Assembly: GCA_016208255.1 (NCBI GenBank)
Contig: JACQYK010000065.1
Location: forward strand, 1-64,000
Direction of reading: 5' to 3'
From: Deltaproteobacteria bacterium
Lineage (GTDB): Bacteria; Desulfobacterota; RBG-13-43-22
DNA length: 64,000 nt
The notes under the pieces are model-generated. The model made no database searches, was not told the DNA's origin, and saw only the letters and a program-made list of their open reading frames with translations. Below, one piece after another: positions 1-64,000 of this stretch; the stretch's first letter is position 1; every line of letters starts with the position of its first letter. A program made the translations under genes and the position numbers.

Positions 1-183
1 TGGCCCGTCTTTTCCCCTGTCAACGCTTCGCCTATCTCCTTACGGACATCTGCGCATGACTCGGGGCCGATGCGGCTGGCTTGGCCTTCATCGTATGGAA
101 CTTTCATCCACTACTTTCTGCCGGTCTCCCGGCGCTTCTGCGTCTGCGGGCAAAAAATGGTTTGACAAACAGTTAACAAGTGA

Positions 184-1038
184 CTACTTAAGTTTCTCTT
201 TAAAAAAAGCGCCGGTCCGCTGCCAGGCTAACAGGGCCGCCTCTTTATGATATCGGGCACTGGTATCATTGTTGAAGGCATGCTGGGCTCCCTCGTATAT
301 ATATTGCTTATAGTCCACCCCGGCTTTCTTCAACGCAGCTTCAAAGGCCGGAATTCCCCCATTGATCCATTGGTCGATCCCGGCATAATGAATAAGCAAA
401 GCCCCCTTGATCTTGGGAACATCTTCAGGAGTGGGCTGTTTGCCGTAATAGGGGACTACAGCCGATACATCCGGTGAGTTGACAGCCATTTGATTGGCCA
501 TTGCCCCTCCCCAGCAAAAACCTACGACCCCTACCTTGCCAGTGGAAACTGGGTGAGTCTTTAAAAACTTCGCAGCCGCCACATAGTTTTGTATGGTGGA
601 AGGCATATCTAATTTTTGGATCAATGCTGGCGCTTTTTCCGGATCATCCTGGGTCCCACCCAGAGGGGTCAAACCATCCGGCGCCAAGGCCAGAAAACCC
701 TCAAGAGCAAAACGCCTGGTTACATCCTCGATATGGGGAACCAGCCCCCTGTTTTCATGGATGACCAGAACGGCCGGAAGCTTGGCCGCGCCCTTCGGTC
801 TGGCCGAATAGGCCCGGATATCCCCCGTGGCCCCCGGGTATTTGATATATTCAGTAACCAGGCGGGGGTCATCTTTGGAAACGATCTCGCCCTTGGCCGT
901 GTTGCTTCCCAGCAAAGACGGTAGGGCAAAGACAGCAGCGGCCCCTCCGGCAGCAAATCCCAATCGTCCCAGGAATTTTCGACGGTCCAATAATTCGAGA
1001 TTGAAATCTTGGTCTTCATCAAAATCTTTTTGAGCCAT
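184..1038 (-). CDS. dienelactone hydrolase family protein with Tat-like signal
   Basis: 284-aa ORF; N-term DRRKFLGRLGFAAGGAAAVFAL resembles a Tat signal; GVVGFCWGG nucleophile motif, HAFNND near C-term. Confidence 0.92.
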   Translation of the reverse strand: MAQKDFDEDQDFNLELLDRRKFLGRLGFAAGGAAAVFALPSLLGSNTAKGEIVSKDDPRLVTEYIKYPGATGDIRAYSARPKGAAKLPAVLVIHENRGLVPHIEDVTRRFALEGFLALAPDGLTPLGGTQDDPEKAPALIQKLDMPSTIQNYVAAAKFLKTHPVSTGKVGVVGFCWGGAMANQMAVNSPDVSAVVPYYGKQPTPEDVPKIKGALLIHYAGIDQWINGGIPAFEAALKKAGVDYKQYIYEGAQHAFNNDTSARYHKEAALLAWQRTGAFFKEKLK

Positions 1039-1190
1039 CAGAATTCTCCTTTCTTATACAATGGCAACAATTGTAACCTTTTTCTGCTGAAAATTAAATT
1101 GAAAAAATTGGCCCTTGCTCCCCTCCCCCTTTTTTTATATACTTAATCCGTTCGAATCCAAATCAATTATTTTCCAAGGAGGAAATCACC

Positions 1191-1931
1191 ATGTACGAAG
1201 GGATGATCGCTGAAACGGTTGGTTTCAAAGGGCATAATGATGACTTGATTGAAGGCTATCTGGCCCGGCCCCTGGGTGCGGGTCCCTTTCCGGGTGTTAT
1301 CCTGATCCATCACCTGCCCGGTTGGGACGAGGCCTCAAAAGAAATGACCCGGAAACTGGCTTACCATGGGTACGTGGGCTTTGCGCCCCACCTTCATCAT
1401 CGCGAAGGTCCGGGCGCTCCCGAAGAATTGATGGCCAAAATCTGGCAGGCCGGAGGGATCCCGGACGAACAATGTATCGGTGATGTGGATGCGGCCATCC
1501 GTTACTTAGAGACCCTGCCCTATTACAGCGGGAAAGTGGGGACCATCGGATTCTGTTCCGGCGGAAGGCAGGTCTACCTGACGGCCTGCAGGATCAAGCG
1601 CATCAATGCCGCCGTGGATTGCTACGGAGGACGAGTGGTAGCCAAACCTGAGGAACTGACCAAGCGTCAGCCGGTAGCTCCCCTTGATATGACCAAGGAC
1701 CTGGCCTGTCCCTTGCTGGGACTGTTCGGGACGGAAGACCAAAACCCTTCTCCCGAGCATGTCAAACGCATGGAGGAAGAGCTGAAACGTTTTAACAAGA
1801 CCTACGAATTCCACACCTACAATAATGCCGGCCATGGGTTCTTTTCCGTAGACCGGCCCAGCTACCGGGTGGAGGCGGCTGTGGACGGTTGGAAAAAGGT
1901 CTTTGCCTGGTATGAAAAGTACTTAAAGTGA
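1191..1931 (+). CDS. dienelactone hydrolase family protein
   Basis: 246-aa ORF preceded by AAGGAGG; GTIGFCSGGR motif, GHGFF near C-term. Confidence 0.93.
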   Translation: MYEGMIAETVGFKGHNDDLIEGYLARPLGAGPFPGVILIHHLPGWDEASKEMTRKLAYHGYVGFAPHLHHREGPGAPEELMAKIWQAGGIPDEQCIGDVDAAIRYLETLPYYSGKVGTIGFCSGGRQVYLTACRIKRINAAVDCYGGRVVAKPEELTKRQPVAPLDMTKDLACPLLGLFGTEDQNPSPEHVKRMEEELKRFNKTYEFHTYNNAGHGFFSVDRPSYRVEAAVDGWKKVFAWYEKYLK

Positions 1932-1942
1932 ATCTAACCGTC

Positions 1943-2069
1943 ATGTCCCGTCAGGGAGGTGACACCTCGATCCGGTCGAGCCGCTCGACTTCGTCGAGCT
2001 TTTGAAGAGGCTCCCATACGGGAGCCGATCGTCGACCTAAATAGGAGGCCTCCAAGGAGGCCGGGACAT
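1943..2069. other. multi-hairpin structured intergenic element
   Basis: Outer 8-bp stem ATGTCCCG (1943-1950)/CGGGACAT (2062-2069) encloses hairpins GCTCGAC-TTC-GTCGAGC, GGCTCCC-ATAC-GGGAGCC and GGCCTCC-AA-GGAGGCC. Confidence 0.6.
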
Positions 2070-2666
2070 AGAAATAAGCTCGTTGAGTAGAGAACCCTGT
2101 TTTCGCACAAAAGGACAAATCCAATAGCACGCCGGCCCAAGCGGTAAATTATGGACCGGTGTGTTTTGATTTACATTTGAAATCTTCTTCGCCAATATTA
2201 TCCTTAATGATTTGGAATGAGTCAAGGCTAGTCGATCGCGAGATAAACATCCCTAACAGGATTGGGCGAGGTGAGCAGTTGATCACAGATGCCCAAGATC
2301 AAACTGTTTTCAACTTCAGCGCCTAACAACCAAGCTCTGGCCCTTGCCAAAAATGAGCCGGCATCGGAATGAATGGAAACCCGCATTTTGTTTCAGTCCA
2401 ATTGAGAAGGTCCTGCATATCACCCACATTTCTTTTATGTTTTGAAAAGATTGAAAGGGCTCTGGGTATCGAATTCGGGGTCGGGGACTTCGTCAAAAGG
2501 AAATTAGGAGGTCCTCATTAATCTTTGTCTTGGAACCGCGGAATTCTATGGGACGGTAAAACTATTATTTTGTTACCGACCTAGAATTCGGTATGCTGTC
2601 CCCGGATATCGCTAATCACCCAAACGGGTTGCCGGTCGGCTTTTGCGACGGGTTCTGTCTTCCGGT

Positions 2667-2915
2667 TCAGTTTGGTTTCCTCAACATTGGGATTTCTTCC
2701 GGTTGCACCAATAATCGAATTGACCTTGCTTGCCCTGGGGTATGACCAATAAGGCCCTTCTCTTCCAGCTTTAAGATCATCGTGTGGATCGTCGGCGGGG
2801 CTGTCCGAAAGAAACGCTGCAAATCGGCTTCGGCCGGAGGTCTCCCGTTCAATATCGTATAATTGTATATGAAAGCCAGGCACTGGCCTTGTTTTTCAGT
2901 GAACTTATCAGCCAT
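2667..2915 (-). CDS. LexA-type winged-helix DNA-binding protein (short)
   Basis: 82 aa, FTEKQGQCLAFIYNYTILNGRPPAEADLQRFF...MILKLEEKGLI resembles the LexA N-terminal HTH; no peptidase domain. Confidence 0.6.
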   Translation of the reverse strand: MADKFTEKQGQCLAFIYNYTILNGRPPAEADLQRFFRTAPPTIHTMILKLEEKGLIGHTPGQARSIRLLVQPEEIPMLRKPN

Positions 2916-2993
2916 CGTCTCTGCACCCCTTGCCGAAGGTTCGTCCCGACAGGTGCGCGAGCGCTTTTTCGCGCATCCTGGTCCAGGCCGATG

Positions 2994-3299
2994 TTAGACC
3001 ATTCTGCTCTTCCAGTATCCAGGCTTTCGTCGACCATGAGCCACAGCAATGATTTCAACCTTCCCAGCAGTTTCTCGATATACCAAATAAAAAGGAAAGC
3101 GATGGAAAAAGTAACGCTGCGTACCGTGAACGTACCTTGGCCACATTTCGGGTTTTTCGCTTATGGCATTGACAGCCCGATCAAGCTCGGCAAGGTAGGC
3201 GTCTGCTGCAGAAGGACTTCTCTCACGATACCACCGGGTTGCCGCTTGTGCCTCGGCAATAGCCTCAGGATGGATGTCTACGTGCAGTGAAGACATCAC
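2994..3299 (-). CDS. ParE/RelE family toxin
   Basis: 101 aa; HPEAIAEAQAATRWYRERSPSAADAYLAELDRA...YLVYRETAGKVEIIAVAHGRRKPGYW is ParE-like; overlaps the upstream antitoxin. Confidence 0.82.
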   Translation of the reverse strand: MMSSLHVDIHPEAIAEAQAATRWYRERSPSAADAYLAELDRAVNAISEKPEMWPRYVHGTQRYFFHRFPFYLVYRETAGKVEIIAVAHGRRKPGYWKSRMV

Positions 3300-3520
3300 T
3301 ACTCTGCGATTCTTGCTCTGGCTTCGGCCCAGGGAATCAGACTAACCTTCCCTTTGTCAATCTCCCGGACACGCGAGGTTATTTCGGCTTCCCACGCTGA
3401 CTCCGCATCACGGTCCAAAGGTTCGTCGAGGCTGGCAAGCAAAGAACCAGCAAGAGCAGCCCGTGCTTCAGGGGGCAGTTTCAACGCTTGCTTAAGGATA
3501 TCAGTGATATTTTCTTTCAT
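3299..3520 (-). CDS. addiction module antitoxin component
   Basis: 73 aa, KLPPEARAALAGSLLASLDEP...SAWEAEITSRVREIDKGKVSLIPWAEARARI typical of ParE-partner antitoxins. Confidence 0.78.
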   Translation of the reverse strand: MKENITDILKQALKLPPEARAALAGSLLASLDEPLDRDAESAWEAEITSRVREIDKGKVSLIPWAEARARIAE

Positions 3521-3608
3521 ATCTTACTTAAACTCCTTTCTTGAATCAATTTTGACGGTCCTAAAGTCTGTGCTAAGACGCACGATTTAACGCATTGCCT
3601 TCAGTTTC

Positions 3609-3791
3609 TTATTCGACATTCCGATTTCCCATCCCTCGTTGCGAGGCCATCACAATAGCTTTGCCAGATGCCTGAGGGCCTTCCGCCCCTCCCCGCGAAA
3701 TCGTTGTACGAGTTATCGCTCGCCAACTACGCGCGTGTAGCTGCGCAATGATCTTGGCGTCTGATGGGTGCGCCTCCCGAAACTGAACCAT
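3609..3791 (-). pseudogene. GNAT acetyltransferase N-terminal fragment
   Basis: MVQFREAHPSDAKIIAQLHARSWR matches a GNAT N-terminus; ORF ends after 60 aa with unrelated sequence. Confidence 0.5.
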
Positions 3792-4012
3792 GCGCGTCCT
3801 CTCAAGTGACCTCGGTTTGGCCCAACAAATTATCGAATAGTTTTTTGGATAATATCAGAAAGTTTCAGCATTTTCAATTAAATAGTAAAGCCCTCCAGGA
3901 GTAACTACTTAAGTTTATTATATTTATAGAGCCGGGGGATACAACCTTCTTAATGTTATCCAGTTTCGGTATAACCTCCTCCTTATGGGAAACCGGGAAG
4001 AGTTGTCTCTTT

Positions 4013-5155
4013 CTATTCTCCCATGATGGCCCGAAGATCTTCATCGAAAATCTCTTTCTTTCGATCGGCCATTTGCAGAAAATTCCGATAGACGTCCTCC
4101 AATTCTTTGGGCGACAAGCAATAACCCAGGCTGGACAACCGGAAATTCAAAGCGGAACGGCCCGATCGGGCGGTCAGAACGATATCCCGGGAATCGAGGC
4201 CGATCAGATCCGGGGTGATAATTTCATAATTCCGGTGATCTTTCAAAACGCCGTCCTGATGGATGCCCGAGGCATGGGCAAAAGCATTCCCGCCAACCAC
4301 GGCCTTGTTCCGTGGAATAGGAAGGCCCGTATACTTTGATACCAGATAGCAGGTGGGATAAATTTCTTTCAGGTTAATGGTTGTATAAGCCCGGCAATAA
4401 TCCGGATGCAGGTGGATGGCCATAATGATCTCCTCCAGGGAGGCATTCCCGGCCCGCTCGCCTATGCCGTTAAAACACCCTTCCACCTGCTCCACACCGG
4501 CACGAACCGCTTCCAAAGAGTTGGCTACCGCCATTCCCAGATCATTGTGGCAATGGACGCTGATCCTGGCCTGATCGATATTGGGTACCCGGTTTCTGAG
4601 GTCAGAGAACATCTGATGCCATTCCCCCGGCACCGCAAAACCGACCGTGTCCGGAATGTTGACCACCGTGGCTCCGGCCTTGATCACTTCTTCCAGAGTC
4701 CGGCAGAGGTAGTCCGGATCAGCCCGGGAGGCGTCTTCCGGAGAATATTCCACCTCCCCGCATAGATTACGTGCATAGCGAACGGAATCAATTCCCATTT
4801 GCAATACTGTTTCCCCGGACTTGCGCATCTTGGTTTCCAAATGGATATTGGAAGAACTGACGACGATATGAATCCGGGGGCGTTCGGCAGGATTAACCGC
4901 CTCGGCCGCGGCAATAATATCCTCCTTGACCCCCCTGGCCAAGGCCGTAATAACCGGACCTCGCACCTCTTTAGCGATTGTTTTTATGGCTTTATAATCA
5001 CCGGGGGAAGAGGCCGCGAATCCCGCCTCGATCACATCCACGCCCAAGCGGGCTAATTGATGGGCGATCTCCAGCTTCTCCTTTGCGTTTAATCGACAAC
5101 CGGGTGCCTGTTCACCGTCACGTAACGTGGTATCAAATATATCTATTTTCCTCAT
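4013..5155 (-). CDS. 2-isopropylmalate/homocitrate synthase-family protein lacking C-terminal regulatory domain
   Basis: 380 aa; DTTLRDGEQAPG, HCHNDLGMAVANSL and GIGERAGNASLEE motifs. Confidence 0.88.
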   Translation of the reverse strand: MRKIDIFDTTLRDGEQAPGCRLNAKEKLEIAHQLARLGVDVIEAGFAASSPGDYKAIKTIAKEVRGPVITALARGVKEDIIAAAEAVNPAERPRIHIVVSSSNIHLETKMRKSGETVLQMGIDSVRYARNLCGEVEYSPEDASRADPDYLCRTLEEVIKAGATVVNIPDTVGFAVPGEWHQMFSDLRNRVPNIDQARISVHCHNDLGMAVANSLEAVRAGVEQVEGCFNGIGERAGNASLEEIIMAIHLHPDYCRAYTTINLKEIYPTCYLVSKYTGLPIPRNKAVVGGNAFAHASGIHQDGVLKDHRNYEIITPDLIGLDSRDIVLTARSGRSALNFRLSSLGYCLSPKELEDVYRNFLQMADRKKEIFDEDLRAIMGE

Positions 5156-5676
5156 GGGTCTGTCTCCTTAATATAGCATGAATGATCATTGGCAGCCTGC
5201 CAATCAATAATACACCTCTCCAGGGAACGCTTGAGTGTCCGCAGTTGTTACCGATGAGACAGACTAAAGCGCCTCGGGAAATGGTTTCGATTATCTTGGG
5301 GGTAATTAAGAGAGAGGGGGGGGTGCCTTCAGCTTTTCAGGTTTACCACCTTATAAAGCGATAAAGGTCCCCCTTCGAAGGGCGAGCAGCAGAACCCCTA
5401 AGGGCAAGGACAACAACGATCCATAGACAGCAGGACAAGCAACCGCACTGGTGTTTTCCAAAGTGATTTTCTTTTTTTGGTCTATGGAATCCATTAGTCT
5501 TTGTGGTACAGAACTTAGTTAAATAGACATTTGACTTTTTTATATCCCGGCTTGACCGGGCTGTCAAGAAATATTAATGATCGTTTGATTTTGTTTCGGC
5601 CTCGAACCGGGTTTCCTTGGCCATCACCACTTGCTGGCTTAATTTTTATAAGAGGTCGATTCACATCGCGCCGGAT

Positions 5677-6180
5677 TTACAATCCCCAGACCTTGGGCAC
5701 CATCTCGGGTTCATATCCCGAAACGGCCCGTTGATTCGCCCAGTCGACCAGACTCCGGGCGGCGTCAGTACAAAGAAGGTCGGGCTTCGGTGTAATTCCG
5801 ACCCGGCCAAGATCGAGACGATCGGCGTCCCAGCAGGTCTGCAGGGTCACATCACCCTCGGTATGTCCGTCGGTGTGCAGATGGCAGGCCCGAAAAAACA
5901 ATTCGAAATCCTGATCTTCGAGATCAAAAAGTCTGGTTCTTATTGTTCGGGCAAATTCCCCTCCTCGCAGCCCGTGGCCTTCGTCCAATTTTTCATTGAT
6001 CCGGCGGCTGTCGTGGAATAAGGCAAAAAGGGTTACGATTTGCACATTGGCACCGGTCGACTCTGCCAATCGCAGGCCGTTTTCCAAAACCCGGGCCCAG
6101 TGAACGACCCCATGGCGTCCCCGTACCGGCAAAGCATATTGATTCAAGACTTCCCGAACGATTCCCTCAGTTTCAATCAT
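5677..6180 (-). CDS. HD-domain protein
   Basis: GRHGVVHWARV...ALFHDSRR...HTDG...CWDADRLDLGRVGI. Confidence 0.8.
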   Translation of the reverse strand: MIETEGIVREVLNQYALPVRGRHGVVHWARVLENGLRLAESTGANVQIVTLFALFHDSRRINEKLDEGHGLRGGEFARTIRTRLFDLEDQDFELFFRACHLHTDGHTEGDVTLQTCWDADRLDLGRVGITPKPDLLCTDAARSLVDWANQRAVSGYEPEMVPKVWGL

Positions 6181-6235
6181 CTAAACCTCCCCCTCTACTG
6201 ATCCCCAGATTCTCCACAAAAGAAAGGAGATTTTA

Positions 6236-6655
6236 TTATCCATTCGATTCAACCATATTTATGTATTCCTGCGCGGTAATCACTTTTAAGCTCCCTTTGG
6301 AATAATCCCTTTTATTTCTTGTTATGATAAAATCGATTCCCCGTTTTTCGGCCGCGTAGTATTGCAGGGCATCTTCAAAATCTGAAAATTCAGATTCAAG
6401 GGCCATGTCCACGACTTTTTCGTCCATCGGTAGTATGGACAACATCTTGCGTAAGGCTCTTATCGCCTTACGTGATTTGGCTTTATTGGAGTACTTGGTG
6501 ATTATATAATCGACGTTGGCCAAAACTATGGGTGTGGTATAGGCCGTGATTTTTTTTTCTCCGATAATCGTCATCAAGGCTGCCGCCTCGACATGGTGTT
6601 CACGTTGTGCCAGTAAATCAATCAGGATGTCGGAATCAATAAAAAGGCTATTCAT
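6236..6655 (-). CDS. PIN-domain toxin (VapC-like)
   Basis: MNSLFIDSDILIDLL...DFEDALQYYAAEKRGIDFIITRNKRDY PIN acidic residues. Confidence 0.88.
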   Translation of the reverse strand: MNSLFIDSDILIDLLAQREHHVEAAALMTIIGEKKITAYTTPIVLANVDYIITKYSNKAKSRKAIRALRKMLSILPMDEKVVDMALESEFSDFEDALQYYAAEKRGIDFIITRNKRDYSKGSLKVITAQEYINMVESNG

Positions 6656-6924
6656 GAAGTACCCTTCGCTGCCCGATAGCGGCGGTAATCCTTTTTGACA
6701 TCAAGATCATCTGGAATTTTAATGATCCCAACCAGTGTCTCAATATCCTTAGGGATTTTTAGGCGTTGTTTGGTTGAAGTCTTTGCCGTCAGGTATTTGA
6801 AATATTTTTCAACCATCCCCGAAAGCGTTTCCTGGTGATCTTCGGCGTATTCTTTGGCCTGGTTGATGACCGCTTCGTCAAGCAGCAGAGTCAATTTTTT
6901 GTTCATTGAATCCCTCCCGTTCAC
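6652..6924 (-). CDS. antitoxin partner of PIN toxin
   Basis: MNKKLTLLLDEAVINQAKEYAEDHQETLSGMVEKYFKYL RHH-like; 4-bp overlap with the PIN gene. Confidence 0.75.
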   Translation of the reverse strand: MNGRDSMNKKLTLLLDEAVINQAKEYAEDHQETLSGMVEKYFKYLTAKTSTKQRLKIPKDIETLVGIIKIPDDLDVKKDYRRYRAAKGTS

Positions 6925-7191
6925 TATACGTATATAATATATAATTGTTAATACGTACTGTCAATCCATTTTATCAAGAGAAACCTTTCTCCTAAGAAAA
7001 AAAGGGGGAAAGCGGACCAGGGTTTTAAATAGCAAAAAGATGTTATATTACAATAAGATGAGAAAATTTAACGAGGGCTGTAATTCAAGAATTGATGGAT
7101 TTTATCCGCCGGCCGGGTACTGGTAAAATTCCAGGGCCTTTCAGGGAACAATGTGCCGGATGTTTAAAAAGAATGAACAACATATTGAAAT

Positions 7192-7473
7192 TTACTTACC
7201 GGAATAAACTACTTCGCCGTCATGCCATTCCGGTTCGGTGACCAGATAATTCATCAACCTTCTAAACTCGGCCTCCTGTTCGGGACTGTCGGCATTGGCC
7301 ATGTAGGCTTCCTTGCTTTCAAAGATAACCACCAGCCATAATTCATTGGCGTCCTGGTCACTCTGGAAAACATAGGAACCGATATAGCCGGACGGGCGGC
7401 GCCCGCTCTCCATCCGTCGTATTTCTTCTATGGCCCCTGGTTTTGTTATTAACTTAGCTACGGTTCCGTACAT
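7192..7473 (-). CDS. antibiotic biosynthesis monooxygenase-like (ABM) protein
   Basis: 93 aa; MYGTVAKLITKPGAIEEI...ELWLVVIFESKEAYMANADSPEQ. Confidence 0.75.
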   Translation of the reverse strand: MYGTVAKLITKPGAIEEIRRMESGRRPSGYIGSYVFQSDQDANELWLVVIFESKEAYMANADSPEQEAEFRRLMNYLVTEPEWHDGEVVYSGK

Positions 7474-7643
7474 GGTTTCCTCCTTGGATTACTTTGATTG
7501 TCTTAGAATCCGTGTCGCCGATTTGCGTCGAGAATCTATCACCCTTCGGTGTCTTGGCTGCCCCGGACTGATCAGGAGATAAATATAAAGGGAAAGGAGG
7601 AGGCTAATGCCCTCCTTTCCCGAATTTCCGGTTTTTCGCCCCA

Positions 7644-7808
7644 TCAGGCATCTTTCATCATCCCTTTAACTTGCTCGTCGGTAGCGGTCATGTTGTGGAA
7701 TTTTTTCGCGTGTTCCTTGGCAATTTCAATAAGTTCTTTTTCATCATGGCTTTGGACCATAAAGCCGCATTTGGGATCGCATTCAATTTTTTTCAGTTTT
7801 TCAGCCAT
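7644..7808 (-). CDS. small DUF1059-like protein (54 aa)
   Basis: Read by hand: MAEKLKKIECDPKCGFMVQSHDEKELIEIAKEHAKKFHNMTATDEQVKGMMKDA*; below the ORF-track cutoff; good SD (GGAGGTGAAGAG) upstream. Confidence 0.82.
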   Translation of the reverse strand: MAEKLKKIECDPKCGFMVQSHDEKELIEIAKEHAKKFHNMTATDEQVKGMMKDA

Positions 7809-8132
7809 TCTCTTCACCTCCTTTCTATCCGTGTCATAGTTTGGGGATTGAGTTGCCCCTGAAATAAATTTGAACAGGCCGGGATCCGGAACAGCCTGGC
7901 TTCTATTTTGTTGAAGACCTTTTATTAAAAGGATAATTTAAATTCCCTATTTAATAAATAAAGGAATTACAGTATTTTATTGAAATGGTTGCTGTATTTT
8001 TGTTAGTACTCAGGCAAAAGCAGGTAGTTCATTAGGCGTATGGCTGGAAATTCTTGGTCAAGACTGTTTCTGGCTGGTCAGGTACATGACAAAAAGGTCC
8101 CAAGGGATCTTAGGAACACCAAAAATCATCGC

Positions 8133-8451
8133 TCATCGTCCGGCGAGACGGTAGGTTTCTAAACCAGCCCGTGGATCTATCAATCTTTTATTTAGGATCT
8201 GCCTGGCATGATCGGCCAGAATAAACCCAAGCCAGGCATAATCCGCCAGGATCTTTGGATCAGGGGTGTCAAGGGCGGCCGCCTTCCCCTTCAACCAAAA
8301 ACACTATTTCATCGGATCCGGACCAGTAGAATCGAGCCGAGGTGATACCCCCGCTTTTACGGCGAAGGCGGCATAACTCAAAAGCTTTGTTTTCCATCGT
8401 CTCCCGCCGTCCTTTGTCACGTCGCTCCCAGATAGTGAGTTGAATCGGCAT
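8133..8451 (-). pseudogene. frameshifted paralog of the 111-aa protein at 16631-16966
   Basis: MPIQLTIWERRDKGRRETM...FLVEGEG then a 1-nt frameshift; the next frame continues AALDTPDPKILADYAWLGFILADHARQILNKRLIDPRAGLETYRLAGR*. Confidence 0.82.
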
Positions 8452-8628
8452 AACCTTTCTCCTTCTCTACCATCCTAATCCTATGGGGAAGAGATGCAGT
8501 TCATCGTACCCGTGTAGGTATATTCTCCCCAGAGACCTTTACCGAATCTATATATTAAAGTTGACATCAGAACACAGAAAATAATGGCCATCAAACCTGC
8601 GAACCTACTTTTTACTTTGATATTACAT

Positions 8629-8675
8629 AAATCCCCCCTATCCCCCCTTTAGCAAAGGGGGGCAGGGGGGGATTT
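8629..8675. repeat. G/C-run inverted repeat (REP-like hairpin)
   Basis: AAATCCCCCCTATCCCCCCTTT AGC AAAGGGGGGCAGGGGGGGATTT near-perfect palindrome. Confidence 0.8.
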
Positions 8676-8836
8676 GACGATCGGAGGAAGTAACCTATGG
8701 TGATATCCTCCAACATAAACAAAAAGACCCAAACATTTAAGTATAACGACCGGATCAATGTGTTTTTGAACAAATGGTATGCTACTGTGAGGTTAATCCA
8801 GTAAATCCCTTTAAAATTTTGATGGGCGGGAAGTCT

Positions 8837-9106
8837 TTATTCGAACAGGTCTGAATGGGAACCGGTTCTTACCAGGCAAAGGGTACTACCTTCAATTCTG
8901 TAAATTAGCAGCCAGTCCCCTTCAATATGGCACTCCCGGCAGTCCTTCAATGTTCCCTTCAGTGCATGATCCTTGTTACGTGCAGGCAATTCTTCCCCGG
9001 CAACGAGCGATTCAATAATCGATTTGAGTTTGTTGAGATTTTTCCCGCGTCGGATGAGAAGTTTCACATCCCTCTTGAACTGGGTTTCCCGTCTGATGGA
9101 GCGCAT
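8837..9106 (-). CDS. YafQ-type RelE superfamily toxin
   Basis: MRSIRRETQFKRDVKLLIRRGKNLNKLKSIIESL...GTLKDCRECHIEGDWLLIYRIEGSTLCLVRTGSHSDLF. Confidence 0.9.
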   Translation of the reverse strand: MRSIRRETQFKRDVKLLIRRGKNLNKLKSIIESLVAGEELPARNKDHALKGTLKDCRECHIEGDWLLIYRIEGSTLCLVRTGSHSDLFE

Positions 9107-9110
9107 GACC

Positions 9111-9443
9111 TCAGATGCCCAGGTCCTTGAAAAGCTCTTTCGTTGTAGAAAACCGTCGCCCTTTACCTTTTCGTGAGTTGGCGATCGCCTTTATGGTTTT
9201 TTTATTAGGTACCTGCAATTCAAACGGAAGGCCTCTTTGAGCCACTACCTGCCGGTAAAACAGTTCTACTGAATTGGAAATCGAAAGACCCATTTCTTTA
9301 AGGATGGATTCCGCCTCTTTTTTGACCTGCGGTTCGATCAAGGCTCGTGCGGTTGCTGTTTTTGTTGTTCCCATGGATTTTTCTCCTCTTTTTCTAATCA
9401 AGGATATAGCCCGTCTCAGGTTGAGAAGAAGCGGATGAGCCAT
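9111..9443 (-). CDS. RelB/DinJ family antitoxin (likely starts at internal MGTTKTATARAL)
   Basis: ARALIEPQVKKEAESILKEMGLSISNSVELFYRQVVAQRGLPFEL. Confidence 0.88.
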   Translation of the reverse strand: MAHPLLLNLRRAISLIRKRGEKSMGTTKTATARALIEPQVKKEAESILKEMGLSISNSVELFYRQVVAQRGLPFELQVPNKKTIKAIANSRKGKGRRFSTTKELFKDLGI

Positions 9444-9636
9444 ACCGAATTGTTCATGATTTTTTATGGCATATTATATGCTATCTTAACCGTTTGTCAA
9501 ATCATAAAATGGAAGCTTCCCGCAGGAAGATTCCGGCGACCCTGCCGGGGGGTGTATGACTATATTAAAGGGAAGTATCCGACAGACTTGACAGGATCGA
9601 GAGGATTCAAAACAAAATACATCCTGTAAATCCTGT

Positions 9637-9839
9637 CTAAAAAATATTCTTTGAATTTTGGATTTTCTTATAAAGGGACATGGTCACTTCATCCGGTTCG
9701 GGGCGGCCTGTCCCAGGATGAAAAGCACCCTCTTGTCCTGGTTTTTATTGATTTGTGCAAGGAGCCGTGGCCGTGGAAGGACGCCCAGGACTCTGGGAGG
9801 AACAATCTTCGACAGGTTGGTGATGGATTTTATTCCCAT
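9637..9839 (-). pseudogene. collapsed remnant of MalT/SARP-type regulator (N-term joined to C-term)
   Basis: MGIKSITNLSKIVPPRVLGVLPRPRLLAQINKNQDKRVLFILGQAA matches the start of 17192-20515, followed out of frame by EPDEVTMSLYKKIQNS matching its C-term EPDALTKSIYMKIQNS. Confidence 0.8.
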
Positions 9840-10162
9840 ATGTCAGTTCTATGCCTTCAGGATCTCTTTTTATCATAAAACTTTTAATTATGCGAGATCC
9901 ATCGGACGGTTCGGCCCCAACCATCCAGGTCGTTGACCGAGGAAGATCCGGCAATATGAAATTTTATGTATAGTTTCCCAGTTTCTCGGTCGATAAGAAA
10001 ATGCAGATCACCCTATCGTCCCTTTTATCCTTGACCGCTATTTCACCTTATTTTATACTCTCACAATTGAGAAAAACTTTTTCTCAAAGATAACAGTAGC
10101 AATAAGTAAAATGAAACTGCAATGAAAAGAATAATGAACGTTTATAAAAAGAATTCTTCAAA

Positions 10163-10309
10163 GTTAATGGGGTCCCGACCCTTTTTCAATTTATTCGATT
10201 AGAGAAGGACTTAAAAGAAAAATTGGGGATTAAGGTTGACCTGGTTATGAAAACAGCCTTGAAACCCAACATCGGACGGCAAATCCTTCGAGAGGTCATA
10301 CCGATATGA
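10163..10309 (+). pseudogene. C-terminal remnant of MntA-like nucleotidyltransferase antitoxin
   Basis: VNGVPTLFQFIRLEKDLKEKLGIKVDLVMKTALKPNIGRQILREVIPI* overlaps the HepT start by ATGA; catalytic N-terminus not found. Confidence 0.65.
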
Positions 10310-10668
10310 AGACAAAGCGGGAATATCGAGACTTTCTTGATGATATTTTAGAAAACGCTCAAAAGGCGCAAAGGTTTATAGAAGGAATTCAGTTTAAAGA
10401 TTTTAAAAAAAACGAAGAGAAAATATTTGCCGTTGTCCGAGCCCTTGAACTTATTGGGGAAGCTGCTTCACATATTCCCAAGTCCATAAGATCCAAAGGG
10501 CCAAATGTACCATGGACAGAAATGAGCGGGATGAGAAATAAACTCGCTCATGAATATTTTGGAGTAGACCTAAAAGTCGTTTGGAAAACGATGAAAAAAG
10601 ACATCCCGCCGTTAATTAAAGAAATCACACGAATTATTGAAAATCTTAACTCCATCGGTAATCTTTAG
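10306..10668 (+). CDS. HepT-like RNase/toxin (DUF86)
   Basis: 120 aa with RNKLAHEYFGVD (RX4HXY) motif. Confidence 0.9.
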   Translation: MKTKREYRDFLDDILENAQKAQRFIEGIQFKDFKKNEEKIFAVVRALELIGEAASHIPKSIRSKGPNVPWTEMSGMRNKLAHEYFGVDLKVVWKTMKKDIPPLIKEITRIIENLNSIGNL

Positions 10669-10669
10669 C

Positions 10670-10735
10670 AAGGCCGTCTTTACCTTTGACTTCCATTTTC
10701 GAGAACAAGGTTTTTCGGTCAACTCTGATTGTTGA
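10670..10735 (+). pseudogene. VapC (PIN) C-terminal tail remnant
   Basis: KAVFTFDFHFREQGFSVNSDC*; near-identical to 15125-15196. Confidence 0.6.
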
Positions 10736-10837
10736 AGGGAAGGGTGTAACATGCCCCCTTGGCCTGGTAATAGTAAAATCGTCAATCAGATAACTTACTT
10801 AACTATTCGGGCGCTGTCCCTACTTTACCTCATTTTT

Positions 10838-11300
10838 TTATTTAACTGGTTCCCAAGTAAGAATGGCACGTATAGTCTTGCCCAGGCCAAGATGCGGCAT
10901 ATTGTTCGGACCCCACTGACTAATGATTTTCAGACGATTACCCTCTAATTTGAAAAAGCGTGTTTGCTCGGTACCAACCCACCACTCAGACCAGGCAACG
11001 TCGACCTTGGTGATAAACTTGTCGCCTTCGAATCGAAACATACCTGAATACGCCAACATCATAAGCATGGCGGCGGTCTATCTTCTGGTGTTTGCGGTTT
11101 TTTGCGGCCCTCGCCTGTAATGATGGCTATCATTCTGCCCTCGGGCGTCAAGATAAGATAGCCAAGCGGATTCGGACTATTTTCAAAATAAGGTTTCAGT
11201 TCACCTGTTTCCTGTATCTCCGCATTCGGTCATCAGCAAAGCTCGGTTGAACTATAACAAGAAACCAAAATAGAACTACTGACCATTTCAACTCAAACAT
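10838..11300 (-). pseudogene. lipocalin-like domain protein, multiply frameshifted
   Basis: Pieces in different frames: MFELKWSVVLFWFLVIVQPSFADD / NPLGYLILTPEGRMIAIITGEGRKKPQTPEDR / MLAYSGMFRFEGDKFITKVDVAWSEWWVGTEQTRFFKLEGNRLKI. Confidence 0.65.
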
Positions 11301-11663
11301 GGCGGCCTCCTTTTTACTTTTAGAAATTTTTTTATTTTCAATTTATTAACGATATTCTTGCCGCTATTTAACCCCTCCCTGAAAACCATATGTTGAAGCA
11401 AAGGTATTTTATCCACCCATCTTTCACCTGGCATATCTCTTCAGAATAACCGTCGACATGAAAGGCACAGGTAGAGAGGTGCACCTCCCTGCCTGTTGAA
11501 TAAAATTTAGCAGAACCAGGGATAAAAAAAGGATACAAGGCCGAATCGAATCTTATTGAAAATAGGAATAAATTTTTCCAAAGGATCCGGAATTTCATTT
11601 TTTTATGCTCCGGGCCCTCTTTTTCTAAGAGATTAAAGAGACCAACAGGCGTGCTGGGGGGTA

Positions 11664-14600
11664 TTATGGATTTTCGATTTTCTTATGTAAAGATTTGGTC
11701 AAAGCATCCGGTTCGGCATCGAGTCCCTCGCGGAGGACCTTTTGGTATGATTTGTAGAGATGGAGGGCTTTATCGTGTTTGCCCATAGCGGCATAAAGGA
11801 CCATGAGACGTCGATGGGCCTCCTCTGAAAAGGGATCACATTCAATGGCCTTTTCGTAGAAAGAGATCGCCTTGCGCGGGGCGCCACGGTCTTCATAAAT
11901 TCGAGCCGTTTTGACCAGAAGGCCAAGGTATTTCCGCCTCAGTTCCTCTCTTCTGGACCCGGCCCATTCGGAATAAACATCATCAGGCAGGAAATCACCT
12001 TTGTAAAGGCCAATCGCTTCCTGAAAGACAAAAAGGGCTTCTTCTATCTGCTGACTTGCTTCCCTTTTTTCTCCTTCTTTAAGCAAGGCCAGAAATTTAT
12101 TCACATCGACTTCACAAATCCCCTGGTCCAAAGATACCCAGTTTTCCTTCAGTCGCACATAGTAATAACCATATTTTGGATCCATATCCGGCTCAAGGAT
12201 TTGGCGAAGCCGATGGAGGGCGCTCTTGAAGTTCTTTTCCACCTTGGCCGGTTGTCCTTCCGGCCAGAGGCTCTCCATAAGCACTTCCTTCCGGACACCA
12301 TCCTCCCACTGGGCCACAATAGCCTTGAGCATGTTTTTGGTCAGGCTGCCGTGCCACTCTTCCTCTTTCACGGGAGAGCCAGACCGGATGACCCTGAATC
12401 CCCCAAGGGTTTCGATCCTGAGAAGGGGAAGGGACGACCGATGCAAGGCCCGTCTGACTTTTAATGCTTTGGCCCGGATAGTTCGATCGGGATGGTTCGA
12501 AAGCATTTCCAGTTCAGTTTCAGCCTGAGGGGGCCGGCGGGTTGAAAGGATTTTCAGCGCGTAATCCCTTTCTTCCTGATTGCCCAGTTCGATAGCCAGG
12601 GCACATACCCTGGCTATATCCTCTGGGCTTGTATACTGGAAGTATGCGAGTCCCTTTCCCCTGGCGATCTCGAATCCGGAATGGAGGTGTTGGGCTGTTT
12701 TGTTTGGGTCCTTTTTTTGCCAATAAATTAGGGCCAGGGCAAAATAGGCTTCAACAGTAAGGCCGGCTGAGATACTTAAAAATAATCCAGGGCATTTTGA
12801 AGATCCTTTAAAATCGTTTCATCTGGTTCATCTTGACTCCACAGGAATCCTCTAAAAACAGCTATGCGATGAAGGAGCCATATTAAGCTATAATTACTGG
12901 CAGGCAGAAATTTGCGGGATTGTTGTAAATATTCTTTGGCCTTATCATAATCACCTTCAAAATAACAGTTAATTCCCAGGTAATAAAGGATATTTCCGGC
13001 CGTTCTAAACTGCCCCTGGGCAACAGCCAGCTGGAGGAAGTGCTGCCCGAGTTCTTCGGCCTCCCTGTGTTGTCCCAAATTTGTTTTCAGATTTAGGTAT
13101 TCATGGATTAAAATTGTATATAGATAGATGAGACCAAGCCTTTCGCACTCTTTTTGTAAAATTTTATACTCCGCTTCCGCCTTTTCCAGGTCCCCCTTGA
13201 ATGAAAATAAAATACCTTGGCTGAAGTGATATTCAACCTCAATTTCGGGGAAAGGCTGTTTCTTTAGTAATTTCTCGATCTCTTTGGAAATCTCATCAGC
13301 CAGGGAGATTTCCTGCACAAACATTAGAGCTCCGAAACTACGAATTAAGGCAAAGATTTGCATCATCAACGGCGCCTTATTTGTCCTGGCTATGAGGTAG
13401 GCATTCTGACTGGCCTGGTAGGCCTTCCGAGGGTTGAAGAAACAGAATCCAGAGTTGAGATTCATCCATAGGGACACCCTTTCACGAGGATAGAGGTCTT
13501 GGTCTATGGTGCTCAGGAGATCTTCCCCTTTAGTGAGTAGCACGGACATAGGAACCGGTTCCTGTCCTCCCAATAACGTTGTGGTCCCAATAAGCGTCGA
13601 TAGGGAAACAAGGCAGCCTCTCAAATCACCTGCTTTTTCGAAGAGGGTGAATGCCTGGTAAAGTATGGGAAGATTTTTTGCTGGACTTGTTGTCCAGACC
13701 GTTGTCCTGGAAAAATAATACAGGAGCCATGGGTTTCCCTGAAGGGTTTTTTCCGGAAGGGCTTGAAGCCATTTCAAAAGGTCGGTATTCCTCACGGACC
13801 AGACCAGATCCAAGCCGACTTTTTCGATGGCCGGAATAGCCGATTCATAAGCGCCGGCCTTGAGAAAATATTGGATAGCATCTTCCAGCCGGTCCCTTTG
13901 TTGAAAGAGGAGGCCTGCTTTTTTATATAGGGATTGCCGGGTTTCGGGGGAAAGCTCGGTATTGAATTTCAGCAGCAGAAAGTCTCTGAATAGTTGGTGA
14001 TATCTAAATACCCAGCCTTTCCCCTCTTCATAATTCGACTGTACAAAGAGATGCTTTCTGGCCGCCTCCTGGAGAACCTCTTCCATATCTTTCGTTTCCA
14101 GGAGTTCCCCAACGAACTTTGTTTCCATCTTGTCCAAGATGGAGGATTTAATCAGGAACTCCCGTATCTCTACCTGTTGAGGGGAGAGGATGACTTCTTC
14201 GAAGAACCGGAAGGCTTCTTTTTTAATATGATCCGGCATCTTTTCGGAAATATATTTTTCCCTTTCCCCTTCGGGCAGTTTTTCCAGGGTTTCGGAAAAC
14301 AACAGGAGACCCCCCACCCAGCCCTCCGTGGAGGAATGAATCCTGGCCACCTGGGAGGAACTCAGGGTGATCTTTCGCATCACTCGGAAAAAAGCCCTGG
14401 TTTCCTCCGGATTAAAGGCCAGGTCCCCATTGGTCAGGACCTGGGCCTGCTGTTTAATCTTCAGTTCTTGTAAACCAAAGGGCGGTTCTTCACGAGAGAG
14501 CATGATGAGACGAAGGTGAGGCGGGGCTTCATGCGCCAGGGTTTTAAGAAAAAGGAAGGAAGAGGCGTTCGTGGTTAGTCGGTCCAGGCCGTCTAAAACT

Positions 14601-14686
14601 AATTGAACCGGATCGTTGATCTGTTCAAACATGACCTGGACCCACTCCCGGTAACGCAGCGTCGGTTCAAGAACACTTTGGCTCAT
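11664..14686 (-). pseudogene. second MalT-like ATPase/SARP-output regulator, 5'-truncated and frameshifted
   Basis: ORFs 12776-14686 and 11664-12506 align end to end with 17192-20515; joined by FLSISAGLTVEAYFALALIYWQKKDPNKTAQHLHSG in the -1 frame after a T5 run near 12780; first ~100 aa (P-loop region) absent. Confidence 0.85.
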
Positions 14687-14851
14687 GGCCGGATAAAAGT
14701 CAAGTTATTTTAGGTTGTTTAGGTTGAGGTGGATCGAGACAAATACCTCCATCAGGAAAAACACTGCTGATTAAATCAGGGGATACTTTCATTTGACAAG
14801 GAGGTAACGCAAGTGATATCATGTAATCAATTGTGTTGTCATGGAGGTATT

Positions 14852-15115
14852 ATGGTCAGAACTCAAATTCAATTAACCACCGAGCAGGCCCGGGAGCTTA
14901 AGAAATTAGCCCTTTCCCGCCAGGCTTCTATTTCCGAACTGGTCCGAAAGGCGGTGGACGATCTGATCAAATCAAAAAACAGGGACGACACCGAGGACAT
15001 AAAAAAGAGGGCCCTGGAAATCATGGGGAAGTATCATTCCGGGAAAAAAGATATTTCCAAGAAGCATGATATCTATCTGAAGGAATTTGAGTCTGGTCGA
15101 TTGTGTCGGCTTTGA
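14852..15115 (+). CDS. ribbon-helix-helix antitoxin (VapB-like)
   Basis: MVRTQIQLTTEQARELKKLALSRQASISELVRKAVDDLI. Confidence 0.82.
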   Translation: MVRTQIQLTTEQARELKKLALSRQASISELVRKAVDDLIKSKNRDDTEDIKKRALEIMGKYHSGKKDISKKHDIYLKEFESGRLCRL

Positions 15116-15196
15116 AGTCATGCGCACCTGGGGATTAAAGCCGTCTTTACCTTTGATCCTCATTTTCGAGAACAAGGCTTTTCGATCAACCTCTGA
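15088..15196 (+). pseudogene. VapC (PIN) C-terminal remnant, frameshifted
   Basis: SLVDCVGFEVMRTWGLK / frameshift / AVFTFDPHFREQGFSINL*; resembles canonical VapC C-terminus; rest of toxin missing. Confidence 0.65.
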
Positions 15197-15263
15197 GGGT
15201 TGGAGGGCAGATTACCTCCAACCCTCAGAGGTAGAAACGGAGAAGACGACTTCTTAATTCCCT

Positions 15264-16535
15264 TTATTTTTTCAGGGCCTGATAAACCAGACTCCGAATT
15301 AAGTTTCCATTGTCGACGCCGGATCGTTCCATGTCGTTCATCATAAAGACAACGAACATATCCTCTTTTGGGTCAACCAAAAAATACGACCCTCCACTAC
15401 CCATCCAATAGTAGTCACCTACGGAACCGGTCATCGCGTTTGTTCCCGGCATCACCCGTACTCCAAAACCCAGCCCATACCCATTACCAGGAAACCAGTA
15501 TCCAGGGATCGATCCCAAATGGTCGGAGGTCATATAGGCTACGGTTTTGGGACCGAGGATCCGAACACCATCCAGGGACCCGCCTTTCAGGAGCATCAGG
15601 GCAAACCGGGCGTAATCCATGGGTGTGGCCACCATCCCCTCTCCACCGGCAAGAAATTTCGGTGACTTGGAGACATCGAGCATGTCCTGGGGTTTTCCGG
15701 TTCGCGGATTTTTCGGAGGTTGGGCCAGCCGATCCTGGTTCTCAGGCTTTACCCAGAATCCGGAATCCTTCATGTCCAGGGGTTTGAATATCCTATCTTC
15801 AAGATACCGATCCAAGGGTTGGCCGGAAAGAACTTCGATAAGCCGTCCGAGCAGAGCATTGGATCGACTGTAATTCCATCTGGTACCAGGCTGAAAAAGC
15901 AAAGGAAGTTTAGCCAACTTAGTAGTGGCTTCGGCCAGCGTTTCATTTTCATCCCATATTTTAGCTTCCGCCCATTTCTGCTGGACCAGGTTTTTCCCGA
16001 ACCAAGGCATTTCATAAACCATACCGGAGGTCTGCCGGAGCAGGTCATAAATAAACATTTCCCGATTGCAGGGAACAAGTTCCAGGGTTGCATTCCCGGT
16101 TTGTGGATCTTTTTTTTCCACACCTACCTTAAGGCCCTTGAGTTCGGGGAGAAACTTCGAGACGGAATCCGGTAGAATAAACTTCCCTTCCTCCCACAAC
16201 ATCATAATTCCGAAGGCGGTGATGGGTTTACTCATCGAGTAAATACGGAAGATGGTGTCTTTTTTCATGGGCATTTTGTTTTCCTTGTCCTGCATCCCGT
16301 AGGTTTTAAAATAGGCGATCTTCCCATTACGGCCGATCAGGATGGTCGCGCCGGGAATGATCCCTTTTTCAATATACGAGGCCAGGGTTTTATCAATAAA
16401 AGCCAACCGTTCGGAAGAAAAGCCAAGGTCTTCGGGCTTTTTGGCCATCTCCAGGGGCTTGCCCCAAACGGTCCCCGAAGAGAAAATGAAAGAGATTACT
16501 ATGAAACAGAAAATAATTCGTCGATATGTTTTCAT
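15264..16535 (-). CDS. class C beta-lactamase-family serine hydrolase with signal peptide
   Basis: SMSKPIT (SxxK), YSRSN, hydrophobic N-terminus MKTYRRIIFCFIVISFIFSSGTVWG. Confidence 0.92.
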   Translation of the reverse strand: MKTYRRIIFCFIVISFIFSSGTVWGKPLEMAKKPEDLGFSSERLAFIDKTLASYIEKGIIPGATILIGRNGKIAYFKTYGMQDKENKMPMKKDTIFRIYSMSKPITAFGIMMLWEEGKFILPDSVSKFLPELKGLKVGVEKKDPQTGNATLELVPCNREMFIYDLLRQTSGMVYEMPWFGKNLVQQKWAEAKIWDENETLAEATTKLAKLPLLFQPGTRWNYSRSNALLGRLIEVLSGQPLDRYLEDRIFKPLDMKDSGFWVKPENQDRLAQPPKNPRTGKPQDMLDVSKSPKFLAGGEGMVATPMDYARFALMLLKGGSLDGVRILGPKTVAYMTSDHLGSIPGYWFPGNGYGLGFGVRVMPGTNAMTGSVGDYYWMGSGGSYFLVDPKEDMFVVFMMNDMERSGVDNGNLIRSLVYQALKK

Positions 16536-16630
16536 GGTTCCTCCTTTTTGGGTTAACTGGAATTTTCTTTTAATCAGTTGTCATAAGAAACCTTTCTTCC
16601 TCCTCAGACTAAGTTGAATACACTATTGAT

Positions 16631-16966
16631 CTAACCATACCGTCCTGCGATGCGATAAATCTGTAATCCGGTTTTTGGATCTATCAGTCTTTTATTCAGG
16701 ATCTGACTGGCCTGATCTGCCAAGACAAAGCCAAGCCAGGCATAATCCGCCAGAATCTTCTGGTCTGGGGTGTCCAGGGCGGCCGCTTCTCCTTCAAATA
16801 AAAAAACAATTTCGTCAGACCCAGACCAGTAGAATCGGGTTGAGGTGATACCCTCGCTCTTACGGCAAAGCCTGCACAACTCCAGGGCGATGTTCCCCAT
16901 GGTCTCCCGTCTTCCACTGTCACGCCGTTCCCAGATAGAAAGTTGAATCGGCATAACCTTCCTCAT
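16631..16966 (-). CDS. hypothetical protein (111 aa), intact paralog of 8133-8451
   Basis: MPIQLSIWERRDSGRRETMGNIALELCRLCRKSEGITSTRFYWSGSDEIVFLFEGEAAALDTP... Confidence 0.75.
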   Translation of the reverse strand: MRKVMPIQLSIWERRDSGRRETMGNIALELCRLCRKSEGITSTRFYWSGSDEIVFLFEGEAAALDTPDQKILADYAWLGFVLADQASQILNKRLIDPKTGLQIYRIAGRYG

Positions 16967-17191
16967 TTTTGTGATTCAGAAAATCCAACCGTAAATATTA
17001 AATGCATTTATTCCCTGCCGGTCATACTCAAGGTAGCAGAATCAAGGTCACAAAAAGGCAACAAAGTTAAAATGGATCTTATTGAAATTAGGAATAAATT
17101 TTTTCAATGAGCCCGGATTTCTATTTTTTAATACTCCGGGCCTTCTTTTTTCTTAGAGATTTGAGAGACAGGCAGGTGTGCGGGGGGGGAA

Positions 17192-20100
17192 TTATGAATT
17201 TTGGATTTTCATATAGATGGATTTGGTTAGTGCATCCGGTTCGGCATCGAGCCCCTGGCGGAGGGCCTTTTGGTAGGATTGGTAGATATGGATCGCCTCT
17301 TCGTGTTTACCCATACCGGCAAAGAGGGCCATTAGACGTCGATTGGCCTTTTCCAAGCAGGGATCTAATTCGACTGCTTTTTGGTAGAACGAGACCGCTT
17401 TGCGTGGGGCACCACGGTCTTCATGAATCCGGGCAGTTTTAAATAGAAGGCCAAGGTATTTTTGCCTCAGCTCCTCCCTTCTGGACCCGGCCCATTCGGC
17501 ATATACATCATCGGGTAGGAAATCACCCCGATAGAGTTCAACTGCTTTTTGGTAGAAAGAGAGGGCCTCCTCTATCTGCTTTTTTTCCCTTTTTTCTCCT
17601 TCTTTAAGCAGGGCCAGAAACTGGTTCACATCGACTTCACAAATCTCTTTATCCAAAGACACAAGGTTATCCTTCATTTGAACGTAGGAACAGGCATATC
17701 TTTTATCCATGTCTGGCTCAAAGACATTGCGGAGCCGATGGAGAGCCATCTTAAAGTTCTTCTCCCCCTTGGCCGGTTGTCCTTCCGGCCAAAGACATTC
17801 CATAAGAACCTCCTTCCGGACCCCTTCTGCCCCTTGGGTTACGATAGCTTTGAGTAGGTTTTGGGTCTGGCTGCCGTGCCACTCCTCCTCTTTCAGGGGA
17901 GAGCCGGAGCGAAGGACCCTGAATCCCCCCAGGGTCTCGATCCTGAGACGGGGAAGGTCCGAACGATACAAGGCCAGCCTGATTGTTGATGCCTTTGATC
18001 GAATAGTTGGAACGGGATGTTTCGACAGTCTTTTTAGTTCAGCCTCAGCCTGAGGGAGTCGGCGGGTTGAAAGGATTTTTAGGGCGGAATCGCTGTCTTC
18101 CCGATCACCCAGTTCGATGGCCAATGCACATGTTTTCGCTACAATCCTTGGGCTTATATACGGGAAGTAAGTGGCTCCCTTTCCCTTAGCCATCTTGAGT
18201 CCGGAATGGAGGTGTTGGGCTGTTTTGCTTCGGTCTTTTTTTTGCCAGTAGGCAAGGGCCAGGGCAAAGTTGGCTTCAATAGCAGTGTTACCTGAAAAAC
18301 TTGAAAAAAATTCAAGGGCCTCTTGCAGGTCCTTTAGCGTCGTTTCATCCTGTTCGAGCAGACTCTCCAGGGACCCTCTCACAACCTTTATACAATTAAG
18401 GTACCATGGTGAAAAACACCCTTCTGCGGAAAAAATTTTCTGGGCTTGCCTTAGGTATTCTTCCGCTCTTTTATAATCCCCTTCGATATTACAGTTTCTC
18501 CCCAGATTCACCAGGACATTCCCTGCCACAAAGGAATTCCCCTGGGCAACAGCCATTTGGAGTAGGTGTAGCCCGAGTTCCTCGGCCTCACGGTGCTGTC
18601 CCAGATTCATTTTCTGAAGGACGTGTTCCTTTAAGTTATGATTATATAAATAGCCGAGGCCGAGCCTTTCGCACTCTTTTTTGACAAATTTCAAAGCTGC
18701 TTCCGCCTGTCCCAGGTCCCCCTTGTGAAGAAAAAGAATACTTCGAAAAATCTGATAAACAATTTCCTGTTCAGGATAGGGATACTTTCTTTTCAATTTC
18801 TCAATTTCCCATAATTTTTCATCGGCCAGGGCAATTTCTCCCGACACCACCAGGGTCTGAAAACCACGGAGCAAGGCTTGGATTCCAATTACAGGATCCT
18901 TAGCTTCTTTGGCTATGAGAAAGGCGGTCTGGCTGGCCTGGTAAGCTTTCCGAAGGTTTCCCGTCCTGAAAGTGTGTCCACCACTGATAGCCGACCAGAG
19001 CTGGGTTCTTTCACGGTGATAGAGGTCAGGACTTGTGGTCTTAAGGAGATCTTCCCCTTTGGTGAGTAACAGGGACATTGGCACTAGGTCCTGTCCTCTT
19101 ATCAGGGTATCCCCAATGAGGGCAGCCAGGGAGGCCAGGCAGCCCCTCACATCTCCTCCTTTTTCGAAAAGGGTGAAGGCCTGTTGAAGGACGGGAAGAT
19201 TTTCTGCCGGAGTAGAATATCTACGGGTCATGGCAAGGTAATATTGAAGCCATGGATTTTCCCGAACTATTTCTTCCGGAAGGGCCTGAAGCCATTCCCG
19301 CAGATCAGACCGCCTCATGGACCATATCAGATCCGTCCCGACTTTTTTGATGGCTAAAACAGCCGATTCATAAGCCCCGGCCTGGAGAAAATACCGAATG
19401 GCCTCTTCCAAACGGCCCTTTTGCTGAAAAAGAAGGCCCGCTTTTTGATAAATTGCCTTCCGGGTTTCGGAGGAAAGCTTGGTATTTAATTTCAGCAGGA
19501 GAAAGTCTCTGAACAGTTGGTGGTATCTATATACCCAGCCTTTGCCCTCTTCATAATTCGACTGAACAAAGAGATTCTTTCGGGCCGCTTCCCGGAGGAC
19601 CTCTTCCATATCTTTCGTCTCCAGGAGATCTCCTATGAACTGGGTTTCCATCTTGTCCAGGACCGATGATTTGATCAGGAACTCTTGGGTTTCAGGCGGT
19701 TGGGAGGAGAGAATGACCTCTTCGAAGAACCGGAAGGTCTCCAACCGAAAGCGGTCCGGCATCTTTTCGGAAATGTATTTTTCTCTTTCACCTTCGGGCA
19801 GCCTATTCAAGGCTTCGGAAAACAATAGAAGCCCCCCCACCCACCCTTCCGTAGATGAATGAATCCTGGCCACCTGTGAGGGATTCAAACTCACCTTTCG
19901 AGCCTCCCGGAAAAAGGCCCTGGTTTCCTCCAGGTTGAAGGCCAGATCCTCATTGGTCAGGACTTGGGCCTGTTGTTTTATCTTGAGCTCCTGCAAACCG
20001 AAGGGCGGTTCTTCCCTGGAGAGCATGATGAGACGAAGGTAAGGCTGGGACTCGTTGGCTAGAGTTTGAAGAAAGAGCAAAGAAGGGGCCTCCCTGGTCA

Positions 20101-20515
20101 ATCGATCCAGGCCGTCCAGGACCAACAGAACCGAATCGTTAATCTGCTCAAACATGACCTGGACCCACTCCCGGTAGAGGCGGGTTGGTTCACGGGGACC
20201 CCGGCTGGAGGAGGGATAAGACCGAAGGAAAGAAAGATCCCGCTCAGGGAAAGTATGCTCAAAAGCATTTATTATCCAGTAGAAGAGATTGACCGGGTCC
20301 GAATCGCCCTGATCCAGGTTCAGCCAGGCAACTGGGACCTCCTGTTTTCCGGCATAGGTGGCTGCCAGGGTGGACTTGCCCTGGGCGGCCTGACCCAGGA
20401 TGAAAAGCAGCCGCTTGTCCTGATTTTTGCTAATTTGCTCGATGAGACGGGGCCGATGCAGGACTCCCGGCACCCTCAGAGGGGTAACCTTGGTATGGTT
20501 GGTGATGGTTGGCAT
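17192..20515 (-). CDS. STAND/MalT-like ATPase with TPR region and C-terminal SARP (OmpR-type DNA-binding + BTAD) domain
   Basis: 1107 aa; LFILGQAAQGKSTLAA P-loop; VLLVLDGLDRL Walker B; C-term LRIETLGGFRVLRSG...KNFKMALHRLRNVFEPD...BTAD-like helices. Confidence 0.9.
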   Translation of the reverse strand: MPTITNHTKVTPLRVPGVLHRPRLIEQISKNQDKRLLFILGQAAQGKSTLAATYAGKQEVPVAWLNLDQGDSDPVNLFYWIINAFEHTFPERDLSFLRSYPSSSRGPREPTRLYREWVQVMFEQINDSVLLVLDGLDRLTREAPSLLFLQTLANESQPYLRLIMLSREEPPFGLQELKIKQQAQVLTNEDLAFNLEETRAFFREARKVSLNPSQVARIHSSTEGWVGGLLLFSEALNRLPEGEREKYISEKMPDRFRLETFRFFEEVILSSQPPETQEFLIKSSVLDKMETQFIGDLLETKDMEEVLREAARKNLFVQSNYEEGKGWVYRYHQLFRDFLLLKLNTKLSSETRKAIYQKAGLLFQQKGRLEEAIRYFLQAGAYESAVLAIKKVGTDLIWSMRRSDLREWLQALPEEIVRENPWLQYYLAMTRRYSTPAENLPVLQQAFTLFEKGGDVRGCLASLAALIGDTLIRGQDLVPMSLLLTKGEDLLKTTSPDLYHRERTQLWSAISGGHTFRTGNLRKAYQASQTAFLIAKEAKDPVIGIQALLRGFQTLVVSGEIALADEKLWEIEKLKRKYPYPEQEIVYQIFRSILFLHKGDLGQAEAALKFVKKECERLGLGYLYNHNLKEHVLQKMNLGQHREAEELGLHLLQMAVAQGNSFVAGNVLVNLGRNCNIEGDYKRAEEYLRQAQKIFSAEGCFSPWYLNCIKVVRGSLESLLEQDETTLKDLQEALEFFSSFSGNTAIEANFALALAYWQKKDRSKTAQHLHSGLKMAKGKGATYFPYISPRIVAKTCALAIELGDREDSDSALKILSTRRLPQAEAELKRLSKHPVPTIRSKASTIRLALYRSDLPRLRIETLGGFRVLRSGSPLKEEEWHGSQTQNLLKAIVTQGAEGVRKEVLMECLWPEGQPAKGEKNFKMALHRLRNVFEPDMDKRYACSYVQMKDNLVSLDKEICEVDVNQFLALLKEGEKREKKQIEEALSFYQKAVELYRGDFLPDDVYAEWAGSRREELRQKYLGLLFKTARIHEDRGAPRKAVSFYQKAVELDPCLEKANRRLMALFAGMGKHEEAIHIYQSYQKALRQGLDAEPDALTKSIYMKIQNS

Positions 20516-20768
20516 TTCCTTTTGATCCCATTGATCGAGAAATCCGAATCCTGAAAAGAAATGGGGTTTAATGATCTTCCATCAATACTCCTAATTTATG
20601 TTTGCTGAAGGGCAATTGATTTATTATGTCTATCTATAAATAATTATTGAGTTTTCTTGAAAAGTCAAGGAAGAATATATTTTCTGGATTTGTGAATGAT
20701 TAATGAAGTTAACAATTATAATAATAATTTTGCATTTTTTCTGGTAACATAATATAATTATTAAAAGT

Positions 20769-21047
20769 TTGCCATCGGCACTTATTGAACATGTGATGAC
20801 ATCGCGAATCGACAACGAACGAAAGTTCCCAAACTGGGAAGATCTTCCCAATGAAGGACGCAAATATTGGTTTGACGTAGAGGGGCGTTTAGGTTGGCGA
20901 GCGCGTTATGTCAAGATAGTTGATTCAGAAGAAAAAACTCTCTTGTTTTATCAAGAAATCTACGATGAAAATGGGAAGCTGGTTGAAATGCACGAAAAGT
21001 TTCCCCTGGATAAAGGGCATCAGAAAATAAAGGAGACTGAACCATGA
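20769..21047 (+). CDS. hypothetical protein, first of a coupled pair (likely starts at internal MTSRIDNERKFP)
   Basis: ATGA overlap with downstream ORF; RYVKIVDSEEKTLLFYQEIYDENGKLVEMHEKFP. Confidence 0.65.
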   Translation: MPSALIEHVMTSRIDNERKFPNWEDLPNEGRKYWFDVEGRLGWRARYVKIVDSEEKTLLFYQEIYDENGKLVEMHEKFPLDKGHQKIKETEP

Positions 21048-21295
21048 TTGTTCGTCAAGATGTGCGTGATCAATTGGTAGCCTATCTCAACCATAAAACT
21101 ACCCTGGCGCAATTAGTGGATTGGGCAGAGAAGGTAATGAATGAAGAAACCCTTGATCCCCAGGATGCCCCTTCTTTACGTAATCTGATTGCGCGCCTTG
21201 GTGTCGCCGATGTAAAAAATTTTGGCTTGCTATGGGAAGATTGCTATGAGTTTCTATCTAGTCTTGGGTACCGAGTTGAGGTGAGGGCCGCGTAG
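21044..21295 (+). CDS. hypothetical protein, second of a coupled pair
   Basis: 83 aa, MIVRQDVRDQLVAYLNHKTTLAQLVDWAEKVMNEETL. Confidence 0.7.
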   Translation: MIVRQDVRDQLVAYLNHKTTLAQLVDWAEKVMNEETLDPQDAPSLRNLIARLGVADVKNFGLLWEDCYEFLSSLGYRVEVRAA

Positions 21296-21408
21296 ATAAA
21301 GACTTTTTAAAAGCTGATCATATAGGAATTTTCAGGCTTCGGGGTACCCCTTAGCAAATTATGAGAGCTTGTGCGAAAATAAGGTTTGGCAGGGTTTCCC
21401 CTTAAACT

Positions 21409-22032
21409 TCAAACCTTAAACCTTGGACCTAAAATTTTACTGTATTGCTCCACAATCTCCCCTCTCCTGAAACAATCCAACGAGTGATCGTTTACCAGCC
21501 CCGTAGCCTGCATATGCGCGTAACATATGGTGGGCCCTACAAATTTAAAACCTCTTCGCTTCAAATCTTTGCTCAAGGCATCCGACTCTTGGCTGGTGGC
21601 CGCGTAATCCGATAATTTTCGAATCTTATTGATTTTTGGTTTGCCTCCGACAAAACTCCAGATATATTTTGAGAAACTTCCATAGGCGGCCTGAACCTCA
21701 AGAAATTTTCGGGCGTTGTTTACCGTGGCTTCGATTTTCAGCCTGTTTCTGATGATCCCGGGGTCGATCAACAATTTTTCAATCCTCTTCTGATTGAATC
21801 GGGCCACCTTTTCCGGCTCGAAATTTTTAAAAGCCCGGCGGTAATGCTCTCGCCTTTTCAGAATCGTGTACCAGCTCAAGCCGGCCTGGGCGGATTCCAA
21901 AGATAAAAATTCAAAGATCAACCGGTCGTCATAAACCGGAACACCCCATTCCTGATCATGATATTCCACATATTCGACTTTACTCAAATCGACCCAGGGA
22001 CATCGTCTGATATTCTTTTCCCTATTAACCAT
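21409..22032 (-). CDS. tag: DNA-3-methyladenine glycosylase I
   Basis: RCPWVDLSKVEYVEYHDQEWGVPVYDDRLIFEFLSLESAQAGLSWYTIL...KFVGPTICYAHMQATGLVNDH. Confidence 0.95.
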   Translation of the reverse strand: MVNREKNIRRCPWVDLSKVEYVEYHDQEWGVPVYDDRLIFEFLSLESAQAGLSWYTILKRREHYRRAFKNFEPEKVARFNQKRIEKLLIDPGIIRNRLKIEATVNNARKFLEVQAAYGSFSKYIWSFVGGKPKINKIRKLSDYAATSQESDALSKDLKRRGFKFVGPTICYAHMQATGLVNDHSLDCFRRGEIVEQYSKILGPRFKV

Positions 22033-22034
22033 TG

Positions 22035-22787
22035 TTAAACCACCAGCCGGACAATATCACGACAGGTAACCAGGACGGAAAGAATTAAAAATAAGGCCAA
22101 CCCTATTAGATTAATGGCCTGGTGCGTTCTGATCCCAAGCGGCTTTCTTCTTACGGTTTCAATAAAAAGCATAAACAGCTGGCCGCCATCCAGACCCGGA
22201 AGGGGAAAGAGGTTCATAATACCCAGGCTCATGCTCAAAATCCCGGTAAAGAAAAGCAGATTCAAAAGACCTTTACTCGCCGCCTTCCCGGCCATCAGCG
22301 CTATACCCACCGGCCCTGAGAGGCCCTCCATCCCGCCAGACCCCGAGAGGAGGTTCAAGAAAAAAGCAACAGTACCCGACAGTATCTCCCAAAGGGTTTT
22401 TACACTGGCCGATAAGGCATCCAGGAAAGGGAGGTCTTGGCCGAAGACAAACACTGGAATAAAAACCAGGAAGGCAAAAACCACATTAAATAAAGACCCG
22501 GCCGAGATTATTAAGGCCCGGTTAACAGGTGACGCGGCAAACAGATCTTTCGCCTCATCCTCCTCATCTTTGTTAAATCTTACAAAACCCCCAAGGGGAA
22601 GCAACCTTAAAGTGAAAGCGGTCTCCTGGTGCCGAAAAAGCGTGCAGAGCCGCGGGCTGAAAGGAAAACCGATAGAGAACTCATAAACTTTAACCCCGGA
22701 TCTCCTGGCGAGGATAAAGTGGCCCAATTCATGAACCAGGACAACAGCGGTAAAAACAGAGATAAAGGCTACAAAAGAATTTATCAT
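22035..22787 (-). CDS. M50 family membrane metalloprotease without PDZ domain
   Basis: VLVHELGHFILARRSGVKV (HExxH), NLFPLPGLDGGQL; 250 aa with no PDZ insert. Confidence 0.9.
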   Translation of the reverse strand: MINSFVAFISVFTAVVLVHELGHFILARRSGVKVYEFSIGFPFSPRLCTLFRHQETAFTLRLLPLGGFVRFNKDEEDEAKDLFAASPVNRALIISAGSLFNVVFAFLVFIPVFVFGQDLPFLDALSASVKTLWEILSGTVAFFLNLLSGSGGMEGLSGPVGIALMAGKAASKGLLNLLFFTGILSMSLGIMNLFPLPGLDGGQLFMLFIETVRRKPLGIRTHQAINLIGLALFLILSVLVTCRDIVRLVV

Positions 22788-23041
22788 GTTTCTCCTTACT
22801 TTTAGGCGTTCATTCCAATTTGTCTTTTAAAAATTTTCCAATATCCTTAAATATCTCATTTTGAGATTTTTATTTTCTATCCCTTATTTCCTCATCAGGT
22901 TATGGGAAATCAGTTTCAAAATTCCAATCGTATTAAGCATATCTCATAACTTTTAGGATCTTGAAGAATGGCCTGTGGCTCAGGTATCCTTATAATATCG
23001 AAATAGGACAGGTGGCAAGTTGAAATTTGAATCTGACTCAT

Positions 23042-23686
23042 CTAAGATTTAACGGTCCTTATGATTTTGTTTCCAAATTTATCTTCAACGATATATTGCC
23101 CATCGGTATTGATGTTGCCAAAGTTGTTTTTCAGGTAATTTAAATACCCAAATTCTCCGAATCGGCCACCACTCATGCTTTTTATTGAAATCATTAATCG
23201 TAAAAATAACTGGCCGATTTTTTCATGGTTTGCATTGCGTTCCCATTTTTTTTTATTATCGAAATAAAGTTTTTCTAATTCCTGAAAAAAATTATCGGAA
23301 TGTCTTTCATCGGGAATTTGATTGTTAAAATGAAGCTGGTACATTTGTTTATAGGCTTCATATACGGTCTGATCGGTCAGGTTGATATTTCCCGATACAT
23401 ACTTTTTCCTAACGAAAATTTCAATTTCTCCGGCAACTAAGGCAACTCCGATATCATGAAAAATATCATCATGTTGTCCATGGGGAATATTTCCCATTAA
23501 GGAAGAAAATTCCTTTTCCTCTTCACGCTTTTTTTGAAAGGCAACCCCTTCAAGGTATCTACAATCGTCATTGCAGTCGATTTTTTTCAGCCTGTTCTCA
23601 GCGCAGCAAACCGGGCAAAGAAGGTTTTCCAAGGGGGAACAATATCTCTTCCCTTTTGTCGTTTTGCAGAACCAACATTTTGCCAT
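23042..23686 (-). CDS. hypothetical protein with N-terminal Cys-rich zinc-ribbon-like segment
   Basis: MAKCWFCKTTKGKRYCSPLENLLCPVCCAENRLKKIDCNDDCRYLEG. Confidence 0.7.
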   Translation of the reverse strand: MAKCWFCKTTKGKRYCSPLENLLCPVCCAENRLKKIDCNDDCRYLEGVAFQKKREEEKEFSSLMGNIPHGQHDDIFHDIGVALVAGEIEIFVRKKYVSGNINLTDQTVYEAYKQMYQLHFNNQIPDERHSDNFFQELEKLYFDNKKKWERNANHEKIGQLFLRLMISIKSMSGGRFGEFGYLNYLKNNFGNINTDGQYIVEDKFGNKIIRTVKS

Positions 23687-23961
23687 GGTAAAATTCTCCT
23701 AAAGTCACCTTTGTTAAACTTGCTTATTTGCTCCTCCTCACTCCGGAGATACTCTATCCGAGGCACCCTGCTATTTTATTTTTTTCCGGGTCAATAAATT
23801 AATAAGCTGTCCCCGGAATTCCAGAGGTCAATTCTTTCATCTTGATATTTCTTATATATCCATATTTCGACTTTCAAACCACCAATCTGACTATATTATG
23901 ATAGGTGACCTGAACTGAGAAAACCAAGTTATTTTTATGTCCAATTTGGTGAATGAGCAGG

Positions 23962-24309
23962 TTAAGCGCCTTCGCTATTAGATAAATATTTCTCTAAGGC
24001 ATCGGTAATAATTGAATTCATATTCATCCCTTTAGATTTTGCATATAACATGGCTCTTCGATGCAAATCAGGACCTGTTCGAACATTAAAACTTCCTTTA
24101 AATGATATTTCCGGCTCTTTACTCTCCTCTTTACATAATTCCAGATAATCATCAACTGCCTCTTTAAATGCTGTACGCAGGCTTTTTATGTCTGTTCCCT
24201 CATAACTAACAAGGCTTCGGATAAATTCAATCTTTCCATGAAATACCTGGTCTTCATCGCTATAATGAACCGATCCATAGTATCCCTTGTAGACCATCAT
24301 ATCTCTCAT
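23962..24309 (-). CDS. HicB family antitoxin
   Basis: YKGYYGSVHYSDEDQVFHGKIEFIRSLVSYEGTDIKSLRTAFKEAVDDYL plus C-terminal RHH. Confidence 0.9.
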   Translation of the reverse strand: MRDMMVYKGYYGSVHYSDEDQVFHGKIEFIRSLVSYEGTDIKSLRTAFKEAVDDYLELCKEESKEPEISFKGSFNVRTGPDLHRRAMLYAKSKGMNMNSIITDALEKYLSNSEGA

Positions 24310-24560
24310 ATCATTCCCTCTTTTTTAAAATATTCTAAGATATCATTAATCACATATTCTTTAATAATATTGTCGGGGTGAGGTTTGTGCAGTGTTATAG
24401 TCGGGGCTACAGGGTGCACAAATCTCATCCTTGATCCTCCGGTTTTCCCGGTTTTTCTCTGGGTGTTTCCCAAAATTTTTAGCAAGCTTGTCAGCTCATC
24501 CCATGTAAAATCCTTTGGCCTTCGCTGCAACCTTTCCAACAATTTTTCTTTTCGACTCAT
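24306..24560 (-). CDS. HicA family toxin
   Basis: FTWDELTSLLKILG...GSRMRFVHPVAPTITLHKPHPDNIIKEYVINDILEYFK. Confidence 0.88.
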   Translation of the reverse strand: MSRKEKLLERLQRRPKDFTWDELTSLLKILGNTQRKTGKTGGSRMRFVHPVAPTITLHKPHPDNIIKEYVINDILEYFKKEGMI

Positions 24561-24880
24561 TTGTCCCCTTTATTAACAGTATAACTAATCACTACCGGTA
24601 TTGCAACTAAATATAGTTACAAAAATGAGAATCTGGAGTGGGGATTTTTTTAAATAAAATGCTTAACGCAATGGCAGCCAGATGCCTGCCTCAAGAATGA
24701 TTTAAATTCGGAGGATAGCACACTAAAATTCGAGGGATATAATACCCAATAAAATTCTACCGCGACCCCCATGAACGGTAGAACCTATTTCATCGGGGTC
24801 GGCCAAGGGCAAGATGTCTCGGTAATCCTTGGAATCCAGTCAGCCTTAGGCTTCCGGGCTGTTTAAAGGTTAAGGTATGG

Positions 24881-25279
24881 TTATTTCTTGCCGAAAATCC
24901 TGCCCACAATCAGACCGGCGATGGTGAATTCCACTACCGACCCCAAAAACCAGGTCAAGGCCATATGATAGGGGATGGGCATGTAGGAATAGGATCCGTA
25001 GCCCATGGAGAGGCCCGCCCCGAGGCCGTAAATCAATCCAAAGAAGAAACCGGTTTTGACCCCCCGGTTGCCGACCAACAGGGCATAGAGGCAGACAAAG
25101 GCGATGGACACCAGAAAGACCACCACATACATGAGGCCCATTTTCATCTCGGCCATGGGCCGCCAGAGGTTGGGGGTCGCCTGATAACTGGCCCCCAGGA
25201 TCAGCTGGTGGATCACATAATCCAGGATACTCCAAACCACAAAGACAATGATCACGGAATAGATAATCTTCTTGCCCAT
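24881..25279 (-). CDS. membrane protein of unknown function (4 TM-like segments)
   Basis: 132 aa, hydrophobic stretches; SD upstream. Confidence 0.7.
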   Translation of the reverse strand: MGKKIIYSVIIVFVVWSILDYVIHQLILGASYQATPNLWRPMAEMKMGLMYVVVFLVSIAFVCLYALLVGNRGVKTGFFFGLIYGLGAGLSMGYGSYSYMPIPYHMALTWFLGSVVEFTIAGLIVGRIFGKK

Positions 25280-25843
25280 AATCCCTCCTTGGTATTGTTT
25301 AATGGTTTACTCCTGATATCTCATTTATCATTTATTGCCTCTCCCCGGCCAAGGGTCCGATAATTGGGGGTATCGGGCCATCTCGGCGCCTTTGGAGGCG
25401 GTAGTATCGATACCGGCCAGGCGGCAGACGAAGACTCTCACGTGTCACCCATGTTGCCGGAGAACTCTGATCCGTCGGAGTAGGAGGAAAGTTTATCGTT
25501 CATAGTCCCCCCGGTTGGATAAAGAATTTTATTGCTTGAGTATAACACAAGGGAAAGACAGGATCAAATCCGATCTTTAACGAGAAATGCAGAAGGGTTG
25601 CCGACGAAAAGGTGGGGGGGAGATTGACGGGTTACACGCATGGCCTGAGCCAGTTACCCCCCCCGGTAGCGATCTCGGATTTCTTTTAGCTGGGCCCTGA
25701 TGGACTCAAATCCCTCCTTCTCAGAGAGCAGCTTTTCCCTATGCCGGCGGTTTCCTTCTCGGGTGCTGAGAAGTGAATACCAGTCCGCTTTCCTCCAATC
25801 TGGCCGACGACTTGCAGATGACGCATTCAAGCCCTTCGGCTCC

Positions 25844-26977
25844 TCAGGGGTGCAGGACGCAACTACCGATAACTTGACCGCTCCATTTGGCTTTCATCGC
25901 CTTCTTGTATTCAGGTAAGGGAAAAACATGTGAAATGTGGGGCTTGATTCGTCCTTCAGCCACCCAGCGCATGATCTGATTGAAACGTGGCGGGCGGATA
26001 GCCGGGTTATTGATCGTGGAAATAACCATCGGACATCCCAGAACGTCCAGCCCCTTCATCATGATCAAGTTGGTAGGCAGCTGATTGGCATTAGGTGCCC
26101 CACGCTGTCCCCGCCCTTTGGCCACAAAGGGGGTAGACGCCCAACCGACAATCAGAAAGCGGGCTCCGAAGGAAACACAGCGCAGACTCTCCATCGAAAC
26201 TTCCCCGCCGACTCCGTCATAAACCACATCAACCCCGCGCCCGCCGGTTAGCCCTTTGACCTCATCGCGAAACCGGCGCACCCCGGATTCACCTTCTGCG
26301 TTTTTACAGTTAATGACCTGGTCAGCCCCCTGGGCTTTGACAACGGCCAGCTTTTCCCCGGAACGGCCGGTGGCAATAACGGTGGCTCCCACGATTTTGG
26401 CGATGTGGACGGCGGCCAGCCCGGTGGAGCCGGAAGCTCCGTTGATTAAGACCGTTTCCCCTTCCTTTAAACGACCACGGGTAATCAAACAATGGTAAGC
26501 GGTTTCATAACTGCTGAGCAGGCAGCAGGCCTGGTCAAATGAAAAACCTTCGGGAATCCGATATAGGGCCCTATCCGGCACCACCGCATAGGAGGCGAAC
26601 CCACCCTGGTCCTGATAGGTCCCACCTGACCTGGGACCGGCCTGGAGCCCATCCACTAAAACGCGGTCCCCAACCGCAATCTTTTCGGCGGGAACAGCGC
26701 TACCGGTCTCTAACACAAGCCCGCTGTATTCCATTCCCGGCGTATAGGGTGGATGGGGCATGTGCTGGTATTGCCCGCTGGTCATCAGCAGGTCCACCCA
26801 TCCCACCGATACGCTCTTGATCGAGATGATCACTTCATGGCCTTTGAGCGTCACGGGGTCAGGTGGGGCCATATCCTGGATGGACATATACTTTTCAATG
26901 GCCTCAACCGGGTTCTCGGCGAACTCCGCCACCACCACTTTTTTCCCGGGTTTCATTTCTGTGGCTGACATCGACAC
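25844..26977 (-). CDS. MDR-family NADPH:quinone oxidoreductase-like
   Basis: GMEYSGLVLETG...VLINGASGSTGLAAVHIAKIVGATVIATGRS...DVVYDGVGG. Confidence 0.93.
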   Translation of the reverse strand: MSMSATEMKPGKKVVVAEFAENPVEAIEKYMSIQDMAPPDPVTLKGHEVIISIKSVSVGWVDLLMTSGQYQHMPHPPYTPGMEYSGLVLETGSAVPAEKIAVGDRVLVDGLQAGPRSGGTYQDQGGFASYAVVPDRALYRIPEGFSFDQACCLLSSYETAYHCLITRGRLKEGETVLINGASGSTGLAAVHIAKIVGATVIATGRSGEKLAVVKAQGADQVINCKNAEGESGVRRFRDEVKGLTGGRGVDVVYDGVGGEVSMESLRCVSFGARFLIVGWASTPFVAKGRGQRGAPNANQLPTNLIMMKGLDVLGCPMVISTINNPAIRPPRFNQIMRWVAEGRIKPHISHVFPLPEYKKAMKAKWSGQVIGSCVLHP

Positions 26978-26993
26978 CTTTCATCTTTCATCA

Positions 26994-27845
26994 TTATTCT
27001 AAAAAAGAGTTAGGGGGGCCATCATTCAAAAGCCTTCGGGCCAATTGGAGCCTTTGGATCTCCGATGTCCCTTCACCGATCCTGGAGGCTCTGGCTTTTC
27101 TGTATATCCCTTCAATGGGACATTCCTTCATATATCCCATGCCCCCATGGATTTGGAGGGCCTTATCCGCAGCCCTGCATAGCATCTCCGAGGAATGGAG
27201 TTTGACCATCCCCGACTCCCGGATCTGATATTGGGCAATAAGTTTACCAAACTGAACTCTTTGCTTGGCATAATCGAGGGCCAATTGCAGGCATTTGTCC
27301 GCCATCCCTATAAAAAAGGCTGCCAGACGCAAACGCCCTTCCCCCACCCGCTTCAGGGCCAGAAGCAAACCTTCGTCGACTTTTCCAAGAACATTTCCCG
27401 CGGGAACCCGACAGTCCTCAAAAATCAACTCACCCAACCGGTCCCCTCCACCCATGTTTTTATGAATCCCTCCCAGGGAAAAGCCGGGGGTACCCTTGTC
27501 CACCAGGAAGCAGGTAATTCCCCTATTAACCTTGTCGGTTACAGCGAATACAATAACAAAGTCTGCATAAGGGGCGTTGGAAATAAAGTGTTTTCTTCCG
27601 TTAAGAATAAAAACGTCGCCATCCTGAACAGCCCTTGTTTCAATGGACCTCGCATCCGAGCCGACATTGGGCTCGGTCAGGGCAAAACAGGAGAGTTTCT
27701 CGGCTCTAAGGGCGGGACACAGGTATTTCTCTTTTTGTTCTCCCTCACAGGCCAGAAGGATATGGGACATTGCACCAGCCTCTCCAAATATAGCATCAGC
27801 GAGCTCATACCCGGATCTCCTGATCTCTTCTCTTAACAAAGTCAT
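26994..27845 (-). CDS. acyl-CoA dehydrogenase, apparently 5'-truncated with internal deletion
   Basis: CFALTEPNVGSDARS, ALQIHGGMGYMKECPIEGIYRKAR, EGTSEIQRL; 283 aa; lacks N-terminal helical domain and ~40 aa after YAKQRVQFGKLIAQYQ. Confidence 0.8.
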   Translation of the reverse strand: MTLLREEIRRSGYELADAIFGEAGAMSHILLACEGEQKEKYLCPALRAEKLSCFALTEPNVGSDARSIETRAVQDGDVFILNGRKHFISNAPYADFVIVFAVTDKVNRGITCFLVDKGTPGFSLGGIHKNMGGGDRLGELIFEDCRVPAGNVLGKVDEGLLLALKRVGEGRLRLAAFFIGMADKCLQLALDYAKQRVQFGKLIAQYQIRESGMVKLHSSEMLCRAADKALQIHGGMGYMKECPIEGIYRKARASRIGEGTSEIQRLQLARRLLNDGPPNSFLE

Positions 27846-27957
27846 CCCAAGGTTACTCCCTACACCCTGAGTTTAAACTGACTGCTCATGCCGAAGGTCA
27901 ACATCCTGTTAAAGGAATCTCTCCGGGCAAAGTAAATCCGGTTAGTATCTCAGATTT

Positions 27958-29508
27958 TTACCCTTGGATCCCTTTTACGCTTTGATCCTGTTTGAACTGT
28001 TCTTGCAATAAACGTTTTAGGATTTTACCGGTATGGTTACGGGGAAAAGACTGAACCGTTTTTAGGAGTTTGGGAATCTTATAACCGGCGATTTTATCCC
28101 GGCAGTAGGACTTGACCTCATCCAGAGACAAGAGTTTCCCTTCTTTCAAAATTACGACAGCGGTCACTATTTCTCCCCAGCCATCGATATCCGGTAAACC
28201 GATCACGACCAGGTCTTCGATTGCTGGCCGGGATCTCAATACATCTTCCACCTCACGGGAGTATACATTTTCACCACCGGTTTTGATCAATTCCTTTTTT
28301 CGATCGACAAAATAGAGCCATCCTTCTTCATCCATTTTGCCGAGGTCCCCGGTATGGAGCCAGTCGCCGGTATACAGAGCGGCACTGGCGGTCTCGTTTT
28401 TCCAGTAACCGGGTATACAGGTTTTCGAGCGTATCATGATCTCCCCGATTCTTCCACCCGGCAGGGACCGGTTCTGTTCATCCCAGATTTGCAAGTCGAT
28501 CCCCTCCATGGGTTTGCCGCATGAATCTGGGCGGGTAAAGTAATCCTGATCGGTGATTATAGTCACCGGCCCGGTGGTCTCTGTTTGGCCGTAGACCCCC
28601 ATGTAACTACAACCAAATTTCGTGCAGAAGGCGCGCATACGCTGCGCATGAACCGGGCCGGCGCCGCCGGCCCCAATCACAAAGCGTAGAGAAGGAAAGG
28701 TCAACTTCTCCCGGTCGGCTATTTCGGTCAGAAGTGTATCATAAGGCGGCACCAGCATAGTGATGGAGACGTTTTTGCGGATCAAATAGTAAACCAGTGA
28801 TTCCGGGTCGAATTTTGTAGCCACCAGGTTGGCACCACCTCCCTGCATAGTTGCCCGGGTGCGGATCAGGCCAGCCTGATGAAAGTAGGGCATAAAAGCT
28901 AGATAGACATCCTGGGGATTGGTTCTCAATACCTCGGCTGTCAGACGGTCGATCATGACAGATCCTTCATGGGTCTGTAAGCCGCCCTTGGGCTTTCCGG
29001 TCGTTCCACTGGTATAGATCAAAAGTACGGGGTCCTGAGGGGATAACCGGGGCTCGGCCACAACCTCTTGTCCCGCGGCCGCCAGTTCATCGGTTGCATA
29101 ATCCGCCGCTTTTCGGTCACCGATAGCGATGGTGAACTTCAGGGATGGACAAGAGGCCGAGAGATCGGCGAGCAAGGTCTGATAGCTTCCATCTATAATC
29201 AGCGCTGAGGCTTCGGCGTTGTTGATGACCCAAGAAAGTTCGTTCAAGGTGTGACGAATATTGAGGACCAGCAGGATGACCCCGATTTTTGCACTGGCAT
29301 AGTGCCAGGCAATGTAGTCAGTACAATTGCCCGACAGGATGGCGATACGATCCCCCTGGCCAATTCCCAGTCGCGATAGAGCCCCGGCCAGGTGCTCTAT
29401 GCGCGCACACAACTGGTCAAACGTGGTCTCCCGATCTATAGAGTCAAAAGCGGTCCGACTTCCGTAGTGCCGCACCGTATCATAGAGAACATCCTGCAGC
29501 AGATCCAT
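27958..29508 (-). CDS. AMP-forming acyl-CoA synthetase
   Basis: LIYTSGTTGKPKGG, GVYGQTETTG, KTGGENVYSREVED, HTGKILKR. Confidence 0.95.
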   Translation of the reverse strand: MDLLQDVLYDTVRHYGSRTAFDSIDRETTFDQLCARIEHLAGALSRLGIGQGDRIAILSGNCTDYIAWHYASAKIGVILLVLNIRHTLNELSWVINNAEASALIIDGSYQTLLADLSASCPSLKFTIAIGDRKAADYATDELAAAGQEVVAEPRLSPQDPVLLIYTSGTTGKPKGGLQTHEGSVMIDRLTAEVLRTNPQDVYLAFMPYFHQAGLIRTRATMQGGGANLVATKFDPESLVYYLIRKNVSITMLVPPYDTLLTEIADREKLTFPSLRFVIGAGGAGPVHAQRMRAFCTKFGCSYMGVYGQTETTGPVTIITDQDYFTRPDSCGKPMEGIDLQIWDEQNRSLPGGRIGEIMIRSKTCIPGYWKNETASAALYTGDWLHTGDLGKMDEEGWLYFVDRKKELIKTGGENVYSREVEDVLRSRPAIEDLVVIGLPDIDGWGEIVTAVVILKEGKLLSLDEVKSYCRDKIAGYKIPKLLKTVQSFPRNHTGKILKRLLQEQFKQDQSVKGIQG

Positions 29509-29650
29509 TTTTTATCTCCAGAAGGCCGGTTGCTGTCATCGTTAACCGGTTTTGTGACTAATCCGTTGTGGCCTTAAAAACGGAGTCGCAAACGGGGTTA
29601 GGTCTAACAAATTACCACGCGATTGAATTTGTCCACCCCAAAAGGACATA

Positions 29651-31216
29651 TCAAATCTTCCGTTCCCTGCCCTCCCAATATTTTTCCCGCAATTCCTGTT
29701 TGAGGATTTTTCCAGTCAGCGTTCGCGGGATCTCCTTGACAAACTCCACTTTTTTAGCTTTTTTGTAATCAGCCAGATGGGCCTTCATGAAAGCGATAAG
29801 CTCTTCCTCGATAGCCGTGCAGCCCGTTTTCAAGACCACTAAAGCGCAGACCGCTTCTCCCCACACTTCATCGGGGATACCCACCACCGCGGCATCCATG
29901 ACAGCGGGATGTTCCATCAAGACGCTTTCCAGTTCAAAGGGATAGATGTTAAAACCGCCGCTGATGATCATATCCTTTTTTCGATCCTTGAGGTAGATAT
30001 AGCCGTCCGCGTCTACCGTGCAGAGATCTCCGGTATAGAATCGACCGTCAATTAGCGTGTGCCGGGTCTCTTCCGGCAGTTTCCAATAGCCGGTCATGAC
30101 CATATCGCTACGGGTGGTTAACTCTCCAATTTCACCGGATTTAACCTCTTGTCCGACCTCGTTCAGCACCTTTACGTCCACTCCGGGAAACGGTTTTCCG
30201 CAGGAATAAAGTCTGTTGGACCCCTCCAGACCATCGGGGTTGATATGATCCTCGATATCGAGGAAAGTCAGTGCGCCGGCTTCAGAACAACCGTAATCCT
30301 GCATGAAAATTGGTCCGAAACGCTTGATCCCCCGCTTAACCAGCTCCGGGGTCATGGGGGAACCGCCATAGGTGATGCATTTCAGGCTTTTTAAATCAAA
30401 CTGGTCCAGTTCGGGGGCGTTAAGGAGAAAGTTAAGAATTACCGGAACAATATGGCAGTCGGTAATTCTGTGAGTGTCGATTAAACGCATCATCTCGACT
30501 ACATCAAAGCGCTCCATGATGACTGTCAAGGCACCAATCCACTGGTACATCAGATCAAAGGCGACACCGGCGAATGAATAGGAGGGCAACATCTGCAAGG
30601 CCCGGGTCCCCTCCTGAAAAAGCCCTTTTTCCCGGATTTCGGCATGACAGATGTCGATGATACTGGAGGCCGTGCTTTGCGTATGTACCGCTCCTTTCGG
30701 CAGACCTGTTGTCCCGCTGGTATACTGCAGCCAGAGAATGTGGTCCCTTGTCAACTGGACTTTTGGCTCCTCCGTTGAATACCGCTCGGGGAAGTCCCCC
30801 AGATATTGGTAGCCTTCCAGTCGTTGGTCCAGGCAAAAAAAATGATCTATGCCGGTCAGCTGTCGCCTGATCTCTTCAACCACCGGCTCAAAGGCGGCCG
30901 AGATTACCAACGCTTTAGCTTCGGAATTGTTGATGATATAAACCAGTTCTCTGGGCTTCAACCTGGTATTGACAGGAACCAAGCCCAAACCCGCCTTACC
31001 CGCCGTCCAAAACATCTCGCGGTAGTAATGGCAGTTTCCACAAAGCAGGGCGATCCTGTCCCCCGTTAACAGCCCCAGATCTGCCAATCCATTGGCCAAA
31101 GCGTTTGATTGCTGCCCGAGTTCGGCAAAAGTCACCTCACCCTGGCTGGCGCAGATGGTGCCAACCCGATCCCCGTACTTCTCCACCATGAGGTTGATTT
31201 TATCGCGATATATCAT
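29651..31216 (-). CDS. AMP-forming acyl-CoA synthetase
   Basis: LQYTSGTTGLPKGAV, DYGCSEAG, SGGFNIYPFELE, LTGKILKQ. Confidence 0.95.
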   Translation of the reverse strand: MIYRDKINLMVEKYGDRVGTICASQGEVTFAELGQQSNALANGLADLGLLTGDRIALLCGNCHYYREMFWTAGKAGLGLVPVNTRLKPRELVYIINNSEAKALVISAAFEPVVEEIRRQLTGIDHFFCLDQRLEGYQYLGDFPERYSTEEPKVQLTRDHILWLQYTSGTTGLPKGAVHTQSTASSIIDICHAEIREKGLFQEGTRALQMLPSYSFAGVAFDLMYQWIGALTVIMERFDVVEMMRLIDTHRITDCHIVPVILNFLLNAPELDQFDLKSLKCITYGGSPMTPELVKRGIKRFGPIFMQDYGCSEAGALTFLDIEDHINPDGLEGSNRLYSCGKPFPGVDVKVLNEVGQEVKSGEIGELTTRSDMVMTGYWKLPEETRHTLIDGRFYTGDLCTVDADGYIYLKDRKKDMIISGGFNIYPFELESVLMEHPAVMDAAVVGIPDEVWGEAVCALVVLKTGCTAIEEELIAFMKAHLADYKKAKKVEFVKEIPRTLTGKILKQELREKYWEGRERKI

Positions 31217-31329
31217 AGTTCTCTCCTTCCCGAATGATTTCAGTGGGCTGGAAAGTTATTTGACCGTTAACGCTGCTGCCCCGAAATATAATCCATGGGA
31301 AAAAAGGCCTTCGCATGTACATCTTCATC

Positions 31330-33291
31330 TCATGGCGATTGAGACCCTGTTGGTGTGGCCTTTGACCCGGTTCCGCGCAATTTTATGAAACGAAAACCAA
31401 CTACCGCTACTGCCAGCCCAAACCCGATCAGATCGGTATATAATCCAGGCTTGATGAGCCCGAGGGCGGCAGCCAGAAGAATCAAACGTTCCGGTACGGA
31501 TATCTTCCAGTCCCTAAGGATGTATCCCTGTAAGGAACAGGCTAGAAGATAAGTCCCTATGGTGGCCGATATGAACACCCCGAGCAGGACGGACATCGAC
31601 CCTTTCATCATCAATTCCGGATTGTAAACCAGTAAAAAGGGAATCAGATATAAAACCAGACCAAGCCTGGACGCCGTCACTGCCGTCTTCAGCATGTTGG
31701 CCCCGGCTATGCTGGCAGCCACATAGGCGTCCGGAGCAACCGGTGGGGTGATATTGGAAAGGATACCGAAATAAAAGATGAACAGATGCGCCCCCAGGGG
31801 ATCGACACCCATTTGCACCAGTGCCGGGGCGACCAGGACGGCCAACAGGATGTAGCAGATCATGGCCGGCAGTCCCATTCCAAGGATCAGTGAAGTGATC
31901 ATGGTCAGGAACAGGAGTAGTAACAGGTGGCCGCCCGATACGTCGACCAGCATCGTTGAAAGATTGAATCCGAGGGCCGTGCGGTCAACAATCCCCTGTA
32001 TCAGACTGGCGGCACAAATGACCCCAATAATGATCAAGGATCCGTAAGCCCCGCTTTTCAACCCGCTAAAAAGCATACGGAAGGTCATACGGGTGGACCG
32101 TCGGAGCCAACTGGACAGTGGAATTGAGAAAATCGTTATCACCGCTGCCCGGGGCGGGGAAACATCAGCAACCGCCAACAAGTAAATCAGGATGATGACT
32201 GGCAGGATCAAATGGCCTTCTTCTTTGATCGCCTTTCTAAAGCTGGGCAGCTGTTCCCGAGGTAATCCCAACAGTCCGAGTTTCAAGGCTTCGAAATCGA
32301 CCATGGCGAACAGGGCCAGGTAGAACAAAATGGCGATCAGCAGGGCGGCTTTAGCGACATCCCAATAGGCTATTCCCAGGATTTCGATCATAATAAAGAC
32401 CGACCCCCCCATGACCGGCGGCATCAGTTGCGCTCCGGAACTGGAAACGGCTTCCACTGCTCCCGCAAAAAATGGTTTATAACCGGTTCGTTTCATCAGG
32501 GGGATAGTGAAAGAACCGGTAGCGGCCACATTGGCAATGGAACTCCCGGTGAATATCCCGAACAGGGAACTGGCAACGATCGCCATTTTCGCCGGTCCTC
32601 CCCGGACCGTTCCCAGGAGGCTCATGGATATCTTGATAAACAGATCCCCAACACCGGACTCCCGGATCATGGCGGCCAGAATGATGAAAAGGGCGATATA
32701 GGTCGCCGAAACTCCGGTGATCATGCCATAAATACCGCCGGTGGTCAGAAAAAAGGAGCTGACCATTTTGGTCAGGCTCAGTCCCCGATGAGCAACAATA
32801 TTGGGCATGTAGGGACCCCAAAAGGCGAACACCAGAAAGCCCGCTACTACCGCGAAGAAAAACCATCCGACGGTGCGACGTGCCAGTTCAACCGTAAAGA
32901 TAATCGCCGTTGTCCCCAATAAAAGATCAACGAAAAGAATCGGCATGCCGACCCGATCGAAGTAAGTAGTAAAATTATGATAAACATAAATGCCGATACC
33001 TAATGAAACCAGCATCATCAAAAAATCAACGGCGAAGGCAAGACGATTTTTTCTTAAACGTGCATGAACAGGAACCAACAGCCAGACCAGCATCCAGCCG
33101 AGTGTCACATGGATAATCCGCTGTTGAAGAGCTGGCAAACGTCCCATCAGACCGGTATATAAATGAAAGCCGACAAAAAGCATGGCGATGAAAGCTGCCA
33201 GATGGTTGAAATACCTGGGCAGTTTTCGGAACCGGCTCTCAAAGGACTCATCCTCGGGGATCGCAGGAATTACGGGTGCCTCTTTTTCCAT
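31330..33291 (-). CDS. TRAP transporter fused permease (4TM/12TM, TAXI type)
   Basis: 653 aa polytopic; FGIFTGSSIANVAATGSFTIPLMKRTGY, SSSGAQLMPPVMG, LGMGLPAMICYILLA. Confidence 0.95.
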   Translation of the reverse strand: MEKEAPVIPAIPEDESFESRFRKLPRYFNHLAAFIAMLFVGFHLYTGLMGRLPALQQRIIHVTLGWMLVWLLVPVHARLRKNRLAFAVDFLMMLVSLGIGIYVYHNFTTYFDRVGMPILFVDLLLGTTAIIFTVELARRTVGWFFFAVVAGFLVFAFWGPYMPNIVAHRGLSLTKMVSSFFLTTGGIYGMITGVSATYIALFIILAAMIRESGVGDLFIKISMSLLGTVRGGPAKMAIVASSLFGIFTGSSIANVAATGSFTIPLMKRTGYKPFFAGAVEAVSSSGAQLMPPVMGGSVFIMIEILGIAYWDVAKAALLIAILFYLALFAMVDFEALKLGLLGLPREQLPSFRKAIKEEGHLILPVIILIYLLAVADVSPPRAAVITIFSIPLSSWLRRSTRMTFRMLFSGLKSGAYGSLIIIGVICAASLIQGIVDRTALGFNLSTMLVDVSGGHLLLLLFLTMITSLILGMGLPAMICYILLAVLVAPALVQMGVDPLGAHLFIFYFGILSNITPPVAPDAYVAASIAGANMLKTAVTASRLGLVLYLIPFLLVYNPELMMKGSMSVLLGVFISATIGTYLLACSLQGYILRDWKISVPERLILLAAALGLIKPGLYTDLIGFGLAVAVVGFRFIKLRGTGSKATPTGSQSP

Positions 33292-33381
33292 ATTTTTGTT
33301 GTCTCCCTCAGGAAAGTGAATGAATCGGATTCGTCAAGACCAAAATGCCTCTTTGGTCTTGTTTGAGGCGGATCCTTTGAA

Positions 33382-33412
33382 CCCCATGCCCCAAAAAAAT
33401 TGGGGCATGGGG
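33382..33412. terminator. 13-bp perfect stem-loop between TRAP receptor and permease genes
   Basis: CCCCATGCCCCAA-aaaaa-TTGGGGCATGGGG; no clear U-tract, so may be a processing or stabilising hairpin. Confidence 0.55.
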
Positions 33413-33467
33413 TATTCAGCGATCCGGGTCTGAATTCCGGGTCACTAAGGGACCTGGGCATGGGCCG

Positions 33468-34451
33468 TTAGTTTTTCCACAACCCCTTTTCCTTATAATA
33501 TCTGATCGCTCCCGGATGAAAGTTACACCCAAGTTTCAGCAATGTCTCCATATAATTGAAGGCATCTTTGGTATTGTATTCCAAGCCGGCACGATGGATT
33601 TTCGCGATTTCCTTGTTGTACTCCAGAATGCCTTTGGTGATTTTATACACGGTCTCCTCGTCCAGGTCTTTTTTGACGATCAGGTAGGCCGGGATCCCGA
33701 AGGTGTTGACACTTTTATCAACACCAGGATACACCCCCGGAGGGATAACATATTTGACAAAGACAGGGGATAAAGCCCGGAGTTTGTCGACCACATCATC
33801 CGGAATGTTGATGATGTGGATGCCCTTGGTCGTTGCCAGGTCCATTGCCGCTGGAACAGGCAAACCGCTGCCCAACGCCGCCACTTCGATCACGCCGTCT
33901 TTGATGGCGTTGACCTGTTCACTTTGGCTGATATAGGCGACTTTTGCGTCTTCGAGTTTCAAACCATAAGCAGTGAAAAACGTTTTGACGATGCCGCCGA
34001 TGGCGCTGCCCGGTTCCCCGGCTCCGATGCGAATACCTTTCGTCATGATTTTTGCCAGATCATCCCTGCCAAACCTGGAGTTTTTCAAAACGACAAAATG
34101 CGCGATACTGACATGGGCGGCCATCAGCAAACGAAAGTCGTTCGGGGAAACCTGTTTCTGTTTCAGGTTGCCCAAAAGGTCGGTGATATGGGTGATTCCC
34201 AGATCGAGTTCACCCCGCGCCACCCTCCTCAGGTTTTCCGTTCCGCCAGCGGTTGCCTCGGGGGCCATTTTCCAGCCGCGATTGTGATCATTGAGCACTT
34301 TGCTGATACCGTTGCCGATATGGTACCAGGTTCCTCCGGGATCGCCGCTTCCCAAGGAGATAAAATCCTTGGCAAAGAGTGAGGATGACAGGAAAACCAT
34401 TAGAACCGTCAAACTAATGCAAAAAATTTCTTTCTTTTTCATGTGTTTCAT
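33468..34451 (-). CDS. TAXI family TRAP transporter solute receptor
   Basis: ISLGSGDPGGTWYHIGNGISKVLN...ATAGGTENLRRVARGELDLGIT. Confidence 0.95.
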   Translation of the reverse strand: MKHMKKKEIFCISLTVLMVFLSSSLFAKDFISLGSGDPGGTWYHIGNGISKVLNDHNRGWKMAPEATAGGTENLRRVARGELDLGITHITDLLGNLKQKQVSPNDFRLLMAAHVSIAHFVVLKNSRFGRDDLAKIMTKGIRIGAGEPGSAIGGIVKTFFTAYGLKLEDAKVAYISQSEQVNAIKDGVIEVAALGSGLPVPAAMDLATTKGIHIINIPDDVVDKLRALSPVFVKYVIPPGVYPGVDKSVNTFGIPAYLIVKKDLDEETVYKITKGILEYNKEIAKIHRAGLEYNTKDAFNYMETLLKLGCNFHPGAIRYYKEKGLWKN

Positions 34452-34508
34452 CTCTTCCTCCCTTTATTGGATTAATCTACACGATGTAAAAAAAAATATG
34501 GCCCATAT

Positions 34509-35372
34509 TCATTCTGTTTTCTCCAGCATGGCCGGAAGCTCCCAGGGGGTTCGAACCACCCTGGCTCCAGCTTGCGTCAGAACCCGCATTTTAGCTTCTG
34601 CGGTCTCCCGATCTTCACGTATCCGAGCCCCGGAATGCCCCATGGTTTTACCGGGAGGCGCCTGCCAGCCAACTATGTAGCAGAAAACCGGTTTTGACAT
34701 GACGCGGATCTGCTCGGCCGCCGGACCTTCCATGAAACCTCCGATTTCAGTCAGCATGACCACCTGCTCGGTTTGCGGGTCATTTTCGAATTGCCGGAGA
34801 TAATCGGCTTGGGAGCGGCCGCTGATCAGATCGCCGCCGATGGAGATCGCCGTGCTGAATCCAAAACCCGCTTGGTTGAGAATGGACATTACCAGCAGCG
34901 ACAGGGTTCCGCTCCGCGACATCAGGCCCAGTTTGCCGGGTTTACAGATAGCGGGGTCCATGGATCCCAGCAGGGATTCCCCGGGAGTAATGGCTCCCAG
35001 CGAATTGGGGCCGATGACCCATAAACCGTTTTCCTCTGCCAGACGACGGATCTTCAGGCCGTTATGCACCGGAACCCCTTCCGTGCCGATAAAGACGGTC
35101 TTGATGCCGTTATCCAAAATCTCGTAGAAAGTTTCCAGTACCAAGGCGGCAGGCACATAGACAATCGCCGTGTCGGCGGCGCTCACCGCCAGCGCTTCAG
35201 CGACGCTGTCAAACAACGGAATCTCCAGCAGGGATTCACCCCCGCGTCCGGGGGCCACCCCTGCCGCGATCAGGGTTCCGTATTGTTTCATCATGGCTGC
35301 CTGCAAAGAGGCATAACGACCGGTCAGCCCATGGATGATCACGCTTGTTTGTCTGTTGACAAGAATTGACAT
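34509..35372 (-). CDS. succinyl-CoA synthetase alpha-like (NDP-forming acyl-CoA ligase CoA-binding subunit)
   Basis: VIIHGLTGRYASLQAAMMKQYGT, GPNSLGAITPGES, GHSGARI catalytic His. Confidence 0.92.
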   Translation of the reverse strand: MSILVNRQTSVIIHGLTGRYASLQAAMMKQYGTLIAAGVAPGRGGESLLEIPLFDSVAEALAVSAADTAIVYVPAALVLETFYEILDNGIKTVFIGTEGVPVHNGLKIRRLAEENGLWVIGPNSLGAITPGESLLGSMDPAICKPGKLGLMSRSGTLSLLVMSILNQAGFGFSTAISIGGDLISGRSQADYLRQFENDPQTEQVVMLTEIGGFMEGPAAEQIRVMSKPVFCYIVGWQAPPGKTMGHSGARIREDRETAEAKMRVLTQAGARVVRTPWELPAMLEKTE

Positions 35373-35386
35373 CTTGATGCCCCGAT

Positions 35387-36598
35387 TTATGAGCTGGATA
35401 TTATTTCCGGGTCAGTTCGGACCGCCCTTTTCCCTTCCCGGCCACTCAACCGGACAGCCTTCTCTATCGCGAGAGACAGATCGGATTCGACCTGAACCCC
35501 GCATTTTCGTAGTGAAGAATGTGCTTCGGTCAGTGAATAATTAAGTAAGGCGCCTCCTCCAGCCTGGAGGAAACCGACGATAGGTTGTCTGGGAGGTCTA
35601 GTGGTTATTGTTTGGACAAAGGTTTCCACGACCGGTTGCAAGGGGGTTGCGCTCAGATGCATGACCATCAGAATGACCTTGATAGACGGGTCGGTCCCGG
35701 CCTTGTCCAAAACCAGATTCGCCAGGTTGCGAATCGTTTCGATGCTCGCGCCTCCCATCGTATCGATGAAGTTGGCCGGACGTCCGCCGAAATGATGCAC
35801 CATGTCCACCAGCCCCATGGTGGCACCGGCACCGGCACTGAGGATGGCGATATCGCCCCCCAGTTCCACATAAGTTATGCCTTGCGCCCGCGCCTTGGCT
35901 TCCAAGGGTTCCCCGGAAGCTGTCCCTTTCATCTGAATGTCCGGATGGCGGAATAGCCCGTCATCATCCAATTCCAGCCAACAACCGGCAATACTGATTT
36001 TTCCATCCGACCCCAGGGAGATCGGATCGATGGTCATTCTTAGACAGTCCTTGGCGAAAAAAAGGGTATCCAACTGAACGATTAGATCGCTAACCTGCCT
36101 CAGCCCGACAGCCGGCACGGCCGCCTTTTTAGCCATCGCCAATGCCTGGTAGCGTCTCAAGGGTTGAAGCGGATCCCGCACAAATTCGACTTGCCTGGAT
36201 AAAGACTGTACCCCGGACTCCGCGATGGAAAAAGACGAAGGCCCGATGGTCATTATCGACAATCCCCGAGCGTTATCGACAAAGAAATCAATGCTGAATA
36301 CCCAGCCGTCCGCGATGCAGTTTTCCAGGATTCTCTGACACGTCCTGGATGCCGGTGTGGTTCCGCCGGTCATACGTTCCAACTTCCGTCGCAAATCCCC
36401 GGCATCTCCCGCGTAAGACAGAAACCCATGTCGGCCGCTTTCCAGCGCTGCCGCTCCGGTTGTTTTAATCATTACCGGAAAGGCGATGGTCTCTGCCCGA
36501 TCTTCCGGTAATTCTACGGAATCGAACAGCACCGGCTTTGCCGCTCTGAGGCCGACCCCGGCCAGGAAGGTCAAGGCTTCACTTTCCGAAAGTATCAT
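35387..36598 (-). CDS. succinyl-CoA synthetase beta-like ATP-grasp subunit
   Basis: 403 aa; ATP-grasp N-term and NFIDTMGGASIETIRNLANLVL C-terminal domain; partner of 34509-35372. Confidence 0.88.
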   Translation of the reverse strand: MILSESEALTFLAGVGLRAAKPVLFDSVELPEDRAETIAFPVMIKTTGAAALESGRHGFLSYAGDAGDLRRKLERMTGGTTPASRTCQRILENCIADGWVFSIDFFVDNARGLSIMTIGPSSFSIAESGVQSLSRQVEFVRDPLQPLRRYQALAMAKKAAVPAVGLRQVSDLIVQLDTLFFAKDCLRMTIDPISLGSDGKISIAGCWLELDDDGLFRHPDIQMKGTASGEPLEAKARAQGITYVELGGDIAILSAGAGATMGLVDMVHHFGGRPANFIDTMGGASIETIRNLANLVLDKAGTDPSIKVILMVMHLSATPLQPVVETFVQTITTRPPRQPIVGFLQAGGGALLNYSLTEAHSSLRKCGVQVESDLSLAIEKAVRLSGREGKRAVRTDPEIISSS

Positions 36599-36805
36599 GC
36601 CCCCGAACCTATCTTGAGTTGTTTTTCCTGCCCCAAGGCCGATACCAAAAAGGGCGACAAAAGGAAAAAAGCAAGAATAAAAATCTTTTTCATTTCTTGG
36701 ACCCTCATTATTCTGTTTATTTTTTATCCGAAAAAACTCTTCCGGAAGTAATCACCAGGATCCAGCAATGGCCTGAATATTACGGAAAGAGAAAAGGCTT
36801 CCAGG

Positions 36806-37537
36806 TCACCTCTTGGCTTTATTTGGTTTGTACTTTAAAAACGGTTGGTTTAAGGCATACTGTTTAAAACCTCTGGAAATATTGGCGACAACTCTTTGTC
36901 TAACCTTCTGGGCATCACCGGACCTGAGAGCCTCTATTATTCCCCGATGCTCTAAATTGTAATAGTCAACATTTTCAATATCGATCCAGGCGGTATTCTG
37001 GGCACGAAAGATCAGAGTTTGATCGAACAGTTGGTTAATAATCCGGCAGACCGGTTTCCAGCCTGAAGCTTCGTATAAGGTCAGGTGAAACTCTCTATTC
37101 AGCAGAGTAAAATCAAAAGGGGCCGTTATGGGAGTGGCCTCTATCTGGGCGGCTAAGGCCTCCATCCGGGCGGCTGTTTCTTCCAGTTGGCCGATCACAT
37201 CCGGTGTTATTCTTTGAGTAGCTTGAAAGGCGGCCTCACCCTCGAGGGCATAGCGGGCCTGATATAAGGCCTTTATCTCGTCAGGCTCTGGGGGATCAGC
37301 CACCACAACCCCTTTGTTGGGTAAAGAAACCACCAAACCGGAACCAGTCAGCTCCCGTAATGCTTCGCGGATGGCTACCCGTCCTAAACCCAATTCGGCT
37401 TCCATTTTTTCCGGTATGAGCCGTGTGCCTGATTTATACTGACCCGTAAGAACCCTCTCTCTGATCAAGTGGGCAGCTATTTCGGTCATGGTCTGATATA
37501 GGGGACCTGTTTTTTGAATGGTTGCCGAAATAGTCAT
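36806..37537 (-). CDS. GntR/FadR family transcriptional regulator
   Basis: HLIRERVLTGQYKSGTRLIPEKMEAELGLGRVAIREALRELTGSGLVV wHTH plus FCD domain. Confidence 0.95.
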   Translation of the reverse strand: MTISATIQKTGPLYQTMTEIAAHLIRERVLTGQYKSGTRLIPEKMEAELGLGRVAIREALRELTGSGLVVSLPNKGVVVADPPEPDEIKALYQARYALEGEAAFQATQRITPDVIGQLEETAARMEALAAQIEATPITAPFDFTLLNREFHLTLYEASGWKPVCRIINQLFDQTLIFRAQNTAWIDIENVDYYNLEHRGIIEALRSGDAQKVRQRVVANISRGFKQYALNQPFLKYKPNKAKR

Positions 37538-37564
37538 AGGGTTTTTTAATTTTTATATTTTGTA

Positions 37565-37588
37565 TTTTATATAATATATAATATAAAA
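37565..37588. promoter_or_regulatory. AT-rich palindrome upstream of gntR-family gene (candidate operator)
   Basis: TTTTATAT-AATATATA-ATATAAAA. Confidence 0.4.
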
Positions 37589-37662
37589 TGATGTCAAGAA
37601 TTTTTTTCTTTTTTTAAAAAAATGATAACCATAATAATTTATTATAGATCCCACCAAGGCGG

Positions 37663-37755
37663 GATTGAGTTTCCTGGATTCCCGCTTCCGATCGAGCGGC
37701 CCGACCGACCGGAATGACGAATTCGGGCTTCCGGCGACTTTTTACGAGTCCATCA
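37663..37755. repeat. dispersed repeat, shares ends with 39459-39629 in opposite orientation
   Basis: CGGAATGACgaATTCGGGCTTCCGGcGACTTTTTACGAG matches the reverse complement of 39465-39500. Confidence 0.65.
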
Positions 37756-38009
37756 ATCTTTGTTATTGATAAGGATGTCTTATATTCTCTCCTTATTAAC
37801 TTAAACGGAAAAATGAAGAATATTAAAGAGCAGGAAAATGGGGGCTGACTATGGCCAATGAAGAAAGGTTTTTCCGCGAGGCAAATTCTAAATTCAGAGG
37901 GATTTAATTGATTTAATTCCAGGATTAAAGCTTGGAGCCGCGGTTAAGTGATAACCAGTGTTCCCTTTCAACGGCTCCAAGCCTTTTCTGGCGAAAACAG
38001 GGATTATCC

Positions 38010-39491
38010 TTAATCACTCCATTTCCCGTATTTTTCTCTCAAGATCCGGTGCAGGATCTTACCGGTTCCGGTCCGCGGCATCTCGGCGTCAGTGATAAAA
38101 TCGATAGTCTTGGGTTTTTTGAATGCGGCTATTTTCCCCTGGCAATAATCAATGATTTCTTTGGCCAGGGCCGAAGTTCCCTTAAACCCTTCATGGAGAA
38201 TCACGATGGCCTTGATGGCCTCCCCCCATTTTTTATCCGGTACGCCGATAACGGCCACATCTTTCACCGCCGGATGGCTGCCGACTATATTTTCCACCTC
38301 CGAAGGATAGACATTCTCTCCGCCGGTGATGATCATATTGGCCTTGCGGTCCACCAGAACATAATAACCATCCTCATCCCGGCGGACCATATCCCCGGCC
38401 GAAGACCAGCCGTTGTCAAAGGCCTCTTTGGTTTTTTCCGGTTCTTTCCAGTATTCGGTGAAGAGCATGGGGGTCCGGTAGAAAAGCTCCCCCACCTCGC
38501 CGTCGGGAACCGGCTGACGCTTTTCATCCAGGATACGGATCCGGTCGGTCCCAAAGATTTCACGACCGATGGAACCTAATTTTTTAAACTGATCCTCGGG
38601 CCGAAGCAGGGTCACCAGTCCGCCCTCAGTGGACCCGTAGGCCTCCCACAGTTCGGCGTTCTTGAAATAATCCATGATGGCCATTTTAAGGTCCTTGCGG
38701 GCCGGGGCCGAAGAAATCAAAAGCTGCCGGATGGAAGAGACATCGAGATTATTCTTGATCTCATCCGGCAGGGCCAGGATCATAATGTAGTGGGTGGGGA
38801 CGAGTGAAGTAAAAGTTATTTTGTATTCGGCGATAGTCTTGAGGAGGTCTTCCGGATCGAAGGAGACCATGTTGTAAACAAAGACCGGGGCAGTAATCAG
38901 GGTATAAGGAAAAGAATAAAAAATGGAATTCACATGACACATGGGCATGACCAGCATCACCTTGTCGGTGTTGCGGACCCCCATATTGATATTATTCAAG
39001 TAATAATCGGCAATATAGCTTTCATGGGAACGGACCACGCCTTTGGGACGGCCGGTTGTCCCGGATCCGTTAATGAGATCCACAAAAGGGGCCTCGACGA
39101 TCATCCCTTTGCACTCCGAGTGATTGACGATAAACTCGATATCCGGCCCGGCCAGCCGGAACATCAGGGGAACCACGATCTGACCCCCTTTGGCTGCCCC
39201 GGCATAGATATCCATCCATTCCCCCCGATTGTAGGCTAACACGGCAAAACGGTCTTTTTGCCCGACCCCTATTCTATGAAGGCCGTTGGTTAAACGGCAG
39301 GACCGGTCATTCCATTGCTTAAAAGTGAACTCCTTGGACTTGTCCTGCCACCCGAGTTTATCCGGGTAATTGGTGGCATTCATCTTAAGGGCTGTTCCCA
39401 TATGCATCCAGTTGCTTTTGGCCATATTGATGTTCTCCTTTTTGAATTTTGACAAGTTGGTAAAAAGTCCCCGGAAGCCCGATTCTGTCAT
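38010..39491 (-). CDS. AMP-forming acyl-CoA synthetase with apparent internal deletion
   Basis: GSGTTGRPKGVVRSHES, EAYGSTEGG, ITGGENVYPSEVE, GTGKILHR; the ~55 aa normally preceding the P-loop are missing (PFVDLIN|GSGTTG); likely start MAKSNWMHMG near 39434. Confidence 0.88.
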   Translation of the reverse strand: MTESGFRGLFTNLSKFKKENINMAKSNWMHMGTALKMNATNYPDKLGWQDKSKEFTFKQWNDRSCRLTNGLHRIGVGQKDRFAVLAYNRGEWMDIYAGAAKGGQIVVPLMFRLAGPDIEFIVNHSECKGMIVEAPFVDLINGSGTTGRPKGVVRSHESYIADYYLNNINMGVRNTDKVMLVMPMCHVNSIFYSFPYTLITAPVFVYNMVSFDPEDLLKTIAEYKITFTSLVPTHYIMILALPDEIKNNLDVSSIRQLLISSAPARKDLKMAIMDYFKNAELWEAYGSTEGGLVTLLRPEDQFKKLGSIGREIFGTDRIRILDEKRQPVPDGEVGELFYRTPMLFTEYWKEPEKTKEAFDNGWSSAGDMVRRDEDGYYVLVDRKANMIITGGENVYPSEVENIVGSHPAVKDVAVIGVPDKKWGEAIKAIVILHEGFKGTSALAKEIIDYCQGKIAAFKKPKTIDFITDAEMPRTGTGKILHRILREKYGKWSD

Positions 39492-39629
39492 TCCGTTCGG
39501 TCGGCTTTGCCGACCTTAAAAAGAGACTTCCGGAGGAAGTCGAGAGAAAGCCGGAATCCAGGATCTTCAATCGCTTAGAAAACTACCTGGACCCCGGCTT
39601 TCGCCGGGGTGACGGCTTTTTACGAGTTT
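39459..39629. repeat. composite dispersed repeat with hairpins
   Basis: AAAAAGTCCCCGGAAGCCCG...CGGTCGGCTTTGCCGACC...CCCCGGCTTTCGCCGGGGTGACGGCTTTTTACGAG. Confidence 0.65.
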
Positions 39630-39716
39630 AATCAATTTTTTGTCGTTTAATATTTTTTCTGGAAAACAGGAAGTTTAAATCTCTGAACTTTGAACTCCGA
39701 ACTCCAAACTTTCTTA

Positions 39717-42299
39717 TCACTCGAGGGCCGAGGCAATGACCTCGGTGATGTCTTTGACTTTGATTTTTCCCTTTTTCTCTTTCCGCAACCGGGCCGCCCC
39801 CTGGGTCAGATTACTCTTACAGGAGGGGCAGGCGGAGACGATCACTTCGGCCCCCACTTCCAGGGCCTGGAGGACCCGGTCGTAGGCAATGTCCTGGCTG
39901 AGTGGATTATCAAAACCTTTGACCCCTCCTCCGCTCCCGCAGCACTTGGCCAGAAGGCGATTCATTTTAAATTCATTCAACTGCAGTCCCGGAATTTGTT
40001 TTAACAGATCCCGGGGTTCTTCAAAGATCTGCATATGACGCCCCAGATCGCAGGGATCATGGTAGACCGCCACCATCTTTCCCTTTTCCTTTAAGGGGAT
40101 CTTTCCCTGTCTCATCAGTTCATTGAGATAAGTGACCACATGATGGACCTTGATCTCTCTATTCCCTCCATACTCCGGATATAATTTGGAAAGGGTTCGA
40201 AAACACCCCGGGCAGCTGGTCACGATTTCCTTGACCTCCAGATCTGAAAATTTCCGGGTGTTGGCCGTTACACAGGCTTGAAAGTCTTTTTCGGCCCCGA
40301 TCAGATAGCTCAGGTACCCGCAGCAGTCCTCCTCCTGTCCCAGGGTCGTATAGCTGACCCCCGCCTGGTCCAAGATGGCCATCAGGTTCGGAATCATATT
40401 GATATCCTGATAAGAGGCCACACACCCGGCAAAGAGCAGGACCTCGGCCCCCTTCCCTCCCGTTTTAAAGCCGGCAGGAAAAACGTCGGTTCGCTTCTCC
40501 CTGGGTTCACCGAAAGGATTGCCGTATTGGGCGATACTTTTCGAGCTGCTTTGAAAGACCGGTGGCAGGAAGCCGCTGTCCGCCAATCTCTTCCGGGCTC
40601 CCTGCACCACATCAGCAACCTCCACCCGGGAAGGGCAGGTATATTTACAATTCAGACAGGTCGTACACTGGTACAGCCGTTCGGCTATCTCTTCAGAAGG
40701 CGCCAGACGGCCGCTCATCAGGTTGAAGGCCAGAAGCACCCGGCCCCGGGCATTCATGGTTTCCAGGCCGGTTTGGGAATAGGTGGGACATCCGGCCCGG
40801 CAGAATCCGCATAAGATACAGGCCATGATTTCATGGTCGATCTTTTCCCCGAAGCTTTTAATGTCTCCCGGTTTTTCTATCAGCGTGGCATAAGCCGATT
40901 TTTCATAAATATCCCTGATACTGTCTTCAAACCCCAGCTTTCCCGGATTCAGAATATTTTGGGGATCCAAAGCCTTTTTTATAGTTTTCATGATCTCCAG
41001 GCCCGGCCCCAGTTCTTCCTTGATAAAGGGAGATTTGGCCATGCCCAGACCATGTTCCGCTGTCAGGGTCCCCTTATATTTCAGGGTGAGGGCCAGAAAA
41101 TCCTGACTGATCTTGCGCAGGGTTTCCCACTCCTTTGATTTCCGCACATCCATAATGAGCACGGCGTGGAGGTTTCCGTCACCGATATGACCGAAGGTAG
41201 CGATAGGAGAGTCATGTTCCCGGCCGATTTTTTGAATTTCATGGATGATGGATTTGATTTGGCTGATAGGTACTCCAAAATCCTCGACGATGGGAATCTG
41301 CCGGTAACCCGGTTTGACCCGGGAAAGGGAGGGAACCAGCCCCTGTCTGGCCGACCACATGACCAGGCGTTTGGCCGGATCGTCGGACCATTCGTTCCCC
41401 AGTCCTCCAAATTCCCGGCAAATGGCATCAATTTGAGCCATTTGATCGGCAACCGCCTGACGGTGTCCGTCGATCTCCACAAAAAGGAGGCATTTGACCT
41501 GGGGAGGGATTTCCAGGTTCATGGCCTGTTTGACGACCCCTATGGAAACCTCGTCCAGGATCTCACAGGCGGACAAGGGGATACCGGAAGTTAATATCCT
41601 GACCACGGCCTCCCCGGCCTGATCGACGGAAGGAAAGAGCAGTTTGGCAAAAGCCAGGTAGGCCGGTTTAGGAAGGATCTTCAAAGTGGCGGCGGTGATA
41701 ATTCCCAGGGTTCCTTCGGAAGTTGAGAAAAGACGGGTCAGATCATACCCGGCTGAACTTTTAGGAGCCAAAGTCCCGGTTCGGATCACCTGGCCGTCGG
41801 CCAGGACCACCTCCAGACCCTTGACATAATCCCTGGTGGTCCCGTATTTGACCGCCCGAACTCCACTGGCATTACAGGCGATCATACCGCCGATGGTACA
41901 GGCCGGGGCGCTGCCCGGATCGGGGGGGAAAAAATGGGTCGGTTCCAGCCGGGCGTTCAAGGCGTTGCAGATAATGCCCGGTTCGACAATTACATAACCG
42001 TCATTTTTATTGAGTTCGAGGACTCGATTCATTCGGGAAAGATCCAGCAGGATGCCTCCCTTGGCCGGTAATACGGCACCGGTCACACTGGTTCCGGCCC
42101 CGCGGGCCACAACCGGGATGCTTTGGGCGGCGGCAATTTTCACGATACGGCTGACCTGATCGGAGGTTTGAGCAAAAACGATCACATCCGGAACACCTTC
42201 ATGAACCGACATGTCCCGGGAAAAACCGATGCGGTCGATCAGGCCGGTATGGACATTTTCCTCGCCGACGACGGTTTTTAATTCTTCAATATACCCCAT
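39717..42299 (-). CDS. GlcD-like FAD-linked oxidase fused to 4Fe-4S/CCG-domain (HdrD/GlpC-like) module
   Basis: 860 aa; PVVARGAGTSVTGAVLP, FGHIGDGNLHA, CILCGFCRAGCPTY, CTTCLNCKYTCPS, DCCGYLS, KCCGSGGG. Confidence 0.95.
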   Translation of the reverse strand: MGYIEELKTVVGEENVHTGLIDRIGFSRDMSVHEGVPDVIVFAQTSDQVSRIVKIAAAQSIPVVARGAGTSVTGAVLPAKGGILLDLSRMNRVLELNKNDGYVIVEPGIICNALNARLEPTHFFPPDPGSAPACTIGGMIACNASGVRAVKYGTTRDYVKGLEVVLADGQVIRTGTLAPKSSAGYDLTRLFSTSEGTLGIITAATLKILPKPAYLAFAKLLFPSVDQAGEAVVRILTSGIPLSACEILDEVSIGVVKQAMNLEIPPQVKCLLFVEIDGHRQAVADQMAQIDAICREFGGLGNEWSDDPAKRLVMWSARQGLVPSLSRVKPGYRQIPIVEDFGVPISQIKSIIHEIQKIGREHDSPIATFGHIGDGNLHAVLIMDVRKSKEWETLRKISQDFLALTLKYKGTLTAEHGLGMAKSPFIKEELGPGLEIMKTIKKALDPQNILNPGKLGFEDSIRDIYEKSAYATLIEKPGDIKSFGEKIDHEIMACILCGFCRAGCPTYSQTGLETMNARGRVLLAFNLMSGRLAPSEEIAERLYQCTTCLNCKYTCPSRVEVADVVQGARKRLADSGFLPPVFQSSSKSIAQYGNPFGEPREKRTDVFPAGFKTGGKGAEVLLFAGCVASYQDINMIPNLMAILDQAGVSYTTLGQEEDCCGYLSYLIGAEKDFQACVTANTRKFSDLEVKEIVTSCPGCFRTLSKLYPEYGGNREIKVHHVVTYLNELMRQGKIPLKEKGKMVAVYHDPCDLGRHMQIFEEPRDLLKQIPGLQLNEFKMNRLLAKCCGSGGGVKGFDNPLSQDIAYDRVLQALEVGAEVIVSACPSCKSNLTQGAARLRKEKKGKIKVKDITEVIASALE

Positions 42300-42323
42300 G
42301 GAAAAACTCCTTCCAAAATAAAT

Positions 42324-42365
42324 GGTTCAAGGTCCAAGGTTTAAGGTTTAAGGTTTAAGGTTTAA
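42324..42365. repeat. heptamer tandem repeat (GGTTTAA-type, 6 units)
   Basis: ggttcaa ggtccaa ggtttaa x4. Confidence 0.85.
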
Positions 42366-42429
42366 TAAAAAGCTAAAACATTTTTGTTTTTTTACCGTGA
42401 ACCTTTAGCCTTATACCGTATACCTGCTT

Positions 42430-42867
42430 TTATTTATTCATCAATTCTTTCACCCGGAGGATCTCCGATTCAATAAAGGGCTTCAGATCAGCGGCTGCCG
42501 TCAGGTTTTGTTTTTCCGCTTCCAGGTTATCGGGAGTGATCTTACAAATCCAGCCCTGGCCATAGGGAGAAGCATTAATGAGTTCCGGTTCGTCCTCCAG
42601 GCTCTCATTGATCGCGCTCACTTCACCTGAAAATACGGCGTAGATCCGGCCCACCCATTTTCCGGATTCAATGGACCCGAATGGTTTGCCCTGCTGGACC
42701 TTGCGCCCTTCTTCCGGCAGTTCCACATATCCGATATCACCGGCCAGCTTTTGGGCGAAGTCGGTAGTCCCCATCACCACGCTGCCGTCTTCGATCCGCG
42801 CCCAGAAATGATTTTTATCATACCATAAATCATCGGGGAAAAAGTACCCTTCTATTTCCATAATCAA
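42430..42867 (-). CDS. GcvH-like/LbpA-like lipoate-binding protein
   Basis: NHFWARIEDGSVVMGTTDFAQKLAGDIGYVELPEEG...FGSIESGKWVGRIYAVFSGEV; lysine in ESGKWVG rather than the ESVKA of classical GcvH. Confidence 0.9.
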   Translation of the reverse strand: MIMEIEGYFFPDDLWYDKNHFWARIEDGSVVMGTTDFAQKLAGDIGYVELPEEGRKVQQGKPFGSIESGKWVGRIYAVFSGEVSAINESLEDEPELINASPYGQGWICKITPDNLEAEKQNLTAAADLKPFIESEILRVKELMNK

Positions 42868-42889
42868 TCCCTCCTTTCAAACTGGTTTT

Positions 42890-42974
42890 GTACGAAAATA
42901 GAGTTTAAAGTCAAACGAGCTTTGTTTTCATCCATGGTGGTGTCACGTCCCTGGCGGGGCGTGACGGTTTAATA
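42890..42974. repeat. 85-bp interspersed repeat, copy A (overlaps hdrB 3' end)
   Basis: GTaCGAAAATAGAGT...AACGAGCTttgTTTTCAT...TGGTGGTG..CA..CC....GGCGGGGCgTGaCGGTTTAATA; homologous to 46324-46410. Confidence 0.75.
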
Positions 42975-43827
42975 ATTCCTTATCCTTGATCCGGTTCAGC
43001 TTAAACCCTAATGCATCCGGGGAGGCCCCCAAGGCCAATCCCAATAATTGAGGATAGTAGAGGACCGGCACTTTAATTTTTTTCCCCAGTCTCTTTTCAA
43101 TTTTTTTTTGTTGATTTTCAAACATGACGTTGCAGAAAGGGCAGATCAGGACCAGGCCGTTTCCTCCCAGCCGGTCCACTTCGGAGAGTTTGTTACCGGC
43201 CAGGGTATTGGCCAGATCTTCCTTGATCCCCAAAACACTGCCCCCGCAGCAATCCAGCAGGGTTTCATATTGGAGGGCATTAGCCCCGGTGACTTCAATC
43301 AACTCGGTCAATGATTTAGGATTCTCCACCGGGTCTATCCCGCCGGCGGTTCGGGCCGGCTTGATATAGTGACAACCATAGTGCGGGGCGAAAGTAAAGC
43401 CGTAAAGCGGGCGGGTGATTTTTTCCCGAATTTTCTTAAGACCAATTTCCTCATAGAGGATACGGATAAAATGTTTGACCCGGGTCGTTCCCTTATATTC
43501 CAACCCCACCATCTTCAATCGATCATTGACCGGATTAAGCAAATCGCTGCGCTGTAGAAGCAGATGGTTGGCCTCGCTTAAGAAAGCGCCACAGGCGCTG
43601 CATAAGGTACAAACCGGGAGACCGGCCTGTTCAGCCAGGGCCAGGTTGCGGGCGGCAACGACCAGGGAATCAAAATTATTGATGGATTTCAATGGAAAAC
43701 CGCAGCATTGAAAATCATCGAGATCAACCAGCTCCAACCCCAATTGACGGGCCACCCAACGGGCGGAAAGCTCGTAATTCAGATTGCGGACCGGGACCGT
43801 ACAGCCTAAAAAGAAAGCATATTTCAT
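42943..43827 (-). CDS. hdrB: heterodisulfide reductase subunit B-like (CCG domains)
   Basis: FFLGCTVPVRNLNYE, DDFQCCGFPLKS, CTLCSACG, HYGCHYIKP, LLDCCGGSVLG, ICPFCNVMFE. Confidence 0.93.
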   Translation of the reverse strand: MKYAFFLGCTVPVRNLNYELSARWVARQLGLELVDLDDFQCCGFPLKSINNFDSLVVAARNLALAEQAGLPVCTLCSACGAFLSEANHLLLQRSDLLNPVNDRLKMVGLEYKGTTRVKHFIRILYEEIGLKKIREKITRPLYGFTFAPHYGCHYIKPARTAGGIDPVENPKSLTELIEVTGANALQYETLLDCCGGSVLGIKEDLANTLAGNKLSEVDRLGGNGLVLICPFCNVMFENQQKKIEKRLGKKIKVPVLYYPQLLGLALGASPDALGFKLNRIKDKELLNRHAPPGT

Positions 43828-43847
43828 GGTGTTTTTTCTTATCTTTT

Positions 43848-43875
43848 TGTAGCACAGCCGCCCCCGGCTGTGTCC
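43848..43875. repeat. 28-bp inverted repeat flanking RAYT (left)
   Basis: TGTAGCACAGCCGCCCCCGGCTGTGTCC; internal hairpin ACAGCCG/CGGCTGT. Confidence 0.9.
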
Positions 43876-44363
43876 CTTTCCCCTTCTATCCGTTCCCGCC
43901 AGAGCCAGGGATAATCATCAACTTGTTTAACTAGCCCCTGACGCACTGGATTTTGGCAAATATATTCGACTTTTTCGATTATTGTTTCTTCTGAGCGAAG
44001 TATGTGATCAAAAGATTCATCCTGCCAGACATGACCTTTTCGCTTAAGAAGCTTGTTAATGCTGTGGGCCGATGACCCTTTAATACCATTCGTAATTTCA
44101 GATAGGCTAAATGGACACCCGGATTTATCTTTCAAGGGTGTAAAAACCATAGGTACATGATCCGGCATAACCACAACACCATGGACCTGTAATTTGGTTT
44201 GATGATCGTAGAGACAATGCCTTATGATGACTTCTCTCACTGATTCGGGGAGGGACCATCGCCTGTATGTTGCAAAAGTGACAAAGTAGGTTTTTTCTTC
44301 AACTTGCAAGTGAGGCAAGTTACGTCGGGAAAACCCCTTGTTTGGTTTTGCCAAAGTCATAGA

Positions 44364-44391
44364 GGACACAGCCGGGGGCGGCTGTGCTACA
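44364..44391. repeat. 28-bp inverted repeat flanking RAYT (right)
   Basis: GGACACAGCCGGGGGCGGCTGTGCTACA, exact reverse complement of 43848-43875. Confidence 0.9.
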
Positions 44392-44448
44392 TCTTTAAGC
44401 CTTCGATTAACGATTGGTGTCATAATAAAATTTATCTTTTTTTAGACT

Positions 44449-44958
44449 CTATTTAAGTATCTTTTGAATATCTTTGAAATCCCCTTTTATCTCCGGCAAT
44501 CCCATTTCCTTCCGTTTTTCATTTTCAAAATCGCCCACCTCATACATCCGCCCTTGTTGATCAAGCAGGTTCCGAGCGGCCCCCATGCCCGGAGGCGCCA
44601 GTCCCTTTCGGACAGCCAGATTGCGTAAGGCAAAAACAACTTCGGTAAAATCGACCTCCTGGGGGCAGCTTTCCTGACAGGTATAACAGGTCGAACAGTG
44701 CCAGAGAAGTTCTTCTTTGAGCAGTTCTTCCTCCATACCTAACAGGATCATGCGGATAATCCTTCTCGGATTATATTCCGGTTCGATTTTTTCAATCGGA
44801 CAGCGGGCCGAGCAAACCCCGCAGGAAAAACATTTCTTGATCTGTTCGCCGCCTAACTCCCCGGCCACCCGCTGTTTGAAATCGGGATCTAATTTTCTGA
44901 GATCAATGGGGTCCATTTTCAAAAACCAATTATTGTTCTTTGTAGGGGCGGGTTTCAA
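44449..44958 (-). CDS. hdrC: heterodisulfide reductase subunit C-like
   Basis: CFSCGVCSARCPIEKIEPEYNPRRIIRMILLGMEEELL...CSTCYTCQESCPQEVDFTEV. Confidence 0.93.
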   Translation of the reverse strand: MKPAPTKNNNWFLKMDPIDLRKLDPDFKQRVAGELGGEQIKKCFSCGVCSARCPIEKIEPEYNPRRIIRMILLGMEEELLKEELLWHCSTCYTCQESCPQEVDFTEVVFALRNLAVRKGLAPPGMGAARNLLDQQGRMYEVGDFENEKRKEMGLPEIKGDFKDIQKILK

Positions 44959-45016
44959 ACCCGCCCGGTTCTAATTCTGTTTCCATTCAGGGCCGGTTTG
45001 AAACCCGCCCCTACAA
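44940..45016. repeat. REP-like inverted repeat pair upstream of hdrC
   Basis: TTGTAGGGGCGGGTTTCAAACC (44940-44961) / GGTTTGAAACCCGCCCCTACAA (44995-45016); left arm extends into internal palindrome GGGCGGGTTTCAAACCCGCCC. Confidence 0.85.
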
Positions 45017-45040
45017 TGACACCAGTCACTTCGAGCATCT

Positions 45041-46771
45041 TTAAGTAACCGCCAATTGTTCAAGAAAATTATCAATAATTTCCTTCAAATACCATTCCAT
45101 ATTGCTCGAAATATTTTCAAAACGGATCCTTTCCGGATGGACTCCGGCTTCTTCCAGATATTTTCTGGTTTCCAGGATACGATCCCGGGCATAGAGGTTT
45201 CCATAGACCGACCGGCAGTTTTCTTCCGGACAGGCCAGGACCATGACCCCGTCCACCCCCAGAGAGAAGGCTTTTAATAGATGAGCGGGATCCAGTTTCC
45301 CGGCACAGGGCAAGGCCATAAATTCCACATCACTTTGAACTTTGAACTTTGAACTTTGAACCGCTTCCCAAGCCGCCCCGGCCGAACGTTGGCATCCAAA
45401 AATGATGATTCGGGGTTGATCGGATTCAACCTGATCCCATTTTCCCAGGGTAATCTCAAGTTTTGTCCGGACCGCCCCATCAGAAAAACCGTTAATCTGG
45501 ATAGCGCCCATTGGGCACTCAGCGGCGCAGATCCCGCAGCGCCGGCAGGCCAGGGGATGAATAAAAACCCGGTGCGTCCAACCGATGGCCTGGTGGGGAC
45601 AAAACCTCAGGCAGGTCAGACAAAGGGTGCAAAGCCCTTTATCCACGGTTACCTCCTGATTCATCGGTTCGGAAGTCCGGTCTTCGAAAAAATGGCGGAC
45701 CGAAAGGGCGACAGCCCCGGCCTCATCCAGACAGGCCTGGGGAAGCATCGGGCCTTTGCCCGGACCGGCGATAAATATTCCTTCCCTCAGGGAAATCTGG
45801 GGCAGGAAATGAACGTTGGCCGGTTGCAGAAAGCCGTTTTTATCCATCCCTATTCCGGCGGCTAAAGCCCCTTCCCGGACTTCCGCAGGCAATGAATGCC
45901 TGGAATCCACCACCAGAAGATCGGGGGTCAATTCAAAAGGCAGCTTCAAAATGCTATCCTCAAATTGAAGCATCAACCTGTCCTCTTTTCTTAACCAGAC
46001 CGGCCCCTCTTGATCAAACTTGAAGAACAAAATCCCCTCATCCCGACAGGCTTGATAGAGCCGTTCCAACCCGTCTCCGGCCACTTTAATCTGTTGACAA
46101 AAAATGGAGACCTGCGATTGGTATCGCCTGCGAATCTCCAGGGCGGCGGCTAAGGTCCCGGCCATATCAAAAACAGTTCCCTCGTTATTCAGGCCGACCC
46201 CAAAGGCGACAAAGGAGGTTGGTTTGAGGGTCGCCAAAATTTCCTCTTCCCTGGCCGAAGGGAATCGAGGCGGAGGGGGATGGGAAAGACTGTCTTTTTG
46301 AATTTCATTGGAATCCGGGATTAGTTCGAAAATAGAGTCCCTCTCCCAACGAGCTCGATTTTCATGTCTGGTGGTGCCAGCCCCAAAAGGCGGGGCATGG
46401 CGGTTTAATACTTTGTGAATTTCTTCTAAAGTAATAACCGGTGAGAAAGGGGCTGACGGATAAGCGGGAAAATTTCCTTCAGAAACCAGCTCCGGGGCAA
46501 AGATGATCGCCCCGAAGTTCTCCGTCCACTTTTTTTCCAAAATCCCCTCATCCCCCTTTTGATCCAAGGAAGGGATAGATTGTCCAAAGGACACCCGGAA
46601 GTCTCCGGCAAAACCCTCAAGGCCAAGCAACTGAATCCCGTCATCCGGACGAATTAACTTTACCTCATAGCCTGAGACCTTAAGCCGGGAAGCCGTTTCC
46701 TCTGCGGTAAGACCTCCGCCCCAAACAAGCACCCGGGGTATTTTTCTGGATTCTTCCTGAGGGGCAATCAT
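45041..46771 (-). CDS. HdrA-related flavoprotein with two 4Fe-4S motifs and C-terminal MvhD-like domain
   Basis: KGLCTLCLTCLRFCPHQA, LACRRCGICAAECPMGAI, then IIIFGCQRSAG...LPCAGKLDPAHLLKAFSLGVDGVMVLACPEENCRSVYGN. Confidence 0.85.
   Translation of the reverse strand: MIAPQEESRKIPRVLVWGGGLTAEETASRLKVSGYEVKLIRPDDGIQLLGLEGFAGDFRVSFGQSIPSLDQKGDEGILEKKWTENFGAIIFAPELVSEGNFPAYPSAPFSPVITLEEIHKVLNRHAPPFGAGTTRHENRARWERDSIFELIPDSNEIQKDSLSHPPPPRFPSAREEEILATLKPTSFVAFGVGLNNEGTVFDMAGTLAAALEIRRRYQSQVSIFCQQIKVAGDGLERLYQACRDEGILFFKFDQEGPVWLRKEDRLMLQFEDSILKLPFELTPDLLVVDSRHSLPAEVREGALAAGIGMDKNGFLQPANVHFLPQISLREGIFIAGPGKGPMLPQACLDEAGAVALSVRHFFEDRTSEPMNQEVTVDKGLCTLCLTCLRFCPHQAIGWTHRVFIHPLACRRCGICAAECPMGAIQINGFSDGAVRTKLEITLGKWDQVESDQPRIIIFGCQRSAGAAWEAVQSSKFKVQSDVEFMALPCAGKLDPAHLLKAFSLGVDGVMVLACPEENCRSVYGNLYARDRILETRKYLEEAGVHPERIRFENISSNMEWYLKEIIDNFLEQLAVT
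45334..45361. repeat. heptamer tandem repeat inside CDS (TTTGAAC x4)
   Basis: Encodes VQSSKFKVQS in the FAD/MvhD fusion protein. Confidence 0.9.
46324..46410. repeat. 85-bp interspersed repeat, copy B (inside CDS)
   Basis: Encodes LNRHAPPFGAGTTRHENRARWERDSIFE in frame; homologous to 42890-42974. Confidence 0.75.
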
Positions 46772-47808
46772 AGGGACCCGGCCTTCAAATAAGCTGCCAT
46801 TTCTTCCGCTGTTCTGCAGGCTTCGGTAATACTCCGGGCAATATCTTTCGGTCCACGAACAGTACCGGCCAGAAAGATCCCTTTAGAGGAAAGATTTTCC
46901 TTCCCCGGGTCTAAAAACCCGTCTTCATTCAAAGGTACACCCAATTTTTCCATGAAAAATTCAAGACCCGTTCCGGGCCTGATTCCGATGGAAAGTACGG
47001 CCAGATCAAAAGCCTCTTTCCGGCTGGAAGTTCCACTGTCGTCCTGGAAGGTCACCAGGACCTGATCATTTTCCCCTTTTTGTATCTCCCCGGGAATGGT
47101 CCGGATGAAACGGATTCGTTTTTCGGCCTGTTCAAGAAAAAGAGGGAAATCCTTACCGAAGGTCTGGAGGTCCATATAAAAAAAAGTGATTTCGGTCTGA
47201 GGCCTTTTATGCTGGATGAGGTTGGCCATCCGCAGGGCATAGGCGCAGCAAACCTGGGAGCAATAGGGGTGATTTAAATGAAGATCCCTGCTGCCGACAC
47301 ATTGGATAAAGGCCATAGAGGCGGGAGGGGCATGATCGGACGGTCGGAGAGCCGCCCCGGTTTCCCGAAGCTGTTTTTCCAGGTCCAAGCCGGTTATTAC
47401 ATTAGGAAATAGTCCATATCGATACTGGGGTTTGTCTTCAGCCCTGAAGGGGGTAAAACCGGTTGCCAGAAGAAGGGCCTCGGCCCTCCCCTCGCCACCC
47501 CCTCCAGGGCGGCTAAAGGTATAGAGAAATTTCTTGTCGTCCATGGTCAGGTCGGTCACTTCGGTCTGCAAATGGACCTCGATGTTGTCCGCTTTACCCA
47601 AAGCTTGCAAAGAATCATTTAACAGGCAGACTCCGCATTGCTGGCAGACATCGGTAGCCTTACAGCAAAAATGGCGAACCATGCCTCCCAGGCTGGCTGA
47701 TTTTTCTATCAGGGTCACCGCAATATTCAAACGGCTCAGGGCCAGGGCAGCCGTGATGCCGGCCATGCCCCCGCCGAGGATCAGTACCTTTGAGTTATTC
47801 CGGTTCAT
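46768..47808 (-). CDS. HdrA-like FAD-binding core subunit
   Basis: VLILGGGMAGITAALALSRLNIAVTLIEKSASLGGMVRHFCCK...CQQCGVCL...AFIQCVGSRD...YCSQVCCAYALRMA; ATGA overlap with 45041-46771. Confidence 0.9.
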   Translation of the reverse strand: MNRNNSKVLILGGGMAGITAALALSRLNIAVTLIEKSASLGGMVRHFCCKATDVCQQCGVCLLNDSLQALGKADNIEVHLQTEVTDLTMDDKKFLYTFSRPGGGGEGRAEALLLATGFTPFRAEDKPQYRYGLFPNVITGLDLEKQLRETGAALRPSDHAPPASMAFIQCVGSRDLHLNHPYCSQVCCAYALRMANLIQHKRPQTEITFFYMDLQTFGKDFPLFLEQAEKRIRFIRTIPGEIQKGENDQVLVTFQDDSGTSSRKEAFDLAVLSIGIRPGTGLEFFMEKLGVPLNEDGFLDPGKENLSSKGIFLAGTVRGPKDIARSITEACRTAEEMAAYLKAGSL

Positions 47809-47879
47809 TATGTTGGTTAATCGTTTTAGCCTATAATATAGTTAGAGATGAATTGTACTCCGAACTATTTCCTCCGAAT

Positions 47880-48614
47880 CTAAATCAGCTCCCCAATCTT
47901 ATCCTCTTGCCCTTGAAGCATCAAATGGACCCCCTGAAAACGTCCGTCCTTCCTGATGGTCTCAATCAAATGGGACGTGAACTCAATCATTCTTGGCTGG
48001 AATTCCGTCGAAGGAACCGATTTGAATTGATCCGCCAACGATTCCGGGATTAATAATCCGGGATATTTTCCCAAGACATATCCTCGGACCTGTTCTTCCC
48101 TTAACAAAAAAACCGAAGCCAATAACGGGGTTTTAATTCCAGGACCCTGCTTAAAAATGCCTTCCACATCAGCCAGGTCAAAAACGGGATGGCTTATAAA
48201 AAAATGAACTCCGGCCCCTTCTTTTTTTCTAAGTTTCAAATACAGGGGTTCAACAGGGGTTCCCGTCAGGGTAACGGCCGATCCAATGGTAAATAACGGG
48301 GGGGGGCCTTCAATAACATTTCCCGAAATATCCCTGTTGGAATTCAGTAGGGAAAGAGCCCAGATCAGTTGAGTGGAATCTAGATCATAGACCGGCTTGC
48401 CTTCCGGATGATCCCCCCAGGTGACATAATCCCCGGTCACGGCCAGAATATTTTGAATACCCAAACCGGCCGCTGCCAAAAGATCGGACTGTAGTGCCAG
48501 ACGGTTTCGGTCCCGGCAGGTTATGGTCATAACCGGTTCCAGACCTTGTTCGAGAAGATACCGGCAAAATCCTAAAGCCCCTAAGGTTCGGGCAAACTTA
48601 CTTGGATCCGGCAT
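47880..48614 (-). CDS. metF: methylenetetrahydrofolate reductase MetF-like, N-terminal segment apparently deleted
   Basis: TCRDRNRLALQSDLLAAAGLGIQNILAVTGDYVTWGDHPEGKPVYDLDS; 244 aa; starts MPDPSKFARTL then joins CRYLLEQGLEP; SD AGGAGG overlaps metV 3' end. Confidence 0.85.
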   Translation of the reverse strand: MPDPSKFARTLGALGFCRYLLEQGLEPVMTITCRDRNRLALQSDLLAAAGLGIQNILAVTGDYVTWGDHPEGKPVYDLDSTQLIWALSLLNSNRDISGNVIEGPPPLFTIGSAVTLTGTPVEPLYLKLRKKEGAGVHFFISHPVFDLADVEGIFKQGPGIKTPLLASVFLLREEQVRGYVLGKYPGLLIPESLADQFKSVPSTEFQPRMIEFTSHLIETIRKDGRFQGVHLMLQGQEDKIGELI

Positions 48615-49281
48615 GATACCTCCTGAGATAAGCCAGGTGGGTGACCTTCCCCGGTTTTGTCCGGTGGCGAAAATCAGCTGGGGGGCGCATGGACTCCATC
48701 TGGTCCAGTCTTCCTTCTGAGGTCAGTCTTTCATAGATGGAAACCCAGGCACAGGGTCGTTCAGGGTCCACATCGCATTTTCCATCCATCATTCCGCCGC
48801 AGGGGCCGTTATCCAGCCCTTTGGCACAGAGGGTTCTGGGGCATATCCCGCCGGTGACGGCCAGCAGACAATCGCCGCAGGCCCGGCAGCGTTCGGTCCA
48901 TAAACCCGCGGCTTCGGTTACTCCGATGAATGAAGTATTTACCCCGGGAAAAACTTTTTTCTCAGGATAAGTTTCAGCCAGGAACTGAACACCGGCCCCG
49001 CAGGCCAGGGATAAAAGACAATCAACCTCCTTGACCGGTTCTCGCAGGGTTTCCAGAAACTCATGATCGCATTGTCTTTCCGGGGTTTCTTCCGATATTC
49101 GTATTTCTTTCTTATCCAGGGCGAAGCTCATCCGAAGCTGGCTGGCCAGGAGCCCCACTTCTTTTTTGCCGCCGGCCAGGCAGACGGCCACACAGGTCCC
49201 GCAGCCCACCACCAGGATATTTTGAAAATCAGCTATACTCTTTTTAATTTCTTGAAAAGGTTTTCGAACAGCCACGATCAT
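48598..49281 (-). CDS. metV: MetV-type zinc/Fe-S protein (MTHFR C-terminal catalytic-domain-like)
   Basis: VVGCGTCVAVCLAGGKKEV...RCRACGDCLLAVTGGICPRTLCAKGLDNGPCGGMMDGKCDVDPERPCAW. Confidence 0.92.
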   Translation of the reverse strand: MIVAVRKPFQEIKKSIADFQNILVVGCGTCVAVCLAGGKKEVGLLASQLRMSFALDKKEIRISEETPERQCDHEFLETLREPVKEVDCLLSLACGAGVQFLAETYPEKKVFPGVNTSFIGVTEAAGLWTERCRACGDCLLAVTGGICPRTLCAKGLDNGPCGGMMDGKCDVDPERPCAWVSIYERLTSEGRLDQMESMRPPADFRHRTKPGKVTHLAYLRRYHAGSK

Positions 49282-49347
49282 AAAAAATATCCTAACAACT
49301 GTATTTTATTTTATTCCATAATCCGAATCCGCATTAAAGCTCTTGTT

Positions 49348-49583
49348 CACCGCAAAGCCGCAAAGAACGCAGAGGGAACGAATATTGTTCAATCCCGTGA
49401 GAGGCGGGATTGAACAAAACAACTCTGGCCTCCGGCCAAATAAATACCCGGAGGGTAGCGGAGGCTTATCGATTGCCAGCCTCTCACCCCGGCCCCCGAA
49501 CGGGGGCCTTGGCCTTGGGTCGGCCGAGCCTCCCGTGGCAATCGATAAAAGTTCTCCTTTGCGCTCTCTGCGACTTTGCGGTG
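49348..49583. repeat. MITE-like nested-palindrome element between mvhD and metV
   Basis: Imperfect TIRs CACCGCAAAGCCGCAAAGAACGCAGAG / ..GCGACTTTGCGGTG; internal TTGTTCAATCCCG/CGGGATTGAACAA and TTATCGATTGCCA/TGGCAATCGATAA. Confidence 0.8.
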
Positions 49584-49607
49584 GAAACAGTTATTTCAAA
49601 AAATCAG

Positions 49608-50024
49608 TTACGATTTTTTTAACGGGTTCGGCCCCAGCTTCCTGGCCCGGCTGGTCATCTCGGTCACCGCTCTGACCCAGGCCGGGGCATCGGAGGCGCC
49701 GATAGGAAACATCTCCAGGCGCTCCGGTTCCAAACCGATTTCCTTCAATAATCTTTTCGTATATTCCACCCGCTCTTTGGCCCTTAGATTTCCTTCCAGG
49801 AAATGACAGTCGCCGATCTCTCAGCCGCCTACCAGGAGGGCATCGGCTCCCCTTTCAAAAACCGTCAAAATATGCTGAATATCGATTTTACCGGTGCATA
49901 GATATTTGACAATTCGGACATTGGGAGCATATTGAAGCCTCATGGAACCGGCCATATCCGCCGCCGTATAGGTGCAGTAGGTACAGACCAAAGCGATTAT
50001 TTTTGGTTCAAAGGAATCGGGCAT
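49608..50024 (-). CDS. mvhD: MvhD-family electron-transfer subunit, candidate selenoprotein (UGA at 49821-49823)
   Basis: Hand read-through: MPDSFEPKIIALVCTYCTYTAADMAGSMRLQYAPNVRIVKYLCTGKIDIQHILTVFERGADALLVGG-U-EIGDCHFLEGNLRAKERVEYTKRLLKEIGLEPERLEMFPIGASDAPAWVRAVTEMTSRARKLGPNPLKKS*; UGA aligns with first Cys of the family motif GCxxGDCH. Confidence 0.88.
49788..49804 (-). promoter_or_regulatory. candidate bacterial SECIS hairpin downstream of UGA
   Basis: AUUUCC-UGGAA-GGAAAU, stem starts 16 nt after UGA; loop carries GG. Confidence 0.6.
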
Positions 50025-50230
50025 TGATACCTATTCAGTTCAAAAGTTAAAATTCAAATTGCAAAATGTAAAATGGAGAGGGTGCTGTTTACGAACTTCG
50101 AGTTCAGTATCGGCATAAGGAAGTCCTTTTAATGTCCTAAATATCTTCGTTGGTGGCTGCCTGTTGAACCGTTAACTCCCCATTTTGAACTTTTCATTTT
50201 TCATTTTGCACTTTGAATTATCAACGTTCA

Positions 50231-51769
50231 TTAACACGCTTCCAATAACGCCAGATACTGACTATCCTTCGAATGCCCCACCTGGATGGCCCCCTGAGGA
50301 CAGGCGCTGGCACAGTTTCCGCAGCCCTGGCAGGCCGCCGGATTCATCCAGGCGAAATGACGCTCGTTGATCGTCGGCACCCCGAAGGGGCAGACCCGCA
50401 AACAGGTCAGGCAGGCGACACATAATTCTTCATCCACCACGGCGGTCTTTCCCCCGACCTGAATTTCATTTTTGGATAGGATCGTTGCCGCCCGGGCCGC
50501 CGCCCCTTTGGCCTGGACCAGGCTTTCCTCCAGGGATTTAGGCCCATGCCCCAGACCGCAAAGGAACATCCCGGCCGCCGCGAAATCAAGGGGTCTGAGC
50601 TTGATATGAGCTTCCAGAAAAAAGCCGTCGGCATCCAGAGGAAGCTTTAGGGTGCCGGCCAGGATTTTCACTTCCGGGGCTGGACGGATGGCGGCTGAAA
50701 GGACTAAAAAATCAGGTCGAAGGATAAGAGGCGCTTTTAAATTTTGATCCAGGACCGTAACCACCAGCCTCCCCTGCTCTTCCCTGACCAGGGGTTTGGC
50801 CTCTGAATCAAAGCGGATAAAACGGACCCCGGCCTCCCGGGCCTGTTTGTAATAGATTTCTTTCCGGCCGTAAGTCCGGATATCCCGATACAATATAATG
50901 ACCTCGGCCTTGGGGTTGAGTCTTTTGACCTTTAAAGCATTGGCCACGGCCGTCGAACAACAGACTCGACTGCAATAGGGATGGCCTTCTTCCCGGGACC
51001 CGACACACTGGATCATGACGATCCGTTCTGCGGCCCGTATTTTTTCAGGTTCTTGGAACAGGATTTCCTGGAAATCGAGCTGGGTTTGCACCTGGGGATT
51101 CGATCCGAAACAATATTCATCCGGCCGGTGTTCGGATCCGCCGCTGGCGACGATGACCACGCCGTGATCCACCGAAACAACCCCCACCACTTCCCTCCCC
51201 CCTCGGAGGGGGAGGGTGAGGGAGGGGGGGGATTGTTCAATCCGGCTGGTAAACTGCCCCACCGATCCTTTGGTTTCTATAACTCGGCTTCGAAGAAAGA
51301 GTCGAATCCTGGGATGATGCAAAACCCGGTCTATCAGCCGGTTCACATATTCCTGCACCCCTGGCTCCTCCAGGGTCTGATGCAGCCGCAGCGCCTGCCC
51401 GCCCAAATGACCGGATTGCTCGATTAGAAAAGTCTCAAAACCCTGATCCGCCAGATTGAGGGCGGCGGTCATCCCGGCCGCGCCGCCGCCGATAACCATG
51501 GCCTTCTGGGTGACCTCCAGCGGCAGGTCAACCAGAGGTTCTAACAAACCGGTTCTGGCTACAGCCATCCGCACCAGCTCTTTGGCCTTTTCCGTAGCCG
51601 GGACCGGTTCATTTTGATGAACCCAGGAGCATTGATCTCGGATATTGGCCATTTCGAAAAGATATTTATTCAACCCGGATTTGCTCAGGGTGTCTTGAAA
51701 CAAACCTTCATGGGTCCGGGGGGAACAGGAGGCGACTATAACCCGGTTCAACCGATATTCCCGAATCAT
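50231..51769 (-). CDS. hdrA: HdrA-like flavoprotein subunit with C-terminal ferredoxin domain (N-terminal Cys module missing or displaced)
   Basis: LNRVIVASCSPRTHEGLFQDTL, MVIGGGAAGMTAALNLADQG, IQCVGSREEGHPYCSRVCC, CVACLTCLRVCPFGVP, CQGCGNCASACPQGAI. Confidence 0.9.
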   Translation of the reverse strand: MIREYRLNRVIVASCSPRTHEGLFQDTLSKSGLNKYLFEMANIRDQCSWVHQNEPVPATEKAKELVRMAVARTGLLEPLVDLPLEVTQKAMVIGGGAAGMTAALNLADQGFETFLIEQSGHLGGQALRLHQTLEEPGVQEYVNRLIDRVLHHPRIRLFLRSRVIETKGSVGQFTSRIEQSPPSLTLPLRGGREVVGVVSVDHGVVIVASGGSEHRPDEYCFGSNPQVQTQLDFQEILFQEPEKIRAAERIVMIQCVGSREEGHPYCSRVCCSTAVANALKVKRLNPKAEVIILYRDIRTYGRKEIYYKQAREAGVRFIRFDSEAKPLVREEQGRLVVTVLDQNLKAPLILRPDFLVLSAAIRPAPEVKILAGTLKLPLDADGFFLEAHIKLRPLDFAAAGMFLCGLGHGPKSLEESLVQAKGAAARAATILSKNEIQVGGKTAVVDEELCVACLTCLRVCPFGVPTINERHFAWMNPAACQGCGNCASACPQGAIQVGHSKDSQYLALLEAC

Positions 51770-54593
51770 CTGCTACATTTGTTCTTGACTGGTGACAAAT
51801 GAGAACACCGATCCTCGGTTCCTCTCCGGCAACGGATCGTTCCTCAGGAAAGACCAATTCCTTGATCCGGGTGCCCCTGACCTCGGAAAGCAAAGCCGCC
51901 GTTTCCCCGGCCGCCCCGCTGGCCTGGGTAACGGTCTCGGGGATATCTTTAGGATTTTGAAAGACCCCGCCGACAAAAATACCCGGTCTGGAAGTTCCAA
52001 TACTGTTTAAGGAAAGGTTTTGACAGAAACCAAAACGATCGGTTTCCACCTTTAGCGTCCGGACCAGCGCCTTCGATTCTGCATGGGGGACCATGCCCAC
52101 CGAAAGGACGACCAGGTCGAATTCCTCGTCCTGAAACTGATTGGCCTCATCGATATAGGAGAGAATCAGGTTATGGGTCTTGGGATTTTCAGCCACCCTG
52201 GAAATCGAACTGCGCACATAACGGACTCCGTGTCTTATTTGGGCTTGTTCGACATAGCGGTCAAAGCCTTTACCCTGGGCCCGCAGATCGATATAAAAAA
52301 TAGTCGATTCGATTAAAGCTGAATGTTCTTTGGCAATGACGGCCTGTTTGCTGGCGGCCATACAGCAGACCGAGGAACAATAATCCTGATGGATAGAGGC
52401 ATCCCTGGAGCCGACGCACTGAATCCAGGCTATTTTCCTGGGTTCCCGGCCATCCGAAGGCCGCTGGATATGACCCAGAAAAGGACCTGAGGCGGAGAGA
52501 ACCCTTTCAAATTCCAGACCGGTCAGGACATTGGGGTAACGGCCGTACCCGTATTCGCCTTTCAGGCGGGCATCAAAGATTTCAAAACCGGGAGACAGGA
52601 TGACCGCTCCGACTTCCAGGGAGATCTCTTCCGCTTTCATGGTGTGATCAATGGCCCCGGGCTTGCAGACCTCCAGACATTGATAACACTCGGAGCAGAT
52701 TCCGCAGGCCAGGCAGCGGGTCGCCTCTTCTCGGGCTTCTTCCTCAGTCATAACCCCGACCACTTCCTCAAAATGGGTGCGGCGGAGCCCCGGATCCGTT
52801 CGCTGGGGTTTAAAGCGACGGATTGGGGGGACGCCTGAGATTTCCGGCCTGGCCAAATCAAAGACCTTTTCCCGGCCGAACTCCAAATCTTCTCCCTTCG
52901 AATACCGATCAATAGAGACGGCCGCTTTTTTCCCCGCAGCCACGGCTTCGATAACCGTTGCCGGCCCTGAAACCGCGTCCCCCCCGGCAAAAATCCAGGG
53001 CAAATCGCTCTGCAGGGTAAGCCGATTAACCGTCAAGGTACCCATCCGGCTGACTTGAACGGTCGGGGGCAGGTTTAATGAGTTTATTACCGGTAGTTGG
53101 CTGATGGCCGTAACCACTCCGTCCACTTCGATCCGAAATTCCGATCCGGGAATCGGTATGGGCTTCCGTCGTCCGGAACCGTCGGGTTCTCCCAGTTTCA
53201 TACGGAGGCATTCCACCGCCTTGACTTTGCCCGATCCATCACCCAGAAAACGAACCGGCGCGGTCAGAAAGTGAATGATGACCCCTTCCTCCAGGGCCTC
53301 TTCAATTTCTTCAGCATAAGCCGGCATCTCTTCCCTGGTTCGGCGGTATAAAATCAGACCTTCCTTAGACCCCAGACGAAGGGCCGTGCGAACTGAATCA
53401 ATGGCCACGTTTCCACCGCCGATCACCGCCACTCGATCCCCCAAAGGTTGCGGATTTCCCAAAGCTGTTCTTCGCAAAAAATCGACCCCGGAGACAATCC
53501 CGGCCAGTTCCTCCCCTTCGATATTCAGGCGCATTCCCTGGTGCGCCCCGACCCCGATAAAGACGGCCTTAAAACCTTCTTCTCTCAGACTTTCCAGCGG
53601 GTGAGCCGGCCCGATAGGGGCATTCAAATGAATGGTCACTCCCAGATTTTCAATGGCTTGTATCTCTCTTTGGACCACTTCCCGGGGAAGGCGGTAGGCC
53701 GGTATGCCCACGGCCAGCATCCCTCCGGCCACGGGCAGGGCTTCAAAAATCTCAACCGCGTATCCTTCCAAGGCCAAATAATGGGCGCAAGTCAAACCGG
53801 CCGGACCGGAACCGATCACCGCCACCTTTTCCGTTTTATTCCCCTTTTTCTTGGGAGTGTTTATCGGCCCGCTCAATCGTTCATAATCGGCGACAAACCG
53901 TTTTAAGTCCCTTATGGCCAGAGGTTCATCCCCTTCTCCGCGCAGACAGCCTTCTTCACAAGGATGGGTGCAGACATATCCGCAGATAAAAGGCAAAGGA
54001 TTTTCCTGCCGGATGAGGGCCAGGGCCTCTTCAAACTTTCCCTGGGCGATCAGAGCCACATAACCCTGAACGCTGATATGAGCCGGACAGGCGGCCTTGC
54101 AGGGGGAAGTTCCGCGACGGTCTATGGCAAAGGCGGCAGGGACGGCTTGCGGGAAATGGCGATAAATGGCTTTTCGGCGGTTTAATCCCAGATTAAAATC
54201 AGCCGGGATTTCTATCGGGCAGACGGTAACGCATTCACCACAACCGGTGCAGACCGCTTCTTTGACAAAACGGGGTTCCCGAAGAAGATCGACCTGAAAG
54301 TGGCCGGGTTCCCCTTGGATTCCAGTTACCCGGCTGCGGGTAAGGGTTTCAATATTGGGATGGCCGGCGACTTCGATCAACCGGGGGGAGATCATACAGG
54401 TCGAGCAGTCGTTGGTAGGGAAGGTTTTGTCCAGTTGGGCCATAACCCCGCCGATGTTTTCGCTCTGTTCGGTCAGGTAAACCTTGAATCCGGCGTTGGC
54501 CAGATCCAAGGCCGACTGCATACCGGCGATTCCGGCCCCGACAATCAAGACGGACCCGATTTTGGCGGAAGGAGTTTGATTCATGACCGTCAC
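51708..54593 (-). CDS. HdrA fused with GltD/NfnB-like NAD(P)H-dependent FAD domain (961 aa)
   Basis: HdrA start VLIVGAGIAGMQSALDLANAGFKVYLTEQSENIGGVMAQLDKTFPTNDCSTC; GltD-like CKAACPAHISVQGYVALIAQGKFEEAL...GSGPAGLTCAHYLALEGYAVEIFEALPVAGGML; HdrA end WIQCVGSRDASIHQDYCSSVCC. Confidence 0.92.
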   Translation of the reverse strand: MTVMNQTPSAKIGSVLIVGAGIAGMQSALDLANAGFKVYLTEQSENIGGVMAQLDKTFPTNDCSTCMISPRLIEVAGHPNIETLTRSRVTGIQGEPGHFQVDLLREPRFVKEAVCTGCGECVTVCPIEIPADFNLGLNRRKAIYRHFPQAVPAAFAIDRRGTSPCKAACPAHISVQGYVALIAQGKFEEALALIRQENPLPFICGYVCTHPCEEGCLRGEGDEPLAIRDLKRFVADYERLSGPINTPKKKGNKTEKVAVIGSGPAGLTCAHYLALEGYAVEIFEALPVAGGMLAVGIPAYRLPREVVQREIQAIENLGVTIHLNAPIGPAHPLESLREEGFKAVFIGVGAHQGMRLNIEGEELAGIVSGVDFLRRTALGNPQPLGDRVAVIGGGNVAIDSVRTALRLGSKEGLILYRRTREEMPAYAEEIEEALEEGVIIHFLTAPVRFLGDGSGKVKAVECLRMKLGEPDGSGRRKPIPIPGSEFRIEVDGVVTAISQLPVINSLNLPPTVQVSRMGTLTVNRLTLQSDLPWIFAGGDAVSGPATVIEAVAAGKKAAVSIDRYSKGEDLEFGREKVFDLARPEISGVPPIRRFKPQRTDPGLRRTHFEEVVGVMTEEEAREEATRCLACGICSECYQCLEVCKPGAIDHTMKAEEISLEVGAVILSPGFEIFDARLKGEYGYGRYPNVLTGLEFERVLSASGPFLGHIQRPSDGREPRKIAWIQCVGSRDASIHQDYCSSVCCMAASKQAVIAKEHSALIESTIFYIDLRAQGKGFDRYVEQAQIRHGVRYVRSSISRVAENPKTHNLILSYIDEANQFQDEEFDLVVLSVGMVPHAESKALVRTLKVETDRFGFCQNLSLNSIGTSRPGIFVGGVFQNPKDIPETVTQASGAAGETAALLSEVRGTRIKELVFPEERSVAGEEPRIGVLICHQSRTNVADDSGISVEPGYSRLLFPPDP

Positions 54594-54674
54594 AAAGAAG
54601 TTAAGGAATCAAGAATTCGATGATTAAAGCGAATTATCGTTATAAGGAAAGGGGGGGGTGCAGCATATGGTTTT

Positions 54675-54702
54675 CCTTGAACCTTGAACCTTGAACCTTG
54701 AA
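54675..54702. repeat. heptamer tandem repeat (CCTTGAA x4)
   Basis: ccttgaa x4 then ccatgga, intergenic. Confidence 0.9.
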
Positions 54703-54771
54703 CCATGGACCTTTAATCCTTAAAATTCTTGACTCGAGACCAACTCTTTAGAAGAAATAATCCCGAGGAAC

Positions 54772-55485
54772 TCATTTTCCCAGATAGGCTCGGCGGACTT
54801 TGTCATCGGCCAGGAGCTCTTGGGATGGTCCTTCCAGGGCAACCGTTCCGGTTTCCAGAACATACCCATAACGGGCTATCTGCAAGGCCGCCCGGGCGTT
54901 TTGCTCCACCAGCAATATGGTCGTTCCTTGATCATTGAGACGGCGGATCACCTTGAATATTTCATGGACGAACAGGGGGGCGAGTCCCATGGAGGGTTCA
55001 TCCAACAGAAGGAGTTTGGGTCGGGACATCAAAGCCCTGGCGATGGCCACCATCTGCTGTTCTCCTCCGCTCATGGTTCCGGCCAACTGTTTGGCCCTTT
55101 TTCTTAAAATCGGGAATAAGGTATAAATCCAATCCAGCTTTTCTTCGATTTCAGCTTTAAATTTTCGATTATGGTATAGGTAGGCTCCCAAATATAAATT
55201 GTCCAGTACGGTCAGATGGGAAAACAACTGCCGCCCTTCCGGGACCTGTGAAATTCCCAGGGAGACAATCTTGGCCGGAGAACAATGATTAATGTCGGTC
55301 CCTTGATACCAGATCGCCCCTCCCGGAGATTGAATCACCCCGGAAATGGTTTTAAGCAAGGTGGTTTTTCCGGCCCCATTAGCCCCGATAATGGTAACGA
55401 TATCCCCTACCCCCACCCTAAGGGAGATATTTTTTAAGGCCTGAATGGTGCCGTAGAAGGCATTAACCCCTTCCAGCTTAAGCAT
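54772..55485 (-). CDS. livF: branched-chain amino acid-type ABC transporter ATPase LivF
   Basis: GANGAGKTTLLKT, MSGGEQQMVAIARALMSRPKLLLLDEPSMGLAP. Confidence 0.95.
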   Translation of the reverse strand: MLKLEGVNAFYGTIQALKNISLRVGVGDIVTIIGANGAGKTTLLKTISGVIQSPGGAIWYQGTDINHCSPAKIVSLGISQVPEGRQLFSHLTVLDNLYLGAYLYHNRKFKAEIEEKLDWIYTLFPILRKRAKQLAGTMSGGEQQMVAIARALMSRPKLLLLDEPSMGLAPLFVHEIFKVIRRLNDQGTTILLVEQNARAALQIARYGYVLETGTVALEGPSQELLADDKVRRAYLGK

Positions 55486-56260
55486 ACTCTATATCGCCCC
55501 CCAAATAGGCCTCGATCACCAGGGAATCATTTTGAATCACTTCCGGCGAACCTTCAGCGATCTTCTGCCCGTAGTTGACCACCACGATTTCATCGGAAAC
55601 TTTCATGACCAAACGCATGTCATGTTCGACCAGAAGGATGGTGATCCCCTGGTCGCGAATGGAATAAATCAGCTCCGACATGCCGTCGGTTTCCGATTCG
55701 TTTAATCCGGCCGCCGGTTCATCTAAAAGGAGCAATTGGGGCCCGGTAGCCAGGGCCCTGAGAATTTCCAGAGTCTTTTGTTCGCCCAGGGGAAGACTGC
55801 CGGCGGGAAGTTCCGCCTTCGCAGACAACCCGACCCTCTCCAGCAACTGCCTGGAATGTTCATAAATCTCGGCTTCCTCCCTTTTCATGCGGGGCAGTCG
55901 AAGACCGGAGGCCAAAAGCCCGCTGATAAAGCGGCAATGACAACCCACCATGACGTTTTCCAGGACGTTCATATTTCCGAAAAGTTCGACGGTCTGAAAG
56001 GTACGGGAAATACCCATCCCGGCCCCGCAATGGGGTTTCTGATTGGTAATGTCTTTTCCCTGAAAAATGATCCGGCCTCCGGAAACCGGATGAACCCCGG
56101 TAATCAGATTGAAAAGGGTGGTTTTCCCCGCCCCGTTAGGACCGATGATCGATTTGATCTGGCCGGATTCAACCTCGAAGGATAAATCGACGATGGCCAT
56201 CAGACCGCCGAAGGCCTTTTTCAGATTTTTAATCTTTAGAATGGGTTCGGCCAAAATCAA
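55478..56260 (-). CDS. livG: ABC transporter ATPase LivG
   Basis: GPNGAGKTTLFNLITG, LLLLDEPAAGLNESET. Confidence 0.95.
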   Translation of the reverse strand: MILAEPILKIKNLKKAFGGLMAIVDLSFEVESGQIKSIIGPNGAGKTTLFNLITGVHPVSGGRIIFQGKDITNQKPHCGAGMGISRTFQTVELFGNMNVLENVMVGCHCRFISGLLASGLRLPRMKREEAEIYEHSRQLLERVGLSAKAELPAGSLPLGEQKTLEILRALATGPQLLLLDEPAAGLNESETDGMSELIYSIRDQGITILLVEHDMRLVMKVSDEIVVVNYGQKIAEGSPEVIQNDSLVIEAYLGGDIEYA

Positions 56261-57207
56261 GTCTTTCTTTGCCTGAACAATTTCCGGATTAAAACCGGCG
56301 TGCCTTCTAAAATTCCCTCGGGCATGAATAATAAGATGGCTAAAAGGATCGCCCCATAAACCAGAATGTCATATTGATTAAAAACGCGCAAATATTCCGG
56401 CAGGAAAGTCAACAAGGAGGCCCCCAACAGGGCCCCCCAAATATTATGGATCCCCCCGATGACCCCCATCAGAAGAAACATGACGGAAACCATCAGACCG
56501 AAATTGTTGGGGGAGATAAAGGAAACAAAGTGGGCATAAAGACTTCCGGAAATAGAGGCAAAAACAGCGCTCAGGACAAAAACCTGAATTTTCAATAAGG
56601 ATAAGTTGACCCCCATGGCGCTGGCCGCGGTTTCGCTGCCGTGCATGGAACGCAGGGCCCGACCGATCCGGGAGTGAATAAGGTTTAAGGAAAAAAAGAG
56701 GGCCAGAAGATTAATGCCCCAGACCAGGTAATAAAATCGAAAGCTGGAATTGAACTTAAAATTTCCCAGGTGGATGCCCGGGATATTGGACAGGCCCGAA
56801 GGACCGCCTGTTAATTCCATCATCTCATTGAAAATAATAAAAACAATCTCCCCGATTCCCAGGGTGGCCACGGCCAGATAATGCCCTTTGAGCCTCAAAG
56901 CCGGGATGCCCACGATGATAGCCACGATAATCGATAAAAGGATCCCGACCAGGAAGGCCAAATGGATCGAATAACCAAAGTGGGTCGTCAAAACCCCCGT
57001 ACAATAAGCCCCGATGCCGTAGAAGGCGGCATGCCCCAGAGAAATCTGCCCGGCATAGCCCATCAACAAGCTGAGTCCCATGACAATCAAACCGTTAAGG
57101 CCCATAAAGATCAGGACACTGAGATAATAGTCGCCACGGATAAACAAAGGAACTGCGGCCACGGCGATGGTCAAGGACAGAAGTTTAAAATAGTTTTTTC
57201 TACCCAT
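56257..57207 (-). CDS. livM: ABC transporter permease LivM
   Basis: GYAGQISLGHAAFYGIGAY, polytopic. Confidence 0.95.
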   Translation of the reverse strand: MGRKNYFKLLSLTIAVAAVPLFIRGDYYLSVLIFMGLNGLIVMGLSLLMGYAGQISLGHAAFYGIGAYCTGVLTTHFGYSIHLAFLVGILLSIIVAIIVGIPALRLKGHYLAVATLGIGEIVFIIFNEMMELTGGPSGLSNIPGIHLGNFKFNSSFRFYYLVWGINLLALFFSLNLIHSRIGRALRSMHGSETAASAMGVNLSLLKIQVFVLSAVFASISGSLYAHFVSFISPNNFGLMVSVMFLLMGVIGGIHNIWGALLGASLLTFLPEYLRVFNQYDILVYGAILLAILLFMPEGILEGTPVLIRKLFRQRKT

Positions 57208-57232
57208 AGGCGGACGTTTACCTCTTCGAGGT

Positions 57233-58144
57233 TTAAAACTGTTTTACCTTCCCCACTTCTTCACTGCCGAATAGGCCACTGGGTTTGATAAAAAGGACCA
57301 GAATCAAAATAATCAGGGCAATGGCATCCTTGAAACCGGAAGAGATAAAACCGGCTGAAAAGGATTCAATGATCCCGATAATGAATCCGGCCACTACGGC
57401 CCCGGTACCCAATCCCAATCCCCCAAGAACCGCGGCACAGAATCCTTTTAAGGCCAGTAAAGGGCCACGATCGTATTCCATCAAGGCAATAGGGGTGATG
57501 CTGGCACCGGCGATGGCCCCCAAGGTGGCACTGAGGGCAAAAGAAAGCAGGATCATTTTGGAAACATTGATCCCCACCAGGCTGGCCGCCAGGCGGTTTC
57601 CGGCACAGGCGCTCATGGCTTTACCGGTTATCGTTCTATTGAAGAACAGGTTCATTAAGATTACGGTTAGCAGGGAAAGACCCAGGACCCAGAAAACCTG
57701 TGGAAGAATCGCCGCCCCGGCAAACAATATGGGCTTTCCTGAGGAAAAAGGCGGAAGGCTATAAGGCTCCTTTCCCCAGATAAACATGGCGATGCCGCGG
57801 AAGAAAATAGAGACAGCCACGGTGACGATAATCAGGGTAATCAGAGAGGTTTGTTTCAGGGGGTTGATGAACACCCGTTCATAGATCATTCCAATAATCG
57901 TGACCAGGGCCAGGGTAATAAAAAAAGCCAGGACCATGGGAATTCTCAAGGTGGCGGTTAAAAAGACCATGATCAATCCGCCGAACATGACGAATTCCCC
58001 CTGAGCCAGATTGATGATCCCGGTGGCATTATAAATGATCGTGAACCCCAATCCGACCATGGCATAGATGCTGCCCAGGGTTAATCCGGTTACCAGATAT
58101 TGAATGATTTGACTCTGAAGGTCCATCGATCTCCTTAACCTCAA
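57233..58144 (-). CDS. livH: ABC transporter permease LivH
   Basis: GLTLGSIYAMVGLGFTIIYNATGIINLAQGEF. Confidence 0.95.
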   Translation of the reverse strand: MRLRRSMDLQSQIIQYLVTGLTLGSIYAMVGLGFTIIYNATGIINLAQGEFVMFGGLIMVFLTATLRIPMVLAFFITLALVTIIGMIYERVFINPLKQTSLITLIIVTVAVSIFFRGIAMFIWGKEPYSLPPFSSGKPILFAGAAILPQVFWVLGLSLLTVILMNLFFNRTITGKAMSACAGNRLAASLVGINVSKMILLSFALSATLGAIAGASITPIALMEYDRGPLLALKGFCAAVLGGLGLGTGAVVAGFIIGIIESFSAGFISSGFKDAIALIILILVLFIKPSGLFGSEEVGKVKQF

Positions 58145-58240
58145 GGTATAAGGTATGAGGTATAAGGTTTAAGGTAAAGAAATTCACTATTTCCTTGAGA
58201 ATCCTTCCAGACCTTGAACCTTACACCTTACACCTTGGAC
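58142..58240. repeat. two degenerate heptamer repeat tracts (livK-livH spacer)
   Basis: caaggtataaggtatgaggtataaggtttaaggt ... ccttgaaccttacaccttacaccttggacc. Confidence 0.75.
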
Positions 58241-58249
58241 CATTTTTTA

Positions 58250-59464
58250 TTATTTGGCGAATTCCCAGTCGCCTTTAACAACGGTAATCATTTCAAAAGC
58301 GGTATGGTCTAATCCCGTGTGATCCGCCGGGGACATATTGAAAATCCCCCCGGTACCGGGCCAGTTCTTGATCTGGGTTTCCAGGTAATCGCGGATCTTG
58401 GCCTTGTCTGTCCCGACCTTCTTCAGGGCATTTACGACAATATAGATGGCATCATAGGCATGGCCTCCAAAGGTGGAAACCTCGGACTTAAAGCGCTTTT
58501 CATATTCCGGGACATATTTGGAAACGACCTCATACTGGGGATGGTTTTTCGATAGTTTTTCCCAGCCCACCACCCTGCCCAAGGGAGCGATTACCCCTTC
58601 AGCAGCACCGCCGGCCAATTCTATATTTTTCTTGCTTCCATAACCATGGCTCTGGTAAAGAGGAATTCCCAAGGACAAAGCCTTCCAGTTTTTGGTAACG
58701 ATAACCAGGGTCGGCCCTATCGACCAGTTAATAACGGCCTGGGCCCCGCTGGCCTTGATCCGGGTGAGTTGGGCGGTCATATCTGAATCCTTGGGACCGT
58801 AGACTTCATCCGCAACAAGAGAGATGCCATACTTAGGCGCCAACCGCTTTAATTCCCCCCTCCCCGCACTTCCAAAACCGTCGGAAACGGTGACAAGCCC
58901 TACCTTGGTGATCCCCTTTTTTTTCATGTAATTATAAATAGCTTCAACGGCCAGGGTGTCGGTTTGGGGGGTTTTGAAAATCCAGGGACGCTGAACTTTT
59001 GGGATTTCAAAGGCGGCCCGGGGGCTCTCGACGATCCGTTTATACTCTTCTGCCGGAGTGACGATCTGACTGGCCGCAGCCATGGAAATCATGGGGATGG
59101 GACCGGTGGGCGGTTTTTCACAAATATTGGCCATGGCCATGGACTCCCCCGATGTTGAAGAACCGATGATCACCACTACCTGGTCCTTTTCGATCAGCTT
59201 CTTGGTGGCCAGAACGGCCACATCGGGCGCGCTTTTAGAATCTTCGATGATGATTTCAAGAGGTCGCCCATTGATACCCCCCGCTTTATTGACCCATTCC
59301 TGAACCATCAGGGCGGTATTTTTCTCCGGTTCACCTAACCAGGAAGCTCCTCCGGTAATAGAGGCCACAAATCCAATCTTAATGGGGTCGGCCGCAGGCA
59401 AAGAACCAATCAGTCCAAAAAGCAACAATCCAGTAATCCATAAAATTAAAACATTTTTTTTCAT
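58250..59464 (-). CDS. Liv-type ABC transporter substrate-binding protein
   Basis: MKKNVLILWITGLLLFGLIGSLPAADPIKIGFVASITGGASWLGEPEKNTALMV; start moved to internal Met of ORF 58250-59545. Confidence 0.93.
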   Translation of the reverse strand: MKKNVLILWITGLLLFGLIGSLPAADPIKIGFVASITGGASWLGEPEKNTALMVQEWVNKAGGINGRPLEIIIEDSKSAPDVAVLATKKLIEKDQVVVIIGSSTSGESMAMANICEKPPTGPIPMISMAAASQIVTPAEEYKRIVESPRAAFEIPKVQRPWIFKTPQTDTLAVEAIYNYMKKKGITKVGLVTVSDGFGSAGRGELKRLAPKYGISLVADEVYGPKDSDMTAQLTRIKASGAQAVINWSIGPTLVIVTKNWKALSLGIPLYQSHGYGSKKNIELAGGAAEGVIAPLGRVVGWEKLSKNHPQYEVVSKYVPEYEKRFKSEVSTFGGHAYDAIYIVVNALKKVGTDKAKIRDYLETQIKNWPGTGGIFNMSPADHTGLDHTAFEMITVVKGDWEFAK

Positions 59465-59997
59465 TTTCCGGTTTCCTTTCAAAAAAGTTTCTTTTGATTT
59501 TGTTGGTCCTCTTTTGGAAATAGCTAAGTTAGATTCTAAAATCATAAGTCTGAGAATTTATCTCTCCCCTTGGTCCGTCTCGCAATTTCAAATAGGTTTG
59601 GTTAGTTTTAAGATTAGACCCCTCCTTTCTTTTTTTTCTATTGCTATATCTCCGGATTAAGTAACACCTAAAAAACATGCTCCAAAATTATTATTCTTGG
59701 AGAGGACTGGAAGATTGACAGAATTGAACTGAACCGGCCGGGCATTCTTTAAAGAAAATCCTCTTTCTTAAAAAGTTTGTGAATATATACCCCCAAATTA
59801 CTGTACTAAATATCGAATTTTAAGAAACATGTCAAGTTTATAAAGTAGCAGGAAACTAGTGGTTTAAACCAATTAGTGGTAGTGTAAGCGGAAGCGGTGA
59901 ATTTTCTTTACCGGATATCAGATTGGGCCTGGAGGAGCCTACCCGGGAACAACTATTGATTTTTCCAACCTAATTGATTTTGAAAAAAAATAAACAC

Positions 59998-60026
59998 TTG
60001 ACATGAAAAATCCTTTATTATATGAG
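59998..60026 (+). promoter_or_regulatory. candidate sigma70-like promoter for etfBA
   Basis: TTGACA-N17-TATGAG; -10 box is weak. Confidence 0.35.
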
Positions 60027-60145
60027 GAATGAGATTTCCTTCACAAACGGATCCATGGGAAGCAGGAGAGGACTTGAAACAGGAGATTGTTAATTAAACC
60101 CGACCCTTCCAAGGTTATTGGAGAAGGGCAGAAAAGGAGGAAGAA

Positions 60146-60940
60146 GTGAATATATTGGTCTGCATCAAACAAGTACCGGATACCGAGAGCCAGATTAAAA
60201 TTGATTCCGGAGGGAAAGGGATTCAAACCGGCGACATTAAATGGGTCATGAATCCCTATGATGAATTCGGGGTGGAAGAAGCCCTGCGGATTAAAGAAAA
60301 AGCAGGAGGCAAGGTAACCGTGATAGGTGTTGGTCCTCAAAGAGTTGTGGAATCTTTACGGACCGCCTTGGCTATGGGGGCGGACGAGGCCATTCATGTG
60401 GATGACCCGGCCGCTGACGGCGGAGATGCCCTGGCCACCGCCCGTGTCCTGGCTGGGGCCGTCAAAGCGGTGCCTTTTGATCTTATTTTCTGCGGCCAGC
60501 GAGCCGTGGATGACGATAATGCCCAGGTGGGGGCGGCCTTATCCGAATTGTTGCAAATCCCTTTATTGTCGGTCATCACCAAAGTGGAAATTTCAGACGA
60601 CAAAGCCAAGGTCAAGGTTCAGCGTCCGGTGGAAGGGGCCACTTGGGTCTTTGAAGCCCCGTTGCCGGCTTTAATAACCACTCAAAAAGGCTTGAACGAA
60701 CCCCGCTATGCTTCTTTACCGGGAATCATGAAGGCCAAAAAAAAGCCTATGGCGGCCAAGAAATTGGGGGACCTAGGCCTTTCTCCCGATCAGGTCGGTC
60801 AAGCGGGCTCCAAGTTGACAATCCGGTCCTTGACCCCGCCCCCCGAACGAAAGGCGGGCAAGATTATTGAAGGAGAAACCGCCCAGGAGAAGGGAATTAT
60901 CCTGGTCAGACTATTACGTGAAGAAGCCAAAATTATTTAG
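60146..60940 (+). CDS. etfB: electron transfer flavoprotein beta subunit (GTG start)
   Basis: MNILVCIKQVPDTESQIKI...FCGQRAVDDDNAQVGAALSELL. Confidence 0.95.
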   Translation: MNILVCIKQVPDTESQIKIDSGGKGIQTGDIKWVMNPYDEFGVEEALRIKEKAGGKVTVIGVGPQRVVESLRTALAMGADEAIHVDDPAADGGDALATARVLAGAVKAVPFDLIFCGQRAVDDDNAQVGAALSELLQIPLLSVITKVEISDDKAKVKVQRPVEGATWVFEAPLPALITTQKGLNEPRYASLPGIMKAKKKPMAAKKLGDLGLSPDQVGQAGSKLTIRSLTPPPERKAGKIIEGETAQEKGIILVRLLREEAKII

Positions 60941-60956
60941 TGAAGGAGAAAAGGCT

Positions 60957-61940
60957 ATGGCAAAAGGAATATTGGTTATTGCAGAACAAAGAGGGGGAAC
61001 CCTCCGCAAGATATCGTTTGAGCTGGTCAGTGAAGGACGACGTCTGGCTGATCAATCGGGAGAGCCTTTGGCGGTCGCCGTCTTAGGTCATCAGATTAAC
61101 GAAGAAGCCAAGAAACTGGCCGCTTATGGGGCGGAAACCATTTATGTGGCCGACGCCCCGGAATTAGCGGACTATACCCCGGAGGCTTTTACCGCGGTTT
61201 TAAGTGAACTTATTAAAACCAAGGAGCCGGATATGGTATTGGGAGGGGCCAGTCAACAAGGAAAAGAGCTGACCGCCAAATTGGCGGCCCGACTGGAGAC
61301 CGGATTGGCTATGGATTGTGTGGGATTGCGGCTGGAAGACGGATTATTGATCGCCAGGCGTCCCCTGTACGCCGGGAAAGTCTATGCCGATGTGGTTTGT
61401 GAAACAGCCCGGCCCCAGATGGTTTCCTGCCGTCCGAATGTTTTTTCGATCCTGGAGCCCGATGCCTCCCGAACCGCTGAAGTGGTGGCGATTGCGGTTT
61501 CCATCAAACCCGAAGATCTGCGGACAAAACTGGTGGAAGAACTGGCCGATCAGAGTGGTAAAGTGGATTTGACCGAAGCCACTTGTATCGTTTCCGGAGG
61601 CCGGGGAATGAAAGATTCGGTGAACTTCGTCATCCTGGAAAAATTGGCCGAGGTGATAGGTGCGACCGTCGGAGCCTCCCGCTCGGCGGTGGATGCCGGG
61701 TGGAGACCCCAGAGTGACCAGGTCGGCCAAACCGGCAAAGTGGTCAACCCCAATCTTTATGTCGCCTGCGGTATTTCGGGGGCTATTCAGCATCTGGCCG
61801 GCATGGGCTCTTCCAAGGTTATTGTCGCCGTCAATAAAGATCCGGATGCCCCGATTTTTCAGAAGGCGGACTACGGGATCGTCGGGGATCTTTTTGAAGT
61901 CGTTCCGATCCTGGAAGAAGAATTCAAAAAGATTATGTAA
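60957..61940 (+). CDS. etfA: electron transfer flavoprotein alpha subunit
   Basis: ILVIAEQRGGTLRKISFELV...VSGGRGMKD...VGASRSAVDAGWRPQSDQVGQTGKVVNPNLYVACGISGAIQHLAGM. Confidence 0.96.
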   Translation: MAKGILVIAEQRGGTLRKISFELVSEGRRLADQSGEPLAVAVLGHQINEEAKKLAAYGAETIYVADAPELADYTPEAFTAVLSELIKTKEPDMVLGGASQQGKELTAKLAARLETGLAMDCVGLRLEDGLLIARRPLYAGKVYADVVCETARPQMVSCRPNVFSILEPDASRTAEVVAIAVSIKPEDLRTKLVEELADQSGKVDLTEATCIVSGGRGMKDSVNFVILEKLAEVIGATVGASRSAVDAGWRPQSDQVGQTGKVVNPNLYVACGISGAIQHLAGMGSSKVIVAVNKDPDAPIFQKADYGIVGDLFEVVPILEEEFKKIM

Positions 61941-62199
61941 TAAATCAGGCAATAGGCAAGGGGCAATAGGCGATGCAGGACGAGAAAATCTTGTAACTTA
62001 TTGCCCCGTTTTCATCGCTTATGCCCCCCTTAGAATCCTTTTTTATACCTCGCAATTCTTACTGCTTTTTATTTGTCTTAAGAAAGAATCCCTCCCTTTT
62101 TTTCAACCTGACATTTAGCCACCGGGGTCAACATCCCCAAGGTAAAGTTTCCTTTTCCCTTATTAATGTCATTTTGCCGTAAGGAATAATAAAAAGGGA

Positions 62200-63999
62200 T
62201 CAAATATTCTCGACGGTAGGTCTTTTTAATTTCAAGCTGAGTTTGTCTCCCGGTTTGATGGTCTCTTTAGCCGAAAGATGATTCCAGGTTCGAATTTGAT
62301 GGGGGGTGGTATTGAACTTTTGAGCGATTTCGGATAAGCTGTCGCCTTTTTTGACGGTATAGTTAACCAGTTTTATCCGGCCGGTTGTTTCCACTTTTGT
62401 TTTCTTGAAGTTTGGTTTTCCCGATTTCCCGTTTTTCTTGGGCTCATCCCGGTCCGGATTACCCTTGCCTATAAACAGGGTTAAAGTTTTCCCTTGTTGG
62501 ATTTTGCGGTCTCCTTTGACATTATTCCACTTCTTGATCATCGAAACCTCAACATCAAATTTTTCGGCGATGGAGGCCAGGGAATCCCCTTTCTTGATCT
62601 GATATCGAAGGCGAAGGGGGGAGGCGTTCTTTTCGTTTCCCCTGTTAGCGGCCACGGCAGATCTCCCTCCCCGGCTCTTTCGGGAAGCTCGCTTCGATAT
62701 CATCTTTTCAGCCAGGTTCTCTTGATCGATCGACTCGAGGTCAGTAGAAATTCCCTGGGCCCCGGTTTTCTTGGGTATCAACAAAACCAGACCCGCCTCA
62801 AGCCGGCTGTGGGGCTTGATCCGATTGGCCCGGGCAATGACACTGGCCTTAACACCGTATCTTTGGGAAATGGAGGCCAGTCGCTCCCCCTTCCTGATCC
62901 GGTGTTCGGCATAGATCACCCGCGGTTTCGGTTTGATCAGCTGGGCATAATTTTCCAGGAGTTTTTCTCTGGTCCCATGAGGAATTCGAATCGTATAGTC
63001 GGAGACCCCCGGCGGGGTGACCCATCTCTTCAGTTCCGGGTTCAGATCAACAATCGTATCCACGTCCTCGCCTATGGCCGCGGCAACATCCTTCAATTCC
63101 ACATTGCCGGGAACGGTGGCCTCATCAAAGGTCAGGGGGGGTTGGTAGGAAATTTTTGAAAATCCGTATTTCTCAGGTTCCTTAGCTATCAGGGCCGCCG
63201 CGATCATCTTGGGGACATATTGTTTGGTTTCCTCTTTGATATAATGACAATGGTCGGCCGAAATTTCCCAAAAATTACTGGCATTATACATGGCCAGGGC
63301 CCTGGAAATTTTTCCTTCCCCGGCATTATATCCGGCGGCAGCCAGATACCAGGAGCCAAACCGGTTATAGAGATCGGACAGGTGTTGAGCGGCGGCCCGG
63401 GTTGATTTAATCGGGTCTTTGCGTTCATCCACCCAGGAATTTACCCGAAGTCCGTATCGTTCCCCCGTTTCCCGGATAAACTGCCAGGGCCCTACCGCAT
63501 GAGCGCGGGAATAGGCTTTGGTACTGAAACCGCTCTCAATCATGGCCAGATAGATCAAATCCTCCGGCAGATGGTGTTCCCGTAATATTTTTTTCATCAT
63601 CGACATATAACGGGTGGAACGTCCCATCCATAAGGTAAAACGGTTACGGAGCTTGGTTTGAAAATAATCAATAAAGTATTCCACCTGATCGTTAATTACG
63701 ATGGGAAAGTCAAAGGGAGCCCTTATCTTTTCATCCCCACCCTTTTCCAGCTCTTTGAGTTCAAGGATAACCTTTTCCTTGATCTCTTCCCGTGAGGGTT
63801 TGATCACCGGAGGAATTTCACCCGGCCCCCTTTCCCCCTTGTCTTCTTCCGACAAAAGAGGCGGGGTAAAGTCCAACACCGAGGTTGGCAACGGGATTGA
63901 ATCGGAGATTTTTGAGGGACTGGAGGGCATGGAATCGAGATCCGGCATCAATTCCGGTATCGGAGTGGAGGAAGACCTGCTGGAATTGGGAGGAGTCAA
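62200..63999 (-). CDS. MltD-like lytic transglycosylase with LysM repeats (runs off window)
   Basis: MIESGFSTKAYSRAHAVGPWQFIRETGERYGL, AAAGYNAGEGKISRAL, LysM-like KKGDSLSEIAQKFNTTPHQIRTWN. Confidence 0.93.
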   Translation of the reverse strand: MTPPNSSRSSSTPIPELMPDLDSMPSSPSKISDSIPLPTSVLDFTPPLLSEEDKGERGPGEIPPVIKPSREEIKEKVILELKELEKGGDEKIRAPFDFPIVINDQVEYFIDYFQTKLRNRFTLWMGRSTRYMSMMKKILREHHLPEDLIYLAMIESGFSTKAYSRAHAVGPWQFIRETGERYGLRVNSWVDERKDPIKSTRAAAQHLSDLYNRFGSWYLAAAGYNAGEGKISRALAMYNASNFWEISADHCHYIKEETKQYVPKMIAAALIAKEPEKYGFSKISYQPPLTFDEATVPGNVELKDVAAAIGEDVDTIVDLNPELKRWVTPPGVSDYTIRIPHGTREKLLENYAQLIKPKPRVIYAEHRIRKGERLASISQRYGVKASVIARANRIKPHSRLEAGLVLLIPKKTGAQGISTDLESIDQENLAEKMISKRASRKSRGGRSAVAANRGNEKNASPLRLRYQIKKGDSLASIAEKFDVEVSMIKKWNNVKGDRKIQQGKTLTLFIGKGNPDRDEPKKNGKSGKPNFKKTKVETTGRIKLVNYTVKKGDSLSEIAQKFNTTPHQIRTWNHLSAKETIKPGDKLSLKLKRPTVENI

Positions 64000-64000
64000 A

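Follow-up and report, generated by a model that had tools for sequence, protein, structure and literature searches.

The two short repeats in redox genes of the 64,000-nucleotide stretch of Deltaproteobacteria DNA analysed here (contig JACQYK010000065.1; hereafter the window) belong to a dispersed family of hairpin-bearing repeats, which inserts in a lineage-specific manner, joins stop codons in excess and, in a sister species, includes recently made copies that are nearly identical. With a probability of roughly 0.7, we interpret the family as a non-autonomous, hairpin-ended mobile element with a conserved shell and a variable interior, which makes no target duplication and lies mostly between genes. 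On the best reading it is a new, stop-codon-tolerant family, restricted to one bacterial family and most like pneumococcal BOX or the MITEs derived from IS200/IS605. Landing at sites where the stop codon is simply restored may be how such a parasite-like repeat came to number in the hundreds in a genome dense with genes.

Family size and distribution

Both copies (A and B) were found where the earlier note had placed them, with bounds refined by defining the element as RTNC..TTTA (Table 1). The pattern CGAAAATAGAGT-N9-AACGAGCT-N3-TTTTCAT matched the window only at copies A and B, and 100 shuffles of the window gave no match.

Table 1. Coordinates of the two window copies, of the genes around them and of shell arrays in the sister species.
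Feature	Position	Strand	Description
Element copy A	42890..42971	+	82 nt, GTAC..GGTTTA; covariance-model match 98.3 bits, E 5e-19 (genome search)
Host target tetramer of copy A	42886-42889		TTTT
Copy A 5' hairpin	42894..42929	+	GAAAATAGAGTTT..AAAGCTTTGTTTTC type; covariation on 119 copies; DNA and RNA folds
Copy A 3' hairpin	42942..42965	+	GTCACGTCCC TGGC GGGGCGTGAC; reverse strand CGTC-REP-like; covariation, DNA and RNA folds
Element copy B	46324..46407	+	84 nt, equal to 28 FAD/FlpD codons; covariance-model match 83.9 bits
Host target of copy B	46320-46323		ATTA
Copy B 5' hairpin	46328..46363	+	covariation, fold
Copy B 3' hairpin	46376..46401	+	GCCAGCCCCAAAAGGCGGGGCATGGC; covariation, fold
GcvH-like gene (name by eye), next downstream of HdrB	42430..42867	-	translation
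HdrB-like gene	42943..43827	-	last 9 residues (LNRHAPPGT) and stop from copy A; NCBIfam TIGR03288, E 4e-74, below cut-off
FAD/HdrA-like + 4Fe4S + FlpD(MvhD) fusion gene	45041..46771	-	Pfam FlpD and Fer4; residues 123-150 element-encoded
Tandem shell arrays, sister species (G001)	L135:3465-3767, L141:1779-2110, L137:13481-13670		interiors of GTTCGGA, GGTTCAA, TTCGATA.. heptamers

A BLAST search of the genome with copy A gave 45 matches, and a covariance model trained on 23 copies found at least 154 in the same genome. The exact 5' signature TTTARTNCGAAAATA occurred 188 times (reversed-pattern control, 0). Across 297 genomes of the phylum, this signature was also found in four relatives (152, 76, 19 and 10 occurrences), while the 292 other genomes held 0-2, which is the control level; a covariance-model search of the relatives agreed with this distribution. 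By these counts, the element is restricted to a single bacterial family. Public genomes gave no match in a strict pattern scan and one record in a second scan, a Deltaproteobacteria groundwater MAG (JACRCK010000117). The phage and plasmid collections held no match to the element, and hence no sign of such carriage.

In the sister species (G001), 37 of 136 copy pairs were at least 95% identical, and the pairs listed sit in differing, unrelated flanks. Because these near-identical copies occur at unrelated sites, recent amplification is indicated.

Structure of the element

The element is arranged in the order host NTTA, RTNC-GAAAATA, variable interior, TATTTTC-AT..GTGGTG, hairpin and GG-TTTA. 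Both hairpins were found to covary: across 119 copies, both partners vary in 12 of 19 pairs, and 85 covarying cells were counted compared to a shuffled mean of 17 and to 6-20 in slid controls. An integron attC site was considered and rejected by eye, the outer stem TATTTTC/GAAAATA having no RYYYAAC/GTTRRRY boxes.

Between the fixed ends, the interior can be a loop of 22 nt or extend to about 350 nt, then consisting of hairpins or heptamer repeats. In longer copies the two hairpins are separated by a further double-hairpin module of about 46 nt, and two copies hold 240-315 nt of nested hairpins (L018:1496-1822, forward strand, and L101:2125-2469, reverse strand), which suggests that this second module was repeatedly inserted into itself. 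In G001 an identical shell surrounds heptamer tandem repeats, and units with differing interiors are joined exactly at TTTA (Table 1), a pattern that would follow from the TTTA end of each element acting as target for the next one. About a third of all copies touch another element, which blurs their boundaries.

Similar heptamer arrays, without an intact shell, were noted in the window at 21399, 42313, 45332, 54667 and 58141; CTTGTGCGAAAATA (21368-21381), beside a heptamer array, may be a degenerate 5' end of the element.

Target site and probable absence of duplication

In isolated copies the left tetramer is a degenerate version of TTTA (62-73% per base), and the right TTTA is 92-100% conserved; the host base that comes next is a purine (A or G) in 69 of 86. 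In 21 copies, counted by hand from the copy list with obvious false matches dropped, the left trimer differs from TTA; this trimer is repeated on the right in none of them, and 16 show TTTA there. We infer that the right-hand TTTA is the element's own, so that no target duplication would be made. Insertion is proposed to occur between NTTA and a following purine.

A classical MITE, mobilised by an IS5/PIF-like or similar DDE transposase that duplicates a 3-bp TTA target, was considered as a rival reading. The copies are small, non-coding and dispersed, and most are flanked by TTA on both sides. Against this, the right end never copies the left in the 21 informative copies, and complementarity is lacking between the tips, RTNC and GGTTTA; the inverted repeat GAAAATA/TATTTTC is only subterminal, leaving no terminal inverted repeats at the tips. 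We consider a classical MITE unlikely. The element resembles the Correia/NEMIS, RUP and ERIC MITEs (PMC2229807) in being about 100 bp, dispersed, hairpin-forming, mostly intergenic and occasionally fused to an ORF, but differs from them in its tips and in that no TA duplication was detected.

Stop codons and orientation

In 32 of 158 elements (about 20%), the junction was found to be exactly the stop codon of the neighbouring gene (10 sense, TA|R; 22 antisense, TAA). Gene-end to element-end distances gave a single sharp spike at this junction, with no comparable position elsewhere, and taking every non-coding TTTA or NTTA site in these loci as background gave an expectation of 8.4-9.0 such junctions (P about 1e-10). 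Gene calls were made with a simple hexamer model, and undercalled genes may inflate this ratio. In G001 and G002, 9 of 52 elements had a stop junction.

For several stop-junction genes, homologues terminate no more than a few residues away from the junction. As the target itself contains a stop, the stop-junction genes already ended there before insertion. In the proposed scheme the element would carry stops at both ends, TA|R at the left junction and TAA on the opposite strand at the right end, and for that reason insertion at the TAA or TAG stop of a gene would leave the protein unchanged. The excess of stop junctions could also reflect survival bias instead of targeting. A bolder proposal is that the ends have evolved to home to stops, in which case an undescribed single-strand transposase would cut NTTA/purine, the element would re-supply TAA or TAG in either orientation and its cargo would be free; this we regard as possible but fairly unlikely.

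Supply of a stop codon by such an element is not without precedent, since 36 CDSs of Streptococcus pneumoniae take their stop codon from a BOX copy, and there is no strong evidence that they are truncated (PMC3049150). Apart from BOX, a literature search on stop-codon-targeting elements found nothing relevant. BOX and the present element also have in common conserved end modules around a variable middle, intergenic clusters and stem-loops. The likeness is one of design only, as the sequences differ; the BOX interior consists of counted boxB units and that of the element of unrelated hairpins or heptamer repeats, and BOX, unlike the element, has terminal inverted repeats that resemble ISSpn2.

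Alternatively, the family might be a structured repeat of BOX or REP type that selection maintains for a regulatory role as RNA or DNA (a 3'-UTR stabiliser, an attenuator or a protein-binding site), its spread being secondary. The covarying hairpins, the modular likeness to BOX and the position of sites next to stops and between co-directional genes are consistent with such a role, as is the excess of elements antisense over those sense to neighbouring genes (57 vs 30, P 0.005). The variable interiors, tandem pile-ups and lineage-specific presence, however, resemble spread more than function, and Rfam gave no credible match in L001, L003, L009, L018, L023, L025 or L030. A regulatory origin is judged unlikely.

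Possible mode of movement

Subterminal hairpins, no target duplication and an intrinsic TTTA together form the pattern of IS200/IS605-type single-strand transposition (PMC8266576). The mobile element may thus move as folded single-stranded DNA by means of an IS200/IS605-type (HUH Y1) transposase, or a similar enzyme, acting in trans, and its copies would persist chiefly between genes. This step is put forward tentatively, at somewhat less than even odds, because none of the 31 Y1-transposase matches (13 in this genome and 18 in the four relatives) was bracketed by the shell. No autonomous copy with a gene between the element ends was found, among interiors reaching about 350 nt. In addition, the left hairpin begins 4 nt from the tip, which we take to be nearer than in known IS200/IS605 members and which counts against the assignment, as does the result that element orientation showed no bias relative to local GC skew. 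The non-autonomous IS200/IS605 derivatives and the GTAG REP/RAYT system have subterminal hairpins, no target duplication, a short motif 5' of the left end and high copy number in common with the element (PMC8266576, PMC2817692); they differ in that the element ends have no GTAG, and no Y1 gene was found between or beside them. With a fixed shell around a nearly free interior, both the recognition signal and the mobilising enzyme can be searched for and tested directly.

Spread by replication slippage, template switching or repair, with no dedicated transposase, was also weighed, in the manner of the mitochondrial double-hairpin and repetitive hairpin elements (PMC2800124). These likewise have two adjacent hairpins per unit, nesting (here in L018 and L101) and no known enzyme, and the enzyme search described above came back empty. 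The present element, in contrast, is on a bacterial chromosome, and its exact shell boundaries and defined NTTA|R target suggest an enzyme; such enzyme-free spread is improbable.

Insertions into coding sequence

The earlier note had likened the repeat to coding-sequence invaders such as the Rickettsia palindromic elements, which frequently insert in frame inside ORFs of diverse proteins, adding peptides to many proteins in one frame. A dispersed palindromic element has indeed inserted into the two genes, whose homologues do not have the peptide, and the 3' hairpin comes close to the CGTC type; the expected preference for ORFs in one frame was not borne out. In loci that are 77% coding, only 4 of 144 elements lay inside a called gene; 47 of 118 copies had no open frame, most lengths are not multiples of 3 and the commonest, 85 nt, shifts the frame. 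Supported by the two in-gene copies of the window, a coding invader is largely refuted by these counts and very improbable.

The CGTC-tagged REP class takes in Rickettsia RPE-4 and RPE-6 and Neisseria dRS3 and is defined by a CGTC tag at the base of a short palindrome, AT as first stem residues and a CCA-like tail (PMC3733652). The reverse strand of the 3' hairpin reads CGTC-ATGCCCC-GCCA-GGGGCGT-GACACC, of which the tag and stem fit this class and the tail does not (GACACCACC in the element, CCA in the CGTC-tagged REPs). The AT-type first stem residues, the 4-nt loop of short-loop copies and the lack of an associated transposase are further likenesses; however, CGTC-tagged REPs are single palindromes of 20-40 nt, and the element is 82-85 nt long with a second hairpin and NTTA/TTTA ends, and is rarely in genes.

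Both window copies are antisense to the genes touched (HdrB and the HdrA/MvhD-like FAD/FlpD gene), and the element is read in an identical frame over the first seven codons, with the peptide LNRHAPP in both proteins. As the earlier note had read from the translation, copy A supplies the C-terminal end and stop codon of HdrB (..KDKELLNRHAPPGT*); it also fills the gap between HdrB and the GcvH-like gene. In place of LNRHAPPGT, HdrB homologues (87, 80 and 72% identity) have their own few-residue tail and end in KDKEFLTGFERRD or similar, and an empty site matching the copy A insertion was found in L169. Copy A trimmed and re-tailed HdrB, replacing its last few residues.

Copy B, also as described before, lies inside the FAD/4Fe4S/FlpD protein of 576 residues (..EEIHKVLNRHAPPFGAGTTRHENRARWERDSIFELIPDS..), and its element frame is that of copy A. 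In the alignment, the G002 homologue was without exactly residues 123-150 (28 residues), and those of G001 and G004 were without them too; L150 is a homologue with this gap. The 28 residues fall where homologues vary and overlap a segment (125-172) with pLDDT <50 in a predicted model of low confidence (mean pLDDT 64.2, built from 6 sequences); copy B probably entered a variable linker. The frame stays open because copy B is 84 nt; the 85 nt of the element closest to it, L017, would cause a frameshift. One C of the 3' hairpin is missing from copy B, and a one-base deletion likely rescued the FAD/FlpD frame, although 84-nt copies are also found in other subfamilies.

That LNRHAPP in both redox proteins is an ancestral common segment, or the product of gene conversion between them, is refuted to near certainty by the homologue comparison that the earlier note had called for, in which same-genus and same-family homologues of both proteins were without the peptide, and by the mostly intergenic position of the repeat elsewhere. 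Because the HdrB and FAD homologues have no insert, with clean junctions, copies A and B are lineage-specific insertions. Further orthologous sites were empty and, conversely, G001 and G002 elements were absent from the window. The element accounts for the spurious sharing of peptides (LNRHAPP..) by proteins of this bacterial family that are not related to each other.

Other repeats in the window

A RAYT gene (REP-associated tyrosine transposase, NCBIfam NF047646, 98 bits) lies between the HdrB and HdrC genes (43839-44423, reverse strand), bracketed by perfect 28-nt inverted repeats TGTAGCACAGCCGCCCCCGGCTGTGTCC of GTAG-type REP (43848-43875 and 44364-44391), and forms a second mobile insertion in the HdrB/HdrC operon. 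It was rejected as mobiliser of the element, as its own GTAG-type inverted repeats differ from the element ends. The gap between HdrC and the FAD/FlpD gene (44937-45019) holds another REP-like palindrome, an inverted repeat TTTGTAGGGGCGGGTTTCAAACCCGCCC / GGGCCGGTTTGAAACCCGCCCCTACAA. Large direct repeats at 8137-20524 (74-87% identical, spacing about 5.5 and 8.5 kb) are probably tandem paralogous genes, and a 45-nt inverted repeat (89%), CGTC-type REP-like, was observed at 37701-37745 and 39460-39504, 1.7 kb apart.
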